Of a DNA stretch of 64,000 nucleotides, positions 1-64,000 are shown piece by piece. The notes beneath the pieces were generated by a model that was not told where the DNA came from, ran no database searches, and worked only from the letters and a program-made list of their open reading frames with translations. The stretch comes from Microbacterium sp. nov. GSS16 (lineage in GTDB: Bacteria > Actinomycetota > Actinomycetes > Actinomycetales > Microbacteriaceae). Made by a program: the position numbers and the translations under genes. The stretch is from assembly GCF_028198145.1 (NCBI RefSeq), contig NZ_CP116338.1:1240001-1304000 (forward strand). The letters are read 5' to 3'. Numbering within the stretch: the first letter of the stretch is position 1; every line of letters starts with the position of its first letter.

Positions 1-219
1 GGCGGACCTGCCCACGAGGCGGTGGTGCGGGCGCATCCGCGGGCGGTAGCACGCGACGTTCTGCAGGAAGGTCTCCGGCTCGGCGGGCGCGCGCACGCCG
101 TTGAAGGGGCGGGCGAGGTCGGGTGCGCTGGCGCGCCACTTGCCGACGCCCGCGGCCGTGGCGTCGCGCAACGCGAAGTGGACACCGAGCGCGGCGGGCA
201 GTGTCTTCCGGTGGTGCAT
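1..219 (-). CDS. Partial AbiEi/DUF559-like protein, N-terminus only
   Basis: An open frame of 73 codons starts at an ATG (217-219) and runs off the left edge without a stop. The product begins MHHRKTLPAALGVHFALRDA and continues with a pattern (LPxALGxxFxxRDAxAAGV, then FNGVR, then YRPRMRPHHRLVGRSA) that resembles the N-terminal wing of the AbiEi-antitoxin/DUF559 endonuclease proteins common in Microbacteriaceae. This is recognition by pattern only. No good Shine-Dalgarno is visible, so the start may be elsewhere. The gene is cut by the window, so completeness cannot be judged. Confidence 0.5.
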   Translation of the reverse strand, partial: MHHRKTLPAALGVHFALRDATAAGVGKWRASAPDLARPFNGVRAPAEPETFLQNVACYRPRMRPHHRLVGRSA

Positions 220-372
220 CCGGCCATGATGGCCGAGCGCGCCCCAGGGGCGAGCGACGATCTCCGCTCCCTGTGGGCGAGAGAGCCCCCGCGATCTGCT
301 GTGCAGGAGCAGTCGTGTCGACGGGATGTGCCTGCCGACGCGAACGCCGTCGCCACCGCAGGGTCGGGGCGG

Positions 373-681
373 GATGGAAAAGTGCGCCGTCAGCCCGTGC
401 GGGACAGACGAATCCATCCCCGGTGCCGCGTGACCACGAGCCGGAGATGGAAAAGTGCGCCGTCAGCCCGTGCGGGCCAGACGAATCCATCTCCGGTGCC
501 GCGTGACCACGAGCCGGAGATGGAAAAGTGCGTTGCCAGCCCGTGCGGGCCAGACGAATCCATCCCCGGTGCCGCGTGACCACGAGCCCGGGATGGAAAA
601 GTGCGCCGTCAGCCCGTGCGGGCCAGACGAATCCATCCCCGGTGCCGCGTGACCACGAGCCCGGGATGGATCATGCCGGCG
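373..681. repeat. 73-bp tandem repeat array, four copies plus a partial fifth
   Basis: Units begin with GATGGAAAAGTGCG at 373, 446, 519 and 592, with a truncated fifth at 665, so the period is exactly 73 bp. Each junction can fold as a hairpin: TCCATCYCCGG, a 17-nt loop, then a matching arm ending GATGGA. In copies 2/3 both arms carry the same variant (TCCATCTCCGG with CCGGAGATGGA, 11/11 pairing). The spurious open frames over the array differ in frame because 73 is not a multiple of 3, so it is not coding. The rest of 220-728 shows no gene; the array lies between the partial gene at the left edge and the 3' end of the LLM oxidoreductase gene. Confidence 0.9.
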
Positions 682-728
682 CGAAGGTGTCCGTGCCGGA
701 GGAATGCATCTCTGACTGGGTGGCGCGC

Positions 729-1775
729 CTACGCCACCAGCAGGTCGAGGGTCTGCGCTCGGCCGGCGGCCGAGTCGAGCGGCTCGCCGTCGTAGGCTCC
801 CGCCACCGGCGAGACCATGATCTCGTCGACGCCGTGCTGCGTGGCGAACGCGGCCAGAGCCGCGCGCACCTCGCCGCCCTCGCCGATCAGCCAGCGCTGA
901 CGCATCGCGTCGATGAGGGTCTGCTCCTGGGCATCCGGATGCTCGGCGAGACCGCGCTGGGCCTCTTCGACCGTCTCGAGCGGCCTCATCGGCTTGTTGG
1001 CGCGCAGCCGCGCCATCGCGCGCAGCTGCGGCAGGGCGCGTTCCGAAGCCTCATCGGCCGAAGGGGCCGCCACCACGTTCGCCGTGAGGAAGGTGAGTGG
1101 CGCGTCGAGGGTCTCGGAGGGGCGGAACTGCGAGCGGTACAGGTCGAGGGCGCGCTCGAGCCCCACTCCCGCGAAGTGGTTCGCGAACACGTAGGGCAGC
1201 CCCTGCGCGGCGGCCAGCTGAGCGGAGTAGTCGCTCGAGCCCAGCAGCCAGATCGTCGGGGATCCGGATGCCGCGGGCGTCGCCTTCACGCCGTATTCGC
1301 CGCCGCTGGTGAAGCGCACCGTCGCGCCGTCGGACTGCAGCATGGCGGCGATGTCCTGTACGTGGGAGGGGAAGCGCTCGACGTCTCCGGTGGTGCCCGA
1401 CTGGCGCAGCAGATGCGTGATCACGGGGTCGCTGCCCGGCGCACGCCCGATGCCGAGATCGATGCGACCCGGGGCGAGCGCTTCGAGCGCGGCGAACTGC
1501 TCGGCGACGATCAGCGGCGCGTGGTTGGGCAGCATGACGCCGCCCGAGCCGACGCGAATGCGCTGCGTGCGCGCCGCGGCGGCGGCGATCAGAACGGGCG
1601 GGCTGGTCGAGGCAACCGACGGCATGTTGTGATGCTCGGCGAACCAGAAGCGGGTGAGTCCGAGCTCGTCGGCGTGCTGCGCGAGTGCCATCGACGATGC
1701 GACGGCCTGCGCGCTGGTCTGGCCGGTGCGGACAGGTACGAGATCGAGGACGGAGAGCGCGGGAGTAGTCATCAT
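729..1775 (-). CDS. LLM-class flavin-dependent oxidoreductase (MsnO8-like)
   Basis: A 348-residue luciferase-like monooxygenase. The start MMTTPALSVLDLVPVRTG, then TRFWFAEHHNM and the IRVGSGGVMLPNHAPL and GRIDLGIGRAPGSD segments are typical of the single-chain LLM family that uses reduced flavin and O2. The substrate cannot be told from sequence. Two adjacent ATG codons (1775, 1772) can serve as start. The gene is divergent from the antiporter gene at 1844 with a 68-bp intergenic promoter region. Length is normal for the family. Confidence 0.93.
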   Translation of the reverse strand: MMTTPALSVLDLVPVRTGQTSAQAVASSMALAQHADELGLTRFWFAEHHNMPSVASTSPPVLIAAAAARTQRIRVGSGGVMLPNHAPLIVAEQFAALEALAPGRIDLGIGRAPGSDPVITHLLRQSGTTGDVERFPSHVQDIAAMLQSDGATVRFTSGGEYGVKATPAASGSPTIWLLGSSDYSAQLAAAQGLPYVFANHFAGVGLERALDLYRSQFRPSETLDAPLTFLTANVVAAPSADEASERALPQLRAMARLRANKPMRPLETVEEAQRGLAEHPDAQEQTLIDAMRQRWLIGEGGEVRAALAAFATQHGVDEIMVSPVAGAYDGEPLDSAAGRAQTLDLLVA

Positions 1776-1843
1776 CAGACGACAACGTCGGTGGGCGCGC
1801 CCGCATTCCTCCGCTCGCGCATCGCAGGCGTACTCTTCCTGGA

Positions 1844-3538
1844 ATGGAGTCCAGCATCTTCTTCATCGTCGTCGGCGCCGTCGCGGTCGCAGCGGTGGCC
1901 CGTCGCCGCGGATGGCCGGCGCCTCTGCTCGTCACGGTGGTCGCGCTGCTGGCATCCTTCCTGCCCTTCGTGCCGGATGTCGCGATCGACGGGCACGTGC
2001 TGCTCAACGTCGTCCTGCCGCCGCTGCTCTACTCGGCGGCGCTCGACGTGTCGTTCCTGAGCTTCCGCAGGGCGATACCGCAGATCCGGCGGCTGGGGGT
2101 CGGCCTCGTCGTCGTCACCGCTGTCGTGGTCGGCGTGCTGGCGTGGTGGATCATGCCCGCACTGACTCTGCCGGGAGCGCTGCTGCTGGGTGCGATCGTC
2201 GCACCACCGGATGCCGTGTCGGCAGCCTCCATCGGGCGTCGTCTTGGCCTGCCGCGTCGCGTGATGACCGTGCTTTCTGGGGAGAGCCTGATCAACGACG
2301 CCACGTCGCTGACGATGTTCCGGGCGTTCGCGGCGATCGTCGCCGGAGCGACGGTATCGCTCTGGGACGGCATCTGGCAGTTCGCGCTCGCCGTGATGGT
2401 CGGAATAGCTGTCGGGCTGGTGTTCGGGATCGTGCTGCACCAGCTGCGGATGCGCGTGGACGACCCGGTCGTCAACGGCACGTTCGGCCTGCTCGCCCCG
2501 TTCGGCGCCTACGCGATCGCGGAGCAGCTGCTCGGATCGGGAGTGCTGGCCGTGGTCGCGATGGGCCTGTTCGTCGGGTTCAACGCGCCCAAGACGAGCT
2601 ATGCGACCAGGCAGCAGGAGGCGCCGCTGTGGCTCTCGGCCGACTTCCTGCTGGAGTCGTTCGTGTTCGCGTACATCGGGCTGCAGCTGCCGCGGGTGGT
2701 CGGAGAGCTGAAAGACGGCGAGGGCGACACGATCGTGCTGCTCGCGGTGGTCGTGCTGGTGGCGGTGCTGCTCGTGCGGCCGCTCTTCGTGTATCCGGCG
2801 GGCGCATGGGGGCAGCGCTGGACGAAGTTCCGGCTGCGCCGATGGGAGAAGATGTCCGCCGCGAAGAAGGTGCTACCCATTGCCGACGGCCCGGGCCACC
2901 GGCATCCGCTCACCGAGGATCAGCTGCGTCGCCGACTGACCGAGACCCGACTCTCGTGGCGCGACCACGCCGTGGTCTCGTGGGCGGGCATGCGCGGGGT
3001 GGTGACGCTGGCGACGGCGCTCGCCGCCGCCGATCTCGCGGGCCTCGACGCGGTCGCCTCCCACGCGATCGTCGTGGTCGCGTTCGTCGTGACCGTCGGC
3101 ACGCTGCTGCTGCAGGGGCTGACGCTGCCCTGGCTGATCCGGGTGCTGGGTGTCGTCGATGACGAGGAGGCGCGGGAGGATGCCAGGCAGCTGGAGTCCG
3201 TGCGCGAACGCAGCCGCGAGGTCGGCAAGGCCTACCTGCGCGAAGCGAGGCGCGCGTGGGCGCAGGAGTACGGCGAGGATCAGCTGCCGGCGTTCGACGC
3301 GTACGCCGAGCGCCTGGTGCGCATGCAGGCCGGACCCGGCCGGGCGGACGAGGGGCCGGCACGCCCCTCGCCCGAGCAGTTCGCGGCGATGGCCAAGGGG
3401 TGGCTGTCGGCGCGTCGCGACCTGCTGCTCGAAGAGCGACGCGCCGGCAACCTCAGCGAGGAGGTCATGCACGAGCTGATCGCCGCAATGGATGCCGAAG
3501 AACTCGCGCTCGACACCCGGATGGCGCTGCGCACCTGA
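1844..3538 (+). CDS. Na+/H+ antiporter, CPA1 family
   Basis: A 564-residue membrane protein with about twelve hydrophobic segments in the first 420 residues and a charged cytosolic tail. The segments GAIVAPPDAVSA and LSGESLINDATSL are the conserved CPA1 (NhaP/YjcE) ion-site motifs, and SWAGMRGVVTLATALA is the conserved late helix. It should exchange Na+ or another monovalent cation for H+ and so help pH and salt homeostasis. The tail is rich in Arg/Glu and may be regulatory. The ATG at 1844 has only a weak Shine-Dalgarno. Confidence 0.93.
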   Translation: MESSIFFIVVGAVAVAAVARRRGWPAPLLVTVVALLASFLPFVPDVAIDGHVLLNVVLPPLLYSAALDVSFLSFRRAIPQIRRLGVGLVVVTAVVVGVLAWWIMPALTLPGALLLGAIVAPPDAVSAASIGRRLGLPRRVMTVLSGESLINDATSLTMFRAFAAIVAGATVSLWDGIWQFALAVMVGIAVGLVFGIVLHQLRMRVDDPVVNGTFGLLAPFGAYAIAEQLLGSGVLAVVAMGLFVGFNAPKTSYATRQQEAPLWLSADFLLESFVFAYIGLQLPRVVGELKDGEGDTIVLLAVVVLVAVLLVRPLFVYPAGAWGQRWTKFRLRRWEKMSAAKKVLPIADGPGHRHPLTEDQLRRRLTETRLSWRDHAVVSWAGMRGVVTLATALAAADLAGLDAVASHAIVVVAFVVTVGTLLLQGLTLPWLIRVLGVVDDEEAREDARQLESVRERSREVGKAYLREARRAWAQEYGEDQLPAFDAYAERLVRMQAGPGRADEGPARPSPEQFAAMAKGWLSARRDLLLEERRAGNLSEEVMHELIAAMDAEELALDTRMALRT

Positions 3539-3595
3539 AACGGGCGTCGAGCAGCGTCGCCGACGAGGCAACGGACGCGCGAGCGCTGCGTGGCG

Positions 3596-3649
3596 CACGA
3601 GCGGCGTCAGACCGAACGGCGGCTACCGAACGGGGTGAGGCCGCTCGTG
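3596..3649 (-). terminator. Terminator hairpin behind the DUF2795 gene
   Basis: CACGAGCGGC (3596-3605) and GCCGCTCGTG (3640-3649) form a perfect 10-bp stem, directly after the DUF2795 stop on the minus strand and downstream of the antiporter on the plus strand. It could serve both convergent genes. No U-tract is present. Confidence 0.55.
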
Positions 3650-3650
3650 G

Positions 3651-3866
3651 TCAGGCCGCCACGAGCGCGTCGGCCGGTGGCCGTGCCAGGCGCAGAGCGC
3701 CGACGATCTGCCAGCGGGCGCTGAAGCTGTGGTCGCGGAGTCGCTCGAGAGCGGCGATGTCGGCGCTGTCGAGTCCGTCGCGGACGGCTTCGCGCAGCAG
3801 GTCGTCCTTCGTGGCGGGGAATTCCATCTCGGCGAGGAACCGTCGGAGGGCGGGGGACGGGGACAT
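3651..3866 (-). CDS. DUF2795 domain protein
   Basis: A 71-residue protein beginning MSPSPALRRFLAEMEFPATK, followed by DDLLREAVRDGLDSADIAALERLRD. It matches the short DUF2795 fold (FLxxxxFPATKxxLLxxA), a small acid-tolerant helical protein of unknown role. GGAAAGGA lies about 6 nt before the ATG at 3866. It is 62 bp downstream of hsp20 on the same strand and probably shares its transcript, which suggests a link to stress response. The longer frame that extends upstream crosses the hsp20 gene and is not used. Confidence 0.85.
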   Translation of the reverse strand: MSPSPALRRFLAEMEFPATKDDLLREAVRDGLDSADIAALERLRDHSFSARWQIVGALRLARPPADALVAA

Positions 3867-3928
3867 GACACATTCCTTTCCGGATCGGAGTGGGGAGCGC
3901 CCTGACCGGGCGCTCCCCACTGTGCGAA

Positions 3929-4351
3929 TCAGGCGCTGATCGCCTCGGGGGTGTCGGTCGACTCGACCCGGATGCGGCGCGGCTTGGCACGCTCGCTGAC
4001 CGGGATGATCACCGTGAGCACGCCGCTGTCGTACGAGGCGCTGATGCGCTCGAGGTCGACACCGTCGCCGAGCGTGAACTGGCGGAAGTAGGTTCCGGTG
4101 CCGCGCTCGCGGGCGATCCAGCGCATGCCTTCGCCGGTGTCGGCGGTGCGCTGCGCGCGGATCGACAGCTGCGAGCCGTCGAGATCGACGTCGATCGAGC
4201 CGGGGTCGGCGCCCGGGATGTCGGCATGCAAGACATAGCGGTCGCCGTCGCGGCAGAGGTCGACGGGCATCACGCGCGGGGCGCGTACGGAGTCCAGCAC
4301 GCTCGCGGCGAATCGATCGAGCTGACTGATCGGATCGAGGGTCATGGCCAT
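3929..4351 (-). CDS. Hsp20/alpha-crystallin small heat-shock protein
   Basis: 140 residues. An N-terminal arm is followed by an alpha-crystallin domain (DRYVLHADIPGADPGSIDVDLDG through VDLERISASYDSGVLTVIIPV) and a short C-terminal extension. The ASYDSGVLTVIIP strand is the conserved A-x-x-x-(N/D)-G-V-L motif. It is an ATP-independent holdase that binds unfolding proteins. It is divergent from a MerR-family regulator, the arrangement seen where HspR-like proteins control chaperone genes. The start has the purine-rich GAGGAGAAC just before the ATG. Confidence 0.95.
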   Translation of the reverse strand: MAMTLDPISQLDRFAASVLDSVRAPRVMPVDLCRDGDRYVLHADIPGADPGSIDVDLDGSQLSIRAQRTADTGEGMRWIARERGTGTYFRQFTLGDGVDLERISASYDSGVLTVIIPVSERAKPRRIRVESTDTPEAISA

Positions 4352-4399
4352 GGTGTTCTCCTCTCACTATGGGCCGCCGGTCGGCGGCTCTGCGGTGCA

Positions 4400-4416
4400 A
4401 TGCAGGGAATCTGCAT
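4400..4416. promoter_or_regulatory. Palindromic operator candidate between hsp20 and merR
   Basis: ATGCAG-GGAAT-CTGCAT, a perfect inverted repeat with 5-nt centre, lies in the 127-bp divergent promoter region. Size and position suit a MerR-type dimer. The HspR consensus HAIR box (CTTGAGT-N7-ACTCAAG) is not present. Confidence 0.5.
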
Positions 4417-4478
4417 CCGTTGCTGTATATTTATAGCGCCCAGTTCGACAGATTTCAAGTACCCGGAACGGATGCCAG

Positions 4479-4769
4479 ATGACCGAGCGTGACGCCGCAA
4501 CTCCGCTGTACGGGATCGCCGTGGCGGCCGATCTCGCCGACGTCCCCGAGGCGACGCTGCGGCTGTACGAGCGGCGCGGACTGCTCACCCCGTTCCGCAG
4601 CGACGGCGGCACGAGGCGGTACAGCGACGACGACATCGATCGCCTTCGCCGGGTGGCCGAGCTGCGGGATGCCGGGGTGAACCTCGCCGGCATCGGGCGC
4701 GTCCTCGATCTGGAGGACGAGAACGGCGAGCTGCGTCGCGAGCTCGAGCAGGAGCGTCGGGAACGCTGA
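4479..4769 (+). CDS. MerR-family regulator, HspR-like
   Basis: 96 residues. The MerR winged helix is at residues 10-80 (GIAVAADLADVPEATLRLYE, RRGLLTP, GGTRRYSDDDIDRLRRVAEL) and a short charged coiled coil (LEDENGELRRELEQERRER) ends the protein. No effector-binding domain follows, as in HspR. It likely represses or tunes the divergent hsp20 and DUF2795 genes. ATG at 4479; the region just upstream is not strongly Shine-Dalgarno-like. Confidence 0.85.
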   Translation: MTERDAATPLYGIAVAADLADVPEATLRLYERRGLLTPFRSDGGTRRYSDDDIDRLRRVAELRDAGVNLAGIGRVLDLEDENGELRRELEQERRER

Positions 4770-4852
4770 CCTCGGCTGGCGCGAGAACGATGCCTCGCCG
4801 GATGCGCGCAGCCGTTGGAGCTGGCTGCGCCCGGGCATCCGGGTCGCCTGTT

Positions 4853-4906
4853 TTTCGGCATCCGGATGCCGAAAGCGCTCCGCCCCGGAGAAAGGGGTGG
4901 AGCGCT
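4853..4906. terminator. Palindrome plus terminator hairpin between convergent genes
   Basis: TTTCGGCATCC/GGATGCCGAAA (4853-4874) is a perfect 22-bp palindrome. It abuts a 13-bp stem (4874-4886 with 4894-4906, AGCGCTCCGCCCC and GGGGTGGAGCGCT, one G-T pair, loop GGAGAAA). It lies between the ends of merR and the symporter gene and probably terminates both. Confidence 0.7.
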
Positions 4907-4923
4907 CTCGTCGATGCAGCGGG

Positions 4924-6351
4924 TCAGCGTGCGCCGGCCGGCTCCTTCGTGGTGTCCGGCTCCGGGGCATCCGCGTCGTCGATGTCTTCCGCGAACGGCA
5001 GGCCGTTGCGGGGGGCGTTGTAGAGCTCCTCGTCGAGGATGCCCTCGCGCTTAGCGACGATGGCCGGCACGAGGGCCTGGCCCGCGACGTTCACCGCGGT
5101 GCGGCCCATGTCGAGGATCGGGTCGATGGCGAGCAGCAGTCCGACGCCCTCGAGCGGCAGGCCCAGGGTCGACAGGGTGAGGGTGAGCATCACGACCGCG
5201 CCTGTGGTTCCGGCGGTGGCGGCCGAGCCGACGACCGAGACGATCACGATCAGCAGGTACTGGATGAAGCTCAGCTGAATGTCGAAGAACTGGGCCACGA
5301 AAATCGCCGAGATCGCCGGGTAGATGGCGGCGCAGCCGTCCATCTTGGTGGTCGCACCGAGCGGCACGGCGAACGACGCGTAGCCGCGGGGCACGCCGAG
5401 GTTGCGCTCGGTGACGCGCTGCGTGAGCGGCAGGGTGCCGATCGACGAGCGGCTGACGAAGGCCAGCTGCACGGCGGGCCAGACGCCCGAGAAGTACTGC
5501 TTGATCGACAGACCGTGGGTCTTCACGAGGATCGGGTAGACCACGAAGATCACCAGGGCGAGGCCGATGTAGATCGCCGCGGCGAACCACGCGAGCGAGG
5601 TCAGCTTGTCCCAGCCGTACTTGACGACGGCCGAGCCGATGAGGCCGAAAGTACCGATCGGGGCGATGCGGATGATCCACCACAGCACGCGCTGGATGAC
5701 CTTGAGCAGCGACTCGGTGAAGGCGAGGAACGGCTCGGCCTTGCGGCCGGCCCTGAGGGCGGCGATTCCCACGACCGCGGCCACCACGATGACCTGCAGG
5801 ATGTTGAAGTTCACGCTCGACACGAGTGTGCCCTCGACGGGACCGGGGCCCGTCGACACGGACAGGCCGAGGAAGTTCTGCGGGATCAGACCGAGCAGGA
5901 AGTTCCACCAGGTGCCGACCGTGTACGGGTCGCCCGTCTCGAGGCCCGCCCCCGCCTTCGCGCCGGGCTGGATGACCAGGCCGAGCGTGATGCCGATGAT
6001 CACGGCGATGAACGCGGTGATGCCGAACCAGAGGATCGTCTGACCCGCGAGGCGCGCGGCGTTCTGCACGCGGCGCAGGTTGGAGATGCTCGCGACGATC
6101 GCCGTGAAGATCAGCGGCACCACGGCCGCCTTCAGCAGCGTGACGTACGAGCTGCCGATGCGGTCGAGCGTGTCGGACAGTACCGTCGGGTTGGTGCCGC
6201 TCGCGCCGAGCGAGACGGCGATCAGGCCGACGCCGATGCCCAGGATGAGGGCGGCGATGATCTGGAACCCGAAGGATGTCAGCAGCTTGCGGACCGGGCC
6301 CCGGGTGTCTGGCGCCTTCTGGGCGCGCGCGGTGGAAGAAGAGGTGCTCAA
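4924..6351 (-). CDS. Dicarboxylate/amino acid:cation symporter (DAACS)
   Basis: 475 residues if started at the TTG at 6351, which has GGAG 6 nt upstream (product STSSSTARAQKAPDTRGP...). No ATG is suitably placed. About eight to ten hydrophobic segments are seen, with the DAACS signatures SRSSIGTLPLT, PLGATTKMDGCA and the Gly/Thr-rich TAGTTGAVVMLTLTLSTLGLP re-entrant loop, as in GltP/DctA. It imports a C4-dicarboxylate or acidic amino acid with Na+ or H+. The acidic C-terminal tail (EDIDDADAPEPDTTKEPAG) is typical of Microbacteriaceae members. The 5' region 6352-6593 carries a small TATTC-ccgc-GAATA inverted repeat at 6414-6427. Confidence 0.92.
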   Translation of the reverse strand: MSTSSSTARAQKAPDTRGPVRKLLTSFGFQIIAALILGIGVGLIAVSLGASGTNPTVLSDTLDRIGSSYVTLLKAAVVPLIFTAIVASISNLRRVQNAARLAGQTILWFGITAFIAVIIGITLGLVIQPGAKAGAGLETGDPYTVGTWWNFLLGLIPQNFLGLSVSTGPGPVEGTLVSSVNFNILQVIVVAAVVGIAALRAGRKAEPFLAFTESLLKVIQRVLWWIIRIAPIGTFGLIGSAVVKYGWDKLTSLAWFAAAIYIGLALVIFVVYPILVKTHGLSIKQYFSGVWPAVQLAFVSRSSIGTLPLTQRVTERNLGVPRGYASFAVPLGATTKMDGCAAIYPAISAIFVAQFFDIQLSFIQYLLIVIVSVVGSAATAGTTGAVVMLTLTLSTLGLPLEGVGLLLAIDPILDMGRTAVNVAGQALVPAIVAKREGILDEELYNAPRNGLPFAEDIDDADAPEPDTTKEPAGAR

Positions 6352-6446
6352 AGGGACTCCAATTGTCTGCGCGGAGTGCGCGTCGTGTGGGGTAAACGCT
6401 AAGCGGATCGCTGTATTCCCGCGAATATGTGTGACGAAGCATGACG

Positions 6447-6466
6447 GGGCCGGGTCCCCCCGGCCC
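6447..6466 (-). terminator. Stem-loop downstream of the XRE gene
   Basis: GGGCCGGG-tccc-CCCGGCCC forms an 8-bp GC stem with a 4-nt loop, about 130 bp beyond the XRE stop and upstream of the symporter. No other gene is seen in 6352-6593. Confidence 0.4.
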
Positions 6467-6518
6467 GGGCCGCGGTCGCTCCGCCCACACCGCCCGGTCG
6501 CAGAGCGGACACCCTCCC

Positions 6519-6549
6519 GGTCGTTCAGCGAGCGAAGCGAGTCGAAACG
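6519..6549. repeat. Dispersed intergenic element of Microbacterium type
   Basis: CGGTCGTTCAGCGAGCGAAG followed by CGAGTCGAAAC matches, from memory, a short imperfect palindrome scattered through intergenic regions of Microbacteriaceae genomes. Only this copy was seen in the window, so the call rests on recall. Confidence 0.4.
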
Positions 6550-6593
6550 CCGACGTACCCGCCGGACGCAATCGCGGATGAGCCAGCACCCAC

Positions 6594-6833
6594 TCACCCG
6601 CGCGGAGCCAGCACCAGCAGGTCCCCCACCTCGCACTCGAGCGCGTCGCACACCGCCCGCAGCGTCGAGTACCTGATCGCCCGCGCCCGATCGTTCTTCA
6701 GCACCGACAGGTTCACGATGCTCACCCCCACCCGAGCGCTCAACTCGGTCAGCGTCATCCCGCGCTCGACGAGCAGTTCATCCAGGCGGCAATGGATGCC
6801 CGTAAACTCGTCATCCGCCCCTGCCGGCGTCAT
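6594..6833 (-). CDS. XRE-family helix-turn-helix regulator (YozG-like)
   Basis: 79 residues that are almost entirely a Cro/CI helix-turn-helix (LDELLVERGMTLTELSARVG, VSIVNLSVLKNDRARAIRY, LRAVCDALECEVGDLLV). The ATG at 6833 overlaps the stop of the upstream DUF2975 gene by 4 bp (ATGA), which fixes the start. The pairing of a YozG-like XRE protein with DUF2975 membrane proteins is the same as yozG-yoaS of Bacillus. It is probably the autoregulator of this three-gene operon. Confidence 0.9.
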   Translation of the reverse strand: MTPAGADDEFTGIHCRLDELLVERGMTLTELSARVGVSIVNLSVLKNDRARAIRYSTLRAVCDALECEVGDLLVLAPRG

Positions 6834-7576
6834 ACCAGCCCCTCCGTCTCGCGCTGCAGTCGAGTTCCGTTGCGCAGGATCACCGCGAGGGCGGCGAACG
6901 CCAGCCCGGCCGCGATCGGCCAGAACGGAAGGGTGACGCTGAATACAGGGTCGGGCCACCAGGCATCCAGCACGTCGTCGATGCCGGCAACCTTCTCGTA
7001 GCCACCGCCGGAGTACTCGAGAAGCTCGGACGACGCCATGCTTCCCGCGATATCAGACAGCACCTGCGCGCCGATGCCGCCGAGGCTGACTACGACCGCC
7101 GTCACCATAGACATCCGAGACAACACCGGCGCGAAAGCGCGTCCCCGCAGCAGCTGGAAGCACGACAGGGCCACCATGGCCGCGACGGCGCCCGGCACCA
7201 GCCACCACAGCGCCTGACCGATCGCCCAGCACACCCGCGCTCCCACGCTCAGGCCCTCGACCACCACGTCGGCAGCGGTGAAGCCGCCGCTGATTCGCGT
7301 CGCGCTCGCGCCCTCGACGAAGGCGCCCTCCGGCAGAGTCGGCCAGTACGCGGCCGTGGGTACGGTGATCTGCACGGCGTTCTGCACCAGCGTCGAGACG
7401 GCGGTCACGAGCGCGCCGATGATCGCGATACCCGCCCACAGCAGTGCGACCCAGAAGGTCACGCGAATGACCGAGGACTCACCACGCCGCCGCCCGCCCG
7501 CACGAGCGAACGCGACGACGACGCCTAGCGCGACGACGACGAACACCGCCGCCAGCGACCACACTGCGACGCCCAT
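6830..7576 (-). CDS. DUF2975 membrane protein
   Basis: 248 residues with four to five hydrophobic helices: an N-terminal one (WSLAAVFVVVALGVVVAFA), others near the middle (ALWWLVPGAVAAMVALSCFQ), and a C-terminal one followed by the conserved tail LRNGTRLQRETEGLV. That tail nearly repeats the end of the upstream gene product (VGDRLQREAEGLV) and is the DUF2975 hallmark. It starts at an ATG that overlaps the upstream TAA by one base. Function unknown; the operon contains two paralogues, this one larger. Confidence 0.85.
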   Translation of the reverse strand: MGVAVWSLAAVFVVVALGVVVAFARAGGRRRGESSVIRVTFWVALLWAGIAIIGALVTAVSTLVQNAVQITVPTAAYWPTLPEGAFVEGASATRISGGFTAADVVVEGLSVGARVCWAIGQALWWLVPGAVAAMVALSCFQLLRGRAFAPVLSRMSMVTAVVVSLGGIGAQVLSDIAGSMASSELLEYSGGGYEKVAGIDDVLDAWWPDPVFSVTLPFWPIAAGLAFAALAVILRNGTRLQRETEGLV

Positions 7577-8199
7577 TAGACCAGCCCCTCGGCCTCGCGC
7601 TGCAGCCGGTCGCCGACGACGAACACCGAACCGACCACGGCCAGTGCGAAGGCGGCGAGCACGAAGGTGAACGGCTCGACCGAGATCACCGCCGTGTCGA
7701 ACGGGCCATCGATCGCATGAGCCATCGCGGCGTTCGCGAGCATGTTGTCGAAGAAGTGCGCCGCGGCGGCTCCGATCAGACCGACTGCGCCGCCGATCGC
7801 GGCCAGCCGCGTGTTCCCCTTGCCGAACACCCGCCCGCGCAGGATGTTGCGGCTCAGCGCGATCAGGCAGGCCACGACGACGACCACCGTCGTGCCGAAG
7901 GCGACCTGGCCGAGGACGCCGGCAACCACACCGATCCCGTCGAGCCCCTCGACGGCGATGACACCCTGATCCAGCTCGACCGGAAGGGTCGTGTCGCCGA
8001 TCCGGGCATCCGCCGTCGTGTCGAGGAACTGCACCAGGACGTCGATCGCACCGCCGCCCACCAGCTCGGCGATGCGCACGCTGACGTTCCACACTGTCCA
8101 TGCTGCGATCGCCACCCCCGCGATGACGAACAACGCGAGGCTGACCGTGTCGCCCCTGCTCAGCGTGCGCTCCGCCGGAGCGCCGTCGGTGATCTTCAT
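7576..8199 (-). CDS. DUF2975 membrane protein, first gene of operon
   Basis: 207 residues beginning MKITDGAPAERTLSRGDTVS. Four hydrophobic segments are seen, with the family segment ILRGRVFGKGNTRLAAIGG and the C-terminal tail RLQREAEGLV. GGGGG sits 7 nt before the ATG at 8199. The longer upstream extension of the frame is not supported. With the paralogue and the XRE gene it forms a tightly overlapping operon under the TATCGATA-rich promoter at 8213-8263. Confidence 0.85.
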   Translation of the reverse strand: MKITDGAPAERTLSRGDTVSLALFVIAGVAIAAWTVWNVSVRIAELVGGGAIDVLVQFLDTTADARIGDTTLPVELDQGVIAVEGLDGIGVVAGVLGQVAFGTTVVVVVACLIALSRNILRGRVFGKGNTRLAAIGGAVGLIGAAAAHFFDNMLANAAMAHAIDGPFDTAVISVEPFTFVLAAFALAVVGSVFVVGDRLQREAEGLV

Positions 8200-8212
8200 A
8201 TCTGCCCCCACA

Positions 8213-8263
8213 TATCGATAGTCGTTGTTATCGGCTTTCGATAACTTAATGACAGTCGATAAG
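8213..8263 (-). promoter_or_regulatory. TATCGA repeat cluster, operator candidate for DUF2975-XRE operon
   Basis: TATCGATA (8213-8220), the perfect inverted repeat GTTATCG-gcttt-CGATAAC (8227-8245) and TCGATAA (8257-8263) lie in about 50 bp immediately upstream of the first gene. The cluster is AT-rich against the GC-rich background. It would overlap the promoter, fitting autorepression by the XRE protein. Confidence 0.6.
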
Positions 8264-8416
8264 CATGTCAAGAACGGAAGGACACCCCGCTCCCTTCCCG
8301 GCGAATGGGGGAGCGTATGCCGACGGCGAACACGACCGTTCCACCCCGCCGCGGTCGTTACTCTCGATGTACACGGCGCCACCGCCGCTTCGCCCCGCGC
8401 GAAAAGGAGTCACAGC

Positions 8417-10936
<2,520 letters not shown>

Positions 10937-10953
10937 CGACAGCTGAGACGAGA

Positions 10954-10986
10954 AAGGGGGCGGATGCCGATGGCATCCGCCCCCTT
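10954..10986 (+). terminator. clpC terminator
   Basis: A perfect 15-bp stem, AAGGGGGCGGATGCC (10954-10968) and GGCATCCGCCCCCTT (10972-10986), with GAT loop, begins 17 bp after the clpC stop. Confidence 0.85.
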
Positions 10987-10999
10987 CTGCGTGAACAGA

Positions 11000-11230
11000 T
11001 CAGCGTGCGTCGTTCCACGACCAGATGTCGTCGCCGCGCAGCGTGGCATCCGCCCCGCTGTCGTCGTAGATGACCTGTCCGGCCAGGTGCGTGTTCTCGA
11101 CCCCGGTCAGCCAGATCAGCAGGTTCGCGATCGCCGCGGCGGCGGCCGACTGGCGGCCCTCGGCCGTGCTGAGATCGGTCTCGACGTCGGCGTCGCGCAG
11201 GTCGATGCCAGGCAACCAGATGCCAGGCAA
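11000..11230 (-). pseudogene. C-terminal remnant of an SDR-family oxidoreductase
   Basis: The frame encodes IANLLIWLTGVENTHLAGQV followed by IYDDSGADATLRGDDIW, which is the C-terminal helix-strand pattern of short-chain dehydrogenases (IANxLxFLxS...HxTGQVxxxDGG). The Rossmann GxxxGxG and YxxxK motifs are absent, since the open frame is only about 75 codons and no ATG or GTG start exists; only two TTG codons lie upstream, within a 15-bp tandem duplication (11204-11218, 11219-11233). I infer that the 5' three quarters of the gene was lost. It could instead be a short expressed protein from TTG 11230. Confidence 0.55.
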
Positions 11231-11299
11231 CCAGACAAGGAGCGCGACTCCCAGCGGTCATGCGGATTACCTGCAGGGGGCTCGCTCTAGTGTGGACCC

Positions 11300-11803
11300 G
11301 TGCCAGACTTCCTCGTCCGCCCCGCCCGCAGCACCGATGTGATCGGCATCCACTCTCTGCTGGAGCCGATGGTCGATCAGCGCATCCTGCTCGGCAAGGA
11401 CCTCGCCGTGCTCTACGGCGCCGTGCAGGAGTTCGTCGTCGCCGAAGCTGATGGTCAGCTGATCGGCTGCGGTGCCCTGCACGTGATGTGGGAGGACCTG
11501 GGCGAAGTGCGCACCCTTCTCGTGCGCGACGACTACCTGCGCCACGGCGTCGGTCGCGCGATCGTCACCGACCTCGAGCACCGCGCCCGCCAGCTCGGGC
11601 TCACCCGGCTCTTCTGCCTGACCTTCGAGACCGAGTTCTTCTCGCGACGCGGCTTCGAGCCCATCGGCGAGCAGGTGGTCGATGCCGACGTTTATTCGCA
11701 GCTGCTGCGCAGCGGCGACGCGGGCGTGGAGGAGTTTCTGGATCTGGCCCACGTCAAGCCGAACACGCTCGGCAACACGAGGATGATCAAGCACCTGAAT
11801 TAG
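11300..11803 (+). CDS. GNAT acetyltransferase, ArgA-like amino-acid N-acetyltransferase
   Basis: 167 residues starting at GTG 11300. The GNAT fold is clear: LGEVRTLLVRDDYLRHGVGR contains the beta4 strand and the acetyl-CoA-binding R/Q-x-x-G-x-G/A loop, and TRLFCLTFETEFFSRRGFEP is the last strand. The order and length resemble the stand-alone glutamate N-acetyltransferase of mycobacteria (first step of arginine synthesis). No arginine genes are adjacent, so the substrate is inferred from family resemblance only. Confidence 0.85.
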   Translation: MPDFLVRPARSTDVIGIHSLLEPMVDQRILLGKDLAVLYGAVQEFVVAEADGQLIGCGALHVMWEDLGEVRTLLVRDDYLRHGVGRAIVTDLEHRARQLGLTRLFCLTFETEFFSRRGFEPIGEQVVDADVYSQLLRSGDAGVEEFLDLAHVKPNTLGNTRMIKHLN

Positions 11804-11812
11804 CCTGGACTC

Positions 11813-12457
11813 ATGCCCCGCCAGTCTGCCGCCGTCTACCGTCGCCGCCGGCTCGCGGTGCTGCTGCTGCTCGTTCTCGTGCTCGTCGCAGTCGGCGGGG
11901 GTGTGTGGCTCGCGATCGCGCAGCCGTGGTCGGCCTCGGCTCCGGCCGACCGGACCCCCACTCCGGATGGCGCGGCGCCGGCGACCCCGACCGAGAGCCC
12001 CAGCGCGTCTCCCGATGCGAGCCCCGACCCCTCCGAGACCCCCGGCATCGCGGCGTGCACCGCGGAGGACGTGACCGTCACCGCCGTCACCGACGCCGAC
12101 GCATACCCCGCCGAAGCGCTGCCGCAGCTGTCGATCCTGCTCGCCAACACCGGCACGCGGGACTGCACGCTGAATGTGGGCTCGAGCACGCAGATCTTCA
12201 CGGTGAGCAGCGGAGACGACGTGTGGTGGCGTTCTACGGACTGCCAGTCGGAGTCGAGCGACATGATCGTGACGCTCGCGGCCGGGTCTTCGGTACCCAG
12301 TGCATCGCCGGTCGTGTGGGATCGCACGCGCTCATCGACCGACACCTGTGAAGAGCAGAACCGCCCGCGCGCACCGGGCGGTGGAGCCTCGTATCATGTC
12401 GCCGTGTCGATCGGCGGTTTCGCCAGCGAGACGCCCAAGCAGATCCTGTTGCGCTGA
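11813..12457 (+). CDS. Membrane-anchored secreted protein of unknown function
   Basis: 214 residues. A basic start (MPRQSAAVYRRRR), one transmembrane anchor (LAVLLLLVLVLVAVGGGVWLAI), a Pro/Ser/Asp-rich linker, then an extracellular domain with four cysteines (CTAED, DCTLN, DCQSE, TCEEQ). The layout is like DUF4232-type lipoproteins of actinobacteria but has no lipobox. Starts 10 bp after the GNAT stop and may be cotranscribed. Confidence 0.8.
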   Translation: MPRQSAAVYRRRRLAVLLLLVLVLVAVGGGVWLAIAQPWSASAPADRTPTPDGAAPATPTESPSASPDASPDPSETPGIAACTAEDVTVTAVTDADAYPAEALPQLSILLANTGTRDCTLNVGSSTQIFTVSSGDDVWWRSTDCQSESSDMIVTLAAGSSVPSASPVVWDRTRSSTDTCEEQNRPRAPGGGASYHVAVSIGGFASETPKQILLR

Positions 12458-12626
12458 GCGAAAAGTCGTTGCGGCCTCGAACTTATCCCCGATGAGTGGC
12501 TGACATGGACGATATTTTGGGATACCATAGAGGCCAGGTTCTCAGTTCTGTTGCGGCAAGCCATCCCCAGTGGTGTCGACACCAGCGTCCCCAGCGCTTC
12601 GACAATCGCCGCGACCGAGAGCCGGA

Positions 12627-12674
12627 GGGCCCTCTCGAGTTCCCCAGTCCCCAATGGAGGACTCGAGAGGGCCC
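12627..12674. terminator. 14-bp inverted repeat upstream of the SseB-like gene
   Basis: GGGCCCTCTCGAGT (12627-12640) and ACTCGAGAGGGCCC (12661-12674) pair perfectly around a 20-nt loop. It may terminate the preceding gene at 12457 or lie in the leader of the next one (start 12693). The remainder of 12458-12692 has no convincing gene. Confidence 0.5.
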
Positions 12675-12692
12675 CACTCTTAGGCTGGTGTC

Positions 12693-13103
12693 ATGGCGAA
12701 GAAGAAGTCAGGCAGCAAGCGCCCCGCACCCGAGGACTTCCGCTCTGAGGCTCTGGCTCAGGCGCTCGAGAAGCAGGACATGGCGGCCGTCGCCCTCGCG
12801 CTCCGCAACGGCAACACGGTCGTTCCGCTGATCAAGCCCGGTGCCCGCGACAACCCGCTCGACAGCGGCGAGGTGTGGACGTACCGCGACGCGAGCACCG
12901 GCGACGTCGCGCTTCTGCTGTTCAGCGACGCCAAGCACAAGCCCGCCAACCTGCCGCCCGGGGTGGGTATCTACTCGCCGACCTGGCTGAAGTCGTTCCT
13001 GGGCACGCACCGCGACACCATCACGACCGTCTTCCTCGACATCGCAGGCCCGCACCCGATGCAGGCGCCGCCGGCAGAGCTGCTCAAGGCGCTCGAAGCC
13101 TGA
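12693..13103 (+). CDS. SseB-like domain protein
   Basis: 136 residues. A lysine-rich start (MAKKKSGSKRPAPEDF), then LAQALEKQDMAAVALALRNG, NTVVPLIKP and GEVWTYRDASTGDVALLLFS, a pattern like the SseB N-terminal domain found in many actinobacterial proteins. No catalytic signature is visible. The gene converges with radA, 7 bp between stops. Function unknown; the SseB resemblance is moderate. Confidence 0.7.
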   Translation: MAKKKSGSKRPAPEDFRSEALAQALEKQDMAAVALALRNGNTVVPLIKPGARDNPLDSGEVWTYRDASTGDVALLLFSDAKHKPANLPPGVGIYSPTWLKSFLGTHRDTITTVFLDIAGPHPMQAPPAELLKALEA

Positions 13104-13110
13104 GCCGCCG

Positions 13111-14478
13111 TCAGAACGGCGGGATCGACGCCTCGGGGCGACGGTCGGTGGCGCGCGAGCGGATGTCGGTCAGCGCCGAGCGCAGCGTCTTCGACCGGTC
13201 GTCGACCACCTGCTGGTACCCGAGCCGCGCGGCCTCGCCTCGGCGCTGCGTCGCCTGGGTCACCGGGCGGATCTCGCCCGCCAGCGACAGCTCGCCCACC
13301 GCGGCGACCGTTCGCGGCACAGACCACTGCCGGATCGACCCCGCCACGGCGACGGCGATGGCCAGATCGGCCGCCGGCTCGGTGAAGCGCACGCCGCCGA
13401 CGGTCGACACGTACACATCGAGCTTCGACGTCGCGATGCCCGCGCGCCGCTCGAGGATCGCCAGCACCATCGCCACCCTGGATGCATCCAGGCCGTGCAC
13501 CACGCGACGGGGGTTCGGGGCGTTCGACTCGATCGTCAGCGCCTGCACCTCGACCGGCAGAGCGCGCCGACCCTCCAGCGCGATCGCCACGCAGGTGCCG
13601 GGCTCTGCTGCGCCCTGGGAGAGGAACAGCCCGCTCGGGTCGGGCACCTCGGCGATGCCCGCGCCGGTCATCTCGAAGCATCCGACCTCATCCGTCGGGC
13701 CGAAGCGGTTCTTCAGCGCTCGGATGAACCGCAGCGCCGTCTGCCGGTCGCCCTCGAAGTGGCACACCACGTCGACCAGGTGCTCGAGCACCCGGGGGCC
13801 TGCGACCTGACCGTCCTTGGTCACGTGTCCGACGATGATCACCGGCAGCCCGCGGTCTTTCGCGACCCTGATGAGGGTCGCCGCGACCTCGCGCACCTGA
13901 CTCGGCTGACCGGCTGCGCCGTCGATGAGGCCCGACGCCACCGTCTGCACCGAGTCGACGATCACCAGGTCGGGCTTCACGTCGTCGATGTGACCGAGGA
14001 TCGTGGCGAGGTCGGTCTCGCTGGCGAGGTACAGCTCGTCGTGCAGCGCATTCGTGCGCTCGGCGCGCAGGCGCACCTGGGCCGGTGATTCTTCGGCGCT
14101 CGCGTACAGCACGCGACGGCCGGTGCGCGCGGTGGATGCCGCCACCTCCAGCAGCAGCGTGGACTTGCCGACACCCGGCTCGCCGCTCAGCAGGATCGCT
14201 GCGCCGGGCACGATGCCGCCGCCCAGCACACGGTCGAACTCGCCGACCCCGCTGCTGCGCCGCGGCGCGTCGGCGGTCGTGATCTGCGTGATCGGCCGCG
14301 CGGCGCGGCTCGCGGACGGCGCGACGGCCTCGGTCTGCCGCACCAGCCCCGTCTTCGCTCCCTGCTCCTGCACCGTGCCCCACTGCTGGCACTCGCCGCA
14401 CCGGCCGACCCACTTCGCCGTCGTCCAGCCGCATTCCGAGCACACGAAAGCGGGAGGGGCGGGTCTGCGGGTGGCCAT
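13111..14478 (-). CDS. radA: DNA repair protein RadA
   Basis: 455 residues. An N-terminal C4 zinc finger (Cys13, 16, 27, 30 in CSECGWTTAKWVGRCGEC), a RecA-like ATPase with Walker A GEPGVGKST at residues 99-107, the RadA-specific LKNRFGPTDE motif, and a C-terminal Lon-protease-like domain (IRPVTQATQRRGEAARLGYQ region). It promotes branch migration of recombination intermediates. Complete and normal in length. Confidence 0.98.
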   Translation of the reverse strand: MATRRPAPPAFVCSECGWTTAKWVGRCGECQQWGTVQEQGAKTGLVRQTEAVAPSASRAARPITQITTADAPRRSSGVGEFDRVLGGGIVPGAAILLSGEPGVGKSTLLLEVAASTARTGRRVLYASAEESPAQVRLRAERTNALHDELYLASETDLATILGHIDDVKPDLVIVDSVQTVASGLIDGAAGQPSQVREVAATLIRVAKDRGLPVIIVGHVTKDGQVAGPRVLEHLVDVVCHFEGDRQTALRFIRALKNRFGPTDEVGCFEMTGAGIAEVPDPSGLFLSQGAAEPGTCVAIALEGRRALPVEVQALTIESNAPNPRRVVHGLDASRVAMVLAILERRAGIATSKLDVYVSTVGGVRFTEPAADLAIAVAVAGSIRQWSVPRTVAAVGELSLAGEIRPVTQATQRRGEAARLGYQQVVDDRSKTLRSALTDIRSRATDRRPEASIPPF

Positions 14479-14544
14479 GCAGCAAGGGTATCCTCGGCAT
14501 CCGACACCACGGCCTTCGACCGTGCCCGACCGGTGTGCCCGGGC

Positions 14545-15252
14545 TCACTGCGAGGCAGCGACCGCCTGAGCGAACGGGGTGTCCGGCGCCGACAGTACCT
14601 CATCGAGCACGCCCTCTTGGGAGATGCGCCCGTGCTCGAGGATGAGCAGGCGGTCGGCGAGGGCGTGCGCATCGGCGACGGTGTGCGAGACGACGATCGT
14701 CGTGGTGCCGTGCAGCTGCTCGCGGACGACCTCGCGCAGCTGCGCGGCGGCGAGCACGTCGAGCGAGCTGAACGGCTCATCCAGCAGCAGCAGCCGCGGG
14801 CGCGCCGCGAGGGCGCGGGCCAGCGCGACGCGCTGACGCTGACCGCCGGAGAGCTGGTCGGGTCGGCGGCCGCCCAGGTCGGGCAGGCCGATCCGCGGCA
14901 TCCACTCCTCGGCCATCGCGAGCGCATCGGCGCGCGACGAGCCGGCCGAACGGGCGGCGAACGCGATGTTGGCAACGGCGGTCATGTGCGGAAACAGCAG
15001 CGGGTCCTGGCCGAGCAGACCGATCGCGCGCCGCGATGGGGGAGTGTGCCGCGAAGCATCCGCCAGCCGATCGCCGCCGATGTCGACGTGCCCGCCGTCA
15101 AGACGGGTGAGGCCGGCGACGGCATCCAGCAGCGTAGTCTTGCCGGCCCCGCTCGGACCCATCACCGCCAGCACCTCACCCGGGCGCAGCGTCAGCCGCA
15201 CGTCGAGGCCGGCGTGGTCGACGACCACATGCGCGTCGAGTGTGCCGGTCAC
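14545..15252 (-). CDS. modC: Molybdate ABC transporter ATP-binding protein
   Basis: 235 residues from GTG 15252, which overlaps the modB stop by 4 bp (GTGA). Walker A GPSGAGKTT (residues 32-40), signature LSGGQRQRVALARAL, Walker B RLLLLDEPFSSLD and the switch histidine (VSHTVAD) are intact. It lacks the C-terminal TOBE (Mop) domain of E. coli ModC; a TOBE domain is instead carried by the HTH protein upstream in the operon. It powers molybdate uptake through ModB. Confidence 0.92.
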   Translation of the reverse strand: MTGTLDAHVVVDHAGLDVRLTLRPGEVLAVMGPSGAGKTTLLDAVAGLTRLDGGHVDIGGDRLADASRHTPPSRRAIGLLGQDPLLFPHMTAVANIAFAARSAGSSRADALAMAEEWMPRIGLPDLGGRRPDQLSGGQRQRVALARALAARPRLLLLDEPFSSLDVLAAAQLREVVREQLHGTTTIVVSHTVADAHALADRLLILEHGRISQEGVLDEVLSAPDTPFAQAVAASQ

Positions 15253-16109
15253 TTCAGCGCACCCGGTCGCCAGGCGCGCACGAGCAGCAGCACCACGACC
15301 GCGGTCGCGAGCAGCAGGATCGACAGCGCGACCGCCGTCTCGCGGCCGGTGCCCGCTCCGTTGAAGGCCGTGTAGATCGCCAGTGGCATGGTCTGCGTGA
15401 CGCCGGGGGCGTTGCCGGCGAACAGTGCCGTGGCGCCGAACTCGCCGATGGCCCGCGCGAAGCACAGGATCACGCCGACCACGATCCCGGGCGCCGCGAG
15501 CGGCAGCGTCACCCGCCACAGCACTCGCCAGGGGCGGGCGCCCAGCGTCGCCGCGGTGCGCTCGTACCGGCCGCCGACGCTGCGGATGGTGCCCTCCGCG
15601 GCGAGCACGAGGAAGGGCAGGGCGACGAACGCCTGCGCGAGCACCACCGCCGCCGGGGTGAACGGCAGAGTCACGTCGAAGGCACCCGACAGCATCCGTC
15701 CGACCGGACTCGTCCTGCCGAACAGGAACAGCAGCGCCACCCCGCCGACCATCGGCGGCAGCACGAGGGGCACGGCGACGAGCGCGCGCAGCAGCGCCGA
15801 CGTGCGAGGGCCCGACCTCGCCATCAGCAGCGCCAGCGGAAGGCCGAGCACCAGGCACACGGACGTGGCCGCCAGGCCGCTGACGAGCGACAGCCGCAGC
15901 GCGTCGACGGCGACAGGTGAGGTGATGTCCTGCCACAGCGTCGCCCAAGACGCCCTGGTGATCAGTGCCAGCAGCGGCAGGATCAGCAGCGCCACCCCGA
16001 GCACCGCCGGGGCGATCAGCGTGAACGGCGTGCCCGTGCCGGTGTCGCGGATGCCGCTGCGCCGAACGGCAGCGCGACGGGAGGCCGCGGGACCGGCGTC
16101 GACGGTCAC
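15249..16109 (-). CDS. modB: Molybdate ABC transporter permease
   Basis: 286 residues from GTG 16109 (GTGA overlap with the modA stop). Five to six hydrophobic helices and the EAA loop (RYERTAATLGARPWRVLWRV then TLPLAAPGIVVG) typical of ModB/CysT permeases. The longer upstream frame runs through modA and is rejected. It forms the membrane channel with ModC. Confidence 0.93.
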   Translation of the reverse strand: MTVDAGPAASRRAAVRRSGIRDTGTGTPFTLIAPAVLGVALLILPLLALITRASWATLWQDITSPVAVDALRLSLVSGLAATSVCLVLGLPLALLMARSGPRTSALLRALVAVPLVLPPMVGGVALLFLFGRTSPVGRMLSGAFDVTLPFTPAAVVLAQAFVALPFLVLAAEGTIRSVGGRYERTAATLGARPWRVLWRVTLPLAAPGIVVGVILCFARAIGEFGATALFAGNAPGVTQTMPLAIYTAFNGAGTGRETAVALSILLLATAVVVLLLVRAWRPGALK

Positions 16110-16903
16110 GGCGCCCCGAACCCGAGCCGCTGCAGGATCCGCTGCCCGTCCGGCCCGCGCACGAAGTCGGCGAAGAGCTCGCCGGTCTCGTCGGCGTCGT
16201 CGAGCGCGACGATCGGGTAGCGGTTGACGACCTCGTCGGCGCCCTGGGGCACGAAGCTCTGCACGGCGTCGTCGCCGATCACATCGGTGGCGTAGACGAG
16301 CCCGGCATCCGCCTCGCCGGCGGCGATCTTCTGCAGCACGGCGGTGACGTTCTGCTCCTGGCTCGCCGGCGTCACCGCTACTCCGGCCGCCTCGAGAAGC
16401 GTCTGGCTCGCCACTCCGCACGGCACCTGCGGCGCGCAGAGCACGGTCACGGCATCTGCGAGATCGGCCAGTGTCTCGACACCCCCCGGGTTGCCGGCGG
16501 GAACCGCCACGACCAGCGTGTTGGTGGCGAAGAGCTGCGGGCCGGCGGCGAGTCCGCTGTCGACCAGCGCGGTCATGCTGCGCTCGTCGGCGGTGGCGAG
16601 CACGTCGGCCCGTGCGCCCTCCTGCAGCTGGGTCACGAGTGTGCTCGAGCCCTCGTACACGATTGGGTTCACGGTGACGCCCGGGTACTGCTGCTCGAAC
16701 GACTCGGCGATCTCATCGAACGCGGTGCGCAGCGACGCGGCGGCGAACACCGTCACTTCGCCGGTGGGGCCTTGCTGCTCGCCGCCCGAGTCGGAGCTCT
16801 TCCCGTTCGAAGCATTCCCGTCGGAGCGGGACGCGGCTGACGTGCACCCGGTGAGCACCAGCGCCGCAGCCAGAGCGGCGACGCCGACCCATCGCAGCCT
16901 CAC
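16106..16903 (-). CDS. modA: Molybdate-binding lipoprotein
   Basis: 265 residues from GTG 16903. Signal peptide with lipobox LVLTGC (Cys20), then a Ser/Gly/Asn linker and the ModA fold: TVFAAASLRTAFDEIAESFE, YEGSSTLVTQLQEGARADVL, and LVYATDVIGDD near the end. The AAASL and SST/S segments supply oxyanion-binding serines. It captures molybdate outside the membrane and hands it to ModB. Confidence 0.95.
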   Translation of the reverse strand: MRLRWVGVAALAAALVLTGCTSAASRSDGNASNGKSSDSGGEQQGPTGEVTVFAAASLRTAFDEIAESFEQQYPGVTVNPIVYEGSSTLVTQLQEGARADVLATADERSMTALVDSGLAAGPQLFATNTLVVAVPAGNPGGVETLADLADAVTVLCAPQVPCGVASQTLLEAAGVAVTPASQEQNVTAVLQKIAAGEADAGLVYATDVIGDDAVQSFVPQGADEVVNRYPIVALDDADETGELFADFVRGPDGQRILQRLGFGAP

Positions 16904-17304
16904 CGCAGCGCCTCCTTCGGCGGCGTCTCGACGATCACGTTGGTCGCCTTGATCACGGCCGAGGCGAGCGAGCCGGGCTGCAGGTCGAGCTGCCGTGCAG
17001 CCTCGGCCGACAGCAGCGACACGACCCGGTGGGGACCTGCCTGGATGTCGACCTGAGCCATCACGCCGTCGATCTGCACGCGCGTGACGAGTCCGGTGAA
17101 GCGGTTGCGCGCGCTGGAGAGCAGGTCGGCGTCGTCGCCGGGGGCGTCGGCCAGGCGCTGGGCGTGCTCGGCGAGGGCGGCGCCCGGGATGCGGGCGGGG
17201 GAATCCCCTGTGACCGGCAGTGCGCCGTGGTCGATCCAGCGCCGCACCGTGTCGTCGCTCACGCCGAGCAGGCGGGCGGCGTCAGCGATTCGATATGAGG
17301 TCAT
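16900..17304 (-). CDS. HTH-TOBE molybdenum-responsive regulator/binding protein
   Basis: 134 residues. An excisionase/MerR-like helix-turn-helix (YRIADAARLLGVSDDTVRRW, IDHGALPVTGD) is followed by one TOBE (Mop) domain (RNRFTGLVTRVQIDGVMAQV, then AGPHRVVSLLSAEAARQL) for molybdate or tungstate. It is first in the mod operon and overlaps modA by 4 bp. It supplies the Mop domain absent from ModC and probably adjusts mod expression. Divergent from moeB. Confidence 0.9.
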   Translation of the reverse strand: MTSYRIADAARLLGVSDDTVRRWIDHGALPVTGDSPARIPGAALAEHAQRLADAPGDDADLLSSARNRFTGLVTRVQIDGVMAQVDIQAGPHRVVSLLSAEAARQLDLQPGSLASAVIKATNVIVETPPKEALR

Positions 17305-17328
17305 GGCCTGAGCCTAGATGTCGGATGA

Positions 17329-17371
17329 CCGCAGATCCAGACGAAATATCCGTGAACCTCCGCATCTGCGG
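17329..17371. promoter_or_regulatory. Inverted repeat between mod and moe operons
   Basis: CCGCAGAT (17329-17336) and ATCTGCGG (17364-17371) flank an AT-rich 27-nt centre in the divergent promoter region of the HTH-TOBE gene and moeB. Position suits a molybdate-regulator operator, but this is inference. Confidence 0.35.
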
Positions 17372-17449
17372 GAACCAGCAGGTTTCATGGCCGCCTTTTC
17401 CCGGCGAGCGATGCTGGCCGGCCACGTGAGAGAACCGTACGCTCGAAGT

Positions 17450-18556
17450 ATGCCCCTGCCGCCTCTCGTCGAGCCAGTCGACGCTCTGAGTGACGCCGAG
17501 CGTCTGCGCACCGCGCGCCATCAGGTGCTGTCCGGTCTCGGCGAGATCGGCCAGCGTCGCCTGCGTGCCGCCCATGTCGCCGTCGTCGGGGCGGGCGGAC
17601 TCGGCGCTCCGGTCGTGCTCGCACTCGCCGCGGCCGGAATCGGAACGCTGACGATCATCGACGACGACGACGTCGAGATCTCCAATCTGCAGCGCCAGAT
17701 CATGCACCGCCGCAGCGACGTCGGCCGACCGAAAGTCGACAGCGCCGTCCGCGTCGCCGCCGACCTGTCACCCGAGACCGAGGTCAGACCGCTGCGGGCG
17801 CGGCTGGCATCCGACAACGCCGCAGACCTGCTCGCCGGAGCCGACCTGGTGATCGACGGCACCGACACGTTCGAGACGCGGCTGCTGGTCGCCGCCGCCG
17901 CCGAACGACTCGGCATCCCGCTCGTGTGGGGCGTGATCCAGGAGTTCGCCGCGCAGATCACCGTCTTCTGGTCGTCGCCGCCTGAGGGCACCGACGCCGT
18001 CGTGCTGAGCGATCTCTACCCCGAGGGGAGCGTGGGTGAACTGCCCACGTGCGCCGCGGTCGGGGTCTTCGGCGCGCTCTGCCTGCAGGCCGGATCGATC
18101 CTCGCGATGGAGGCGATCAAGCTGATCACCGGAATCGGCGACCCGCTGCTGGGGCGGGTGCTCGTCATCGACGCGCTGCGCGCCAAGAGCAGCGAGGTGC
18201 CGCTGCGCTCATCGCGGGTGCAGGCTTCTGTCGGACCCGAGCCACCGCCCTCGTTGCCGCACATCGCCGTCGCCGACCTCGGGCACGAGTCGGCCGCCGG
18301 TGCGATGCTGCTCGACGTGCGGGAGGATGCCGAGGTCGTCGCCGGCATGATCCCCGGTGCGACGCACGTGCCGCTGGCGCAGGTGCTCGCCGATCCGTCG
18401 GCGGTCGCACAGGGTCGCATCGTCGTGATCTGCCAGGCCGGTGTGCGCGCACGCCGTGCGGCCGAGACGCTGCGCGCCGTCGGTGCCGACGCCGTCGTGC
18501 TGGCGGGCGGCATGGATGCCTGGAACGAGGCGTCACAGAGCGGGGCGACCGCATGA
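17450..18556 (+). CDS. moeB: MoeB/ThiF-type adenylyltransferase with rhodanese domain
   Basis: 368 residues. ThiF/MoeB domain with the ATP-binding AVVGAGGLGAPVVLALAAAG, IIDDDDVEISNLQRQ and DGTDTFETR motifs, then a C-terminal rhodanese domain with active loop CQAGVRARRAAE near residue 328. It activates the MoaD C-terminus and transfers sulfur. Only one of the usual zinc-ligand cysteine pairs might be present (LPTCAAVGVFGALC), so the zinc site looks degenerate. The ATG at 17450 begins the conserved region; longer frames are not needed. First gene of the moco operon. Confidence 0.93.
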   Translation: MPLPPLVEPVDALSDAERLRTARHQVLSGLGEIGQRRLRAAHVAVVGAGGLGAPVVLALAAAGIGTLTIIDDDDVEISNLQRQIMHRRSDVGRPKVDSAVRVAADLSPETEVRPLRARLASDNAADLLAGADLVIDGTDTFETRLLVAAAAERLGIPLVWGVIQEFAAQITVFWSSPPEGTDAVVLSDLYPEGSVGELPTCAAVGVFGALCLQAGSILAMEAIKLITGIGDPLLGRVLVIDALRAKSSEVPLRSSRVQASVGPEPPPSLPHIAVADLGHESAAGAMLLDVREDAEVVAGMIPGATHVPLAQVLADPSAVAQGRIVVICQAGVRARRAAETLRAVGADAVVLAGGMDAWNEASQSGATA

Positions 18557-19779
18557 GAACCGTCGAGGAGCAGCTCGAGATCGTCCTCGCTGAGGTGCGC
18601 CGGCGTCCGCCCGTCACCGTGCCGCTCGACGAGGCGCACGGGCTGACCCTGGCATCCGACGCGCGCGCGGTCAGCGCCGTACCCGTCTTCGACAACTCCG
18701 CCATGGACGGCTTCGCGGTGCGCTGGGCCGATGTCGCGGGCGCCGCACCCGAGCATCCGGTCACCCTGCGGGTCGTCGCCGACATCCCGGCCGGCAGCGC
18801 GCTCGACCCCGCGATCGCGCCGGGAGAGGCCGCGCGGATCATGACCGGGGCCCCGACCCCGACCGTCGCCGACGCGATCGTGCCCTTCGAAGACACCGCC
18901 GGCGGGCTGGCCGACTCGCTCGACACCGTGGTCGTGGAGCGATCGCCCAGCGCTCAGCACGCGCACATCCGCCGGGCCGGCGCCGACATCGCCGCCGACG
19001 CGGTCGTGCTCGCCGCGGGCACGCTGCTCGGGGCACGGCAGCTGGCGGCGCTGGCATCCGCCGGCATCGCGCGGGTCGACGTCGCCCCGCGACCACGCAT
19101 CGCGATCGTCTCGACCGGATCCGAGCTCGTCGCCCCCGGCACGCCGCTGCAGCGCGGACAGATCCCCGAGTCGAACGGCATCCTGCTCGCGGGACTCGCC
19201 GCCGACGCCGGCGCCGAGATCGTGCTGCGCCGCGTCGTCGACGACGAGGGCGACGGTCCGGCCGAGGCCGTCGCCGACGCGAGGGAACGCGGTGCCGATG
19301 CCATCGTCTTCTCGGGCGGAGTCAGCGCTGGCGCCTACGAGGTCGTCAAGCAGAGCCTCGAAGACGCCATGGAGTTCACGAAGGTCGCGATGCAGCCCGG
19401 CAAGCCGCAGGGCTTCGGCGCGACCGGCGACGGGATGCTGCTGTTCGGCCTTCCCGGCAACCCCGTCAGCGCCGCCGTGTCGTTCGAGGTCTTCGTGCGA
19501 CCGGCCCTGCTGCGCATGCAGGGACGCGACGCCATCCACCGACCTCGCCGGCACGTGTCCGCAGGGGTCGAGTGGCGCACCCCGCCCGGGCGGCGCCAGT
19601 ACCTGCCCGCCGTGATCGACCGCACCGACCCCGCCCGCCCGGTCGTGCGCCCCGCGACCGCCGGCGGATCGGGCTCGCACCTCAGCGTGGGTCTCGGCGC
19701 CGCCGACGCGTACGCCATCGTCCCCGCCGAGACGGAGCGCGTCTCCGCCGGCGACCTCATCGAAGTCATGGAGCTGTGA
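18553..19779 (+). CDS. moeA: Molybdopterin molybdenumtransferase MoeA
   Basis: 408 residues. ATG 18553 overlaps the moeB stop (ATGA). Conserved motifs: PVFDNSAMDGFAVR, RIMTGAPTP, IVSTGSELVAPG, and VFSGGVSAGAYEVVK plus LFGLPGNPVSAAVSFEVFV. It inserts molybdenum into adenylylated molybdopterin. Complete. Confidence 0.96.
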   Translation: MRTVEEQLEIVLAEVRRRPPVTVPLDEAHGLTLASDARAVSAVPVFDNSAMDGFAVRWADVAGAAPEHPVTLRVVADIPAGSALDPAIAPGEAARIMTGAPTPTVADAIVPFEDTAGGLADSLDTVVVERSPSAQHAHIRRAGADIAADAVVLAAGTLLGARQLAALASAGIARVDVAPRPRIAIVSTGSELVAPGTPLQRGQIPESNGILLAGLAADAGAEIVLRRVVDDEGDGPAEAVADARERGADAIVFSGGVSAGAYEVVKQSLEDAMEFTKVAMQPGKPQGFGATGDGMLLFGLPGNPVSAAVSFEVFVRPALLRMQGRDAIHRPRRHVSAGVEWRTPPGRRQYLPAVIDRTDPARPVVRPATAGGSGSHLSVGLGAADAYAIVPAETERVSAGDLIEVMEL

Positions 19780-20252
19780 TGACCTTCACCCACCTGGATT
19801 CCGCCGGCAACGCACGCATGGTCGACGTGACCGAGAAGAAGCCGACCGTTCGCGCCGCCACCGCGCGCGGGTTCGTGCGCTGCGCGGCTGAGACAGTGGC
19901 TCTGCTGCGCGACGGGTCGGTGCCCAAGGGCGACGTGCTCGCGGTGTCGCGCATCGCCGGCATCCAGGCGGCCAAGCGCACTCCCGAGCTGCTGCCGCTC
20001 GCGCACGTCATCGGTGTGCACGGTGCGGTCGTCGATCTCGAGATCGAAGACGAGGGCGTCGCCATCGAGGCGACCGTGCGCACCGCCGACCGCACCGGCG
20101 TCGAGATGGAGGCGCTCACGGCCGTCTCGGTGGCCGCGCTGTCGGTGATCGACATGATCAAGGGCGTCGACAAGTCGGCCTCGATCGAGAATCTGCGCAT
20201 CACCGCGAAGGAGGGCGGCCGCAGCGGATCATGGCGGCGGCCCGGAGAATGA
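19779..20252 (+). CDS. moaC: Cyclic pyranopterin monophosphate synthase MoaC
   Basis: 157 residues. The ATG at 19779 shares a base with the moeA stop (TGATG). MVDVTEKKPTVRAATARG, KGDVLAVSRIAGIQAAKRTP, GVEMEALTAVSVAALSVIDM and the C-terminal AKEGGRSGSW are canonical. The usual LIPLCHPL is LLPLAHVI here: the histidine is kept and the cysteine is not. It converts the MoaA product to cPMP; moaA is not in this window. Confidence 0.95.
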   Translation: MTFTHLDSAGNARMVDVTEKKPTVRAATARGFVRCAAETVALLRDGSVPKGDVLAVSRIAGIQAAKRTPELLPLAHVIGVHGAVVDLEIEDEGVAIEATVRTADRTGVEMEALTAVSVAALSVIDMIKGVDKSASIENLRITAKEGGRSGSWRRPGE

Positions 20253-21133
20253 CCGCAACGACCATCGGCGCGATCCTGCTCGTCGGCGGGCGCTCGACGC
20301 GCATGGGCGGCGGTGCCAAGCCCCTGCTCGAGGTGGGCGGTCGGACGCTGCTCTCGCGCGCGATCGGCGCGATGACGGATGCCGGATGCGCGCCGATCAT
20401 CGCCGTCGGGCCGCAGCTCGACTCCGACGCCCCGGTGCGGTGGGCGCGCGAGGATCCGCCGTTCTCTGGCCCAGCGGCAGGCATCGCCGCGGGGGTGTCT
20501 GCGCAGAGCGGCCACGGTGACGGCGATGCGCCGGAATGGACGCTCGTGCTCGCCGGTGACCTGCCGCATGTCGAGCGTGTGACCGCGCAGCTGACCGGGG
20601 CGGCGACCTCCGCACCGTCGGCCGCAGATGCGGTCGTGCTGAGCGCCGGTGGGCATCCGCAATGGCTCGCCGGCATCTACCGCACCGCGGCTCTGCGCGC
20701 TGCGGTGCGCGCCGCGGGGGATGAGCTCGCCGGCCTGGCGTGCCGCGCCCTGCTCGGCGGCCTCGATATAACGTGGCTGGCAGACGAAGATGGGATCACC
20801 GCCGACATCGACACCCCGGCGGACCTGGCGCGCATGCGCGCGGCATTCGAGGAGGAGACCGTGAGCGAATCATCCCGCACCCTGCCCCCCGAGGCGCTCG
20901 ACGAGTGGGCGCTCGCCCTGCGCGAGCGGTTCGACCTCGATGCCGAAGACGTGCCGATCGGTCTCATCCTCGACCTCGCACGCGACGTCGCCAATGGCGT
21001 CGCACGGCCCGCCGCCCCGTTCAGCGCCTTCGTCGCCGGGCTGGTCGCGGGTCGTGCCGGCGGCACGCCGCAACAGGTTCGTGAGGCCGTCGCCGCCGTG
21101 GTCGAGCTGGCAGGCGACTGGAAGGAGCGCTGA
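20249..21133 (+). CDS. mobA: MobA-like nucleotidyltransferase fused to DUF6457
   Basis: 294 residues from ATG 20249 (ATGA overlap with moaC; GGAG 5 nt upstream). An alternative ATG at 20231 is possible. Residues 1 to about 205 are a MobA-type guanylyltransferase (ILLVGGRSTRMGGGAKPLLE, VLAGDLPHV, DIDTPADLARM). The remainder (LPPEALDEWALALRERFDLD onward) is a helical DUF6457 domain, normally a separate small protein of moco loci. It attaches GMP to Mo-molybdopterin. Confidence 0.9.
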   Translation: MTATTIGAILLVGGRSTRMGGGAKPLLEVGGRTLLSRAIGAMTDAGCAPIIAVGPQLDSDAPVRWAREDPPFSGPAAGIAAGVSAQSGHGDGDAPEWTLVLAGDLPHVERVTAQLTGAATSAPSAADAVVLSAGGHPQWLAGIYRTAALRAAVRAAGDELAGLACRALLGGLDITWLADEDGITADIDTPADLARMRAAFEEETVSESSRTLPPEALDEWALALRERFDLDAEDVPIGLILDLARDVANGVARPAAPFSAFVAGLVAGRAGGTPQQVREAVAAVVELAGDWKER

Positions 21134-21134
21134 G

Positions 21135-21383
21135 ATGACGACGACGCAGACCACCACGGTGCGCTTCTTCGCCGCCGCGCAGGAGGCCGTCGGTCAGGAT
21201 GCGCTGACGACGGATGCCGGAACGCTGGGGGCCCTCAGGCAGCAGCTGCTCGCCGAGCACCCGGCGCTCACGGGCATCCTGTCGCGCTGCGCGGTGCTCG
21301 TCGACGGCGCCCGAGTCGACGACGACTTCGCGCTCGCCGAGGCGAAGACGATCGACGTGCTGCCGCCGTTCGCGGGCGGGTGA
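21135..21383 (+). CDS. moaD: Molybdopterin synthase sulfur carrier MoaD
   Basis: 82 residues ending in the diglycine of the ubiquitin-like carrier (IDVLPPFAGG). VRFFAAAQEAVG and the beta-grasp pattern are clear. ATG at 21135 two bases after the mobA stop, with AAGGAGCG upstream. MoeB activates the C-terminal glycine; it acts with MoaE encoded convergently. Confidence 0.95.
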   Translation: MTTTQTTTVRFFAAAQEAVGQDALTTDAGTLGALRQQLLAEHPALTGILSRCAVLVDGARVDDDFALAEAKTIDVLPPFAGG

Positions 21384-21444
21384 ACCGCGCGTCGGTCGCG
21401 CCGGCCTGGCGGCAGCGCCGGTCTCGGTCGGCAGTGCCGGGAGG

Positions 21445-21870
21445 TCAGCCGCCGATGCCCTTCCACGCGGTCGTGCCGTCGGCCTCGACCTGACGCTTCC
21501 ACACCGGCAGCTCGCGCTTGATCGCCTCGATCACCTCGCGGCACACCGTGAACGCCGCATCCCGGTGCGACGAGGCCACGGCGATGACGACCGCCGCCTC
21601 TCCGACATCGAGACGCCCGATCCGGTGGCTGACGGCGACGACGGCATCCGTTCCCTCCGAGGCGACCTCGGCGATGCGGTGCAGGGTCTGCTCGGCATCC
21701 GGGTGAGAGGTGTACTCCAGCGCGACGACGGCATCCGCGGCATCCGGGTCGTGGTCGCGCACCCGGCCGACGAACGTCGTGACGGCGCCGGAGGTGGTGC
21801 TGTCGACGGCGGCGATGTGCTCGTCGAGCGACAGCGGCTGGTCTGAGATGCGCGCCAGGCGGACGGTCAT
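21445..21870 (-). CDS. moaE: Molybdopterin synthase catalytic subunit MoaE
   Basis: 141 residues: GAVTTFVGRVRDHD, LEYTSHPDAE, HRIGRLDVGEAAVVIAV, SSHRDAAFTVCREVIEAIKR and ELPVWKRQ with the catalytic-region lysines. It makes molybdopterin from cPMP with MoaD. ATG at 21870 overlaps the mogA stop by 4 bp. Confidence 0.96.
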   Translation of the reverse strand: MTVRLARISDQPLSLDEHIAAVDSTTSGAVTTFVGRVRDHDPDAADAVVALEYTSHPDAEQTLHRIAEVASEGTDAVVAVSHRIGRLDVGEAAVVIAVASSHRDAAFTVCREVIEAIKRELPVWKRQVEADGTTAWKGIGG

Positions 21871-22343
21871 CGGTGGTCCTCTCCATCGAGTTGGCTGAGC
21901 ACGTGCCCGGCGACCGAGAGTACGACGGGCATGCCTTCGGCGACGGCCTTCGGCGAGCCGGGCAGGTTGACGATCAGGGTGTCGCCGACGACGCCGGCGA
22001 GGCCGCGGGTCAGCATCGACGCGGGGGTGGCGGCGAGGCCGGCGCGGCGCAGCTCTTCCACGATGCCGGGCAGCTGCCTCTCGATCACGCGCGCGGTGCC
22101 CTCGGGCGTCTCATCGCGCGGTGCGACCCCCGTGCCGCCGCTGGTGATGATGAGCCGGATGCCCGAATCGAGCAGCTCGCGCAGAGCATGCTCCACGGCA
22201 TCCGCCCCGTCGGACACGATCGTCGCGTCATCGCAGTCGAAGCCCGCCTCACGCAGCGCGCTGACGGCGACGGGACCGGCCGAGTCGGGCCGTGCTCCGG
22301 CCGACGAGCGGTCGGAGACGGTGAGGACGGCGGCGGCGATCAT
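21867..22343 (-). CDS. mogA: Molybdopterin adenylyltransferase-like protein (MogA/MoaB)
   Basis: 158 residues from ATG 22343, preceded by GGAGGG. AVLTVSDRSSAGARPDSAGP, LIITSGGTGVAPRDETPE and LIVNLPGSPKAVAEGMPVV are the MoCF-domain motifs. It adenylylates molybdopterin before MoeA acts. A GTG three codons upstream is a less likely start. MogA and MoaE form a short operon convergent with the moe genes. Confidence 0.93.
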   Translation of the reverse strand: MIAAAVLTVSDRSSAGARPDSAGPVAVSALREAGFDCDDATIVSDGADAVEHALRELLDSGIRLIITSGGTGVAPRDETPEGTARVIERQLPGIVEELRRAGLAATPASMLTRGLAGVVGDTLIVNLPGSPKAVAEGMPVVLSVAGHVLSQLDGEDHR

Positions 22344-22441
22344 GCCCTCCACACTATCCGCGACGCAGGCCGGGGCCGCGTGGGGGATTATTCACGGCCC
22401 GGTCCCACGTGCGCGGACCAGGGCTCTGCGAACATGGAAGC

Positions 22442-23056
22442 ATGACCACCACTGCGGTCGCGTACGGGCCGATCTCCAGCTACTCGCGCGTGCGCATCCT
22501 GCACCTCGTGCAGCAGCGACCCGAGCGCACGATCGGCGAGCTGTGCGAGGCGACCGGTCTGCACGCGAACACCGTGCGCGAGCACCTGCAGCGGCTGATC
22601 GAGGGCGGCTACGTCATCCAGACGACCGAGCACCGCACCACCCGCGGGCGCCCCCGCACCCTCTACAGCGCCGCGACCGGAACCCCGGACGCGTCGAGCC
22701 CGATCGCCCGTGAGAAGGTCGCCGAGGCGGCGCGTCGCGGCGATGTGATGCGGCGCATCCTCGCCGAACCGGACTCCGAGCTGGGGCGCGAGGCCACCTA
22801 TCAGCTCGACGCCCTCGTCGAGCACCTCGAGGAGAGCGGCTTCGAGCCGATCGTCGACGAGAGCCGGATGACCGTCGAGCTCACGCCGTGCCCGCACGCC
22901 GCGAGCTCTCCCGAGCACCGCCCGATGCTCTGCCAGGTGCACCTGGGGCTCATGCAGGGCGTGCTGACTCAGGCCGGCGGACCCATCGCCGCCGAGTGCG
23001 TGCAGGCCGCGCGGCGGCCCGAGGAGTGCACGGTTCAGCTGCGGCTCACGGCCTGA
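22442..23056 (+). CDS. ArsR/SufR-like winged-helix regulator with four C-terminal cysteines
   Basis: 204 residues from ATG 22442. An N-terminal winged helix (ISSYSRVRILHLVQQRPERT, IGELCEATGLHANTVREHLQ, GRPRTLYSA) and a C-terminal domain with Cys150, 164, 186 and 196 (CPHAASSPEHRPMLC, AECVQAARRPEEC). The arrangement resembles SufR-type iron-sulfur regulators but the spacings are C-x13-C-x21-C-x9-C. Divergent from mogA, so it may control molybdenum-cofactor genes or a Mo-enzyme; that is inference. Confidence 0.8.
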   Translation: MTTTAVAYGPISSYSRVRILHLVQQRPERTIGELCEATGLHANTVREHLQRLIEGGYVIQTTEHRTTRGRPRTLYSAATGTPDASSPIAREKVAEAARRGDVMRRILAEPDSELGREATYQLDALVEHLEESGFEPIVDESRMTVELTPCPHAASSPEHRPMLCQVHLGLMQGVLTQAGGPIAAECVQAARRPEECTVQLRLTA

Positions 23057-23074
23057 TCCCGCCTGACGGACAGC

Positions 23075-23851
23075 TCAGCTGTACAGCGACTCGGTCGGCT
23101 CCATCACGATGCCGTGCGCCTCGAACGCCTGACGGCGCTCTTCGATGCGCCGGTGCATCTCGGCCTGAGCATCGGCGACGAGGGCGGCGGGCAGGGCGAC
23201 GGATGCCGGATGCGGGTCGGCGTGGCCTGCTTCGAAGTACGCGTCGAGCTCGGGCCCTGAGGTCCACGAGCAGATGAGCGCGTAGCGCGGTTCGGGGCCG
23301 CGATGCCACACGGCATGCCAGAAGCGCTGGGTGTCGACGACGATACGAGAGCCCGCGGGCAGCGGCAGCCGGATCTCGGTCGACGGGTCGAAGCGGTCGG
23401 ATCGCAGGATCAGCAGCGAGTCGGGGTCATCCGTCAGATTCAGCCAGGCGCGCACCACCCAGCCGGTGCCCTCGGTGTTGAGTCGGTTGTTGTCGTCCTG
23501 ATGCAGGTTGTAGATGGCATCGGCATACGTGTTCGGCTGCAGCTCGATGACGCGGCAGCGACCCACGTTGGCGCCGGGCTCGAGCGCGCGCGCCTGCAGC
23601 GTCGGCGCCTTCGCGACCTGGGAGGGGATCCACACGCCGTCCTTGTCGGTGCGCGGGGGAGTGTGGTTCCAGAAGCCGTTGCACTCGACATCGCCGGCGT
23701 GGCTCGCGAGCGGCGCGAAGCGGGTGATGCCCGACGAGCGCCACCCGACGTACTCGAGGTCGCGCCACTCGACGGGATCGGCCGATTGGTCGTGGCGGTC
23801 GAGCACGACGTAGCCCGTCTCGCTCAGGGCAGGGGAGGTGAGGTATCCCAT
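23075..23851 (-). CDS. Putative Fe(II)/2-oxoglutarate-type oxygenase or cupin
   Basis: 258 residues from ATG 23851 (GGAG about 8 nt upstream). The segment YADAIYNLHQDDNNRLNTEG contains an HxD pair, and a distal histidine with a basic residue lies in DTQRFWHAVWHRGPEPRYAL, consistent with the HxD...H facial triad of non-heme iron oxygenases on a double-stranded beta-helix. I recognise no specific subfamily. It sits next to the GntR regulator of the proline/hydroxyproline region, on the opposite strand. Confidence 0.6.
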   Translation of the reverse strand: MGYLTSPALSETGYVVLDRHDQSADPVEWRDLEYVGWRSSGITRFAPLASHAGDVECNGFWNHTPPRTDKDGVWIPSQVAKAPTLQARALEPGANVGRCRVIELQPNTYADAIYNLHQDDNNRLNTEGTGWVVRAWLNLTDDPDSLLILRSDRFDPSTEIRLPLPAGSRIVVDTQRFWHAVWHRGPEPRYALICSWTSGPELDAYFEAGHADPHPASVALPAALVADAQAEMHRRIEERRQAFEAHGIVMEPTESLYS

Positions 23852-23941
23852 CGCGCGTCTCCGTTCCGGCATCCGCTCTCAGGTCGATCCTATTGCGAAC
23901 GGTCATCCGGCGACTCGGGGACGGCCGGGCAGAAGCGCCGT

Positions 23942-23960
23942 CGCAGCCGATTCGGCTGCG
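23942..23960. promoter_or_regulatory. 19-bp palindrome before gntR
   Basis: CGCAGCCGA-T-TCGGCTGCG is a perfect palindrome with 9-bp arms, 14 bp before the regulator's start codon. It could be an autoregulatory operator or an mRNA hairpin. Confidence 0.45.
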
Positions 23961-23974
23961 GGTAGGGTGTCGCC

Positions 23975-24658
23975 ATGATGCTGCAGGATGCTCTGGGCGA
24001 CTTCGCCGCCCCCCTCGCTCCCTCCGAGAGCCTGCGCGAGCAGATCGAGAACCAGCTGTCGGCGCGCATCGTCGCCGGGGAGATCCCGCCGGGACATGTG
24101 CTGACCGTGCCACGTCTGGCGACTGACTTCGGAGTCAGCGCCACCCCGGTTCGCGAGGCGATGCTCAATCTCACGCGCCGCGGCTTCCTCAATCCCATCC
24201 GCAACCGCGGATTCGCGGTGACCGAGGTCTCTCAGGATGAGCTCAACGAGCTGTGCGAGGTGCGGATGCTGCTCGAGGCGCCGCCCATGCGTCGCATCGC
24301 AGGCACACTCGACGACGGCGTGGTCGCTGAGCTGCGTGCGCTGGCCGACCGCATCGTCGAGGCGGGCCGAGCGGGGCTGTTCGCGGAGTTCCTGGCCGCG
24401 GACACCGCATTCCACCTGCGAGTCCTCGCGCAGGCGGGCAACCGCGCACTGCTCGACATGGTGCGGGAGCTTCGCCAGCAGACGCGTCTGGTGGGGCTCG
24501 CCCACCTGGTGGAGTCCGACGCACTGATGCCCACCGCCCTCGAACACGCGCAGCTGGTGGATCTGCTGGTCGCCGGAGATGGCGAGGGGGCGGAGGCGCT
24601 GATGCGCCGGCATATCGGTCACGTCGGAGGCGTGTGGAGCGGACGCGACGAGCGCTGA
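23975..24658 (+). CDS. GntR-family (FCD) regulator 1
   Basis: 227 residues. GntR winged helix (LREQIENQLSARIVAGEIPP, DFGVSATPVREAMLNLTRRG) and an all-helical FCD effector domain (EVRMLLEAPPMRRIAG through EALMRRHIGHV) with the metal-ligand histidine pattern. It is closely similar to the regulator at 43932-44609 (both VSATPVREAMLNL, ...MRRHIGHV/MHQHIGHV). It precedes the liv-type transporter genes on the same strand and is the first candidate for the regulator of the TGTYAC sites. Confidence 0.92.
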   Translation: MMLQDALGDFAAPLAPSESLREQIENQLSARIVAGEIPPGHVLTVPRLATDFGVSATPVREAMLNLTRRGFLNPIRNRGFAVTEVSQDELNELCEVRMLLEAPPMRRIAGTLDDGVVAELRALADRIVEAGRAGLFAEFLAADTAFHLRVLAQAGNRALLDMVRELRQQTRLVGLAHLVESDALMPTALEHAQLVDLLVAGDGEGAEALMRRHIGHVGGVWSGRDER

Positions 24659-24721
24659 TCGATTGTTCTACGCGTCGCCGGTCACAGATTGATCTCGGTG
24701 ATTCCTTTCTGGCCATCCGAG

Positions 24722-24742
24722 CAGTAATGTGTCACGTACTAT
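24722..24742 (+). promoter_or_regulatory. Putative FCD-regulator site A, liv operon
   Basis: CAGTAATGTGTCACGTACTA followed by T is identical at 18 of 21 positions to the site before the cyclodeaminase gene (38430-38450). It lies 41 bp before the substrate-binding-protein start and contains the shared core TGTCAC. Confidence 0.6.
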
Positions 24743-24782
24743 CCGATGGCACATGCAATGAGGCATCCAGGAGGACCATCAC

Positions 24783-25967
24783 ATGAACACCCGCAATCCG
24801 CGTCTGCGACGCACGCTGTCCCTCGTCGCCGCCCTAGGCGCGATCATCATCACCGCCGGCTGCTCGGGCGGCCTCGGCGCCGGCGACGACGGGGGCGGTG
24901 ACTCCGACGGGCCCATCAAGCTCGGAATGCTGGCGCCGTTCTCGGGCAGCGAATCCGCTTTCGGGGATTACATGAAGAACGGTGCGCAGCTCGCGATCGA
25001 CGAGATCAACGCCGACGGCGGCATCGACGACCGAAAGCTCGAACTGGTGGTGGAGGACGACGCCTGCGACGCCACTGCCTCGGTCGCGGCCGCGAACAAG
25101 CTCGTCACCAACGGCGTGGTCGCCTCGGTCGGCGGCTACTGCTCGGGAGCCACCCTTCCCACGCTGCCGATCTTCGACGAGGCCGGCATCCCCATGGTCA
25201 TCCCGGCAGCCAACTCGAACGAGCTCGTCAAGCAGCAGCTGCCCGGTGTGTTCCTCATCAACGGCACCGGCACACAGCAGGCCAAAGCCGCAGTGACGTA
25301 CGCCCAGAAGATCGGCGCGAAGACCGTTGCGGCGATCGACGATGCAACGGCGTACTCCGCCGATCTCGCGGGATCGTTCGTCCAGCAGGCTGAAGAGGCG
25401 GGACTCACCGTCGCATTCGAGGCGACCGTGACTCCCGGCGAGAACGACTACTCGGCAGTGGCGACACAGCTCGCTTCGGCCAAGCCGGACCTCGTGTACT
25501 GGACGGGGTACTACCAGGAGGGTGGTCTGATCGTCCGCCAGGCCACCGACGCCGGCTACGAGGGCGCGTTCCTGGTGGGCGACGGATCGGTCGACGCGAA
25601 GTTCGCCGAGATCGCCGGCAAGGGCTACACCGACAAGGTCGTGGGAACGTTCACGCAGACGCCCGACATGATCCAGGGCGCCGACAAGTGGATCGCAGAC
25701 TACGAGAAGCTCGCCGGCGGCAAGCCCGGCCCGTACTCCACCCAGTCGTACGATGCCGTGCGCGTGGTCGCCGAGGCGATCGACGAAGCCGACAGCACCG
25801 ATTTCGACAAGGTCGTCGCGGCGCTCGAGGGGCTGAAGGACTTCAAGACCTTCGCGGGCCCGCTGACGTTCACCAAGGATCACACCCTCTCGGGCGGCGG
25901 CTTCGTGATCGTGGGCATCGATCCCGCGAGCGGCAGCTTCGTGCTCGAGGACGACCTCCAGGGATGA
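24783..25967 (+). CDS. ABC transporter substrate-binding lipoprotein, branched-chain amino acid type
   Basis: 394 residues, AGGAGG 8 nt before the ATG. Lipoprotein signal with ITAGC (Cys27), then a Peripla_BP_6 domain (IKLGMLAPFSGSESAFGDYM, GGIDDRKLELVVEDDACDAT, GGYCSGATLPTLPIFDEAG). The family binds branched-chain or other amino acids and amides. Given the downstream enzymes, proline, hydroxyproline or betaine-like compounds are plausible ligands; this is inference. First gene of the liv operon. Confidence 0.93.
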   Translation: MNTRNPRLRRTLSLVAALGAIIITAGCSGGLGAGDDGGGDSDGPIKLGMLAPFSGSESAFGDYMKNGAQLAIDEINADGGIDDRKLELVVEDDACDATASVAAANKLVTNGVVASVGGYCSGATLPTLPIFDEAGIPMVIPAANSNELVKQQLPGVFLINGTGTQQAKAAVTYAQKIGAKTVAAIDDATAYSADLAGSFVQQAEEAGLTVAFEATVTPGENDYSAVATQLASAKPDLVYWTGYYQEGGLIVRQATDAGYEGAFLVGDGSVDAKFAEIAGKGYTDKVVGTFTQTPDMIQGADKWIADYEKLAGGKPGPYSTQSYDAVRVVAEAIDEADSTDFDKVVAALEGLKDFKTFAGPLTFTKDHTLSGGGFVIVGIDPASGSFVLEDDLQG

Positions 25968-25975
25968 GATCGGCA

Positions 25976-26003
25976 GAGCGGGGCGGTGCGAGCCGCCCCG
26001 CTC
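25976..26003 (+). terminator. Intercistronic hairpin after the binding-protein gene
   Basis: GAGCGGGGCGG (25976-25986) and CCGCCCCGCTC (25993-26003) form a perfect 11-bp stem with TGCGAG loop, 8 bp after the stop. It probably attenuates transcription or protects the mRNA end so that the binding protein is made in excess over the permeases. Confidence 0.7.
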
Positions 26004-26079
26004 GGCGGCGCCGACCCGCTCCCACCCGGCATCCGACCGGGACGCTTCCTTCCGCCCCTGACGAGCAAGGACATCCGCA

Positions 26080-26970
26080 GTGATGCAACTCATCTGGAAC
26101 GGCCTCATCGTCGGCTCGTTCTACGCCCTCGTCGCGCTCGGCTACAGCATGGTCTACGGGATCATCAAGCTGCTGAACTTCGCGCACGGCGACATCTACA
26201 TGCTCGGCGCATTCGCCGGCTTCGCGACCATGTCGGCATTCGGGATCTCGAACGAGTCGTCGATCCCGCTGCTGCTGGTCATCATGCTGCTGTCGATGGT
26301 GACCACGGGTCTCATCGGGGTCGGCATCGAGCGCATCGCCTACCGGCCGCTGCGAAAGAGCCCGAGACTGGCAGTGCTGATCACGGCCATCGGCGTCTCG
26401 TTCACTCTCGAGTACGCCGTGCGGCAGATCTTCGGCCCCAACCCCGAGGCCTTCCCGGTGCGGCTGGAGTCCTCGGGCTTCGATTTCGCGGGCATGCGGA
26501 TCACGGCCGCGCAGATCGTGCTCGTGGTGATCGCGGCGGCGCTGATGCTCGTGCTCGCGCACATCGTCGAGCGCACCCGGCAGGGACGCGCGATGCGCGC
26601 GATCGCCCTCGACCCGCAGGGTGCGCAGCTGATGGGCATCAACGTCAATCGCGTGATCGCCACGGTCTTCTTCATCGGCTCGGCACTCGCCGGGGCGGCG
26701 GGCGTGATGGCCGGCGCCTACTACGGCTCGATCGACTTCCTGATGGGGTTCATCATCGGCCTGAAGGCGTTCACCGCGGCCGTCATCGGCGGCATCGGCA
26801 ACCTCTACGGCGCCATGCTCGGCGGCCTGCTGCTCGGGCTGCTCGAGTCGTTCGGCTCGGCCTGGTTCGGCGGCGAATGGCGGGACGTCTTCTCGTTCGC
26901 CTTCCTCATCCTGTTCCTCACCTTCAAACCGACCGGGCTGCTCGGCGCCCGCGTCGTCGAGAGGATGTGA
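26080..26970 (+). CDS. livH: ABC transporter permease, LivH type
   Basis: 296 residues. Starts at GTG 26080 or the adjacent ATG 26083 (AAGGA upstream). Eight or so hydrophobic helices with the LivH signatures LVALGYSMVYGIIKLLNFAH, GDIYMLGAF and MRAIALDPQGAQLMGINVNR, then GLKAFTAAVIGGIGNLYGAM. Forms the inner-membrane channel with LivM. Confidence 0.95.
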   Translation: MMQLIWNGLIVGSFYALVALGYSMVYGIIKLLNFAHGDIYMLGAFAGFATMSAFGISNESSIPLLLVIMLLSMVTTGLIGVGIERIAYRPLRKSPRLAVLITAIGVSFTLEYAVRQIFGPNPEAFPVRLESSGFDFAGMRITAAQIVLVVIAAALMLVLAHIVERTRQGRAMRAIALDPQGAQLMGINVNRVIATVFFIGSALAGAAGVMAGAYYGSIDFLMGFIIGLKAFTAAVIGGIGNLYGAMLGGLLLGLLESFGSAWFGGEWRDVFSFAFLILFLTFKPTGLLGARVVERM

Positions 26971-26971
26971 C

Positions 26972-28126
26972 ATGTCCCGCTCCGCATTCAGAGACGACGC
27001 CGCGCTGCGCGCCCCGTCGCCGCTGTTCGACCGCCCGGCTGCGCCGGCCGGCATCCTCTCGTCCAACACCGGCTTCCTGCGCGCGCTCGGCACGATCAGC
27101 GTCGTGCTGCTGCTCGTGCTGCCGTTCCTCGACGCGTCGCGGTACACGATGTCGATCGCGACGAGCGCGCTGATCTACATCATGCTGTGCATGGGCCTGA
27201 ACGTCGTCGTCGGCTATGCCGGACTGCTCGACCTGGGCTACATCGCCTTCTTCGCCGTCGGCGCCTACACCTCCGGCATCTTCACGACGGTGCTCGGCTG
27301 GCCGATGTGGGCGGCGCTGCCGGCCACGGTGCTGGCGTGCATCATCGCCGGCATCATCATCGGCGCACCCACGCTGCGCCTGCGCAGCGACTACCTCGCG
27401 ATCGTCACGCTCGGCTTCGGCGAGATCATCCGGATCACCGCGAACAACCTCGACATCACCGGCGGACCCTCCGGCATCCACGGAATCCCCACCTGGCGGT
27501 TCGGCGACTGGAGCTTCGCCGACGGCTTCACGCTGTTCGGGCTGGAGTTCCCGCAGCGCGTGGTGTTCTACTACTTCGTGGCCGCCGTGGTCGTGCTTGT
27601 GGGCGTGATCGGCGCCGGGCGCCTCGCCCGCGGCCGGCTCGGCAGGGCGTGGAAGGCCGTGCGCGACGATGAGGATGCCGCTGAGGCGATGGGCATCAAC
27701 ACCTACATCGCGAAGATCATGGCGTACATCATCGGCGCGGTCTGGGCCGGCGTCGCCGGGCAGCTCATGGCGACGCACCTGTCGGCGATCAGCCCGAACA
27801 GCTTCATGTTCCTGTACTCGGCGCTCATCCTCATGGCGGTCGTGCTCGGCGGCATGGGATCGACGCCCGGTGTGATCATCGGCGCGCTGTTCGTCTCGCT
27901 CGCCCCCGAGCTGCTGCGCGACTTCGCGGAATGGCGCTTCCTCATCTTCGGTGTGCTGCTGGTGGTGGTCATGCTGTTCCGCCCCTCCGGGCTGTGGCCG
28001 GCGACCGCGGTCCTGCCGTGGTTGAAGAAGCGCAGGCCGGTGCCGCCGGCGACCGCAGGGTTCATGGCGGTGCCGCCGACCGCCAACGAGGACCTCGAGA
28101 CCGTGGAAGGCGAGGAGAGCCGATGA
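26972..28126 (+). CDS. livM: ABC transporter permease, LivM type
   Basis: 384 residues. ATG 26972 two bases after the livH stop. N-terminal cytosolic tail of about 35 residues, then hydrophobic helices with LNVVVGYAGLLDLGYIAFFA, VTLGFGEIIRITANNLDITG and GRAWKAVRDDEDAAEAMGIN, all LivM motifs. A Pro/Glu-rich tail ends the protein. Confidence 0.95.
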   Translation: MSRSAFRDDAALRAPSPLFDRPAAPAGILSSNTGFLRALGTISVVLLLVLPFLDASRYTMSIATSALIYIMLCMGLNVVVGYAGLLDLGYIAFFAVGAYTSGIFTTVLGWPMWAALPATVLACIIAGIIIGAPTLRLRSDYLAIVTLGFGEIIRITANNLDITGGPSGIHGIPTWRFGDWSFADGFTLFGLEFPQRVVFYYFVAAVVVLVGVIGAGRLARGRLGRAWKAVRDDEDAAEAMGINTYIAKIMAYIIGAVWAGVAGQLMATHLSAISPNSFMFLYSALILMAVVLGGMGSTPGVIIGALFVSLAPELLRDFAEWRFLIFGVLLVVVMLFRPSGLWPATAVLPWLKKRRPVPPATAGFMAVPPTANEDLETVEGEESR

Positions 28127-29049
28127 GCGCGCTGCTGGAGGTCAAGGACCTGCGCCTGCAGTTCGGCGGCGTGAAGGCCGTCGACGGGCTGAGCTTCTCG
28201 GTCGAGGCGGGGGAGATCCTCGCGGTGATCGGGCCAAACGGCGCCGGCAAGACCAGTGCATTCAACTGCATCTCGGCGTTCTACCTGCCCACATCCGGAT
28301 CCGTGGTCTTCGACGGCAAGGACATCGTGCGTGAGGCGCCTGGGATCTTTCGCACCCTGCGCCTGGTCGACCTGCTGCAGAGTTTCGGCTTCTACCGCGT
28401 GCTGCCCTCGCGTGTGACGAAGTGGGGGATGGCGCGCACGTTCCAGAACCTGCGGCTGTTCCGCGAGCTCAGCGTGCTCGACAACGTTAAGACGGCCATG
28501 CACGCCAACCTGCGCGAAGGGTTCTGGTCGACGCTGCTGCACACGCCGGGGTACCGGCGTGCCGAGGCGGAGTGCGCCGAGCAGGCCCGAGGATGGCTGG
28601 ACTTCGTCGGATTCACCGGCGACGAGAACCTCTACGTCACGCAGCTGCCCTACGGCGAGCAGCGCCGCGTCGAGATCGCTCGCGCCCTCGCCACCGGGCC
28701 GAAGCTGCTGCTGCTGGACGAACCGGCCGCCGGACTGAACTTCAACGAGAAGCAGGGCCTGATGCAGCTGATCCGCCGCATCCGCGACCTCGGCGTCGCC
28801 GTCGTGCTGATCGAGCACGACATGGGCCTGATCATGGAGCTCGCCGAGCGCATCGTGGTGCTCAACTACGGCAAGGAGATCGCGGTGGGCACGCCCGAGC
28901 AGATCAAGCACGATCCGGTGGTCATCGAGGCGTACCTCGGCGTCGAAGACGAGGCACTCGACGACACCAAGCTGCAGACCGGCACCGTGAACCTCTCATC
29001 GCTCGATCCTGCCCGACCGGGCCGCACCCGCAAGGAGGGCCGGTCGTGA
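28123..29049 (+). CDS. livG: ABC transporter ATPase, LivG type, with insertion
   Basis: 308 residues from ATG 28123 (ATGA overlap). Walker A IGPNGAGKTS, Q-loop ARTFQNLRLF, Walker B KLLLLDEPAAGLN and switch LIEHDMGLIM are intact; the signature is LPYGEQRRVEIARAL as usual in LivG. Between FDGKDIVREAPG and GMARTFQN there are roughly 25 extra residues (IFRTLRLVDLLQSFGFYRVL then PSRVTKW) absent from ordinary LivG. A C-terminal extension of about 45 residues is also unusual. Confidence 0.93.
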   Translation: MSALLEVKDLRLQFGGVKAVDGLSFSVEAGEILAVIGPNGAGKTSAFNCISAFYLPTSGSVVFDGKDIVREAPGIFRTLRLVDLLQSFGFYRVLPSRVTKWGMARTFQNLRLFRELSVLDNVKTAMHANLREGFWSTLLHTPGYRRAEAECAEQARGWLDFVGFTGDENLYVTQLPYGEQRRVEIARALATGPKLLLLDEPAAGLNFNEKQGLMQLIRRIRDLGVAVVLIEHDMGLIMELAERIVVLNYGKEIAVGTPEQIKHDPVVIEAYLGVEDEALDDTKLQTGTVNLSSLDPARPGRTRKEGRS

Positions 29050-29756
29050 GCACGCTGACAGTCGATGCGGCCGACGTCTACTACGGTCGCGTGCACGCCC
29101 TGCGAGGTCTGAGCTTCGAGGTGCAGGAGGGTGAGATCGTCTGCCTGCTGGGCAACAACGGCGCCGGCAAGTCGACGACGATGAACATGCTCTCGGGGCT
29201 CGTGCGCCCGAAGTCGGGCGTCGTGCGCTGGGGTGAGATGGATCTCGCCACAGCCAAGCCCTGGGACATCGTCGCGGCCGGGCTCATCCACGTGCCCGAG
29301 GGTCGACGCATCTTCTCGACCATGACCGTGCACGAGAACCTGCTGCTGGGCGGATACACCGTGCGCGACGCGAAGCTCATCGGCCAGCGTGTCGAGCAGG
29401 TGTACGCGCTGATGCCACGGCTGGCCGAGCGGCGCCGTCAACAGGGCGGCACCCTCTCCGGCGGCGAGCAGCAGATGGTCGCGATCGGACGCGCGATCAT
29501 CGGCGGACCGAAGCTGCTGCTGCTCGACGAGCCGTCGATGGGGCTCGCGCCCCTGGTGGTCAAGCAGGTCATGGAGACGATCCAGGCGGTCAACGCCCAG
29601 GGCACCACGGTGCTGCTGGTCGAGCAGAACGCCCGCGCGGCGCTGAGGATCGCCGACCGCGCGTACGTCGTCGAAAGCGGTCAGGCCACGCTATCGGGTC
29701 CGGCGGCGGAACTCGCGGCGGATGCCCGGGTGATCGACGCCTATCTCGGGGGCTGA
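29046..29756 (+). CDS. livF: ABC transporter ATPase, LivF type
   Basis: 236 residues from GTG 29046 (GTGA overlap). Walker A GNNGAGKSTT, HVPEGRRIFSTMTVHENLLL (the LivF hallmark), signature LSGGEQQMVAIGRAI, Walker B LLLLDEPSMGLAP, switch LVEQNARAAL. Last gene of the transporter; the hydroxyproline dehydrogenase-like genes begin 53 bp later after a site of the shared operator. Confidence 0.95.
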   Translation: MSTLTVDAADVYYGRVHALRGLSFEVQEGEIVCLLGNNGAGKSTTMNMLSGLVRPKSGVVRWGEMDLATAKPWDIVAAGLIHVPEGRRIFSTMTVHENLLLGGYTVRDAKLIGQRVEQVYALMPRLAERRRQQGGTLSGGEQQMVAIGRAIIGGPKLLLLDEPSMGLAPLVVKQVMETIQAVNAQGTTVLLVEQNARAALRIADRAYVVESGQATLSGPAAELAADARVIDAYLGG

Positions 29757-29769
29757 TAAGGCCTGTGAG

Positions 29770-29783
29770 CATGTGACATTGCA
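29770..29783 (+). promoter_or_regulatory. Putative FCD-regulator site B, oxidase operon
   Basis: CATGTGACATTGCA contains the odd palindrome ATGT-G-ACAT (29771-29779). On the minus strand the core reads TGTCAC as at the other sites. It is 27 bp before the next start codon, between livF and the oxidase genes. Confidence 0.55.
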
Positions 29784-29809
29784 CTAAGCTGGTCGAGGAG
29801 GTGTGATCG

Positions 29810-30970
29810 ATGCGGATCATCGTGATCGGAGCCGGCGCGGTTGGCGCCGCCTGCGCGCTGAGCCTGACCGAGGCCGGCGCCGAGGTGACGGTGCTCGACC
29901 GCACCGGGGTGGCCGGTGAGACTTCGAGTCGCTGCGAGGGCAACATCCTCGTCTCGGACAAGCAGCCGGGAGCCGAAGCGGTCATGGCCGTCGAAGCCAA
30001 CCGGGCGTGGCGCGAGCTCGCCGAACGGCTCGACGCGGAGCGCGTGCCCGGTCAGCCGGCGACCGAGTTCGAGGCGAAGGGCGGGATCGTCGTCGCATTC
30101 GCCCCCGGGGCGGAGGCGCTGCAGGGCTTCGCCGCCGCGCAGCGCGAGATGGGCATCCGGGCCGACGTGCTCGATGCCGCGGCGCTGCGCGCCGCCGAGC
30201 CGCATCTCGCCCCCGAGGTCGCCGTCGGCGTGCACTACCCCGACGACGCCCAGGTGCAGCCCAGTCTCGCCGCGCAGGCCATGCTCGCCCGGGCACGCCA
30301 CCTCGGGGCGCAGCTGCACGTGACAGAGGTCACCGGCGCGGTCGTCGAAGCCGGACGGGTGCGTGGTGTGCGCACTCCGACCGGGCGCATCGACGCTGAC
30401 GCCGTGGTGAACTGCGCGGGGCCGTGGGCAGGGGAGATCGCCGCGCTGTTCGGCGCCGAGCTCGACATCCGCCCGCGTCGCGGCACGATCCTGGTGACCA
30501 CCGCGATGCCGCAGCGCGTGTTCCACAAGGTGTACGACGCCGACTATGTGGGCGCGGTCGGGTCTGCGGATGCCGCGCTGCAGACGTCGACCGTGGTCGA
30601 ATCCACCCCCGCCGGCACGGTGCTGATCGGCTCGAGCCGCGAGCGCGTCGGATTCTCGGAGGACGGGCTGCTCGCGCCGCTCGCCGAGATCGCCGCGAAG
30701 GCGAGCCGGCTGTTCCCCTTCCTGCGCGACACCATGCTGCTGCGCACCTACTTCGGCTTCCGCCCGTACGCACCCGACCACCTGCCGGCGATCGGTGCGG
30801 ACGCGCGCGTGCAGGGACTGTTCCACGCGGCCGGTCACGAGGGCGCCGGCATCGGCCTGGCGCCCACGACCGGGGCGCTCATCGCGCACGCCGTGCTCGG
30901 CGTCCCGGCGCCCTTGGACCCGACGCCCTTCCTGCCCTCGCGCACCACTCTGCAGGGAGCCGCGGCATGA
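29810..30970 (+). CDS. DadA-like FAD oxidoreductase, probable D-hydroxyproline dehydrogenase subunit
   Basis: 386 residues, GAGGAGG upstream of ATG 29810. N-terminal FAD-binding IIVIGAGAVGAACALSLTEA with acid ~20 residues on (VTVLDRTG), and the C-terminal GHEGAGIGLAPTTGALIAH. The trio of this protein, a small 2Fe-2S protein and an FAD/NAD protein with BFD-type domain matches the heteromeric D-hydroxyproline/proline dehydrogenases (HcnABC-like). In context it should oxidise cis-4-hydroxy-D-proline. Confidence 0.88.
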   Translation: MRIIVIGAGAVGAACALSLTEAGAEVTVLDRTGVAGETSSRCEGNILVSDKQPGAEAVMAVEANRAWRELAERLDAERVPGQPATEFEAKGGIVVAFAPGAEALQGFAAAQREMGIRADVLDAAALRAAEPHLAPEVAVGVHYPDDAQVQPSLAAQAMLARARHLGAQLHVTEVTGAVVEAGRVRGVRTPTGRIDADAVVNCAGPWAGEIAALFGAELDIRPRRGTILVTTAMPQRVFHKVYDADYVGAVGSADAALQTSTVVESTPAGTVLIGSSRERVGFSEDGLLAPLAEIAAKASRLFPFLRDTMLLRTYFGFRPYAPDHLPAIGADARVQGLFHAAGHEGAGIGLAPTTGALIAHAVLGVPAPLDPTPFLPSRTTLQGAAA

Positions 30971-31212
30971 CCGTACAGATCCGATTCGACGGGGAGTCGC
31001 TCGAAGGACGCGACGGCCAGAGCATCGCAGGCGTGCTGCTTGCGCACGGGCACCGCACCTGGCGTACCGCCGAGGGCGGCGAACGCGGCATCTTCTGCGG
31101 TATCGGGGTCTGTCAGGACTGCGTGCTCACCGTCAACGGCGTCGAGGGCGTCCGCGCCTGTCAGCGCACCGCCTGCGACGGCGACGTGATCGAGAGGGAG
31201 ATTCGCGCATGA
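30967..31212 (+). CDS. Small (2Fe-2S)-binding subunit, HcnA-like
   Basis: 81 residues from ATG 30967 (ATGA overlap). A plant-ferredoxin-type cluster loop FCGIGVCQDCVLTVNG with a fourth cysteine in GVRACQRTAC. Short, without extra domains, as in the small subunit of D-hydroxyproline/sarcosine-type dehydrogenases. It should carry electrons between the flavin subunits. Confidence 0.9.
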   Translation: MTVQIRFDGESLEGRDGQSIAGVLLAHGHRTWRTAEGGERGIFCGIGVCQDCVLTVNGVEGVRACQRTACDGDVIEREIRA

Positions 31213-32588
31213 ATGCCAGCGCACCCCGGGTGATGGTCATCGGTGCCGGCCCAGCCGGTCTGGCAGCAGCGGCCGCCGCCGCGGATGCCGGCGCCGACGT
31301 GGTGATCGTCGACGAGGGCGAGCGCGTGGGCGGCCAGTTCTGGCGTCATCATCCCACCCTCACCGACCAGCGCCTCCAGCATCAGCGCCGTCGCTTCACC
31401 GATCTGCGTGATCGCCTGCGCGATGTTCGGGTGATCTCGTCGGCGAGCGTATGGCGCGTCGAGGCGGGCCCGCCGCTGCGCGCGCACGTGCTGATCGGCC
31501 CCGCCGACGCGGCGGACCGACGCGCGGAGACCATCGAGGCTGATTCGGTCATCGTCGCCACCGGCGCGCACGATCGCGTCCTGCCCGTGCCGGGGTGGAC
31601 GCTTCCCGGCGTCACCTCCGCCGGCGCCGCGCAGGCACTGGCCAAACGCGACGGGCTCGCACCGGGTGCGCGCACCGTGGTCGCCGGCGCCGGCCCGTTC
31701 CTGCTGCCGGTCGCGCAGAGCGTCGCGCTGATGGGCGGCGAGGTCGCCGAGGTCGTCGAGGCGACCGAAGCAGGACGGATGCTGCGCGGCTGGGGCGCTC
31801 GTGCATGGGAGCTCACCGCCGCCACCGCCAAGGCCGGAGAGCTCGGCTCGTATCTTGTCTCGCTGGCGCGGCACCGCACGCCGTACCGCTTCGGCAGCGC
31901 GGTCACCCGCATCCACGGGGGCGCCGCGGTGGAGGCGGTCACCGTGCAGCGGATCGACGCCGACTGGCATCCGATCGCGGGGACCGAGCGGACCGCCGAG
32001 TGCGACTCGGTCGCCCTCGGACACGGATTCACCCCGCGGCTCGAGGCGGCGATCCAGTTCGGCTGCGAGATCGGCGCCGACCGCTTCGTGCACGTCGGCG
32101 ACGACCAGGGCACCAGCGTCGCCGGCGTCTACGCCGCGGGCGAGATCACCGGGATCGGCGGTGCAGATGCCGCGCTCGCCGAGGGCGAGATCGCCGGACT
32201 CGCCGCCGCCGGGGTGCCCGACACGGACGCCCGCTGGCGGGCGCCGCTCGCCGCTCGGAGACGGATGCGGGCGTTCGCCGTCCGCCTGGACGTGCACCGC
32301 ATCGGGCGGGGATGGACGAGCTGGCTCGAGGGCGACACCATCATCTGTCGCTGCGAAAGTGTGCCGAAGGCGCGCATCGACGAGTACTCTGCGGCTTCGT
32401 CGCGCGCCATGCGCCTGTCCACCCGCGCCGGACTGGGCGCCTGCCAGGGCCGCACCTGCGGTCGCAGCGTGGAGGATGTGCTGGGGACGCGCTTCGACAT
32501 CGATCGACGTCCCGTGCTGTCGTCGGTGCGGATCGGCGAGCTCGCCGCCATCGCCGACACGAAGGCCACAATCACAGGAGGTAGCTGA
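31209..32588 (+). CDS. FAD/NAD(P)-binding subunit with C-terminal BFD-like (2Fe-2S) domain, HcnB-like
   Basis: 459 residues from ATG 31209 (ATGA overlap). N-terminal Rossmann motif VMVIGAGPAGLAAAAAAADA, GGQFWRHH, second dinucleotide site TVVAGAGPFLLPVAQ, then C-terminal cysteines CRCESVPKA and GACQGRTCGR of a BFD-type cluster. Matches the large subunit of the three-part dehydrogenase. The gene is coupled to the next one by TGATG. Confidence 0.9.
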   Translation: MNASAPRVMVIGAGPAGLAAAAAAADAGADVVIVDEGERVGGQFWRHHPTLTDQRLQHQRRRFTDLRDRLRDVRVISSASVWRVEAGPPLRAHVLIGPADAADRRAETIEADSVIVATGAHDRVLPVPGWTLPGVTSAGAAQALAKRDGLAPGARTVVAGAGPFLLPVAQSVALMGGEVAEVVEATEAGRMLRGWGARAWELTAATAKAGELGSYLVSLARHRTPYRFGSAVTRIHGGAAVEAVTVQRIDADWHPIAGTERTAECDSVALGHGFTPRLEAAIQFGCEIGADRFVHVGDDQGTSVAGVYAAGEITGIGGADAALAEGEIAGLAAAGVPDTDARWRAPLAARRRMRAFAVRLDVHRIGRGWTSWLEGDTIICRCESVPKARIDEYSAASSRAMRLSTRAGLGACQGRTCGRSVEDVLGTRFDIDRRPVLSSVRIGELAAIADTKATITGGS

Positions 32589-33589
32589 TGCGCGCGCGTC
32601 GAACGATCCAGGCCGTGGACTCGCACACCGAGGGGATGCCGACACGCGTCGTCACCGGCGGGGTGGGACGCATCCCCGGCGCGACGATGAACGACCGCCG
32701 CCTGTACGCGATGGAGCACCTCGACGGGCTGCGCGGCTTCCTCATGAATGAGCCGCGCGGTCACGCCGCCATGTCCGGTGTGCTGCTGCAGCCGCCGGCG
32801 CGAGACGACGCCGACTGGGGCATCGTGTTCATCGAGGCATCCGGGTTCCTGCCGATGTGCGGCCACGGCACCATCGGGGCGGCGACGGTGCTCGTCGAGA
32901 CGGGCATGGTCGAGGTCACCGAGCCGGTCACCGAGATCCGCCTCGACGTCCCCGCCGGCCTGGTCATCGCGCGGGTGCGCGTGGAGGACGGCCGGGCCGT
33001 CGACGTCACCATCGAGAACGTGCCGAGCTTCGTCGACCGCCTCGACGAGCGCATCGACGTGCCGGGCATCGGCGAGATCAGCTACTCGGTCGCGTTCGGC
33101 GGCAACTACTACGCGCTCGTCGACCTCGAGCAGGTGGGGCTGCCCTTCGACCGCGCCCGGCAGGACGACATCCTCGCCGCTGGACTCGCGATCATGGATG
33201 CCATCAACACCCAGGCCCCGCCCGTGCATCCGGTGCTGCGCGGCGCCGACCACGTGCACCACGTCGAGTTCATCGCCCCCGGCTCGGATGCCGTGCGATC
33301 CCGTCATGCGATGGCGATCCACCCGGGCTGGTTCGACCGCTCGCCCTGCGGCACCGGCACCAGCGCCCGCATGGCCGAGCTGCACGCGAGAGGCGAGCTC
33401 GACCTGAACGTGCCGTTCGTGAACGAGTCGTTCATCGGCACCGAGTTCACCGGCACGCTGGTGGCCGAGACGCGCGTGGGAGACCGCCCCGCGGTGGTGC
33501 CCACCATCACCGGACGCGCATGGGTGACCGGACTCGGGCAGTACCTGCTCGATCCCGACGATCCGTTCCCCGAGGGGTTCGTGTTCTGA
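32588..33589 (+). CDS. Proline racemase family, probable 4-hydroxyproline 2-epimerase
   Basis: 333 residues. Both catalytic cysteines are present: Cys91 in LPMCGHGTIG and Cys254 in DRSPCGTGTSAR, which excludes the Thr-containing dehydratase subgroup. Conserved DSHTEGMPTRVV and NEPRGH motifs. Position after the D-hydroxyproline dehydrogenase genes suggests conversion of trans-4-hydroxy-L-proline to cis-4-hydroxy-D-proline. Confidence 0.9.
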   Translation: MRARRTIQAVDSHTEGMPTRVVTGGVGRIPGATMNDRRLYAMEHLDGLRGFLMNEPRGHAAMSGVLLQPPARDDADWGIVFIEASGFLPMCGHGTIGAATVLVETGMVEVTEPVTEIRLDVPAGLVIARVRVEDGRAVDVTIENVPSFVDRLDERIDVPGIGEISYSVAFGGNYYALVDLEQVGLPFDRARQDDILAAGLAIMDAINTQAPPVHPVLRGADHVHHVEFIAPGSDAVRSRHAMAIHPGWFDRSPCGTGTSARMAELHARGELDLNVPFVNESFIGTEFTGTLVAETRVGDRPAVVPTITGRAWVTGLGQYLLDPDDPFPEGFVF

Positions 33590-33635
33590 CCGCAGCGCGG
33601 ACACCGCAGACAGACATCGAAACGAGGAGAGAACA

Positions 33636-35108
33636 GTGACAGAGAAGCCCATCGACGCCGTCGCCGCCGCCGCGGCCGCCGCCGCCCGCCCGTTCGCCCG
33701 CACCAGCCCCCGCGAGCGCGGTGCAGCCCTGGTCGCGGTCGCCGAGGCGCTCGAGGCCGCAGCGCCCGAACTCATCGAGATCGCGATGCGCGAGACCGGC
33801 CTCACCGAGGCGCGGCTGGCCGGCGAGCTGCGACGCACGGCCTGGCAGCTGCGCCTGTTCGCCGACACCATCGTCGACGGCGGCTACCTCGACGTGCGCA
33901 TCGACGCAGCCGACCCCGACTACGTCATCGGTCCGCGACCGGACCTGCGCCGGATGCTGGAGCCGGTCGGCCCGGTGCTGAACTTCGCCGCATCGAACTT
34001 CCCGTTCGCGTTCTCGGTCGCGGGCGGCGACTCGGCCGCCGCACTCGCGGCGGGATGCCCCGTGGTGGTGAAGGCGCATTCCGGGCATCCGGAGCTGTCG
34101 CGGCGCACCGCCGAGATCGTCGTCGCGGCCCTCGAGGGCGCGGGGATGCCCGAGGGGACCTTCCTGCTGATCAGCGGGCAGGAGAACGGCGTCGCGCTGC
34201 TGAAGGACGACCGCATCCGCGCCGGGGCGTTCACCGGGTCGACGCACGTCGGCCGCATGCTGGCCGACATCGCAGCATCCCGGCCGGTGCCGATCCCGTT
34301 CTTCGGCGAGCTGGGCAGCGTGAACCCGGTCTATGCGACCTACGCCGATTCCGCGCTGCTCGAGGCGTTCGTCACCTCGGTGTCGGGCTCGGCGGGGCAG
34401 CTGTGCACCAAGCCAGGGTTCCTGTTCGTGCCGGAGGGGTCGGATCTGGGTGCGGTGACGGATGCCGCGGGCGCCGTCGACGAGCACCGGCTGCTGAACC
34501 CGGGCATCGGGCGCGCGTTCTCGCAGCGTCGTGACGACGTGCTGGGCGCGGACGGGGTGACCGTGCTGTCGGAGGGCGAGGTGCGCACGGATGACGCCGG
34601 GCAGACCTACGCGACCCCGACCGTGGTGACCGTCGGCGCCGACACCCTGATGGCGAATCGCGAGGCCTTGCTCGAGGAGTCGTTCGGACCGCTGTCGGTG
34701 ATCGTGCAGTACAGCGACCGGGATGCGCTGCCGCAGCTGCACGTCGAGCTGTTCCCCGGCAACCTCACCTCGACCCTGCACGCCCGCGCCGACGAGCTCT
34801 CCGACGGCTCGCTCGCCCCGCTGGTCGACGCACTCGCACAGACGAGCGGACGCGTGCTGTTCGGCGGGTGGCCCACCGGCGTCTCGGTCACGCCCGCCAT
34901 GCAGCACGGCGGCCCGTACCCGGCGACCACGACCGATGCCACCAGCGTCGGCACCGCGGCGATCACCCGCTTCCTGCGCGGCGTGGCCTACCAGGGTGCC
35001 CCGCAGGAGCTGCTGCCCGCACCGCTGCGCGACGACAACCCGTGGAATGTGCCGCAGCAGCGCAGCGAGGCCGGTCGCTCGCACGAGTGGGGCTCATTCG
35101 CCCGCTGA
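33636..35108 (+). CDS. Aldehyde dehydrogenase, 2-oxoglutarate semialdehyde type
   Basis: 490 residues from GTG 33636 with AACGAGGAGAG upstream. ALDH motifs: NFAASNFPFAFSVAGGDSAA, FTGSTHVGR, ELGSVNPVY and the catalytic cysteine in GSAGQLCTKPG. The FAAxNFPFAFS pattern and short C-terminus mark the NADP-dependent ketoglutaric semialdehyde (2,5-dioxopentanoate) dehydrogenase group. It would finish hydroxyproline breakdown to 2-oxoglutarate. Last gene of the operon, followed by a terminator. Confidence 0.92.
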   Translation: MTEKPIDAVAAAAAAAARPFARTSPRERGAALVAVAEALEAAAPELIEIAMRETGLTEARLAGELRRTAWQLRLFADTIVDGGYLDVRIDAADPDYVIGPRPDLRRMLEPVGPVLNFAASNFPFAFSVAGGDSAAALAAGCPVVVKAHSGHPELSRRTAEIVVAALEGAGMPEGTFLLISGQENGVALLKDDRIRAGAFTGSTHVGRMLADIAASRPVPIPFFGELGSVNPVYATYADSALLEAFVTSVSGSAGQLCTKPGFLFVPEGSDLGAVTDAAGAVDEHRLLNPGIGRAFSQRRDDVLGADGVTVLSEGEVRTDDAGQTYATPTVVTVGADTLMANREALLEESFGPLSVIVQYSDRDALPQLHVELFPGNLTSTLHARADELSDGSLAPLVDALAQTSGRVLFGGWPTGVSVTPAMQHGGPYPATTTDATSVGTAAITRFLRGVAYQGAPQELLPAPLRDDNPWNVPQQRSEAGRSHEWGSFAR

Positions 35109-35151
35109 CCCGACCGGCTGGTCTCGCCTCTCAGCTGAGACCCGCCTTACG

Positions 35152-35193
35152 CCGAGACCCCCACGTGTGCGCAGGCGCACGTGGGGGTCTCGG
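35152..35193. terminator. Bidirectional terminator
   Basis: CCGAGACCCCCACGTG (35152-35167) and CACGTGGGGGTCTCGG (35178-35193) give a perfect 16-bp stem between the convergent dehydrogenase and amidohydrolase genes. Confidence 0.85.
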
Positions 35194-35241
35194 CCTTGGA
35201 TGGGGGGTGTCGCTGAACCATGGCTGTCGACGGCTGCGTGG

Positions 35242-36429
35242 TCAGACGCGGACGCCGGAGCGGATGACGCCGAGGCGTGCGTCCTCGCGCCACAGCGTCG
35301 AGGGATCGGCGAGCGGGTCGGATGCCAGCAGCACGGCGTCACCGTACGCGCCGGGTCGCAGGTGTCCCAGCGCGGCATCCCCGATCAGCTCGGCGTTCAC
35401 GACGGTCATGGACTGCAGGGTCCGCGCGGCGCCGCTGGCCTCGACCTGCAGACGCACTCCGGCGAGCTGGTCGTCTTCCAGGTCACCCATCAGGTCGCTG
35501 CCGAAGCCGACCCGCACGCCGGCGGCGTGGGCGAGCCGTACGGCATCCTGCCCCTTCGTGAGCACCTCGGCGTTCTTCGCGAGCGAGACGGCGTTCAGCC
35601 CGATCTCGGCGCCGCGGCGGTCCATCGCGTCGTACGCGGCCAGGGTGGGCACGAGGAAAGCACCCGCCTCGGCCATCATCACGGCAGTCGCCTCATCGAT
35701 CAGGTTGCCGTGCTCGATCGAGCGGATGCCGGCGCGCACGGCATGCTGCACGGCCTCCGACGAGTACGCGTGCGCGGCGACGTAACTGCCCCGGCGGGTG
35801 GCCTCGTCGACCACGGCGCGCAGCTCGTCGACCGAGTACTGCGGGACGCGGATCGGGTCGGTCAGCGAGAACACCCCGCCCGAGGCCATCACCTTGATCG
35901 CGTGGGCGCCGGTGCGCAGCCGCTCACGTACGGCGACGCGCAGGGCGTCGACGCCGTCGACGACCTCGCACATGTGCCCGTGCGAGAAGCACACGTCCAC
36001 GTGGGCCGCGCGCGGATCGCCGTGCCCGCCGGTCTGGCTCAGCGCCGGGCCGGTGAAGTGGTACCGAGGGGAGGGGAAGAGTCCGGCGCCGATCGCCTGC
36101 GCGAGCCCGATGTCGCCGCCCGCGACGTCGCGCACCGTGGTGAAGCCGCGCTGCAGCGCGCGGGTGAGCCGTCGGGCGCCGTTGAGGGCGGCGTAGCTGA
36201 GCGGGCCCCGCTCGTTCTCGAAGCCGTCCATACTCGTGGCGTAGGCGTGGAAGTGCGCATCGATGAGTCCGGGGACGACCCAGAGGCCGGCGCCGTCGAC
36301 CACGTCGGCGTCGGGTTGCGGGTGCTCGCACACCCTGCCCTCGGCGATGTGCAGGTCGCGGCGCTCGAAGCGCTCGCCGTCCCAGACCTGGGCGCCGGAG
36401 ATCGTCAGGGGTGCTGCGGGTGCGGACAT
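35242..36429 (-). CDS. Metal-dependent amidohydrolase, prolidase/Sgx type
   Basis: 395 residues. Of two nearby ATGs, 36429 is preferred because GAGGAG is 8 nt upstream (2 nt for ATG 36435). Amidohydrolase-superfamily metal motifs: PGLIDAHFHAY, the lysine in HAIKVMASGG, AAHAYSSEA, IEHGNLID and GVRVGFGSDLMG. The close relatives are Xaa-Arg/Xaa-Pro dipeptidases and imidazolonepropionase-like enzymes. It may release proline or hydroxyproline from dipeptides; the exact substrate is unknown. Located 25 bp downstream of the second racemase gene. Confidence 0.88.
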   Translation of the reverse strand: MSAPAAPLTISGAQVWDGERFERRDLHIAEGRVCEHPQPDADVVDGAGLWVVPGLIDAHFHAYATSMDGFENERGPLSYAALNGARRLTRALQRGFTTVRDVAGGDIGLAQAIGAGLFPSPRYHFTGPALSQTGGHGDPRAAHVDVCFSHGHMCEVVDGVDALRVAVRERLRTGAHAIKVMASGGVFSLTDPIRVPQYSVDELRAVVDEATRRGSYVAAHAYSSEAVQHAVRAGIRSIEHGNLIDEATAVMMAEAGAFLVPTLAAYDAMDRRGAEIGLNAVSLAKNAEVLTKGQDAVRLAHAAGVRVGFGSDLMGDLEDDQLAGVRLQVEASGAARTLQSMTVVNAELIGDAALGHLRPGAYGDAVLLASDPLADPSTLWREDARLGVIRSGVRV

Positions 36430-36454
36430 GCTCATGTCTCCTCGGTTCTCTCGG

Positions 36455-37438
36455 TCAGCGCAGGCTGAAGCCGTCGGCGACGGGGTCGTTCTCGTCGAGT
36501 TCGAACGTGCAGGTGCCGACCCGGTGCGCCATGCCGCGCACTTCGGGGATGACCCCCTCTGTCGTGCGCTCGGCGACGCGCGCGAGGAAGCGGGTGCCGA
36601 TGATCGAGTCGTGGGTGAGCGTCTCGTCGTCGGCCAGCTCTCCGGTCGCCGCGAGCAGCGCCACTCGCGCCGCAGTGCCCGAGCCGCACGGGCTGCGGTC
36701 GACCTCACCGTCGGCGAACACGGTCACGTTGCGCTGGTGGGGACCCGCGTCGGTGCGCCCGAGATCGTCGAACAGGATTGTGCCGTAGACCCCCGAAAGA
36801 CGGGCGTCGTCGAGCTGCGCGGCCGGATGCTCGTTGAGCGCCCACTTGATCTCGCGGCCGATCGCGATGAGATCGGTGGTGTGCTGCGGGGTGACCTCGA
36901 GCGCGACGGCCGAGGCGGGTAGGGTCGCGTAGACCGCGCCGCCGAAGACGAGGTCGACCTCGACGTCGCCGCGTGAGGTGCGCAGCGGGATGCCGCGGGC
37001 GAGCACCCGGGATTCGACGTTGCGGAAGACGATCTCGTCGATGCGCCCTGCGCTCTGACGCACCAGCGCCTGCACCCGTCCGCTCGGAACGTCGATCGTC
37101 ACCGCCGTCTCGCCGTCGGGGTCGGACGGGACTCGGCCGGTGCGCACCGCCCAGGCGCCGAGGGCGATCGTGCCGTGTCCGCACGCCGTCGAGAAGCCGT
37201 CCTTGTGCCAGAACAGCACCCCGAAGTCGGCGCCCGCGTCGTCGGGCGGGGTGATGAACCCGCCGTACATGTCGTCGTGGCCGCGAGGCTCGAGGCAGAG
37301 GAACCGCCGGATGGCATCCGCACCACCGCTGATCGCCTCGACGCGGCGCTCGGCGACCGTGTCGCCGCGCGTGGGCACGCCCTCGACGATGCGGAACGGC
37401 TCGCCGGCGGTGTGCCAGTCCTCCGTGGTCCACTGCAT
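36455..37438 (-). CDS. Proline racemase family protein 2
   Basis: 327 residues, paralogue of the protein at 32588-33589. Both cysteines are kept: Cys86 in STACGHGTIALG and Cys251 in DRSPCGSGTAAR. Begins MQWTTEDWHTAGEPFRIVEG. The double cysteine argues for racemase or epimerase rather than trans-3-hydroxyproline dehydratase. Adjacent to the cyclodeaminase-like gene, so it may handle proline or 3-hydroxyproline. Confidence 0.9.
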   Translation of the reverse strand: MQWTTEDWHTAGEPFRIVEGVPTRGDTVAERRVEAISGGADAIRRFLCLEPRGHDDMYGGFITPPDDAGADFGVLFWHKDGFSTACGHGTIALGAWAVRTGRVPSDPDGETAVTIDVPSGRVQALVRQSAGRIDEIVFRNVESRVLARGIPLRTSRGDVEVDLVFGGAVYATLPASAVALEVTPQHTTDLIAIGREIKWALNEHPAAQLDDARLSGVYGTILFDDLGRTDAGPHQRNVTVFADGEVDRSPCGSGTAARVALLAATGELADDETLTHDSIIGTRFLARVAERTTEGVIPEVRGMAHRVGTCTFELDENDPVADGFSLR

Positions 37439-37478
37439 GCGTTCTCCTCCGATGCTCGAGCGGTTCCGTGTTCGGCGC

Positions 37479-38408
37479 TCAGACGGCCAGCCGGGCGACG
37501 GCGAGATCCTGCCACCCCATGCCGCAGGTCTTCACGATCCGCGGGCGGTCGGTCGCAGCGGTGGTCGCGCCGGTGAACAGCTCGTGCATCGTCACGACGT
37601 CGTCGAGGCGCAGCATCCCCGCCTCGACGGCGACGATCACGTCACCGGCCTCGGATGCCGCGACCCGACGGCTCTCCACGACGACCTGCGATCGCCCGAC
37701 GAGCGCCGGGTCGAGCTCGGTGCGGTCGGGCTCGTGCGAGCCTATCGCGACGATCGTCGCGTCGTCGCGCACCGACGCGGAGGGGAACAGGGGAGCGGAT
37801 GCCGTGGTCGCGCACACGATGAGGTCGGCGGCCGCGATGTCGTCGAAGGTGCCTGCGCGCATGTCGGCGTCGGGTGCGTAGGAGCGGGAGGCCTCGACGG
37901 CGGATGCCGCGCGCCCGGCATCCCGCCCGATGATGCGCACCGAGCGCAGCGGGCGGATCGCCGCGAATGCCTCGACGTGACGGATCGACTGCGGCCCGGT
38001 GCCGATGACGACGAGGTCGCCGGCGGTCTCGCTGGCAAGCACGTCCGCGCAGGCGGCGGACACCGCCGGGGTGCGCAGGCTCGTCAGCGCGGTGCCGTCG
38101 AGGATGGCGGTGGGGGCGAGGGTCTGGCCGTCTACGAGGATGTAGACGCCCTGGATGCGCTCGAGACCCCGCTCGGGGTTACCGGGCGCGACCGTGGCGA
38201 ACTTCTGCCCCACGGCGCCGCCCGCTGCGGCGGGCATGAGCAGCAGCTGCCCGTTGGGGACGTCGAGGATCTGCCGAGCGAGGTCGTGCTCGGGGTCGAA
38301 ACCGTCTCGCAGCGTGCTCTGCACGGCCGCGATGGCGGCGGGCATGCTGACCCGCTCGGCGAGCAGCTGTGCGTTGACCAGGGCGAGATCGGCGATGACG
38401 TCGGGCAT
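37479..38408 (-). CDS. Ornithine cyclodeaminase/mu-crystallin family, probable pyrroline-2-carboxylate reductase
   Basis: 309 residues. GLERIQGVYILVDGQTLAPT, LRTPAVSAACADVLA, the NAD-binding VVIGTGPQSIRHVEAFAAIR and IVCATTASAPLF are family motifs. Next to proline racemases these enzymes usually reduce delta-1-pyrroline-2-carboxylate to proline. A promoter-like pair TGACAT-N16-TAGATT ends 6 bp before the ATG, suggesting a leaderless mRNA, and the shared TGTCAC site overlaps its -35. First gene of the racemase-amidohydrolase operon. Confidence 0.9.
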   Translation of the reverse strand: MPDVIADLALVNAQLLAERVSMPAAIAAVQSTLRDGFDPEHDLARQILDVPNGQLLLMPAAAGGAVGQKFATVAPGNPERGLERIQGVYILVDGQTLAPTAILDGTALTSLRTPAVSAACADVLASETAGDLVVIGTGPQSIRHVEAFAAIRPLRSVRIIGRDAGRAASAVEASRSYAPDADMRAGTFDDIAAADLIVCATTASAPLFPSASVRDDATIVAIGSHEPDRTELDPALVGRSQVVVESRRVAASEAGDVIVAVEAGMLRLDDVVTMHELFTGATTAATDRPRIVKTCGMGWQDLAVARLAV

Positions 38409-38429
38409 GCTCCCAATCTAGGTTCAAAT

Positions 38430-38450
38430 CAGTAATATGTCACGCGCTAT
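38430..38450 (-). promoter_or_regulatory. Putative FCD-regulator site C, cyclodeaminase operon
   Basis: On the plus strand CAGTAATATGTCACGCGCTA followed by T, 18/21 identical to the liv-operon site. Its TGACAT complement overlaps the apparent -35 of the minus-strand promoter, as expected for a repressor site. Confidence 0.6.
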
Positions 38451-38515
38451 CGATGTTGATCGCCGGTGTCGCTGTCGATTCGCGCAGCGGTGGCGTATGT
38501 CGTAAGCTGGACGAC

Positions 38516-38606
38516 GGTGACGTGTCCGAGCGGCCGAAGGTGCAACTCTCGAAAAGTTGTGTAGGGTAACCCCCTACCGTGGGTTCAAATCCCACCGTCA
38601 CCGCCA
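38516..38606 (+). tRNA. tRNA-Ser (CGA)
   Basis: Acceptor stem GGTGACG (38516-38522) with CGTCACC (38596-38602), discriminator G, encoded CCA (38604-38606). The anticodon stem-loop CAACT-CTCGAAA-AGTTG gives anticodon CGA (codon UCG). A long variable arm (TGTAGGGTAACCCCCTACC region) and GGGTTCAAATCCC T arm complete a class II tRNA of 91 nt. Confidence 0.97.
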
Positions 38607-38610
38607 TGGA

Positions 38611-38632
38611 AACCCCCGAGAAATCGGGGGTT
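38611..38632 (+). terminator. tRNA-Ser terminator
   Basis: AACCCCCGA-gaaa-TCGGGGGTT with following TTCG, 4 bp after the tRNA. A typical intrinsic terminator. The stretch 38633-38863 has no convincing gene and no recognisable integrase. Confidence 0.9.
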
Positions 38633-38863
38633 TTCGCGTATCTAGACACCGCGTGGTGCATCCTTGGTGCATATTCCGGACGTCGATGGAAACTTCGCGG
38701 GGATCTGGCGCTCTTAGAGTCCGGTAGGTCTTGGACGACACGAGCCTCTAAGTGCGGTAGCGCGCTTAAGGGGGAGGACCGCTCATCAAGGTTCGAGTGT
38801 GTCAGCCGTATGCTCGCGGGATGGTTCGGCGACGCCCAGACAAGCTGATCCCAACGTCTCAGT

Positions 38864-40135
38864 TCAGGTTCCCGTGCGCGCGGCTCTCCGTCGCGTTCCC
38901 TCGCTCCACTCCGCACCAGAGGCAGGAACGGCGGCGCAGAGGATCCATCCATCCGCTGTCGCTTCCGACTGCAGCTGCCCTCCCTGGTGGATGAGGCGCT
39001 GGCGGGCGCGCACGAGGCCCCGTCCGGTGCCGCCGATCGCTCCTTTGGCCAGCGGTGTCGAGACGTTCGTCACGACGAGCTCGACGGTGCCGGGCTGACG
39101 AAGGACCTCCACGCTCGCGGAGCGCGAGTTCGGGGCGTGCTTGAGGATGTTGGTGACGGCCTCTATCGCGGCCTCCGTGAGTGCTCGATCCGCAGCGGGC
39201 GTCGCACCGAGCGGAATGCGAGGCGTGGACACGCGTGTCGGGATGCGGGCATCCTTCAGCAAGTCTCCGAGCGATGCCACCACCTCTACGAGGTCGCCCG
39301 CATACCGTGTCGGTCTTGCCTCTGTGACCTCCGGGCGGGTCTCACGAATCAACGACAGCAGCGATTGGACGCTCTGCAACGCCTTCTCGGCAGAGTCCTC
39401 GATGGTCGAGAGGGACACCTGCCGTGCCGCCTCGTCTGGCTGCCGCGGCAGTGCGCGGGCGTGGAACAGCACGAGCGTGAGATCGTGCGCGATCCCGTCG
39501 TGCAGCTCATCGGCGATCCGCTCCTGTTCCTCCCGTGCCAACGTCTCAAGATCGCTCATCACGCGGGCACGTTCCGAGGCGAAGATCGCCTCCCGTGCTG
39601 AGACGAGCCGAAAGGTGAGACCTGCGAGGAACGCGATCATCGCGATGCCGGCGACCCCGAAGACACCGCCGTCGGTGAGGGATGAGCCGTTGAGGGCGAT
39701 GTCCGCGGTGAGCATGCCGAGAACCAGGACGTGGATCACGATCCCCCAGGGTGCGCATGTCGCTGCCACCAGTCCCAGCGCGATGGCCAGCTCGAGAAGA
39801 TCGCCGGCGCTGCCGGTCAGCACCGCACCGAGGCTGCAGATGACCATGACCATGAACGCTGCGGTCAGTGGGTGCCACGCGAAGGCTGCGATGGCGGCAT
39901 AGAGCATCAGCGCAAGCAGGTCCGCACGTGCGAAGCGTCCGGCTGCGACGATGAAGCCGACAGCGATGCACACCAGGACGCTCACGACGACGATGAGCAG
40001 AATCCGGGCGATCGGGTGCAGGGAACGCTGCTGCCAGAACTCTCTGGAAGCGAGCATGCGGCGCAGAGACGTCCGTCCCGGGTCGGAGAGCGTCAGCTCA
40101 GCACCGGCGCGAGGACGATCGCGCTGTTCAGGCAC
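38864..40135 (-). CDS. Multi-pass histidine kinase of NarL-type system
   Basis: Up to 423 residues from GTG 40135; an internal ATG 26 codons later is an alternative. The N-terminal half holds five to six hydrophobic helices (ILLIVVVSVLVCIAVGFIVA, LLALMLYAAIAAFAWHPLTA and more) and no extracellular domain. The dimerisation/phosphorylation segment is EEQERIADELHDGIAHDLTL with the phospho-histidine in ELHD, and the ATPase domain has ALTEAAIEAVTNILKHA and GGTGRGLVRARQR. The start overlaps the 3' end of the 35-residue peptide gene by 8 bp, so the two are probably translationally coupled. Partner of the divergent regulator at 40398. Confidence 0.93.
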   Translation of the reverse strand: MPEQRDRPRAGAELTLSDPGRTSLRRMLASREFWQQRSLHPIARILLIVVVSVLVCIAVGFIVAAGRFARADLLALMLYAAIAAFAWHPLTAAFMVMVICSLGAVLTGSAGDLLELAIALGLVAATCAPWGIVIHVLVLGMLTADIALNGSSLTDGGVFGVAGIAMIAFLAGLTFRLVSAREAIFASERARVMSDLETLAREEQERIADELHDGIAHDLTLVLFHARALPRQPDEAARQVSLSTIEDSAEKALQSVQSLLSLIRETRPEVTEARPTRYAGDLVEVVASLGDLLKDARIPTRVSTPRIPLGATPAADRALTEAAIEAVTNILKHAPNSRSASVEVLRQPGTVELVVTNVSTPLAKGAIGGTGRGLVRARQRLIHQGGQLQSEATADGWILCAAVPASGAEWSEGTRRRAARTGT

Positions 40136-40235
40136 AAATCCCCATCACCTTGCACAGCCAGTCGCCGAGGTCCGCATTCGCTCCAGCAGCCAGTCGGACG
40201 AACGATGCGATGCCGTACATGGTCGAGGTGGGCAT
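40128..40235 (-). CDS. 35-residue two-cysteine peptide, candidate signal or bacteriocin
   Basis: ATG 40235 has GAGGAG 5 nt upstream, the best ribosome-binding site in the locus. The product begins MPTSTMYGIASFVRLAAGAN and ends ADLGDWLCKVMGICA, with Cys28 and Cys34 in the last eight residues and an amphipathic middle. The stop lies inside the kinase gene (8-bp overlap). There is no Sec signal, no GG leader and no modification enzyme nearby. It is too short for ordinary gene finders. I do not recognise a family. Its place directly before a sensor kinase suggests an inducing peptide; a leaderless bacteriocin is another reading. Confidence 0.7.
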   Translation of the reverse strand: MPTSTMYGIASFVRLAAGANADLGDWLCKVMGICA

Positions 40236-40313
40236 GGTGACTCCTCACGGTCAGGACGCGAGCCGACGCCTGCCCGAGCGGGCGGCGTCGTCCCGGAACA
40301 TGGATGTTCCTAC

Positions 40314-40319
40314 ACACTA
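40314..40319 (-). promoter_or_regulatory. Candidate -10 of the peptide-kinase promoter
   Basis: TAGTGT on the minus strand. Its upstream end is 36-37 bp from the centre of the inverted repeat at 40349-40362, the same distance as between the second repeat and the TAGGTT hexamer before the secreted-protein gene. Confidence 0.4.
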
Positions 40320-40346
40320 CGTCGCACCTCCCCAGGGCCCGAGAAC

Positions 40347-40364
40347 CATAGCCCTGGGGCTACA
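40347..40364. promoter_or_regulatory. Response-regulator box 1 (divergent promoter)
   Basis: CATAGC-CCTGGG-GCTACA, with the inner perfect inverted repeat TAGCCC-TG-GGGCTA at 40349-40362. It lies between the peptide-kinase operon and the response-regulator gene. An extra half-site CCCAGGGC (40331-40338) is complementary to GCCCTGGG (40351-40358). Confidence 0.7.
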
Positions 40365-40397
40365 GATCCGCCGTCGCCCGCGCGATAGCGTGTTGAG

Positions 40398-41048
40398 GTG
40401 AGTGAAGCGGTGCGCGTTCTCGTCGTCGACGATGAGGCCCTGGTGCGCCACGCCCTTCGCGCATTCGTCGCTGACGACGTACGGGTCACCCTCGTGGGAG
40501 AAGCCCAAGACGGCTCCGAGGTCGTCGAGGCCTGCCGGCAGTCTCAGCCGGATGTGGTGCTGATGGACATCAAGATGCCCGAGATCAGCGGCGTCGAGGC
40601 CACCCGTCGTGTCCTGGAGTGGAACCCGCGCTGCCGCATAGTCGCGCTGACGACGTTCACCACCGAGTGGCGCGCCCTCGAGGTGCTACATGCCGGTGCC
40701 TGCGGATACCTGGTGAAGAACTCCACCCCGGAACAGATCATCGATGCCATCGTCGCCGCCCACGCCGGCGACCGCGTCGTCTCGCCAGAAGTGCAAGAGC
40801 GATTCGTGCGCGCCGCGATCGATTCCGGCGACGGACGCTTCACCGATGGCCCGGCGCTCAGTGACCGAGAGCGGCAGGTCATCGAGCTGATCGCGAAGGG
40901 CATGTCCAACTCTGAGATCGCGGACGAGCTCCACTACGCCGAGAGCACGGTGAAGGCCGACATCCGGCGCATCAATCAGCTGTGGGGCGTCGAGAACCGC
41001 CTGCAGATTGTTCTGCGTGCCACCGAGCTCGGGATCATCAGCCTCTGA
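40398..41048 (+). CDS. NarL/FixJ-family response regulator
   Basis: 216 residues from GTG 40398. Receiver domain with VLVVDDEALVRHALRAFVAD, phospho-aspartate in VVLMDIKMPEISG and the late lysine in GYLVKNSTPEQ; C-terminal LuxR helix-turn-helix ALSDRERQVIELIAKGMSNS then EIADELHYAESTVKADIRRI. No Shine-Dalgarno is seen, and a TAGCGT hexamer (40386-40391) places the transcription start at about the GTG, so the mRNA is probably leaderless. Likely binds the three inverted repeats of this locus. Confidence 0.95.
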   Translation: MSEAVRVLVVDDEALVRHALRAFVADDVRVTLVGEAQDGSEVVEACRQSQPDVVLMDIKMPEISGVEATRRVLEWNPRCRIVALTTFTTEWRALEVLHAGACGYLVKNSTPEQIIDAIVAAHAGDRVVSPEVQERFVRAAIDSGDGRFTDGPALSDRERQVIELIAKGMSNSEIADELHYAESTVKADIRRINQLWGVENRLQIVLRATELGIISL

Positions 41049-41065
41049 CCCCACGGTAAGCAATT

Positions 41066-41083
41066 CATAGCCCCAGCGCTATG
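41066..41083 (+). promoter_or_regulatory. Response-regulator box 2
   Basis: CATAGC-CCCAGC-GCTATG, perfect 6-bp arms with 6-nt centre, 81 bp before the secreted-protein start codon. A TAGGTT hexamer (41111-41116) begins about 36 bp from its centre. Confidence 0.7.
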
Positions 41084-41163
41084 GACCCGTTTCGCGCCTT
41101 ATCGCGCTCATAGGTTGAGAGTGCGGTTCGACCACCGAATCGCGAAGAGACGGAGGAACAACG

Positions 41164-41799
41164 ATGAAGTTCAAAACCGCTGTACTCGGGGTCGTGGCGG
41201 CGCTTGCGCTCGGAACTATAGCCGCGCCTGCGCAAGCGTCGGAGCCGCTGCCGGACGATTCGATGTTCTTCTCCTCAAAAGACCTCGATGCGATGTCACC
41301 GAATGGTGGGGCCGCTCTGGACCCCGACGTGTTTCTCCACGGGCTGGAGGAGCTCGAAGCCTCGCCTGTGGAGCGGAACGAGATCACCGAGGACGGCCAC
41401 ACGTTCTATCAATACGTCGTCCCCGAAGGCTCGCTGACGCTGCCGAGCGCCGCTGATGTCCGCGCAGCGATCGACGCAGATGCGTCGGCACCCTCGTCCG
41501 CGCCGAGCGACGTGATCACACCTTTCCTTGAGGTTCGCTTCTCCGGCATCAAGATGGCGGTCGGCTTCAACACTGTCGACCAGCAGGCTCTCGCTGCAGG
41601 AGGTGGGGCTGCGGTCGCCGCAGCTCTGTGTCTGATCCCGGGGGTCGGCTGGGCCGCCTGCACAGTCATCGGGATCGTCGTCGGTGTTGCCACCACCTAC
41701 CTCGTCGCGAACGGGATCTGCAGCGGTGGCCGCACCCTCTGGTGGTACGACGTCAAGGGCGGATCTGTGATCAACTGTCGTTCAACCGCACCGTTCTGA
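41164..41799 (+). CDS. Secreted protein with hydrophobic four-cysteine C-terminus, bacteriocin-precursor-like
   Basis: 211 residues, GGAGGA 6 nt before the ATG. Sec signal MKFKTAVLGVVAALALGTIA with probable cleavage after AQA (residue 25), then an acidic region to about residue 118, then a Gly/Ala/Val-rich segment (141-184, including AAGGGAAVAAALCLIPGVGW) and a tail with Trp-Trp. All four cysteines (156, 166, 186, 205) are in the last 60 residues. The layout, signal plus acidic pro-region plus hydrophobic toxin-like C-terminus, recalls SdpC or halocin C8 precursors, but no clear homology is seen. It heads a probable operon with the two small membrane-protein genes. Confidence 0.85.
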   Translation: MKFKTAVLGVVAALALGTIAAPAQASEPLPDDSMFFSSKDLDAMSPNGGAALDPDVFLHGLEELEASPVERNEITEDGHTFYQYVVPEGSLTLPSAADVRAAIDADASAPSSAPSDVITPFLEVRFSGIKMAVGFNTVDQQALAAGGGAAVAAALCLIPGVGWAACTVIGIVVGVATTYLVANGICSGGRTLWWYDVKGGSVINCRSTAPF

Positions 41800-41824
41800 C
41801 TAGGAACCGGAAAGAGGTAAGCCC

Positions 41825-42016
41825 ATGCGATCTTGGCTGATCTTCATAGGAAGCGTCGTCGCGGCCCTAGTTGTCCTCGCGCTGCTGGCGACTAGCTTTC
41901 CCTCAGGATCTTCGATCATCTTCCTCATAGGCACTCCGATTGTCGTTGTCGGCGCAGGCTTGGGGGCGAAGCTCGTCCAGCGCAGGAACAGAGCCTTGCG
42001 GGGAGAAAGCCTCTAG
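41825..42016 (+). CDS. Small membrane protein, candidate immunity protein
   Basis: 63 residues, GAGG 7 nt before the ATG. Two hydrophobic helices (WLIFIGSVVAALVVLALLAT and SIIFLIGTPIVVVGAGLGAK) and a basic tail (LVQRRNRALRGESL). Starts 25 bp after the secreted-protein stop. Size and topology fit a bacteriocin immunity protein; no family is recognised. Confidence 0.75.
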   Translation: MRSWLIFIGSVVAALVVLALLATSFPSGSSIIFLIGTPIVVVGAGLGAKLVQRRNRALRGESL

Positions 42017-42019
42017 CTG

Positions 42020-42283
42020 TTGGCAATCCAGCCCGTCGACGCAAGAAAGGTCACAGAAATACCCACGGACAACCCGTATATGACCTTCGGCCTGAGGCTC
42101 GGCGTCCTCGGCAAGAGGATCGGCGTCGGCCTGGCGATCCCGAGCTTCATCGTCGAAGTCGGAACCACGATGGGCGCGGCTCTGTCGTCCTCCGGCACGA
42201 TCGCACTCATCGCGTTCGTCGTACTCTCCGTGGTGCTCAGCGTCGCCACGCGACGCCAGAAGCCGATCGGTGGGCACGCCTGA
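42020..42283 (+). CDS. Small membrane protein
   Basis: 87 residues from TTG 42020, or 67 from ATG 42080 (MTFGLRLGVLGKRIGVGLAI); neither has a strong ribosome-binding site. One clear C-terminal helix (GTIALIAFVVLSVVLSVATR) and a weaker earlier one (GVGLAIPSFIVEVGTTMG). Ends with RRQKPIGGHA. Third gene of the probable operon; the strong terminator follows. Confidence 0.65.
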   Translation: MAIQPVDARKVTEIPTDNPYMTFGLRLGVLGKRIGVGLAIPSFIVEVGTTMGAALSSSGTIALIAFVVLSVVLSVATRRQKPIGGHA

Positions 42284-42292
42284 TCACCGAGA

Positions 42293-42331
42293 CACGAAAG
42301 AGGGGCTCGGATTTCGGGCCCCCCTTTCGTG
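42293..42331 (+). terminator. Terminator of the secreted-protein operon
   Basis: CACGAAAG (42293-42300) pairs with CTTTCGTG (42324-42331), and inside it GGGGC pairs with GCCCC, with one internal mismatch. Confidence 0.8.
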
Positions 42332-42360
42332 TGCCTTAGCGAACGACATCGCGGTGAAGG

Positions 42361-42377
42361 TGCAGCCCTGGGGCTAG
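42361..42377 (+). promoter_or_regulatory. Response-regulator box 3
   Basis: TGCAGC-CCTGGG-GCTAG repeats the centre and right arm of box 1 (AGCCCTGGGGCTA shared, 13 of 13). It is 99 bp before the 60-residue membrane-protein gene. The left arm has CAG instead of TAG. Confidence 0.6.
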
Positions 42378-42475
42378 AAGCGGACGCTGGGCCTTGGTCG
42401 ACCGCCGGCAGCCAGACACGATGGACGCAAGATTCCCGGCGACGAACCCGCTCCAGCCCGAGCAGAGAGACCAAG

Positions 42476-42658
42476 ATGCCCCGAACCCTCGCACAACACC
42501 TGACGGTGTCGCTCCCGCTCGTCGGCGTCGCCTTCCTGCTGGCCTCAATGCTCCTCCCGGTCCAGTTCGCGGCCGCCGCGTGGGCGCTCGCGATGATCGT
42601 GTTCCTCACGGCGCTCGCCTGTGCGCTCTACGGCCAGTGGCAGCGCCGCATAGACTGA
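42476..42658 (+). CDS. Small two-helix membrane protein
   Basis: 60 residues from ATG 42476 with a weak GAGAGA upstream. Two hydrophobic helices (LTVSLPLVGVAFLLASMLLP and AAAAWALAMIVFLTALACAL) and a short basic end (YGQWQRRID). Preceded by box 3, so probably expressed with the rest of the locus. No family recognised. Confidence 0.7.
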   Translation: MPRTLAQHLTVSLPLVGVAFLLASMLLPVQFAAAAWALAMIVFLTALACALYGQWQRRID

Positions 42659-42679
42659 ACCGATCTCATTCGAGAGCCT

Positions 42680-43397
42680 TCAGTTCCAGTTCATCCCGTG
42701 CGCGCGGCTGTCCAGCGCGTTCTTCCAGAACGACTCGCGAGTCAGGATCGTGTCAGCTCGGGTCTTGGGGTCGAAGATCTCCAGGATTGAGTACGAAAAG
42801 TTGTCCACGATGTGCCCATCGCCAAAATCATTTCGGATCTGCTCGAGCTCCCGATTGCCACCGGTGAAGACTTTCAAGTGCGCGTAGCTGGACCAGCGCT
42901 GCCACAGCCCGTTGGCGTCCCCGGATGCTGACCGACCCGACGTACAGCCGCCCGCAGCTCAGGTCGGTGATGACGTAGACGCCCTTCACGCTGGAGAGCG
43001 CATCCTTCCAACTGGGCTCGTCGCCGGCGATGATGCGCTGCAGCTCGTGATGCCGCAGCCGGACGTTCTGGTACCCCGGGAAGGTGCCGAGCTTGACGTC
43101 GGGCGCGAGCTCGTAAACCTCCGGGGCGAGCAGGCTCTCCTGAAGCCCCACGTAGTGACGCAGGCACGGAGTCCGACCGATGGGCCTGTCGAGCTTGACG
43201 ATGAGGCGCTTGATGAACTGCTCGTGCAGCGGTAAGGGCGTCAGATCGTGGCCGTGATCGTCCAACCGATCAGGCTTGATCTCGGTCACCTCGAACGCGC
43301 CGCCGAACATGAAGTACTGCGGCCCATAGGGGTAATACTGCGCGAACGACAGCAGGTAGCGAGCGAGCGTGCCCGGACGATGCGCGTCTGCCGGCGG
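42680..43397 (-). pseudogene. Truncated and frameshifted GIY-YIG nuclease
   Basis: The first part, read from just after the lipoprotein stop, encodes ARYLLSFAQYYPYGPQYFMF and later VKGVYVITDLSCGRLYVGS, the GIY-YIG core. After a GGGG run (plus-strand CCCC, 42920-42923) the frame is lost; with one G removed it continues DANGLWQRWSSYAHLKVFTG through SYSILEIFDPKTRADTILTR to the family-typical end RAHGMNWN. No start codon exists before the internal ATG at 43310, and a stop at 43398-43400 closes the frame. The gene therefore lacks its N-terminus and has a frameshift. Confidence 0.85.
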
Positions 43398-43838
43398 TCA
43401 CTTCCCCCGCGCGTCCGCGCGCTCCGCGTCGGAGTTCGGCGTCCAGCCGAACCAGCCGTCATCGGCAGGGATCACACTCCAGTCGCCGCAGGCGAAGACG
43501 GTCTTGGCCGCGTACGGGTCGGGCGCGCCGTCGAGCGTCCACACCGGAGCCGAGCGCCGCTCCACATCCGCGCAGTAGCCGGCGAGAGCGAAGTCACCGG
43601 TGAGCAGGATGACGGCGTCGTCGGAGCTCTCCGACGTCGACGTGCGCACAATGATGTCGGTGGCGTCGGCGGGGATCCACGGCGCGTCGACGTCCGCCTC
43701 GGCACGGAAAGCCGCGAGATCGTCGAAGGTGTGCGTGGACTGGTGGTGGACGAGCTCCTCGTACACCGCGCATCCGGTCAGGGACAACCCCGCTGCGGCG
43801 ATCAGAGCGGAAGCGGCGAGGGCTGTGCGTGCGTTCAT
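43398..43838 (-). CDS. Lipoprotein of unknown function
   Basis: 146 residues from ATG 43838. Lipobox LSLTGC (Cys23), then an acidic extracellular domain with two more cysteines (AGYCADVE, VFACGDWS) and the end GWFGWTPNSDAERADARGK. The motif WIPADATDIIVRTSTSE is seen in several actinobacterial lipoproteins of unknown role. Normal codon use. The upstream extension of the frame lacks a ribosome-binding site. Confidence 0.8.
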   Translation of the reverse strand: MNARTALAASALIAAAGLSLTGCAVYEELVHHQSTHTFDDLAAFRAEADVDAPWIPADATDIIVRTSTSESSDDAVILLTGDFALAGYCADVERRSAPVWTLDGAPDPYAAKTVFACGDWSVIPADDGWFGWTPNSDAERADARGK

Positions 43839-43931
43839 GCTTCCAGCCTCGCCGCAGCGGATCCGCGCCGCGTCGTGCGTGCGAGGTATCCGCGTACCTC
43901 GCACGGATGATCCGCCACGCGGCGAGCGGCG

Positions 43932-44609
43932 TCAGCTGCCGGCTTCGGGCCGCCCGGCCCACCAGCCGATGACGTGACCGATGTGCTGGTGCATGAGGCG
44001 CTCGGCGCGCTCGCCCTCGCCTGCCGCGAGCAGGTCCAGCAGCTCGTGGTGCTCGGCTGCGGAGCGCGACAGCTGCTCGGTCGCCAGCAGGCCGGCGAGG
44101 CCAGGAAGACGGGTCTCCTTGCGCAGCTGCGAGATGAGCGCGGCCAGGCGCGGGTTGCCGCTGTGCACGTTGATGGCCTCGTGGAAGGCGCGGTCGGCCT
44201 CGAGGTACGTGGTGAGGTCGCCGCTGGAGGCGCCCTCGACGATGGCATCCGCCGTCGCGCGCAGCTTCTCGATGACATCCGCCGGGATCTGTCCCGCGAG
44301 CTCGCGCATCACCGGCGGCTCGAGCAGTCGCCGCACCGCGACGATGTTCGCCACCTCGTCATCGCGCACCTCGGTGACGCGGAATCCCTTGTTGCGCACC
44401 GCCTCGACGAAGCCGAGCTTCTCGAGGTTCAGCATCGCTTCGCGCACCGGCGTGGCCGAGACGTTGAATCGCGCGGCGAGCGCGGGCGCCGAGAAGAGTT
44501 CGCCGGGGGCCATCTCTCCGGCGCGGATCGCCGCCTCGAGCGCAACCTCCACGCGCTCTCGCAGGTTCATCACCGGCTGCAGGGGAGTGACGACGGAGGG
44601 GAGTGTCAT
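43932..44609 (-). CDS. GntR-family (FCD) regulator 2
   Basis: 225 residues from ATG 44609. Winged helix with RVEVALEAAIRAGEMAPGEL and RFNVSATPVREAMLNLEKLG, FCD domain with RRLLEPPVMRELAGQI to MHQHIGHVIGWWAG. Close paralogue of the regulator at 23975. It lies downstream of the DapA-like gene, and either regulator could recognise the TGTYAC sites. Confidence 0.92.
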   Translation of the reverse strand: MTLPSVVTPLQPVMNLRERVEVALEAAIRAGEMAPGELFSAPALAARFNVSATPVREAMLNLEKLGFVEAVRNKGFRVTEVRDDEVANIVAVRRLLEPPVMRELAGQIPADVIEKLRATADAIVEGASSGDLTTYLEADRAFHEAINVHSGNPRLAALISQLRKETRLPGLAGLLATEQLSRSAAEHHELLDLLAAGEGERAERLMHQHIGHVIGWWAGRPEAGS

Positions 44610-44630
44610 GAACGACCACCGATCAAGAAG

Positions 44631-44665
44631 CGTAGGCAGTGCCATGCGGCATGGCACTGCCTACG
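44631..44665. promoter_or_regulatory. 35-bp palindrome between dapA-like gene and gntR 2
   Basis: CGTAGGCAGTGCCATG-CGG-CATGGCACTGCCTACG, perfect 16-bp arms. It is 22 bp before the gntR start and 62 bp after the upstream stop, so it may be an operator for autoregulation, a second terminator, or both. Confidence 0.6.
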
Positions 44666-44677
44666 AAACTATCGGAT

Positions 44678-44721
44678 GCCGTGGATGCGCGGCGACAGCA
44701 CGCCGCCCGCGCATCCACGGC
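44678..44721 (-). terminator. Terminator of the DapA-like gene
   Basis: GCCGTGGATGCGCGG (44678-44692) and CCGCGCATCCACGGC (44707-44721), perfect 15-bp stem 5 bp beyond the stop codon. Confidence 0.75.
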
Positions 44722-44726
44722 GTGGA

Positions 44727-45632
44727 TCACTTGCCGTAGCCCTTGGCGGCGGCCTCTTCGGTGTCGGCGACGATGCGGTCGGCGACGTCCTTCGGAAGGG
44801 GCAGGCGCGGCGGGCGGCAGGGGCCGCCGTACAGCCCGAGCGCGTCCATCGAGAGCTTGATGGACTCGACGAACTCCGTCTTTGTGTCCCAGCGCAGCAG
44901 CTTGTGCAGGTCGCGGTAGATCACCTTGGCGCGCTCGAGGTCGCGCACGTCTCCCGAGGTGGAGAGGCGGAACAGCTCGACGGTGGCCTGCGGGATGGCG
45001 TTGGGGTAGCCGGCCACCCAGCCGACGGCTCCCGCGATGCCGAGCTCGAGAACGCTGTCGTCGGTGCCGATGAGGATGTCGATGTCGGGAGCGAGCTCCT
45101 TGATCTCGTAGATGCGCCGGGGGTCGCCGGTGAACTCCTTCACGCCCACCATGTGACCGGCCTCGTGGATCTCGGCGATCAGGTCGGGCACGAGGTCGAC
45201 CTTGGTGTCGATGGGGTTGTTGTAGCCCACGATGGGCAGGCCCACCGCCGCGACGGTGGCGTAGTGGTGCTTGACCTGCTCACGGTTCGCCCGGTACGTG
45301 TTCGGGGGCAGCAGCATGACGCAGTCCGCGCCGGCCTTCGCGGCCTGCTCGGCCCAGTGCGCCGACTGCAGCGCACCGTACGCGCCGACGCCCGCCATCA
45401 CCGAGAAGCCCTCGGGGGCGGCGTCGACGGCGACCTCGATCACCTTCGCGCGCTCCTGCTCGCTGAGGTTCTGGTATTCACCCAGCGAGCCGTTCGGCGC
45501 GATCCCGTCGCAGCCGTTGTCGGCGAGGAAGCGCACGTGATCGGCGAATCGGTCGTAGTCGACCGAGAGGTCGTCCTTGAACGGCAGGGCGGATGCGACG
45601 ATCACGCCATGCCAGGGAGCCTTCTGAGACAT
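44727..45632 (-). CDS. DapA/DHDPS family, probable pyrroline-4-hydroxy-2-carboxylate deaminase
   Basis: 301 residues. (beta/alpha)8 aldolase with PNGSLGEYQNLSEQER, Tyr137 in VGYNNP and Schiff-base Lys165 in GVKEFTGD. In a hydroxyproline context this family deaminates delta-1-pyrroline-4-hydroxy-2-carboxylate to 2-oxoglutarate semialdehyde, the substrate of the dehydrogenase at 33636. A dihydrodipicolinate synthase role is less likely because no lysine genes are near. GGAAAGGAAC precedes the ATG. Confidence 0.88.
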   Translation of the reverse strand: MSQKAPWHGVIVASALPFKDDLSVDYDRFADHVRFLADNGCDGIAPNGSLGEYQNLSEQERAKVIEVAVDAAPEGFSVMAGVGAYGALQSAHWAEQAAKAGADCVMLLPPNTYRANREQVKHHYATVAAVGLPIVGYNNPIDTKVDLVPDLIAEIHEAGHMVGVKEFTGDPRRIYEIKELAPDIDILIGTDDSVLELGIAGAVGWVAGYPNAIPQATVELFRLSTSGDVRDLERAKVIYRDLHKLLRWDTKTEFVESIKLSMDALGLYGGPCRPPRLPLPKDVADRIVADTEEAAAKGYGK

Positions 45633-45673
45633 CTTTGTTCCTTTCCAGCTTTCGCGGCGCTGAAGCCGTTGGT

Positions 45674-45690
45674 CATATGTAACATATTAC
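45674..45690 (-). promoter_or_regulatory. Putative FCD-regulator site D, DapA-like gene
   Basis: CATATGTAACATATTAC contains the 13-bp odd palindrome ATATGT-A-ACATAT (45675-45687). Minus-strand core TGTTAC. It lies 43 bp before the start of the DapA-like gene and just overlaps the stop region of the M24 peptidase gene. Confidence 0.6.
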
Positions 45691-47174
45691 AGCACGGAAG
45701 CCATCCAGCGCTCCAACCCGGCGGAATCGATCGGCAGGGCGTCGCTGAGCACCTCGATCCCGCTGTCGGTCACCACGACGTCGTCTTCGATGCGCACGCC
45801 GATGCCCCGCAGCTCCGGCGGGACGGTCTCGTCCCAGGCGTGGAAGTAGAGTCCGGGCTCGACCGTGAGCGCCATGCCCGGCTGCATCGACGCTTCGAAG
45901 TACTGCGCGTATGATGACGCCCCGCAGTCGTGCACGTCGAGTCCGAGGTGGTGCCCGACGCCGCACACGATGTAGCGACGGTGGTGCTGACCGTCTGCGG
46001 CGAGAGCCTCGTCGACGGAGACCGGCAGCAGCCCCCAGTCGGAGAGCCCCTGTGCGAGCACCTCCATGCAGGCCACGTGGAAATCGCGCCAGTCGCGACC
46101 GGGTGCCACCGCGGCGAGCCCGGCGCGGTGAGAGCGCTCGACCAGATCGTGCACCTCGCGCTGCGCCGTGGTGAAGCGTCCGCTCGCCGGGAGCGTTCGC
46201 GTCACATCGGCGGTGTATCCACTGCGGTTCTCCACTCCCATGTCGAGCAGCAGCAGCGCTTCGGGATCGACCGGACTGTCGGCGCGCACCCAGTGCAAGA
46301 TCGGCGCGTTCGCTCCCGATCCCACGATGCTCGCGTACCCGGGTGCCTGGCCGACCGTGCGGGCGTGCCGGTCGAAGGTGCCCTGCAGCCAGCGCTCGCC
46401 GCCGTGCTGCACGGCGTGGGGGATCTCTCGGCGCACCTGGGCGAATCCCTCGACGGTGTGCTGCACGGCCGCGCGCAGCTCGGCGAGCTCCCACGCGTCC
46501 TTCTGCATTCGCAGCGCGGAGAGCGTCTGGGCGAGCTCGGCTGAGCGTGCCCGGCCGCCCAGCTGCCGACCGGGCACGGCGCCCACGACCGCACTGCCCG
46601 CGATGAGCGCGTCGTCGGGCACAGCGAGCTCGTCCAGTTCGCGTACGCGCACGTCCAGGGCGTCGGCCAGCTCAGCGGTCCCGGCGAGCGGACCGACCCA
46701 GAGCTCGCCGTGGGTGGGGTCGGCGTGGAAGGCGGCGGCGCCGGGACGCGCGGGCGGGATGATGTACAGCGTCGCGTCATGTCCTCCGGCACGGGGGGTG
46801 AGCACGAGCACCCCGTCCTCCACGCCGAAGCCCACCAGCCAGAGGAAGTCGCTGTGTGCGCGGAACTCGAAGAAGAAGTCGTTCAGCCGCGCGTGTGCGC
46901 GCCCCGCGGCGACGACGAGGGTGCGACCCGGCAGGGCGGTCGAGAGGCGCTCACGGTGACGGGCCGCCGCCTGCGCGGCGCCGGGCTCCACCCGGGGCGT
47001 GCGGTCAGCATCACCCCAGCCGGTCCTCATCCATTCGGTGAAGCCCGAGGCGGCCGCGAGTGACGGCATCCGTGGATCCTGCGAGTCGGAACGGGCGTTC
47101 GGGATGCCGCTCTCCCAGTCGACGACGTGCACCTCGGCGCCGTAGCCGGCCGGCTGGTGGTGGTGATTGCTCAT
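45687..47174 (-). CDS. Xaa-Pro aminopeptidase (M24 family)
   Basis: 495 residues from ATG 47174 (GGAGACAGC upstream). An N-terminal AMP_N domain (FFFEFRAHSDFLWLVGFGVE) and a pita-bread catalytic domain with metal ligands in LLLDMGVENRSGYTADVTRT, GHHLGLDVHD, LTVEPGLYF and GIRIEDD-like GVRIEDDVVV. It removes N-terminal residues before proline, fitting proline-peptide use with the neighbouring iminopeptidase and peptide transporter. Confidence 0.93.
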   Translation of the reverse strand: MSNHHHQPAGYGAEVHVVDWESGIPNARSDSQDPRMPSLAAASGFTEWMRTGWGDADRTPRVEPGAAQAAARHRERLSTALPGRTLVVAAGRAHARLNDFFFEFRAHSDFLWLVGFGVEDGVLVLTPRAGGHDATLYIIPPARPGAAAFHADPTHGELWVGPLAGTAELADALDVRVRELDELAVPDDALIAGSAVVGAVPGRQLGGRARSAELAQTLSALRMQKDAWELAELRAAVQHTVEGFAQVRREIPHAVQHGGERWLQGTFDRHARTVGQAPGYASIVGSGANAPILHWVRADSPVDPEALLLLDMGVENRSGYTADVTRTLPASGRFTTAQREVHDLVERSHRAGLAAVAPGRDWRDFHVACMEVLAQGLSDWGLLPVSVDEALAADGQHHRRYIVCGVGHHLGLDVHDCGASSYAQYFEASMQPGMALTVEPGLYFHAWDETVPPELRGIGVRIEDDVVVTDSGIEVLSDALPIDSAGLERWMASVL

Positions 47175-47230
47175 GCTGTCTCCAGAGGGTCTTCGGGCGG
47201 GGAACAGGTGCGGATGGCGCACCGGCCGGG

Positions 47231-48541
47231 TCAGGATCGTTCGCCGCCGCGCCCGCCGAGGCGCCATTCGAGTGCGGTGAACAGCCGCTCGACGACGCCG
47301 TCCATGACGATGCCGTCGTGCTCGTGCTCGTTGGTGACCCAGGCATGCAGTCCGCCCACGCGGGCCGCGGTGTCGAGGGAGAGTCCGGCGTCGACGTACA
47401 TGTCGTCGAAGTACACCACCGCCTCGACGGGTACCTGGTTCGCGCCGAGCCGCGCGGTGTCGTACAGCTCGATCGGCCACTCCCGTGCGGCGAGCAGCTC
47501 GACACCGGCTCGGAAGCCGCGCAGCGCGCGGACCTCGTCGAACATCCAGGGGAACACCATCTCGCCGGTGAACAGCACCGGCCGCGCATCCTCGTCGAAC
47601 TCCGGGTGCCGTTCCCGCTCGCGCTGCGCCGCCCAGCCCGTCGGCCCTGCGCCGTAGATGCTCTCCTGCAGAGCGATGAACAGCGGGTTGCCGGCGAACG
47701 CGGTGGCCGCGCCCACCGAGGCGAGGAAGGTGTCGCTCAACCGGGTCTCGGCCCGGTCGCTGAACGCCTCGTCGAGCAGCCAGTGCACCCGGTCGAACCC
47801 CGGTCCCATGCCGAAGTCGAAGCCCAGGGTCTGCAGGCGGCGCACGGTGAGGCGGTCGCCGTCGGCGAGGCGGACGTCCTGCGCCTGCAGGGTGTCCGCG
47901 ACCCGCGCGATGCGCTCGGCGAGGTGCGGGGCGCGCTCACGGAACTGCCGGTTCTTCTCCACCACGCGCGGGAAAGTCCGCCGGTAGACCTCGGCGGGGT
48001 CCGGATCGAGCGAGGGGAGCCCGCCCGCGACCGCGGAGGCGACGATGGCCTCGGGGAAGGCGGAGAGGTAGTGCAGTGTGAGGAAGCCGCCGTAGCTCTG
48101 GCCGATCGTCCACCAGCGGCGCCCGCCGTAGTGTGCGGCGCGCAGCGCCTCGAAGTCGCGCACGATCGAGTCCGCCCGGTGCAGCGACAGCCGTCGCGCG
48201 GCCTCCTCGGCCGGCATCTCGGCGAACCGCGACCCCGACAGTGGCGTCGACCGGCCGGTGCCGCGCTGGTCGGGCACGATCAGCCGGAAGCGCGACAGCG
48301 CGGCGGCGACCCAGTCGCCCCGACCGACCGGTCGCACGCCCTTGCCGCCGGGACCGCCCTGCAGGTGCAGCAGCAGCGGCAGGTCGTCGTGGCGGCGCTC
48401 GGCGGCGACGAACTCGCGGGCGAAGATCTCGATGGTCTCGCCGTCGGGGTCGTTCCAGTCCAGGGGCACGGTGGTCCACACGTCGCGGGCCACGATGTCC
48501 TTGCCGACGAAGTACGCGCTGTCAGAGGTCACGCAGGTCAC
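47231..48541 (-). CDS. Proline iminopeptidase-like alpha/beta hydrolase (S33)
   Basis: 436 residues from GTG 48541, chosen because GGAAGG lies just upstream; GTG 48532 and 48580 are alternatives. LHLQGGPGGKGVRPVG, IVPDQRGTGRST and the nucleophile elbow WTIGQSYGGFLTL are S33 prolyl aminopeptidase signatures, with a cap domain in the middle and the catalytic histidine near WVTNEHEHDG. It should cleave N-terminal proline or hydroxyproline from peptides. Confidence 0.9.
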   Translation of the reverse strand: MTCVTSDSAYFVGKDIVARDVWTTVPLDWNDPDGETIEIFAREFVAAERRHDDLPLLLHLQGGPGGKGVRPVGRGDWVAAALSRFRLIVPDQRGTGRSTPLSGSRFAEMPAEEAARRLSLHRADSIVRDFEALRAAHYGGRRWWTIGQSYGGFLTLHYLSAFPEAIVASAVAGGLPSLDPDPAEVYRRTFPRVVEKNRQFRERAPHLAERIARVADTLQAQDVRLADGDRLTVRRLQTLGFDFGMGPGFDRVHWLLDEAFSDRAETRLSDTFLASVGAATAFAGNPLFIALQESIYGAGPTGWAAQRERERHPEFDEDARPVLFTGEMVFPWMFDEVRALRGFRAGVELLAAREWPIELYDTARLGANQVPVEAVVYFDDMYVDAGLSLDTAARVGGLHAWVTNEHEHDGIVMDGVVERLFTALEWRLGGRGGERS

Positions 48542-48647
48542 CTTGCCTTCCGATGGGGGATGCCGGCTGTTCGCAGGCACCGATCCAGTCTGCCCGGAGC
48601 GGCCGGGTCCGGTGGCGCGGCGCCCGCGGCCACCGCGCCCTCCCGTA

Positions 48648-49613
48648 TTACTGCGCCCGGGTGCGCACCCGGGAGTCGAGCAGCGCGTAGAAGAGGTCGA
48701 CGATGAGGTTCGAGAGCACGACGAACAGTCCGCCCAGCAGCACGATGGCGATCACGACCGGCCGATCCTGCATGGCGACGCTGGTCACCGCGAGCGCCCC
48801 GACGCCCTGCAGGCCGAAGACCTGCTCGATCACGATCACACCGCCCAGCAGCAGCCCGATGTCGATGCCGAGCTGGGTGACCAGCGGCGGCATGGCGCTG
48901 CGGAAGGCGTGCACGTAGATCACGCGCCGCTCGGTGAGACCCTTCGCCCGTGCGGTGCGCACGTAGTCCTCGCCGAGGACGTCGAGCATCTGCCCGCGGG
49001 TGAGTCGCGCGTACACCGCCGCGGTGACCATCGCGAGGGTCAGCCACGGCAGCGCCAAATGCCACGCCCACTGCAGAGGGTCGGTCGCGAAGGGCACGTA
49101 CCCCGACGGCGGGAACAGGTTCACCCCGAAGCGGGTGGGCAGGTAGTACAGCAGGTACAGGGCCAGCATGCCCAGCACGAAGGTGGGGAAGCTGATGCCG
49201 ACCAGCGCGAACCCCTGACCCAGGCGGTCGCGGACGCTGCCCGGACGCTTGGCCGAGGCGATGCCGATCGGAATTCCGATCGCGAGCCACAGGACCACCG
49301 CGCCGAAGACCAGCGACATGGTCGCGGGGATCCGGGCCAGTACGAGATCGGCGACAGGCAGGCTCGAGCGGTACGAGAAGCCGAGGTCACCCTGCAGCAG
49401 GTTGCCGATGAAGATCAGGTACTGCTCCCAGATCGGCTTGTCGAGGCCGAGGTTCGCCCGGATCTGCGCCATGAGCGCCTCGGTCGCCTTGTCGCCGGCG
49501 ATGATCCGCGCCGGGTCGGAGGGCGTCACGTAGAACAGCACGAAGATGAACACGCTGAGCAGGAACAGCACCAGCAGGCCGAACCCGATGCGCGACAGCA
49601 GGAAGCGGATCAT
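48648..49613 (-). CDS. Peptide ABC transporter permease, DppB/OppB type
   Basis: 321 residues from ATG 49613 (ATGA overlap with the next permease). IRFLLSRIGFGLLVLFLLSV, LGLDKPIWEQY, then six helices and the EAA loop DYVRTARAKGLTERRVIYVH. Channel half of an oligopeptide importer. Confidence 0.95.
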   Translation of the reverse strand: MIRFLLSRIGFGLLVLFLLSVFIFVLFYVTPSDPARIIAGDKATEALMAQIRANLGLDKPIWEQYLIFIGNLLQGDLGFSYRSSLPVADLVLARIPATMSLVFGAVVLWLAIGIPIGIASAKRPGSVRDRLGQGFALVGISFPTFVLGMLALYLLYYLPTRFGVNLFPPSGYVPFATDPLQWAWHLALPWLTLAMVTAAVYARLTRGQMLDVLGEDYVRTARAKGLTERRVIYVHAFRSAMPPLVTQLGIDIGLLLGGVIVIEQVFGLQGVGALAVTSVAMQDRPVVIAIVLLGGLFVVLSNLIVDLFYALLDSRVRTRAQ

Positions 49614-50569
49614 GCCCGCGCTCCCTTCGCAGAGGACGGATCGAGCGCGTCGCGAAGACCGTCGCCGACGAGGTTGAACGTGAGGGTCAGCGCCAGCAGG
49701 GCAAGGCCGGGCACGAGCACCATCCACGGAGCGACGATGTACATCGATCCGTTGGAGGCGTCGGCGAGCATGTTGCCCCAGCTGGGGGTGGGCGGCACGG
49801 TGCCGAGGCCAAGGAACGACAGCGTGGCCTCGAACACGATGGCGGCGGGGATCATCAGCGTCGTGTACACCACGATCGGCACGACCAGGTTCGGCAGCAC
49901 ATCGCGGAACATCGTGGCGATGGGGGACTGGCCGAGCGAGCGGGCCGTCTCGATGAACTCCCGCTCACGCAGGGCGAGCACCTGCCCGCGGATGACGCGG
50001 GCCAGGCCCGCCCAGCTGAAGAACACGATCACCGAGATCGACAGCTGCAGGCTGGGCCCGAGCACCGACACCGTGGCGATCGCGACGAGCAGGAACGGCA
50101 CGCTCATCACCAGATCGATGACGCGGCTGAGCACCGTGTCGACCGCCCCGCCGAAGAAGCCGGCGGTCATCCCGATCAGGATGCCGATCGCCGAGGCCGC
50201 CAGTGACGCGACCACGCCGACCAGCAGCGATACCTGGGCGCCGTAGGCGAGCCGCACCAGCAGGTCGCGGCCGAGCTGGTCGGTGCCGAGCAGGAACTCG
50301 CCGTTCGGTGGCCCGGGCATGCCGGCGGGCGACAGCCCGGTTTCGCGGAACTGCTCGGTGGGTCCGTGTCCGGTCCACTGCGCGATCAGGGGCGCGCCGA
50401 GGGCGAAGATGACGATGAGCACGATGACGACGGCCGAGCCCACGCTGGCCGGGTCGCGGCGCAGCCGGCGGAGGGTGAGCTGCCACGAGCTCTTCACCCC
50501 GGATGCCGCGTCGGCGGCGCCCTTCGCCGGGATGAGCAGGGTCAGGGTCTCTTTCGAGAACGGGCTCAT
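49610..50569 (-). CDS. Peptide ABC transporter permease, DppC/OppC type
   Basis: 319 residues. HLLGTDQLGRD-type motif (FLLGTDQLGRDLLVRLAYGA), helices and the EAA segment EFIETARSLGQSPIATMFRD, with FEATLSFLGLGTVPPTPSWG near the end. Overlaps the ATPase gene stop by 4 bp. Second channel half. Confidence 0.95.
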   Translation of the reverse strand: MSPFSKETLTLLIPAKGAADAASGVKSSWQLTLRRLRRDPASVGSAVVIVLIVIFALGAPLIAQWTGHGPTEQFRETGLSPAGMPGPPNGEFLLGTDQLGRDLLVRLAYGAQVSLLVGVVASLAASAIGILIGMTAGFFGGAVDTVLSRVIDLVMSVPFLLVAIATVSVLGPSLQLSISVIVFFSWAGLARVIRGQVLALREREFIETARSLGQSPIATMFRDVLPNLVVPIVVYTTLMIPAAIVFEATLSFLGLGTVPPTPSWGNMLADASNGSMYIVAPWMVLVPGLALLALTLTFNLVGDGLRDALDPSSAKGARA

Positions 50570-52215
50570 GCGTGCGCCTCCGACGGGGTGGGGTCACCGG
50601 CATCGCTGAGCGCGCCGAGGAACGCCGCAGCCAGCAGCTTCTTCGTGAACGGCTGCTGCGGCGCGTCGTAGATGGTCTCCGCCTCGCCGAGCTCGATGAT
50701 GCGCCCGTGCTCCATCACGGCGATTCGGTCGCACATGTGGCGGACGACGGCGAGGTCGTGCGAGATGAACAGATAGGTCAGCCCGAGCTCGCGCTGCAGG
50801 TCGTCGAGCAGCTGCAGCACCTGGGCCTGCACCGTGACATCGAGCGCCGAGACCGGCTCGTCGAGGATGATCAGATCGGGGTTGAGCGCGATGGCGCGCG
50901 CGATCCCGATCCGCTGACGCTGCCCGCCTGAGAACTGGGCGGGGAAGCGGTTGTAGTGGTCGGGGTCGAGGCCGACCTGCTCGAGCAGCTCGAGGACGCG
51001 GCGTTCGCGTTCGCGTGGGGTGCCCACGCCGTGGATGCGCAGCGGGTCGCCGATGATCGATCCGACGCGGCGCTTGGGGTTGAGCGATGAGAAGGGGTCC
51101 TGGAAGACCACCTGTACGCGCTGGCGCATCCGCCGCCACTGCGCACCGTTGAGGGTGCGCAGGTCGGTGCCGTCGAAGTGCACGGTGCCCTCTGACGGCG
51201 GCACGAGCCCGGCGATCGTGCGGGCGAGCGTGGTCTTGCCGCATCCGCTCTCGCCCACCAGGCCCAGCGTCTCGCCTCGGCGCACCTCGAGGCTGATGCC
51301 GTCGAGGACCTTGCGCTCGACGCCGCGCCGTGCCGAGAACGAGACGCTGACATCCGACACCTCGGCGATCGGTGCAGCCGTGACCGGACCGGCCGCGGCG
51401 GCCTCGGCGAGCTGACCGAGCGGAGCCCGACGCTCGCTCTGCGTGAAGGCGGACGACGCGATCAGGTCGCGCGTGTACGGCTCTCGTGGGCGGCGCAGCA
51501 CCTCGTCACTCGTGCCGACCTCGACCTGCTCGCCGCGGTACATGACCATGACGCGGTCGGCGACACTCGCCATCACGCTGAGGTCGTGGCTGATCATCAG
51601 CACCGTCGCCCCGAAGTCCTGCTTCATCTCACCGAGGAGCTGCAGGATCTGCGCCTGCACGGTGGAGTCGAGCGCGGTGGTCGGCTCATCCGCGATGATC
51701 AGCGCCGGGTCGAGCGAGAGGCTCATGGCGATCATCACGCGCTGACGCATGCCGCCGGAGAACTGGTGCGGGTAGGCGTCGAACCGCGACGCCGCATCGC
51801 TGATGTGCACCTTGTCGAGCAGCTGGATAGCCCGCGCCTTCGCCGCTTGGCGGGAGACGTTCTCGTGTGCGCGGATCTGCTCGACGATCTGCCATCCGAC
51901 GGTGTACTGCGGATGCAGGCTGGACAGCGGGTCCTGGAAGATCATGCTGATCTCGCGCCCGCGCTTGCGACGCAGCCGCTCGGGATCGAGTGTCAGCAGG
52001 TCCTCGCCCTGGAAGCGCACCGCGCCGGAGGTGCGTGCCTGCGGGATGAGACCCATCACCGACTGCACGAGCACCGATTTGCCCGAGCCGGATTCGCCGA
52101 CGATGCCGAAGAACTCGCCCTCGGCGACGTCGAACGAGACGTCCTTCACAGCGTGCACGTCGCCGCCCTCGGTGGGGATGTCGACCTTCAGATGGGACAC
52201 CTCGAGAATGGGCAT
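50566..52215 (-). CDS. Peptide ABC transporter ATPase, fused DppD-DppF
   Basis: 549 residues with two complete ATPase domains in one chain. First: Walker A GESGSGKSV, signature FSGGMRQRV, Walker B LIIADEPTTALD. Second: GESGCGKTT, FSGGQRQRIGIARA, LIILDEPVSALD. Each has the Opp/Dpp C-terminal loop (REPYTRDLIAS; QQPFTKKLLAA). The fusion is common in actinobacteria. Energises uptake by the two permeases. Confidence 0.96.
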   Translation of the reverse strand: MPILEVSHLKVDIPTEGGDVHAVKDVSFDVAEGEFFGIVGESGSGKSVLVQSVMGLIPQARTSGAVRFQGEDLLTLDPERLRRKRGREISMIFQDPLSSLHPQYTVGWQIVEQIRAHENVSRQAAKARAIQLLDKVHISDAASRFDAYPHQFSGGMRQRVMIAMSLSLDPALIIADEPTTALDSTVQAQILQLLGEMKQDFGATVLMISHDLSVMASVADRVMVMYRGEQVEVGTSDEVLRRPREPYTRDLIASSAFTQSERRAPLGQLAEAAAAGPVTAAPIAEVSDVSVSFSARRGVERKVLDGISLEVRRGETLGLVGESGCGKTTLARTIAGLVPPSEGTVHFDGTDLRTLNGAQWRRMRQRVQVVFQDPFSSLNPKRRVGSIIGDPLRIHGVGTPRERERRVLELLEQVGLDPDHYNRFPAQFSGGQRQRIGIARAIALNPDLIILDEPVSALDVTVQAQVLQLLDDLQRELGLTYLFISHDLAVVRHMCDRIAVMEHGRIIELGEAETIYDAPQQPFTKKLLAAAFLGALSDAGDPTPSEAHA

Positions 52216-52288
52216 TCGTTCTCTTCTCTTCCGAGTGGAGCTGCTGCGGCGCGAGCGGGTCGCGCCGCAGCAGCAGGTCGAGCAGCGG

Positions 52289-54055
52289 CTACTTCGTCAG
52301 CCAGACGTTGGCCCAGTCGCCGTTCTGCGCGAGAGCGTAGATCGAGAAGTTCTGCACACGCGCCGAGTGGTAGTTGGCCTTCTTCTTCGCCGCGATGCTG
52401 ACGATGGGCGAGTCCTTCATGACCGTCTGGTCGACCTGGTGCCACAGCTTGGCGGCCTCTTCGGGCGTGCTGGCCGCCAGAGCCTGGTCGGCCAGGGCGT
52501 TCGCCTCGTCGTTGTTGTAGTCGACGTAGTTGTACGCCTGCGGCGTCCCGTCGAAGGTGAACTGCGGCTGGTACACGCTGCGCGCGGCGCCCCCGACCCA
52601 GTCCGGCGACCAGCCGACCAGCGCGATGTCCCACTCGCCGCCGGACGCGTTCTCGCGGTTGGTCATGAAGTTGGCGTAGTAGTCGGTGGGCGGGACCGGG
52701 AAGAGCTCGACGGTGATGCCTGCCTTCTCGAGGCTCGCCTGCACGGTCTGGGCGATGTCGGGCTGCGAGCCGAGGTTGCGGTAGGGGAGCTTCAGGGTGA
52801 GGTTCTGCACGCCGGCCTTCGCGAGCAGCTCCTTCGCCTTCTCGGGGTCGGCCTTGCCGCTCCCGTCGCCGTACGGGGAGTACTCCTCGTATCCGTTGAT
52901 CCCGGGTCCGAAGATGCCGTTCGTGACCGTGGCGATGTCGGCACCACCCATGACCTGCACGACGGCGCTCTTGTCGATCGCGTACTGCAGGGCCTGGCGA
53001 ACCTCGAGCTTCTGCAGCGCGCCGCCGTTGTTGTCGGACATCGTGTTGATCCACATGAACTGGTCGACCCCGCCGTTCTCGAGCGTCGAGAACTTCTCGT
53101 CATTCGCGGCGGTGAGCTGCTGGATGTTCGCGGGTCCCGGCTGGATGTCGAACAGCATGTCGGCGGAACCTGCCTGGAGCTGCTGCATGGCGGCATCCAC
53201 CTCCACACCCATCGTCATCTCGATGCTGTCGACGTACGCCTTGCGCAGCGGGTCGCTCTTCGCGTTCCACGATGGGTTGCGCGTGAGGGTGAGCTTCACG
53301 TCGGGCTTGTGCTCGTCGATCGTGTACGGGCCCGACGAGATGAAGTTGTTGCGGTACTCCGGGGAGTCGGGAAGGTAGTCGAGCACCTCGACGGGGGCCG
53401 GGTTGGCGGTCGTCAGGCTGAGCATGGACGTGAAGTCGGATGCCGGCTCGGTGAGACGGAACACGACGGTCTTGTCGTCGGGCGTCTCGATGCCGGTGAT
53501 GTCGTTGGCCTCGATGTACTCCTTCATCGCGCCGGCCTCGGGAGCGACATCGGCGAAGCCGTCGCAGAACTGCGCCATGCCGTCGATGAGCGTGATGAAG
53601 TAGCTGCCCAGGGCGGCACCGATGTGCGGGTTGCAGATGCGCTTGATGCCGCGCTCGACGTCTTCCGCGACGATCGGGCGGGCGCCGTCGGGCGCATCCC
53701 AGGTGGCGCCGTCGCGCAGGGTGATGGTGTAGGTCAGCCCGTCATCGGTCGGCTTGGGCACCTCGGTGGCGAGGTCGCCGACGAGCTTCGAGCGCGTCTC
53801 GGCGTCGTTGGATGCCTCGTAGCTGAGCAGCGAGCGGGAGATGACGCGCGTGATGCTGTTCGAGGGCACGTACGCGATCAGCTGCGGATCGATGCGATCG
53901 GTGTCGCCGTTGGAGAGCACCTTGAGGGTGCCGCCGGTCTGCGGTTCGCCGGCGTCGCCGCCACCGCCGCCGGCGGACGAGCAGCCGCTGAGCACGAGCG
54001 CGAAGGCTGAGGCGACGATGAGGGGAGCCAGGGGGGACAGCTTCTTACGGGCCAT
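52289..54055 (-). CDS. Peptide ABC transporter substrate-binding lipoprotein
   Basis: 588 residues from ATG 54055 (AAGGA upstream). Lipobox LVLSGC (Cys25), then an SBP_bac_5 domain: GGTLKVLSNGDTDRIDPQLI, SRSLLSYEA, RDGATWDAPDGARPIVAEDV, and the late YYANFMTNRENASGGEWDIA. First gene of the peptide importer operon. Ligand probably proline-containing peptides by context. Confidence 0.95.
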   Translation of the reverse strand: MARKKLSPLAPLIVASAFALVLSGCSSAGGGGGDAGEPQTGGTLKVLSNGDTDRIDPQLIAYVPSNSITRVISRSLLSYEASNDAETRSKLVGDLATEVPKPTDDGLTYTITLRDGATWDAPDGARPIVAEDVERGIKRICNPHIGAALGSYFITLIDGMAQFCDGFADVAPEAGAMKEYIEANDITGIETPDDKTVVFRLTEPASDFTSMLSLTTANPAPVEVLDYLPDSPEYRNNFISSGPYTIDEHKPDVKLTLTRNPSWNAKSDPLRKAYVDSIEMTMGVEVDAAMQQLQAGSADMLFDIQPGPANIQQLTAANDEKFSTLENGGVDQFMWINTMSDNNGGALQKLEVRQALQYAIDKSAVVQVMGGADIATVTNGIFGPGINGYEEYSPYGDGSGKADPEKAKELLAKAGVQNLTLKLPYRNLGSQPDIAQTVQASLEKAGITVELFPVPPTDYYANFMTNRENASGGEWDIALVGWSPDWVGGAARSVYQPQFTFDGTPQAYNYVDYNNDEANALADQALAASTPEEAAKLWHQVDQTVMKDSPIVSIAAKKKANYHSARVQNFSIYALAQNGDWANVWLTK

Positions 54056-54130
54056 AGAGTCGTCCTTGATTCTCGGTCGGATGCCCGCATCTTCGACGGG
54101 CGAGCGGTCACGGACGGGCCGTGGCACGCC

Positions 54131-54143
54131 CATGTAACATAGC
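54131..54143 (-). promoter_or_regulatory. Putative FCD-regulator site E, peptide transporter operon
   Basis: CATGTAACATAGC contains ATGT-A-ACAT (54132-54140); minus-strand core TGTTAC. It is 76 bp before the binding-protein start. Elsewhere in 54056-54793, a 740-bp gap, I see only the first 63-bp repeat and no gene. Confidence 0.55.
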
Positions 54144-54532
54144 ACATGTCAGAGTGCTACTCGACCGCCCATCTCCTTCAGCTGTCGCGGAGGGGATCTT
54201 GGAGGCAGATGCGGGCCGCGGGCCGAGCGCCATCAGACGTATGAACGATTCGGCATGAACCGTCGAGCGGACGCCCGTGCGGCACTGCTCGTGGATTCAT
54301 CACAGGCCGGGTGCGTCCGGAGCCGTGCGGGAACCCGGCTGACGCCCCCTTTCGCACGAGGTCGATGAGAAGGTGGTCTCAGGTCTCGCACCTGCTCAGC
54401 CGAGACCGAAGCGGGAGGAATGCGGCTCGCCACCCGAGGCGCCGCGACGGAGTTCGGGCTCATCGTCGCGATGGTCGATGTGGGGACAACGACCATCTGA
54501 TCGCTCACCCCCCGGTCGGTCCGACTGCGACC

Positions 54533-54595
54533 GGAGGGCGCCTGCCGCCGTGGTGTTCGACGCGTGAGCTCGAACCCATGGCGGCAGGCGCGACG
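54533..54595 (+). repeat. 63-bp palindromic direct repeat, copy 1
   Basis: Identical at 62 of 63 positions to copy 2 (56012-56074). Outer arms GCGCCTGCCGCC and GGCGGCAGGCGC and inner arms GTTCGA and TCGAAC give a nested hairpin. It carries a duplicate yaeQ start (ATG 54579) whose frame stops after 12 codons. Confidence 0.9.
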
Positions 54596-54793
54596 GTCTC
54601 CACGAGGAGCTCGTGACGCTGCCCCGAGGGCCGCGCCGACGGCAAGGTGCGACTGAGTCGTATGCGGTCATCGCAGGTGTGCGGGGCCGTGCGGGAAAGC
54701 GCTCGTGGGCGTTCTCCGCACTCGGCGGGTGGGATGGTGAATCTGAACTTCGTGCCCGCTCGTCGCGCGGCACGGCGAGAGAAAGAGGGACAA

Positions 54794-56008
54794 ATGAGGC
54801 GAGTGCCCACCGTGATCGTCAGCGGCATTCTTACCGTGGGGATGATGCTCGGCGCTGGATCCAGTGCCGCGGCCGATGTGCAAGGACCCGCGACGCCGAC
54901 GATCACCAACGTCGAAGTGAAGCCGACGTCCATCCAACTCGACTTCGGCGCTGATGATGGCGGCGTGCCCGTTGAATCCTTCGAGGTGTACGCCACCGAG
55001 CTGTCGACGAACGAGCAGGTCTATCAGGCGTCGAGTGACCGGCCCGGCAGGGCTGACATCCAGAATCTCACGCCGAACACGGTGTACGAGATCGAGGTGA
55101 GGGCGCAGGCCGCCGGCACGACGGCAACGGTCGCTGCAACGATCACGACTCCGCATCACGCACCTGGGCACCCGTTCATCTTCGCCAAAGCCATCCATGC
55201 GACTGCTGTCGAGCTGCGGCTGAACGAGCCTGTGGCTGACTTCATCCCAGCCGGTCAAGAGGGCATCGGGCCGATAAGCGAGTACGTTCTCGATATCGCT
55301 GCGCGCGATGGGAGCACGTTCGAGCGTCGAACGGTCGATGTGCCGCAGGAGAGCTACTGGGTGGACGGCCTGACGCCCAACACTCGTTACCTCTTCATTC
55401 TCACAGCAGTCGGCCCAGGTGGCGAGACGTCGAACGAACACTCTTTCCAGACTCCACCCGCGTCGCCGTCGGTATCGATCGAGACCGCGACGCGCGACTC
55501 GATCACCGTGCGCGTCACGGACGGCAGCGCGACCGCTCCTGGTCGCGCGCGCCTGGCTGCAGCCCCCGCCGCCGCAGTCGACGAGATCACATACACCCTC
55601 AGCCTCACCACGCGTGGCGTCACGGTACAGACGGCGCAGCTTGCGCGGCCGGGCCTGCACACCTTCGCGGGATTGCAGCCGGGCACCGCGTATTCGGTCA
55701 GCGTCCGCGCATCCAACCAGACGGCGTCGAGTGAATCCACTGCGCTCGCTGTCTCGACAGATGCTGCACCGGTCGACTCAGACAGCACTCCGGGAGCATC
55801 GACGAATGTCGACACGGGCAGCGGATCTGTGTCGACTGCATCGCCAGTCGTCGATGCGAGCACCCCGTCGGCGAACCAGAAGCGGACTGACGTGCTCGCG
55901 GCGACAGGTTCGGAGGCGCCGATGTCGCTGCTTGCGATCGCCTTCGCGCTGGTCGGGGTGGGAGCTTCGACCATCGTGCTCGCTCGCCGCCGGCTCCTCC
56001 GGTCCTGA
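54794..56008 (+). CDS. FN3-repeat surface protein with LAATG sorting signal
   Basis: 404 residues from ATG 54794 (GAGGGA upstream); longer frames lack a signal peptide. Signal peptide VPTVIVSGILTVGMMLGAGS, then three FN3-like repeats (PNTVYEIEVRAQAAG, PNTRYLFILTAVGPGG, PGTAYSVSVRASNQ), a Ser/Thr-rich stalk, and a C-terminal signal of LAATG (368-372), hydrophobic helix and RRR. LAxTG is the motif of Class E sortases of high-GC actinobacteria. Cell-wall adhesin or matrix protein by architecture. Enclosed by the 63-bp repeats. Confidence 0.85.
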   Translation: MRRVPTVIVSGILTVGMMLGAGSSAAADVQGPATPTITNVEVKPTSIQLDFGADDGGVPVESFEVYATELSTNEQVYQASSDRPGRADIQNLTPNTVYEIEVRAQAAGTTATVAATITTPHHAPGHPFIFAKAIHATAVELRLNEPVADFIPAGQEGIGPISEYVLDIAARDGSTFERRTVDVPQESYWVDGLTPNTRYLFILTAVGPGGETSNEHSFQTPPASPSVSIETATRDSITVRVTDGSATAPGRARLAAAPAAAVDEITYTLSLTTRGVTVQTAQLARPGLHTFAGLQPGTAYSVSVRASNQTASSESTALAVSTDAAPVDSDSTPGASTNVDTGSGSVSTASPVVDASTPSANQKRTDVLAATGSEAPMSLLAIAFALVGVGASTIVLARRRLLRS

Positions 56009-56011
56009 TGA

Positions 56012-56074
56012 GGAGGGCGCCTGCCGCCGTGGTGTTCGACGCGTAAGCTCGAACCCATGGCGGCAGGCGCGACG
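56012..56074 (+). repeat. 63-bp palindromic direct repeat, copy 2, yaeQ 5' end
   Basis: Begins 3 bp after the surface-protein stop and covers the yaeQ promoter, ribosome-binding region and first six codons. The single difference from copy 1 is A for G in the centre (CGCGTAAGC). Confidence 0.9.
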
Positions 56075-56602
56075 ATCCACACCTTCGATGTGCAGCTCGC
56101 CGACGTCGACCGCGGCGTGTACGACGAACTGACGCTCCGACTCGCGCGGCATTCGTCCGAGACCGACGCGTACATGCTCACGCGGCTGCTGGCGTACTGC
56201 CTCGAGTATGCGGAAGGCATCGCGTTCACCGAGGGGGTGGCTGCGACCGACGAGCCCGCGGTGCTCGTGCGCGACCTCACCGGCCGCGTCGCGGCGTGGA
56301 TCGAGGTCGGTGCACCAGACGCCACTCGCCTGCACTACGGCAGCAAGCTCGCCGATCGCACGGTCGTGTACACCTACCGCGACCCGGCGAAGGTGATCGC
56401 CAACTGGGCGGGCAAGACGATCCACGAGGCCGACGCCATCGTGCTCCACAGCTTCGACGCGGGTTTCCTCGCCGACGCGGCGACGGCGCTCGCCCGCCGC
56501 AACACCATGACCGTCTCGGTGACCGAGCGTCAGCTCTACCTCGAGCTCAACGGCGTGCACCTGAGCACCACCGTGCACGAGCGGCCGATCCGCGCGCTCT
56601 GA
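56057..56602 (+). CDS. yaeQ: YaeQ family protein
   Basis: 181 residues. HTFDVQLADVDRGVYDELTL, RLLAYCLEYAEGIAFTEG, WIEVGAPDATRLHYGSKLAD and VTERQLYLELNG are YaeQ motifs. The family has a PD-(D/E)xK-like fold and unknown function. Its first codons are part of the duplicated 63-bp element. Confidence 0.93.
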   Translation: MAAGATIHTFDVQLADVDRGVYDELTLRLARHSSETDAYMLTRLLAYCLEYAEGIAFTEGVAATDEPAVLVRDLTGRVAAWIEVGAPDATRLHYGSKLADRTVVYTYRDPAKVIANWAGKTIHEADAIVLHSFDAGFLADAATALARRNTMTVSVTERQLYLELNGVHLSTTVHERPIRAL

Positions 56603-56639
56603 CCAGCGGGCGCCGACTCGCCGCAGGTAGGATCGGGGC

Positions 56640-57344
56640 GTGGTCGAGCATCCGGAAGACCCATCGCGAAGCGGCTCGCGCGGGCGAGGCCTGACCCGCG
56701 AGTCGATCGTCACCGCAGCGCTCGCGCAGATCGACGGGGCCGGCGTGAGCGCCCTCTCGATGCGCTCGCTCGCCGAGCGACTCGGCGTCGAGGCCATGTC
56801 GCTCTACCGGTACGTGCGTGGCCGCGAAGACCTGCTCGAGGGGGTCGTCGACGTGCTCACCGGCGACCTGATGGACTCCCTCGATGACGAGGTCGCCGAG
56901 CACTGGCAGGGGTTCCTGCAGGCGATGGCCCACGAGGTGCGCAGGATCGCGATCGAGCATCCTCGCGCTTTCCCGCTCGTCGCATCGCAGAACCCCGCGG
57001 CTCCCTGGCTGCGTCCGCCCCTGCGCAGCGTCGAGGTGGTCGACGCCTTCCTCACCGCACTTCTCGACCGCGGCTTCAGCGACGCCCAGGCAGTCGCGAC
57101 GTATCGCTCGTTCTCGAGCTTCCTGCTGGGCCAGCTGCTGCTCGAAGCCGCCGCGCACGAGACGGCCGATGAGCCCGAGCCCGGCACCACGGCCGAGCAG
57201 GACGGACCGGATGCCGAGGCACGCGCCCCACAGGTCTTCCGCCTGCGCGAGAGGCTGAGCGAGGACCACAGTCGGGAGGAGTTCGAGGCCGCGCTGGAGT
57301 CGCTGCTCGACCGGCTGGAGAACAGCCTCGCGCTGCATCGCTGA
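56640..57344 (+). CDS. TetR-family regulator
   Basis: 234 residues from GTG 56640. N-terminal helix-turn-helix (LTRESIVTAALAQIDGAGVS, LSMRSLAERLGVEAMSLYRY) and a TetR_C-type ligand domain (LEGVVDVLTGDLMDSLDDEV...). An acidic insert TADEPEPGTTAEQDGPDAEA lies near residue 185. Targets unknown; it may be cotranscribed with yaeQ, 37 bp upstream. Confidence 0.92.
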   Translation: MVEHPEDPSRSGSRGRGLTRESIVTAALAQIDGAGVSALSMRSLAERLGVEAMSLYRYVRGREDLLEGVVDVLTGDLMDSLDDEVAEHWQGFLQAMAHEVRRIAIEHPRAFPLVASQNPAAPWLRPPLRSVEVVDAFLTALLDRGFSDAQAVATYRSFSSFLLGQLLLEAAAHETADEPEPGTTAEQDGPDAEARAPQVFRLRERLSEDHSREEFEAALESLLDRLENSLALHR

Positions 57345-57352
57345 CAGCGAAG

Positions 57353-57388
57353 AGCGGGTAGGCTCCGCGTTCGGAACCCACCCGCTCG
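57353..57388. terminator. Hairpin between convergent tetR and DUF3618 genes
   Basis: GAGCGGGT (57353-57360) and ACCCGCTC (57381-57388) flank a 20-nt loop just after the tetR stop. Confidence 0.55.
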
Positions 57389-57400
57389 TGCGAGAACGCG

Positions 57401-57976
57401 TCAGCTGTTCGTCACGTTGTCGCGGGCATCCTGAGCGTCGTGCTTCACCTCGTTCGCGGCGTACTGCGCCTCATCCTTGACGGCGGCGACGGAGTCCTGG
57501 GCGGACGCCTTGACCGAGTCGACCGACGCGGCCAGCGGCTCCTTCAGGTGCTCGCCGACCTCCTTGGCGACGTCGGAGGCCTCATCGATCAGGGGCTGCG
57601 CCTGATCCTTCACCGTCGACGCGAGCTCCTTCTCCTTCGTCGATGCCGGAAAGAGCGACGCGAGCACGAGGCCCGCGCCGAACGCGATCAGCCCCACGGC
57701 CAGCGGGTTCCCCTCGGCCTTCGCCACGACGCGGTCTTTCACGTCGCCGGCTACGTCGCCCGCGTGCGCCCCGGCGTCGGACACCGACGAGCTGGCATCG
57801 TCGGCGGCGCCCATCACCCGGTCGCGCACCGACCCGATCGCGCCCCGCACCTTGCCCATCTGACGGTCGACGATCTTCGACGGCGTGACCTTGTCCGCCA
57901 GCGCGTCGACGTCCATACCGAGGTCCTGACGTGTCCGCTCGATGTCCGAGCGGATCTCATCGGCTGAATTGCTCAT
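57401..57976 (-). CDS. DUF3618 domain protein
   Basis: 191 residues. Starts MSNSADEIRSDIERTRQDLG with the DUF3618 pattern IRxDIExTRxxLGxxVDALA, one central hydrophobic helix (NPLAVGLIAFGAGLVLASLF) and a long charged helical tail (DSVAAVKDEAQYAANEVKHD). Overlaps the holin-type gene by 4 bp. Part of a three-gene envelope cluster frequent in actinobacteria, function unknown. Confidence 0.9.
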   Translation of the reverse strand: MSNSADEIRSDIERTRQDLGMDVDALADKVTPSKIVDRQMGKVRGAIGSVRDRVMGAADDASSSVSDAGAHAGDVAGDVKDRVVAKAEGNPLAVGLIAFGAGLVLASLFPASTKEKELASTVKDQAQPLIDEASDVAKEVGEHLKEPLAASVDSVKASAQDSVAAVKDEAQYAANEVKHDAQDARDNVTNS

Positions 57977-58386
57977 CGGTTCTCCTCATTTCTCTTCAGC
58001 GTGTCCGGGATCTCCTTGAGGGTCTCCACGGTCTGCGGTGCTCCATCGACCTCCTGCAGCTGGCCACGGCCGACCAGGAAGAGGACGAGGGCGATCAGCG
58101 CCCAGATGATCGCGACGATGACGCCCGACCACCCGCCGCCGATGAGGGTGCCCAGCGCCCACCAGAGCGCCATCGACAGGAAGAACACGGCCATCAGCGC
58201 GCCGTATCCGGCGGCGCCCATCAGGCCTGCTCCCTTGGCGGACTTCGCCGCCGACTCCTTCAGCTCTGCCTTCGCGAGCGCGACCTCCTGGCGCATCAGG
58301 GTCGAGATGTCGCGCGACACCTCCCCGAGAAGCTCGCCGAGAGAGGCCGAGGCGGCTCTCTGCTCAGACGGTGTGGGGTCGGTCAT
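57973..58386 (-). CDS. Phage-holin-superfamily membrane protein (DUF1469 type)
   Basis: 137 residues. LGELLGEVSRDISTLMRQEV, ALAKAELKESAAKS and two adjacent hydrophobic helices (GALMAVFFLSMALWWALGTL, VIVAIIWALIALVLFLVGRG). The holin name is only a family label; no phage genes are nearby. Overlaps the upstream gene by 23 bp. Confidence 0.9.
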   Translation of the reverse strand: MTDPTPSEQRAASASLGELLGEVSRDISTLMRQEVALAKAELKESAAKSAKGAGLMGAAGYGALMAVFFLSMALWWALGTLIGGGWSGVIVAIIWALIALVLFLVGRGQLQEVDGAPQTVETLKEIPDTLKRNEENR

Positions 58387-59191
58387 AGCCGTCCTCCCCG
58401 CTGGCGTCCGCCCTGGTCGAGCGGGTCTGGCTGTACAGCGGCGTCTCCGCAGCCGAGGTCGAGCTGTCGCTCACAGTGGTGGGCACCGAGTGATCAGGAT
58501 GCACCTGGGTGACCGGGGGCACCGGCGGGGCCGGCGGCACCGCCGGCGCCTGCGTGGCTGCGTGCCCCTGGCCCGTCGCGCGCCCCTCGGCCGTCGCGTG
58601 CCCCTGGCCGGTGGCGTGCTTCTGGTCGGCCGCGTCGGATGCCAGTGCGCGCGTCAGCCGTCCGATGATGACCCCGCCGATCGCCGCGGCGAGGATGAAA
58701 GTTCCGGGCTTGCGGCGCGCGTAACGCTTGACTTCGGACAGCACAGCGCCCGGATCCCGGTCGCCGAGCCAGTTCGCCGCTGCCGACACCCGCCCGGATG
58801 CCTGCTGAACCAGGTCGGCGGCGATCCCGCTCCCATCTGAGTTGGCGGCCATGGATCCCAGCTCGTCACCGACCGAGCGAAGGCCCGTCGCCAGCCGCTG
58901 CTGCTGCGTGTTCGCCTGGTCGCGCAGCTCGCGCTGCGTCTGCGCGTACAGGTCCTTCGCCTGCATCTTGGCTTCGCCGACGACGCCTGAGGCTTCGTCC
59001 TTGGCGGCACCCAGCACATCCTTCGCGTGCCCGGTCGCGCTGTCTTTGAGATCGGATGCCTCGTGCTTCGCGGCATCGACTTTGCCCTGCGAGCCCGAAG
59101 GCTGCGAGCCCGAATCGTACGGCTGCGTGCCCGCGCCGTAAGCGGGCGTTCCCGAACCGCTCGGGCTGGTCGTCTCGAAATTGTCCGACAT
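58364..59191 (-). CDS. Membrane protein with helical N-terminus and Pro/Ala/His-rich tail
   Basis: 275 residues, AAAAGGAG 6 nt before ATG 59191. A low-complexity start rich in Gly/Ser/Thr, an amphipathic helical region like LEA/apolipophorin proteins (VDAAKHEASDLKDSATGHAK), one hydrophobic helix (GTFILAAAIGGVIIGRLTRA), and a tail with degenerate ATGQGHAT repeats. First gene of the DUF3618 cluster. An inverted repeat ACCGATC-ggag-GATCGGT lies at 59210-59227 in its leader. Confidence 0.85.
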   Translation of the reverse strand: MSDNFETTSPSGSGTPAYGAGTQPYDSGSQPSGSQGKVDAAKHEASDLKDSATGHAKDVLGAAKDEASGVVGEAKMQAKDLYAQTQRELRDQANTQQQRLATGLRSVGDELGSMAANSDGSGIAADLVQQASGRVSAAANWLGDRDPGAVLSEVKRYARRKPGTFILAAAIGGVIIGRLTRALASDAADQKHATGQGHATAEGRATGQGHAATQAPAVPPAPPVPPVTQVHPDHSVPTTVSDSSTSAAETPLYSQTRSTRADASGEDGYDRPHTV

Positions 59192-59209
59192 GAGTGCTCC
59201 TTTTCGCGG

Positions 59210-59227
59210 ACCGATCGGAGGATCGGT
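59210..59227 (-). promoter_or_regulatory. Inverted repeat before the DUF3618 cluster
   Basis: ACCGATC-ggag-GATCGGT, perfect 7-bp arms, 18 bp upstream of the first gene. Could be an operator or a leader hairpin. Confidence 0.4.
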
Positions 59228-59294
59228 GCCCCATGTCTAGCCCCCGAGGAGCGCGGCGCCAGGCCCCTTGCACACGACGGGCTTACGGTGTAAG

Positions 59295-60767
59295 TTAGTC
59301 GGCCAGGTCGGGGAGCTCCCGGATGCCGAACTCGTGCCGCAGCGCACTCACCGCCGCCAGCCAGCCCGGCATGCCCGTGACGCCTGGCCCCGGCGAGGCG
59401 GAGGCGGAGGCGAGGTAGACGCCGGGAATCGGAGTGCGCCACGGGTCAGGGCTGAGCACGGGCCTGCGGAACAGCTGCCAGAGGTTCGGTGCGCCTGCCG
59501 CGATGTCCCCGCCCGGGTAGTTCGGGTTGTGCTGCTCGACCTCCTGCGCGCTGCGCGAGCTCGTCGCCAGGATGGTGTCGCGGAAGCCAGGGGCGAACCG
59601 TTCGATCTGGTTGATCACCGCCTCCTTGCGGTCCGCCGTGCTCCCCGCGGGCACATGCGTGTACGTCCACAGTGTGTGCTGCCCCGCCGGGGCACGACTC
59701 GGGTCGAACAGCGTCGGCTGCGAGACCAGCACGTAGGGATTCTCGGGGAGCCGTCCGCGGTGCACCTGATTCTCGGCATCGGCCACCTCGGCTCGCGTGC
59801 CGCCGACGTGCAGCGTGCCGGCGCGGTGCAGCTCGGAATTCGTCCACGGCACCGGCTCGCTGAGCGCGAAGTCGACCTTCGCGACGCCGTCGCCGTAGCG
59901 GAAGCGCTGCAGCGCCCGCCGGTAGCCCGACGGGATGACGTCGGCTGCGAGGCGCACGAGCGCTCTCGGGGTGACGTCCAGGAGCGTGGCCCACGCATCC
60001 GGCAGGTCACGCAGCGACTCGACCTCGTGATCGAGCACCAGCTCGCCGCCGTGGCGGCGGAGGTCGTCGACCATGGCATCCGCGATCGCCTGACTGCCGC
60101 CGACCGGTATCGGCCAGCCCTGCGCGTGCGCGTAGGTGGTCAGGGCCAGGCCGGCGCCGGCACCTGCGATACTCGGCTGCGCGAGGATCGTGTGCGCCGC
60201 GACGCCGGTGAGCATGGCGGGCGCGACATCGTCGCGGAAGCGTGCATTCCACGCGGGGGTGCCCTGCTCGAAAGAGCGCAGACCGAAGAGGATGGCCGTG
60301 AGCGGGTCGCGCGGGATGCGCAGCAGGGAGGACCCGGTGAAGTCGGCCACCCGGGTGGCGCGTTCGACAAGCGGTCGCAGAAGCCTCGCGTACGCCCGGC
60401 CGTCGGCGCCGAGCGCGTCGGCGGTCCGGTCGAGGTCTCGATAGGCGATGCCGGCGCGCCCGCCGTCCATCGGGTGGCCGAACGACACCTCAGGAGTCAC
60501 GAACTCCACACGATCGCGCAGCCCGAAGTCCCGGAAGAAGCGCGACTCGAAAGCCAGCGGATGCACGGCCGAGCAGACATCGTGCTGGAATCCCGGCAGC
60601 GTGAGCTCCCGCGTGGCGGCTCCGCCGCCGGGTTGGCTCTCGCGCTCGTAGACGCGCACACGGAGCCCCGCCCTGGCGAGGGTCACGGCAGCTGCGAGAC
60701 CATTCGGGCCCGCGCCGACCACGACGACGTCGAGGTCATCCCCGGTCGAGCGACGCCGTTCGTTCAC
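59295..60767 (-). CDS. Phytoene desaturase-like FAD oxidoreductase
   Basis: 490 residues from GTG 60767 (GTGA overlap with the SRPBCC stop). N-terminal dinucleotide motif VVVVGAGPNGLAAAVTLARA with YERESQPGGGAATRE, and a C-terminal PGVYLASASASPGPGVTGMP. This is the NAD(P)/FAD-dependent CrtI/CrtN-like group; substrate unknown. No other carotenoid genes are present. Confidence 0.9.
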   Translation of the reverse strand: MNERRRSTGDDLDVVVVGAGPNGLAAAVTLARAGLRVRVYERESQPGGGAATRELTLPGFQHDVCSAVHPLAFESRFFRDFGLRDRVEFVTPEVSFGHPMDGGRAGIAYRDLDRTADALGADGRAYARLLRPLVERATRVADFTGSSLLRIPRDPLTAILFGLRSFEQGTPAWNARFRDDVAPAMLTGVAAHTILAQPSIAGAGAGLALTTYAHAQGWPIPVGGSQAIADAMVDDLRRHGGELVLDHEVESLRDLPDAWATLLDVTPRALVRLAADVIPSGYRRALQRFRYGDGVAKVDFALSEPVPWTNSELHRAGTLHVGGTRAEVADAENQVHRGRLPENPYVLVSQPTLFDPSRAPAGQHTLWTYTHVPAGSTADRKEAVINQIERFAPGFRDTILATSSRSAQEVEQHNPNYPGGDIAAGAPNLWQLFRRPVLSPDPWRTPIPGVYLASASASPGPGVTGMPGWLAAVSALRHEFGIRELPDLAD

Positions 60768-61204
60768 CCGGTCGCCCTGCCCTCGGACGAATAGGCCAGT
60801 CGGTGCAGCGTCTCTGCATTCCGCCAGCGGACGAGTGCGTCCATGATCGGGCGCGGGACGAACCTCCCGGGGCCGGCGACGGGCTCCTCCTGGATGCGCA
60901 CGAGGCAGCCCTCGCGATGAGGTCGCACATCAAGCGTCACCCGCGCCTCGCCCATCGGCCATCCGCGCGCCCGCATCACCATCCTGCGCGGCGGGTCGTA
61001 CTGCTCGACGATGGTGCGGTCGTTGATGAGCATCGGCCAGACGCCGAACGAATGGTGCAGCTCGGACCCCTGGCCGGGCCAGGTGGGAGCCACCGCGCGC
61101 ATGCGTGATGCGCCGACCACCCACGCGGGGTACAGCCATCCGTCGCTCAGCACCTCGAACACGTCCTCCGGTGCGCAGTGCAGCACCCTCACATTGCGGG
61201 CCAT
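60764..61204 (-). CDS. SRPBCC-family protein
   Basis: 146 residues from ATG 61204 with GAGGAG about 7 nt upstream; the TTG one codon earlier is not needed. START/polyketide-cyclase-like fold: NVRVLHCAPEDVFEVLSDGW, PTWPGQGSELHHSFGVWPML and the end MDALVRWRNAETLHRLA. Coupled to the desaturase-like gene, and may bind its lipid substrate. Confidence 0.88.
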   Translation of the reverse strand: MARNVRVLHCAPEDVFEVLSDGWLYPAWVVGASRMRAVAPTWPGQGSELHHSFGVWPMLINDRTIVEQYDPPRRMVMRARGWPMGEARVTLDVRPHREGCLVRIQEEPVAGPGRFVPRPIMDALVRWRNAETLHRLAYSSEGRATG

Positions 61205-61253
61205 CAATCACTCCTCAGCAAGTCGGTTCAGCGGTCTTTCGGGGCGGGCCGGG

Positions 61254-61418
61254 TCACGGCTCGTCGGCGAGCTCGTCCTCCTCCGGCTCGAACGTCGACG
61301 CGGTGCCGGTGTGGCCTGCGGCGACCCCTTCCGGATGGTCAGGGATCGTCCCGTCGTCGCCGAGTCCGTCGGACGACGGAGCAGCGCCGGAGGCGCTCTC
61401 GTCCCCATCCTCGTTCAT
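61254..61418 (-). CDS. Small acidic protein
   Basis: 54 residues beginning MNEDGDESASGAAPSSDGLG, then DDGTIPDHPEGVAAGHTGTA and a Glu/Asp-rich end. No domain; strongly acidic and probably disordered. DGTIPDHPEGVAAG looks conserved among Microbacterium proteins, from memory. An ATG 14 codons upstream is an alternative start. Confidence 0.65.
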   Translation of the reverse strand: MNEDGDESASGAAPSSDGLGDDGTIPDHPEGVAAGHTGTASTFEPEEDELADEP

Positions 61419-61551
61419 GTTGTGAGTGTCCCGGTGTTCTCGGTGATCGCTGCCAGTCATACCGTGAGCGCACCGCATCTCGCGGAGATCCGGGAGGGCC
61501 GTGACGACAGGAGCGGTCGCGAGTATCCTCTGCACTCGTCCTCGGGCCGAG

Positions 61552-62397
61552 TCAGAGCTGGTCGAGCGCCTCGCGGGCCCGTGCGACGGCATCCGCAGCC
61601 GCTTCCCGCTCCGCAGCCGCCTGCCGTCGGCGGTCCGTAGCGGCGCGGGCATCGGTCTTCGCCCGGGTCGCGTCGTGACGGGCGTGCTGCAGCTCGTCCT
61701 CGAGCTCGGAGATGCGTTGCGTCAGCTGGTCGATCCGCTCGTCGATTTCATGCGCTTCCTCGTCTGCGCGCCGTGCGGCGCGCTCTGCGCCGGCATGAGC
61801 CTGCTCAGCCTCGCGCAGAGCGCGCTCAGCATCCCGGCGGGCTCGCCGCGCCGCCACCTCGTCGGCCGCGGGCTTCGGCGCGACCGGGGCATCCGGCCGT
61901 CCGCCCGCGACGACCGCCCCGGCGTCGAACGATCCGGTGGGCTCGATGTCGCGCACCAGACGACCGGATGCCACGGCCGCGGCCGCCTCCGGATCGAAGA
62001 ACGCCGCCGAGATCGTCTGCCGCACCGCCTCGAGCGTGGCATGCGTCACTCGCCCGCCCCGCGCGGTGGCGAGCGACACCGCCTCGGCTGCCAGCTGTCC
62101 GGTCAGCGCCCGTCGCTGACGCCCGAGCTGCGAGAGAGTCGCGGCGTCGAGGTCGTTTTGGGCTTCGCGCAGCTCTGAAGCGAGCTGCAGCACCTGGCCG
62201 AGCCGCGCGCTGCGCTCGCGGGCGAAGAGGTTGACCACCCACGCGGCGACGCTCGGCTTGCGCAGAGCGCGGACCGCCGCCGAGAGTGCGGGATCGCCGA
62301 CGTCCTTCGCGCGCACGTTGCGTGCAGCGATGAACTCATCCGGCGACCCCGCGTACAGCTCGGCGGCGATGCTGTCGAGGTCACCCGCTTCGCCCAT
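61552..62397 (-). CDS. Coiled-coil protein of unknown function
   Basis: 281 residues from ATG 62397. N-terminal globular part (LDSIAAELYAGSPDEFIAAR, KPSVAAWVVNLFARERSARL) and a long Ala/Arg/Glu coiled coil (about residues 180-281). The N-terminal pattern is recurrent in actinobacterial proteins without a named function. Gene length intact. Confidence 0.8.
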   Translation of the reverse strand: MGEAGDLDSIAAELYAGSPDEFIAARNVRAKDVGDPALSAAVRALRKPSVAAWVVNLFARERSARLGQVLQLASELREAQNDLDAATLSQLGRQRRALTGQLAAEAVSLATARGGRVTHATLEAVRQTISAAFFDPEAAAAVASGRLVRDIEPTGSFDAGAVVAGGRPDAPVAPKPAADEVAARRARRDAERALREAEQAHAGAERAARRADEEAHEIDERIDQLTQRISELEDELQHARHDATRAKTDARAATDRRRQAAAEREAAADAVARAREALDQL

Positions 62398-62422
62398 GCG
62401 AGCGACCCTATCGCCTGAGGGT

Positions 62423-62683
62423 TCAGTCGTTCTTCGTCGCCTCTTCAGCCTCGCGCATGGCGGCATCGCCCTCCTCGGGCGATTCCGCGCCGGCGCTCGC
62501 CGCGGGGTCGTCGCCGGAGGCGGGCTCGCCATCCGTCGTCGGCATCTCCTGGCTGTCGAACTGACCGTCCGGCAGCGCCTCGTCGGCGGTCTGAGGGTCG
62601 CCGTGGGCGCCGTTCTTCACCTGGGCGGAGTCCGCCGCAGCGTCGTCGTGCAGGTCGTCGGGGTTTCCGTTGTGCTGAGTCAT
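62423..62683 (-). CDS. Small acidic hydrophilic protein
   Basis: 86 residues beginning MTQHNGNPDDLHDDAAADSA and ending EEGDAAMREAEEATKND. Rich in Asp, Glu, Ala, Gly; no hydrophobic segment. Probably disordered. Its frame continues through other genes, but the ATG at 62683 begins the plausible product. Confidence 0.65.
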   Translation of the reverse strand: MTQHNGNPDDLHDDAAADSAQVKNGAHGDPQTADEALPDGQFDSQEMPTTDGEPASGDDPAASAGAESPEEGDAAMREAEEATKND

Positions 62684-62748
62684 GCTCCGAGTATCGGCCG
62701 ATCGCGGCGTTCGAGGCAGGGCCGTGACGGCGCAGACCTCGCGGGGTA

Positions 62749-63372
62749 TCATCTGCGCCGATCCGACAGCATCGCCGCGGGCGCCGGAAACGGCGGAGCG
62801 GGAACACGACGCACGTCGATCAGCGCCAGCAGCACGCCGGCCATGGCCCCGCCGATGCCGCCGAGCACCATGTCGCCGATCGTGTCCTGGTAGTCGACAT
62901 GGATCTGATCGCTGATGTACTCGACACCGAACCACTCGATCATCTCCCAGACCGCGCTGAGCGCGAGCGCGATCAGCGGCACGAGCACCAGCGGGGTCCG
63001 CGCTCGGGGACTCGCCGATGCGGTGATGCCGACGACATCGGTGCGCGTCAGCACCTCCGCCGCGATGATCGCCAGCACCGCCGTGCACGCGAAGTGCACC
63101 ACCAGGTCCCACCACGAGACGGCGGCATACAGGTCGAGCACGTTGCTCCACGCGGCGGCGAGGACGGTCACGCCGGCGGCGACGTCGAACCAGGCCCGCA
63201 TGCCCAGCATCCGCGGCAGCATGAGAGCCGGCAGCGCCAGGGCCGCGATCCCGGCATCCGTCGGCCTGAGCCAGCTGGCGGCCGCGATCACGCCCAGGAT
63301 GCCGATGACGCGCAGCGCATCGGCCGTCCATTCCGCCGCCGTGCGCGGCGGCCGCAGGAAGTCCTCTTTCAT
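62749..63372 (-). CDS. Polytopic membrane protein, DUF2238/YjdF-like
   Basis: 207 residues from ATG 63372. Six hydrophobic segments and the pattern SNVLDLYAAVSWWDLVVHFA, SAVWEMIEWFGVEY and YQDTIGDMVLGGIGGAMAGV, typical of YjdF/DUF2238 proteins (conserved WDxxxH and WExxEW). Function unknown. Overlaps the following EEP gene stop by 4 bp. Confidence 0.85.
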   Translation of the reverse strand: MKEDFLRPPRTAAEWTADALRVIGILGVIAAASWLRPTDAGIAALALPALMLPRMLGMRAWFDVAAGVTVLAAAWSNVLDLYAAVSWWDLVVHFACTAVLAIIAAEVLTRTDVVGITASASPRARTPLVLVPLIALALSAVWEMIEWFGVEYISDQIHVDYQDTIGDMVLGGIGGAMAGVLLALIDVRRVPAPPFPAPAAMLSDRRR

Positions 63373-64000
63373 GCGGCATCCTCTCCGAAACGCAGGATCG
63401 CCTGCACCGGCAGATGATCCGACGGTCTGCGTCCTTCCGGGGCATGGTCGTTGACCCCGACCGCGTGAACGCGCACACCCGGTGTCGTCATGATCCAGTC
63501 GAGCCGGCGTCCGCCGGCGCGCGGGCGCCCGTAGCGCGAGTACGTGCCCCGGTGTGCTCCGACCTGCCGCTCGGCGACGCCTGCGCTGTCGAGCAGGGCG
63601 CCGCCCGACTGCAGCGCGCGCACGGTCGTCGAATCGGCGCCGGCGTTGAGGTCGCCGGTCACAACCGCAGGCAGCGCGCGCTCGGCCACGAGTCGGCGGA
63701 TGCTGAGGGCCGAACGCCGCCGCGACGACGCGGAGAGATGGTCGAGATGGGTGTTGACGGCGAGGAATCGCGTGCCGGTGCTGTGCTCGACGAATTCGGC
63801 CCACACCATGATCCGGGGGATGAGGTTCCCCCAGCCGATCGAGCCTGTCCGCTCGGGCTGATCGGACAGCGCCTGCTGGCCCCAATCACGCAGCTCGAGG
63901 CGAGTGCTGTCGTACACGATCGGCGTACCCTCACCGCGACCTCCGGCACCCCGGCCCGCGCCGACGGCGCGATGGCCGGCGCCGAGCGCGTCGCGCACGA
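63369..64000 (-). CDS. Endonuclease/exonuclease/phosphatase-family protein, partial
   Basis: At least 209 residues; the N-terminus is beyond the right edge. EEP-fold motifs: TRFLAVNTHLDHLSASSRRR, AVVTGDLNAGADSTTVRALQ, LDWIMTTPGVRVHAV and the final RPSDHLPVQAIL. The family includes secreted nucleases and sphingomyelinase-like phosphodiesterases. All visible catalytic residues (H, D-x-N, S-D-H) are present. Confidence 0.9.
   Translation of the reverse strand, partial: VRDALGAGHRAVGAGRGAGGRGEGTPIVYDSTRLELRDWGQQALSDQPERTGSIGWGNLIPRIMVWAEFVEHSTGTRFLAVNTHLDHLSASSRRRSALSIRRLVAERALPAVVTGDLNAGADSTTVRALQSGGALLDSAGVAERQVGAHRGTYSRYGRPRAGGRRLDWIMTTPGVRVHAVGVNDHAPEGRRPSDHLPVQAILRFGEDAA

Follow-up and report, generated by a model that had tools for sequence, protein, structure and literature searches.

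The locus is located at positions 38864–42658 of the window, the 64,000-nucleotide stretch of the Microbacterium sp. nov. GSS16 genome analyzed here. Its minus strand encodes a 35-amino acid peptide (40128–40235; Cys28 and Cys34; C-terminal core WLCKVMGICA) and, directly downstream, a multi-pass sensor histidine kinase (38864–40135; HisKA_3 match, E 3.2e-9) for which the peptide is the proposed ligand. A NarL/LuxR-type regulator with Response_reg and GerE matches (40398–41048) diverges from this pair on the plus strand; the kinase and regulator are members of ordinary families. The regulator is followed on the plus strand by a predicted secreted, bacteriocin-like protein of 211 amino acids with a four-cysteine hydrophobic C-terminal domain (41164–41799), termed class-1 cargo, and by three small membrane proteins having two hydrophobic segments each. 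These are sm1 (63 amino acids, 41825–42016), a candidate immunity protein for class-1 cargo; sm2 (72 amino acids, 42065–42283; the start is uncertain, a TTG at 42020 being possible and yielding 87 amino acids), which may be an orphan conferring immunity to class-2 cargo; and sm3 (60 amino acids, 42476–42658), which may also serve in immunity. Copies of a 29-nt direct repeat (90% between copies) flank the module on both sides, the left inside the 3' end of the kinase gene (38870–38898) and the right at 42694–42722. The left neighbor, the sole flanking gene examined, belongs to the ornithine cyclodeaminase/mu-crystallin family. An initial annotation of this DNA had listed the same peptide, kinase, regulator, secreted protein, and three small proteins, all of which are present, as well as an adjoining tRNA gene, which is tRNA-Ser(CGA) (38516–38606). 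An Rfam scan of 38400–43400 returned this tRNA and no other RNA. Neither the secreted protein nor the sensor domain has a match in 72,556 plasmid records. No exporter occurs among the genes of 38864–43310, and the locus scans turned up neither a leader nor a processing or modifying enzyme; in line with the annotation, they met no ABC exporter, double-glycine leader, or SdpAB-like protein.

The annotation had proposed looking for a conserved neighborhood, and the module does recur in other genomes, far beyond the window. The same kinase has a relative of the peptide with a WLCKxxGICA end immediately before it in eight of 99 genomes of the genus (this one included) and in three further genomes from two other genera, among 398 genomes of the family searched. 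The tryptophan and the cysteine pair are invariant in the aligned peptides, and the pattern W[LM]CxxxG[IF]C is confined to these peptides across all loci collected. Comparison of ten peptides, none of which has a double glycine, indicates that the C-terminal codons are under purifying selection (pS 0.61, pN 0.12, pooled over non-independent pairs) and that the N-terminal codons, which were compared ungapped so that both pS and pN are inflated, are not. By these comparative measures the 35-amino acid reading frame is a real gene. It overlaps the start of the kinase gene by 8 nt (GTGCCTGA); this potential kinase start closes the peptide reading frame in all eight loci, and the kinase is called from it in five.

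The kinase has six hydrophobic segments by a simple hydropathy count, and its sensor domain is a bundle of such segments. We found this domain in 17 genomes (G131/G311, G149/G218, and G448/G1126 are near-duplicate pairs), with a W[LM]CxxxG[IF]C peptide directly upstream in 15; in the remaining two (G448 and G1126), the upstream reading frame is 15 amino acids long and has no cysteine. Because peptide-bearing loci went into the sensor profiles A3 and A6, only G043, G149, G218, G448, G1126, and G1096 constitute blind tests for the peptide. At these loci, found by sensor domain alone, the motif peptide lies upstream in four of six genomes, or three of four lineages. The motif is retained where the sensor is only 27–35% identical, and also in another family. 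The regulator is 77–93% identical in seven other Microbacterium modules.

The annotation took the kinase and regulator to belong with the peptide and the secreted gene. The tie to the peptide stands in 15 of the 17 sensor genomes and gives way in the two with the cysteine-less reading frame. The tie to the secreted gene gives way at five loci, all of the sensor family, which have no cargo beside the module among their called genes (L035, L074, L089, L092, and L093). Conversely, relatives of the class-1 gene exist in genomes with no detected peptide, and the palindrome described below is missing there (eight secreted-gene relatives). As module and secreted gene each occur alone, peptide, kinase, and regulator are the constant core, and the secreted protein is an exchangeable cargo. 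Comparison across genomes shows this conserved unit together with a candidate operator and the genes behind it.

The overlap at GTGCCTGA would also suit a leader acting in cis on kinase translation, by coupling or attenuation, whose peptide product is functionless, as would the frequency with which the kinase is called from this site. We consider this very improbable, as what is conserved at the C-terminus is the amino acids and not the bases, and the motif survives both at low sensor identity and in another family. A second alternative is that the peptide is an unreleased micro-protein that binds the transmembrane domain of the kinase and tunes its activity to an envelope cue, with the rest of the locus working as set out below. 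The overlap is as expected of a subunit synthesized together with the kinase, the sensor is a hydrophobic bundle, and leader, exporter, and modifying enzyme are all missing from the locus. In addition, many peptide pheromones show strain-specific variants, unlike the invariant core seen here, which has none. The invariant cysteine pair near the tryptophan fits instead a disulfide-closed extracellular ligand, and we regard the micro-protein as rather unlikely, if still worth weighing.

A palindrome with the consensus TRGCCCYRGGGCYA is found three times in the window: between the divergent peptide–kinase and regulator genes, which share it (40349–40362, 14/14), ahead of the secreted protein gene (41068–41081, 13/14), and ahead of sm3 (42363–42376, 13/14). 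The annotation had noted an inverted repeat before each transcription unit, and these prove to be one palindrome in three places. Within the 2.9-Mb genome, 55 sites match at two or fewer mismatches and only four at one or none, three of these four being the module sites. Of 300 shuffles of each promoter region, 0, 0, and 1 reached the score of the real sequence, and the three palindromes are more than chance. Among module promoters, 25 of 27 have a palindrome of at least 13/14; the peptide/regulator site of L031 (11/14) is by itself not significant (34 of 300 shuffles). Counts per genome at one mismatch overlap between ten peptide genomes (3–6) and 12 others (0–6); the two groups differ in perfect sites and in site position. 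The consensus was widened after inspection of the first eight loci; in four later cases (L039, L040, L041, and L050), each region has a palindrome of at least 13/14. In G022, the secreted gene is distant from the module and retains the palindrome. Visual inspection suggested a shared operator in L085 as well, which is not claimed here, since three of 60 shuffles were as good or better.

Class-1 cargo has a signal-peptide-like N-terminus and is represented by 38 database rows (its own included), and its Cys 156, 166, 186, and 205 are invariant in 20 aligned sequences. Between genomes, the cargo is swapped for unrelated signal-peptide proteins whose C-termini are hydrophobic and mostly cysteine-bearing, several of them paired with a small membrane protein of their own. 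Cargos of classes 1 to 3 all begin with signal-peptide-like N-termini; that they form one sequence family was rejected (hhalign probabilities of 21% and 9%). Pfam, NCBIfam, PADLOC, and PHROGs gave neither a toxin family nor a name for the secreted or small proteins of the window, in agreement with the annotation, which had recognized none of the small proteins. Pfam searched to E 1 returns no family for class-1 cargo, and the weak library matches listed for these proteins are below curated cut-offs where such exist. The sole notable match among cargos of relatives is that of a 340-amino acid protein in L020 to DUF2599 (E 5.9e-5, just under the cut-off). Comparison with solved structures by sequence yielded nothing convincing, and a fold search with the class-1 model (pLDDT 72.6) gave no match at E ≤ 0.001; the class-2 model is weak (pLDDT 64.3).

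The small membrane proteins follow the cargo by type. Besides the window, sm1 adjoins class-1 cargo in L018, L002, and L003, and a divergent sm1 does so in L007; it was not found beside class-1 cargo in L004, L005, L006, and L008 (four of nine tested). In L032 and L041, sm2 directly follows class-2 cargo, and in L075 and L076 it directly follows class-2 fragments; it is kept also in the operator-bearing remnant G021 and in the window, where there is no class-2 gene. In L077, inspection alone suggested a class-2 remnant ahead of sm2, which tblastn did not recover. Relatives of sm3 occur in L021, L031, L033, L034, and L035 (60–83% identity); a further match in G021 had come from DNA preceding sm3 and was lost when the 60-amino acid protein served as query. 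Cargo and small protein are matched by type for four cargo types, and orphan small proteins persist at loci with missing or degraded cargo, as is expected of immunity genes. Cargo swapping, cargo/small-protein pairing, and orphan retention thus emerge from the genome comparison, and a division into cognate and orphan immunity genes suits the small proteins better than a single functional set.

The secreted proteins could instead be other exports, for example surface-active or envelope proteins, with the small proteins as membrane partners or chaperones. Neither a toxin family nor a fold was matched, and the class-1 C-terminus is also present in Corynebacterium, Acaricomes, and Pseudokineococcus, in which the peptide was not found. 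That one regulated position is occupied by unrelated cargos in different genomes speaks for bacteriocins, and orphan partners and partners beside cargo fragments are hard to reconcile with chaperones, making this alternative distinctly unlikely. Cargo with matched immunity proteins is also typical of population-level control, a point against the unreleased micro-protein.

The comparative evidence supports the peptide-controlled bacteriocin reading of the initial annotation, at a locus without a known exporter or modifying enzyme. We assign a probability of roughly 0.6 to its being an actinobacterial bacteriocin/immunity module under peptide control, apparently of a type not yet described. This reading is favored by the conservation of the peptide with the kinase and the selection on its C-terminus; by palindromes at module promoters, including that of the distant G022 cargo; and by unrelated cargos of like layout, type-paired small proteins, and the position of sm2 beside class-2 fragments. 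Counting against it are the locus lacking exporter, leader, and processing enzyme, the five cargo-less sensor loci, the two of 17 sensor genomes without the cysteine motif, the four of nine class-1 cargos without sm1, the overlapping one-mismatch counts, the 11/14 site in L031, and the absence of a solved fold like class-1 cargo. From this arrangement we infer that the peptide, translated just ahead of the overlapping kinase, is released and sensed as the kinase ligand, its active part being the C-terminal W-L-C-x3-G-I-C. The kinase would signal to the NarL-type regulator, which would bind the palindrome and turn on its own promoter and the peptide–kinase operon, a positive feedback, along with cargo and sm3. 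Cargo would be exported by Sec and cleaved in a linker of low conservation, and the C-terminal domain, hydrophobic and rich in disulfides, may attack membranes of competing relatives. Overall, expression of a secreted bacteriocin-like protein and of small membrane proteins is probably switched on here by a very small peptide encoded next to its sensor, and the membrane proteins probably protect against such secreted proteins: sm1 would protect the producer, and the orphan sm2, perhaps with sm3, would guard against cargos of neighbors.

Firmicutes provide the best-described cases of peptide quorum sensing. For Microbacterium, a 2016 review noted no evidence that quorum sensing exists, "not even bioinformatic" (PMC4748050). 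Our search of the open-access literature (subscription papers and preprints outside its scope) found no paper on these families. One motif, one sensor family, and one operator make a testable signaling system with a likely regulon, and several unnamed bacteriocin-like families with matching immunity candidates occur in Microbacteriaceae. With leader and exporter missing from the locus, the question arises by which route the peptide reaches its receptor. More tentatively, and with somewhat less than even odds, the leaderless signals (W-L-C-x3-G-I/F-C, 27–35 amino acids, possibly 21 in one lineage), the membrane-embedded kinase sensor, the absence of a dedicated exporter or modifying enzyme, and the swappable Sec-secreted bacteriocin/immunity cassette may define an Actinobacteria-native class of peptide quorum sensing.

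Several known systems resemble the module in part. The blp (pneumocin) locus of Streptococcus pneumoniae has a peptide signal, a two-component pair, and exchangeable bacteriocin and small membrane immunity genes, the latter outnumbering the bacteriocins; its peptides carry double-glycine leaders and are served by an ABC exporter, BlpAB (PMC4860687). Peptide signal, two-component pair, and exchangeable set with a surplus of immunity candidates are alike in the module, with the likeness here being one of layout and shared palindrome, as read from genes; the module differs in its Sec-type cargo signals, signal peptide without a double glycine, lack of an exporter in the locus, and regulator with a GerE output domain. 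In ComQXPA of Bacillus, a short pheromone gene lies just before a HisKA_3-type multi-pass kinase and a LuxR-type regulator. The ComX pheromone has a conserved tryptophan near the C-terminus and is prenylated in its mature form, ComQ being the isoprenyl transferase. The module shares the HisKA_3 kinase, the LuxR-type regulator, the peptide gene directly upstream of the kinase, and the conserved tryptophan near the peptide C-terminus, whereas its regulator is divergent and its peptide has an invariant cysteine pair. ComP-ComX is mentioned in PMC8895600. No ComQ-like prenyl transferase occurs among the called module genes of the window and the relatives inspected. Agr systems have a short peptide with a conserved cysteine, a multi-pass kinase, and the protease/exporter AgrB. 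The short cysteine-bearing peptide and multi-pass kinase are similar here, while kinase and regulator are of other types, and AgrB has no match among the locus proteins scanned. Toxins of the SdpC and halocin C8 type comprise a signal peptide, a pro-region, and a hydrophobic disulfide-rich C-terminal toxin. SdpC is accompanied by the maturation proteins SdpA and SdpB and the immunity protein SdpI. In Pfam and NCBIfam searched to E 1, no SdpC or halocin C8 model was reported for proteins of the locus or for cargos, and no Sdp model of any kind for the locus proteins. The cargos resemble these toxins in their layout of signal peptide and hydrophobic disulfide-rich C-terminus, and differ from them in that separate two-segment small membrane proteins adjoin the cargo.

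The genome, assembled as one contig of 2.9 Mb, carries the module with a tRNA-Ser(CGA) gene on its left and, on its right, a gene whose reading is divided over two frames (42680–43310); a 160-amino acid piece of this split gene had no Pfam match up to an E-value of 1. The leftmost gene of the module, on the minus strand, encodes a HisKA_3 kinase, the start of which is overlapped by the gene for a 35-amino acid peptide. A NarL-type regulator gene is divergent from the kinase gene, and to its right lie the genes for a 211-amino acid secreted protein (the cargo) and for the small membrane proteins sm1 (41825–42016), sm2 (42065–42283), and sm3 (42476–42658), in that order. The module is bracketed by a 29-nt direct repeat (38870–38898 and 42694–42722; copies 90% identical), which is possibly a trace of its insertion.

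The peptide gene is real and is conserved. Relatives occur in 8 of 99 genus genomes, own genome counted, and a profile search matched 4 of 398 family genomes, namely the own genome and three in two other genera. All of the first eight peptides end in GICA followed by a stop and are preceded by a ribosome-site-like stretch, and in 8/8 loci the peptide ORF is closed by GTGCCTGA, which would start the kinase. For ten peptides (34–35 amino acids with the starts chosen for codon comparison), pS was 0.61 and pN 0.12 at codons −16 to −3, while the values at codons −34 to −17 were 0.60 and 0.55; the C-terminus is under constraint and the N-terminus is free of it. In a six-frame reading of all loci compared, the motif W[LM]C...G[IF]C.stop was found at these peptides only. 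The invariant cysteine pair suggests a disulfide.

Peptide and kinase go together. Kinase residues 1–190, used alone as a sensor query (E ≤ 1e-10), matched 9 of 99 genus genomes: the eight with the peptide and G043, whose sensor is 35% identical to that of the window and whose kinase gene is directly preceded by a 30-amino acid ORF ending in PTWLCEVFGICD. Sensor profiles matched 7/398 family, 3/394 class, and 5/366 order genomes, these sets overlapping. Among the new sensor cases, G149 and G218 have a 27-amino acid ORF ending in FFEWLCQMFGICS, and G1096, from another family, has an ORF ending in WTWLCEASGFCK (21 amino acids from ATG or 36 from an upstream GTG). In all, the motif peptide is present in 15 of 17 sensor genomes. 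The kinase and regulator genes of L089 (G448) and L093 (G1126), a pair distantly related to that of the module, sit between gyrB-like and gyrA-like genes, and the kinase is preceded by a conserved 15-amino acid ORF, MGIFY(I/V)FGKMIGIFR, which has a strong ribosome site and is without cysteine.

We propose that the peptide would activate the kinase, which would phosphorylate the regulator; the regulator would then bind a 14-nt palindrome and turn on the peptide-kinase, regulator, cargo, and small genes. The module itself encodes no leader, exporter, or modifying enzyme. We favor, with a probability of about 0.6, a leaderless peptide that leaves the cell through a general route, partitioning into the membrane; that it instead stays inside the cell as a subunit of the kinase is the less probable reading, at roughly one chance in three. 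The module would work like the pneumococcal blp locus (PMC4860687), from which it differs in lacking the leader and exporter features, and like ComQXPA, but without a ComQ in the locus. No description of the system was found in the literature searched, nor in the accessible portions of PMC8895600 and PMC4748050. The small parts of the module belong to unnamed families.

A single operator appears to unite the peptide/regulator, cargo, and sm3 units. The palindrome lies 48–49 bp upstream of the regulator start in eight Microbacterium loci and recurs before the cargo and before sm3. Of 27 module promoters, 25 carry it with a score of 13/14 or better; the remaining two score 12 (sm3 of L033) and 11 (peptide/regulator of L031). 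The own genome has four sites with at most one mismatch, three of them in the module (40349, 41068, and 42363). In 22 other genomes scanned at the same tolerance, ten with the peptide had 3–6 sites and 12 without it had 0–6; because these counts overlap, site number alone does not separate the groups. Perfect palindromes do: among the matches listed, which include none from G172, 10/10 from peptide genomes lie inside modules (G023 and G035 have no perfect site), and the 12 other genomes have one, in G021. Eight class-1-like relatives (class 1 being the cargo type of the window), in genomes where no peptide was found, score at most 11/14 upstream. In G022, the secreted gene, accompanied by sm1, is separated from the module by 2.97 Mb of contig, or by 0.7 Mb in the opposite direction should the contig be circular. 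This gene retains a 13/14 palindrome and is preceded by a piece 85% identical to regulator residues 170–216, as if this position had once held a whole module.

Cargo is exchanged between genomes, different secreted proteins standing behind the regulator or a nearby palindrome. Class 1 occurs in the window and, in trans, in G022; class 2 in L032 and L041; and class 3 in L031, L039, and L040. Single cargos are found in L020 (340 amino acids), L021 (250 amino acids, C-terminus weakly like class 1), L033 (222 amino acids), and L034 (219 or 246 amino acids). L035 has no cargo nearby, and L074, L089, L092, and L093 have no secreted cargo-type gene next to the module. The distant module of G218 and G149 is followed by a 180-amino acid protein that looks secreted, is hydrophobic at its C-terminus, and has two cysteines, and by a 123-amino acid membrane protein. 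Database rows number 38, 18, and 22 for classes 1, 2, and 3, the queries' own records counted. Homology among the three classes was not convincing on comparison. They share a layout of signal-peptide-like start, pro-region, poorly conserved stretch, and hydrophobic, cysteine-bearing, strongly conserved C-terminus. The hydrophobic C-terminal part of class 1 is shared by Acaricomes, by three Corynebacterium genomes, and by a Pseudokineococcus contig (L008–L012), genomes with no convincing peptide match. Two class-2/class-3 rows bear public names that are probably misannotations: 'outer membrane protein' in Microbacterium testaceum StLB037 and 'Ammonium transporter' in Labedella.

The small proteins behave, by their genomic distribution, like candidate immunity genes. 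Class 1 is accompanied by sm1 in the window, L018, L002, and L003, and by a divergent sm1 in L007; sm1 was not found in class-1 loci L004, L005, L006, and L008. Class 2 is accompanied by sm2 (L032 and L041), class 3 by a 70-amino acid protein (L031, L039, and L040), and the L021-type cargo by a 64-amino acid protein (L021 and L022). Partners also occur without their cargo: sm2 in the window, which has no class-2 or class-3 gene within its 64 kb, and sm1 and sm2 in L031, where the absence of class 1 is less certain as the genome (G046) is 81% complete. In L050 (G021:C1:277001–287000), two sm2-type genes adjoin a perfect palindrome in a genome where searches for the peptide, the sensor, and class-1 cargo found none of them, and this locus is probably an immunity-only remnant. 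In L075 (G003) and L076 (G050), sm2 is intact and the preceding class 2 only a fragment, the asymmetry expected if the toxin is lost while protection still pays. The secreted protein of L022 (G004, 9200–10107), whose gene has no palindrome, resembles the L021 cargo with one C-terminal cysteine replaced, and the 64-amino acid protein next to it is 54% identical to the L021 partner.
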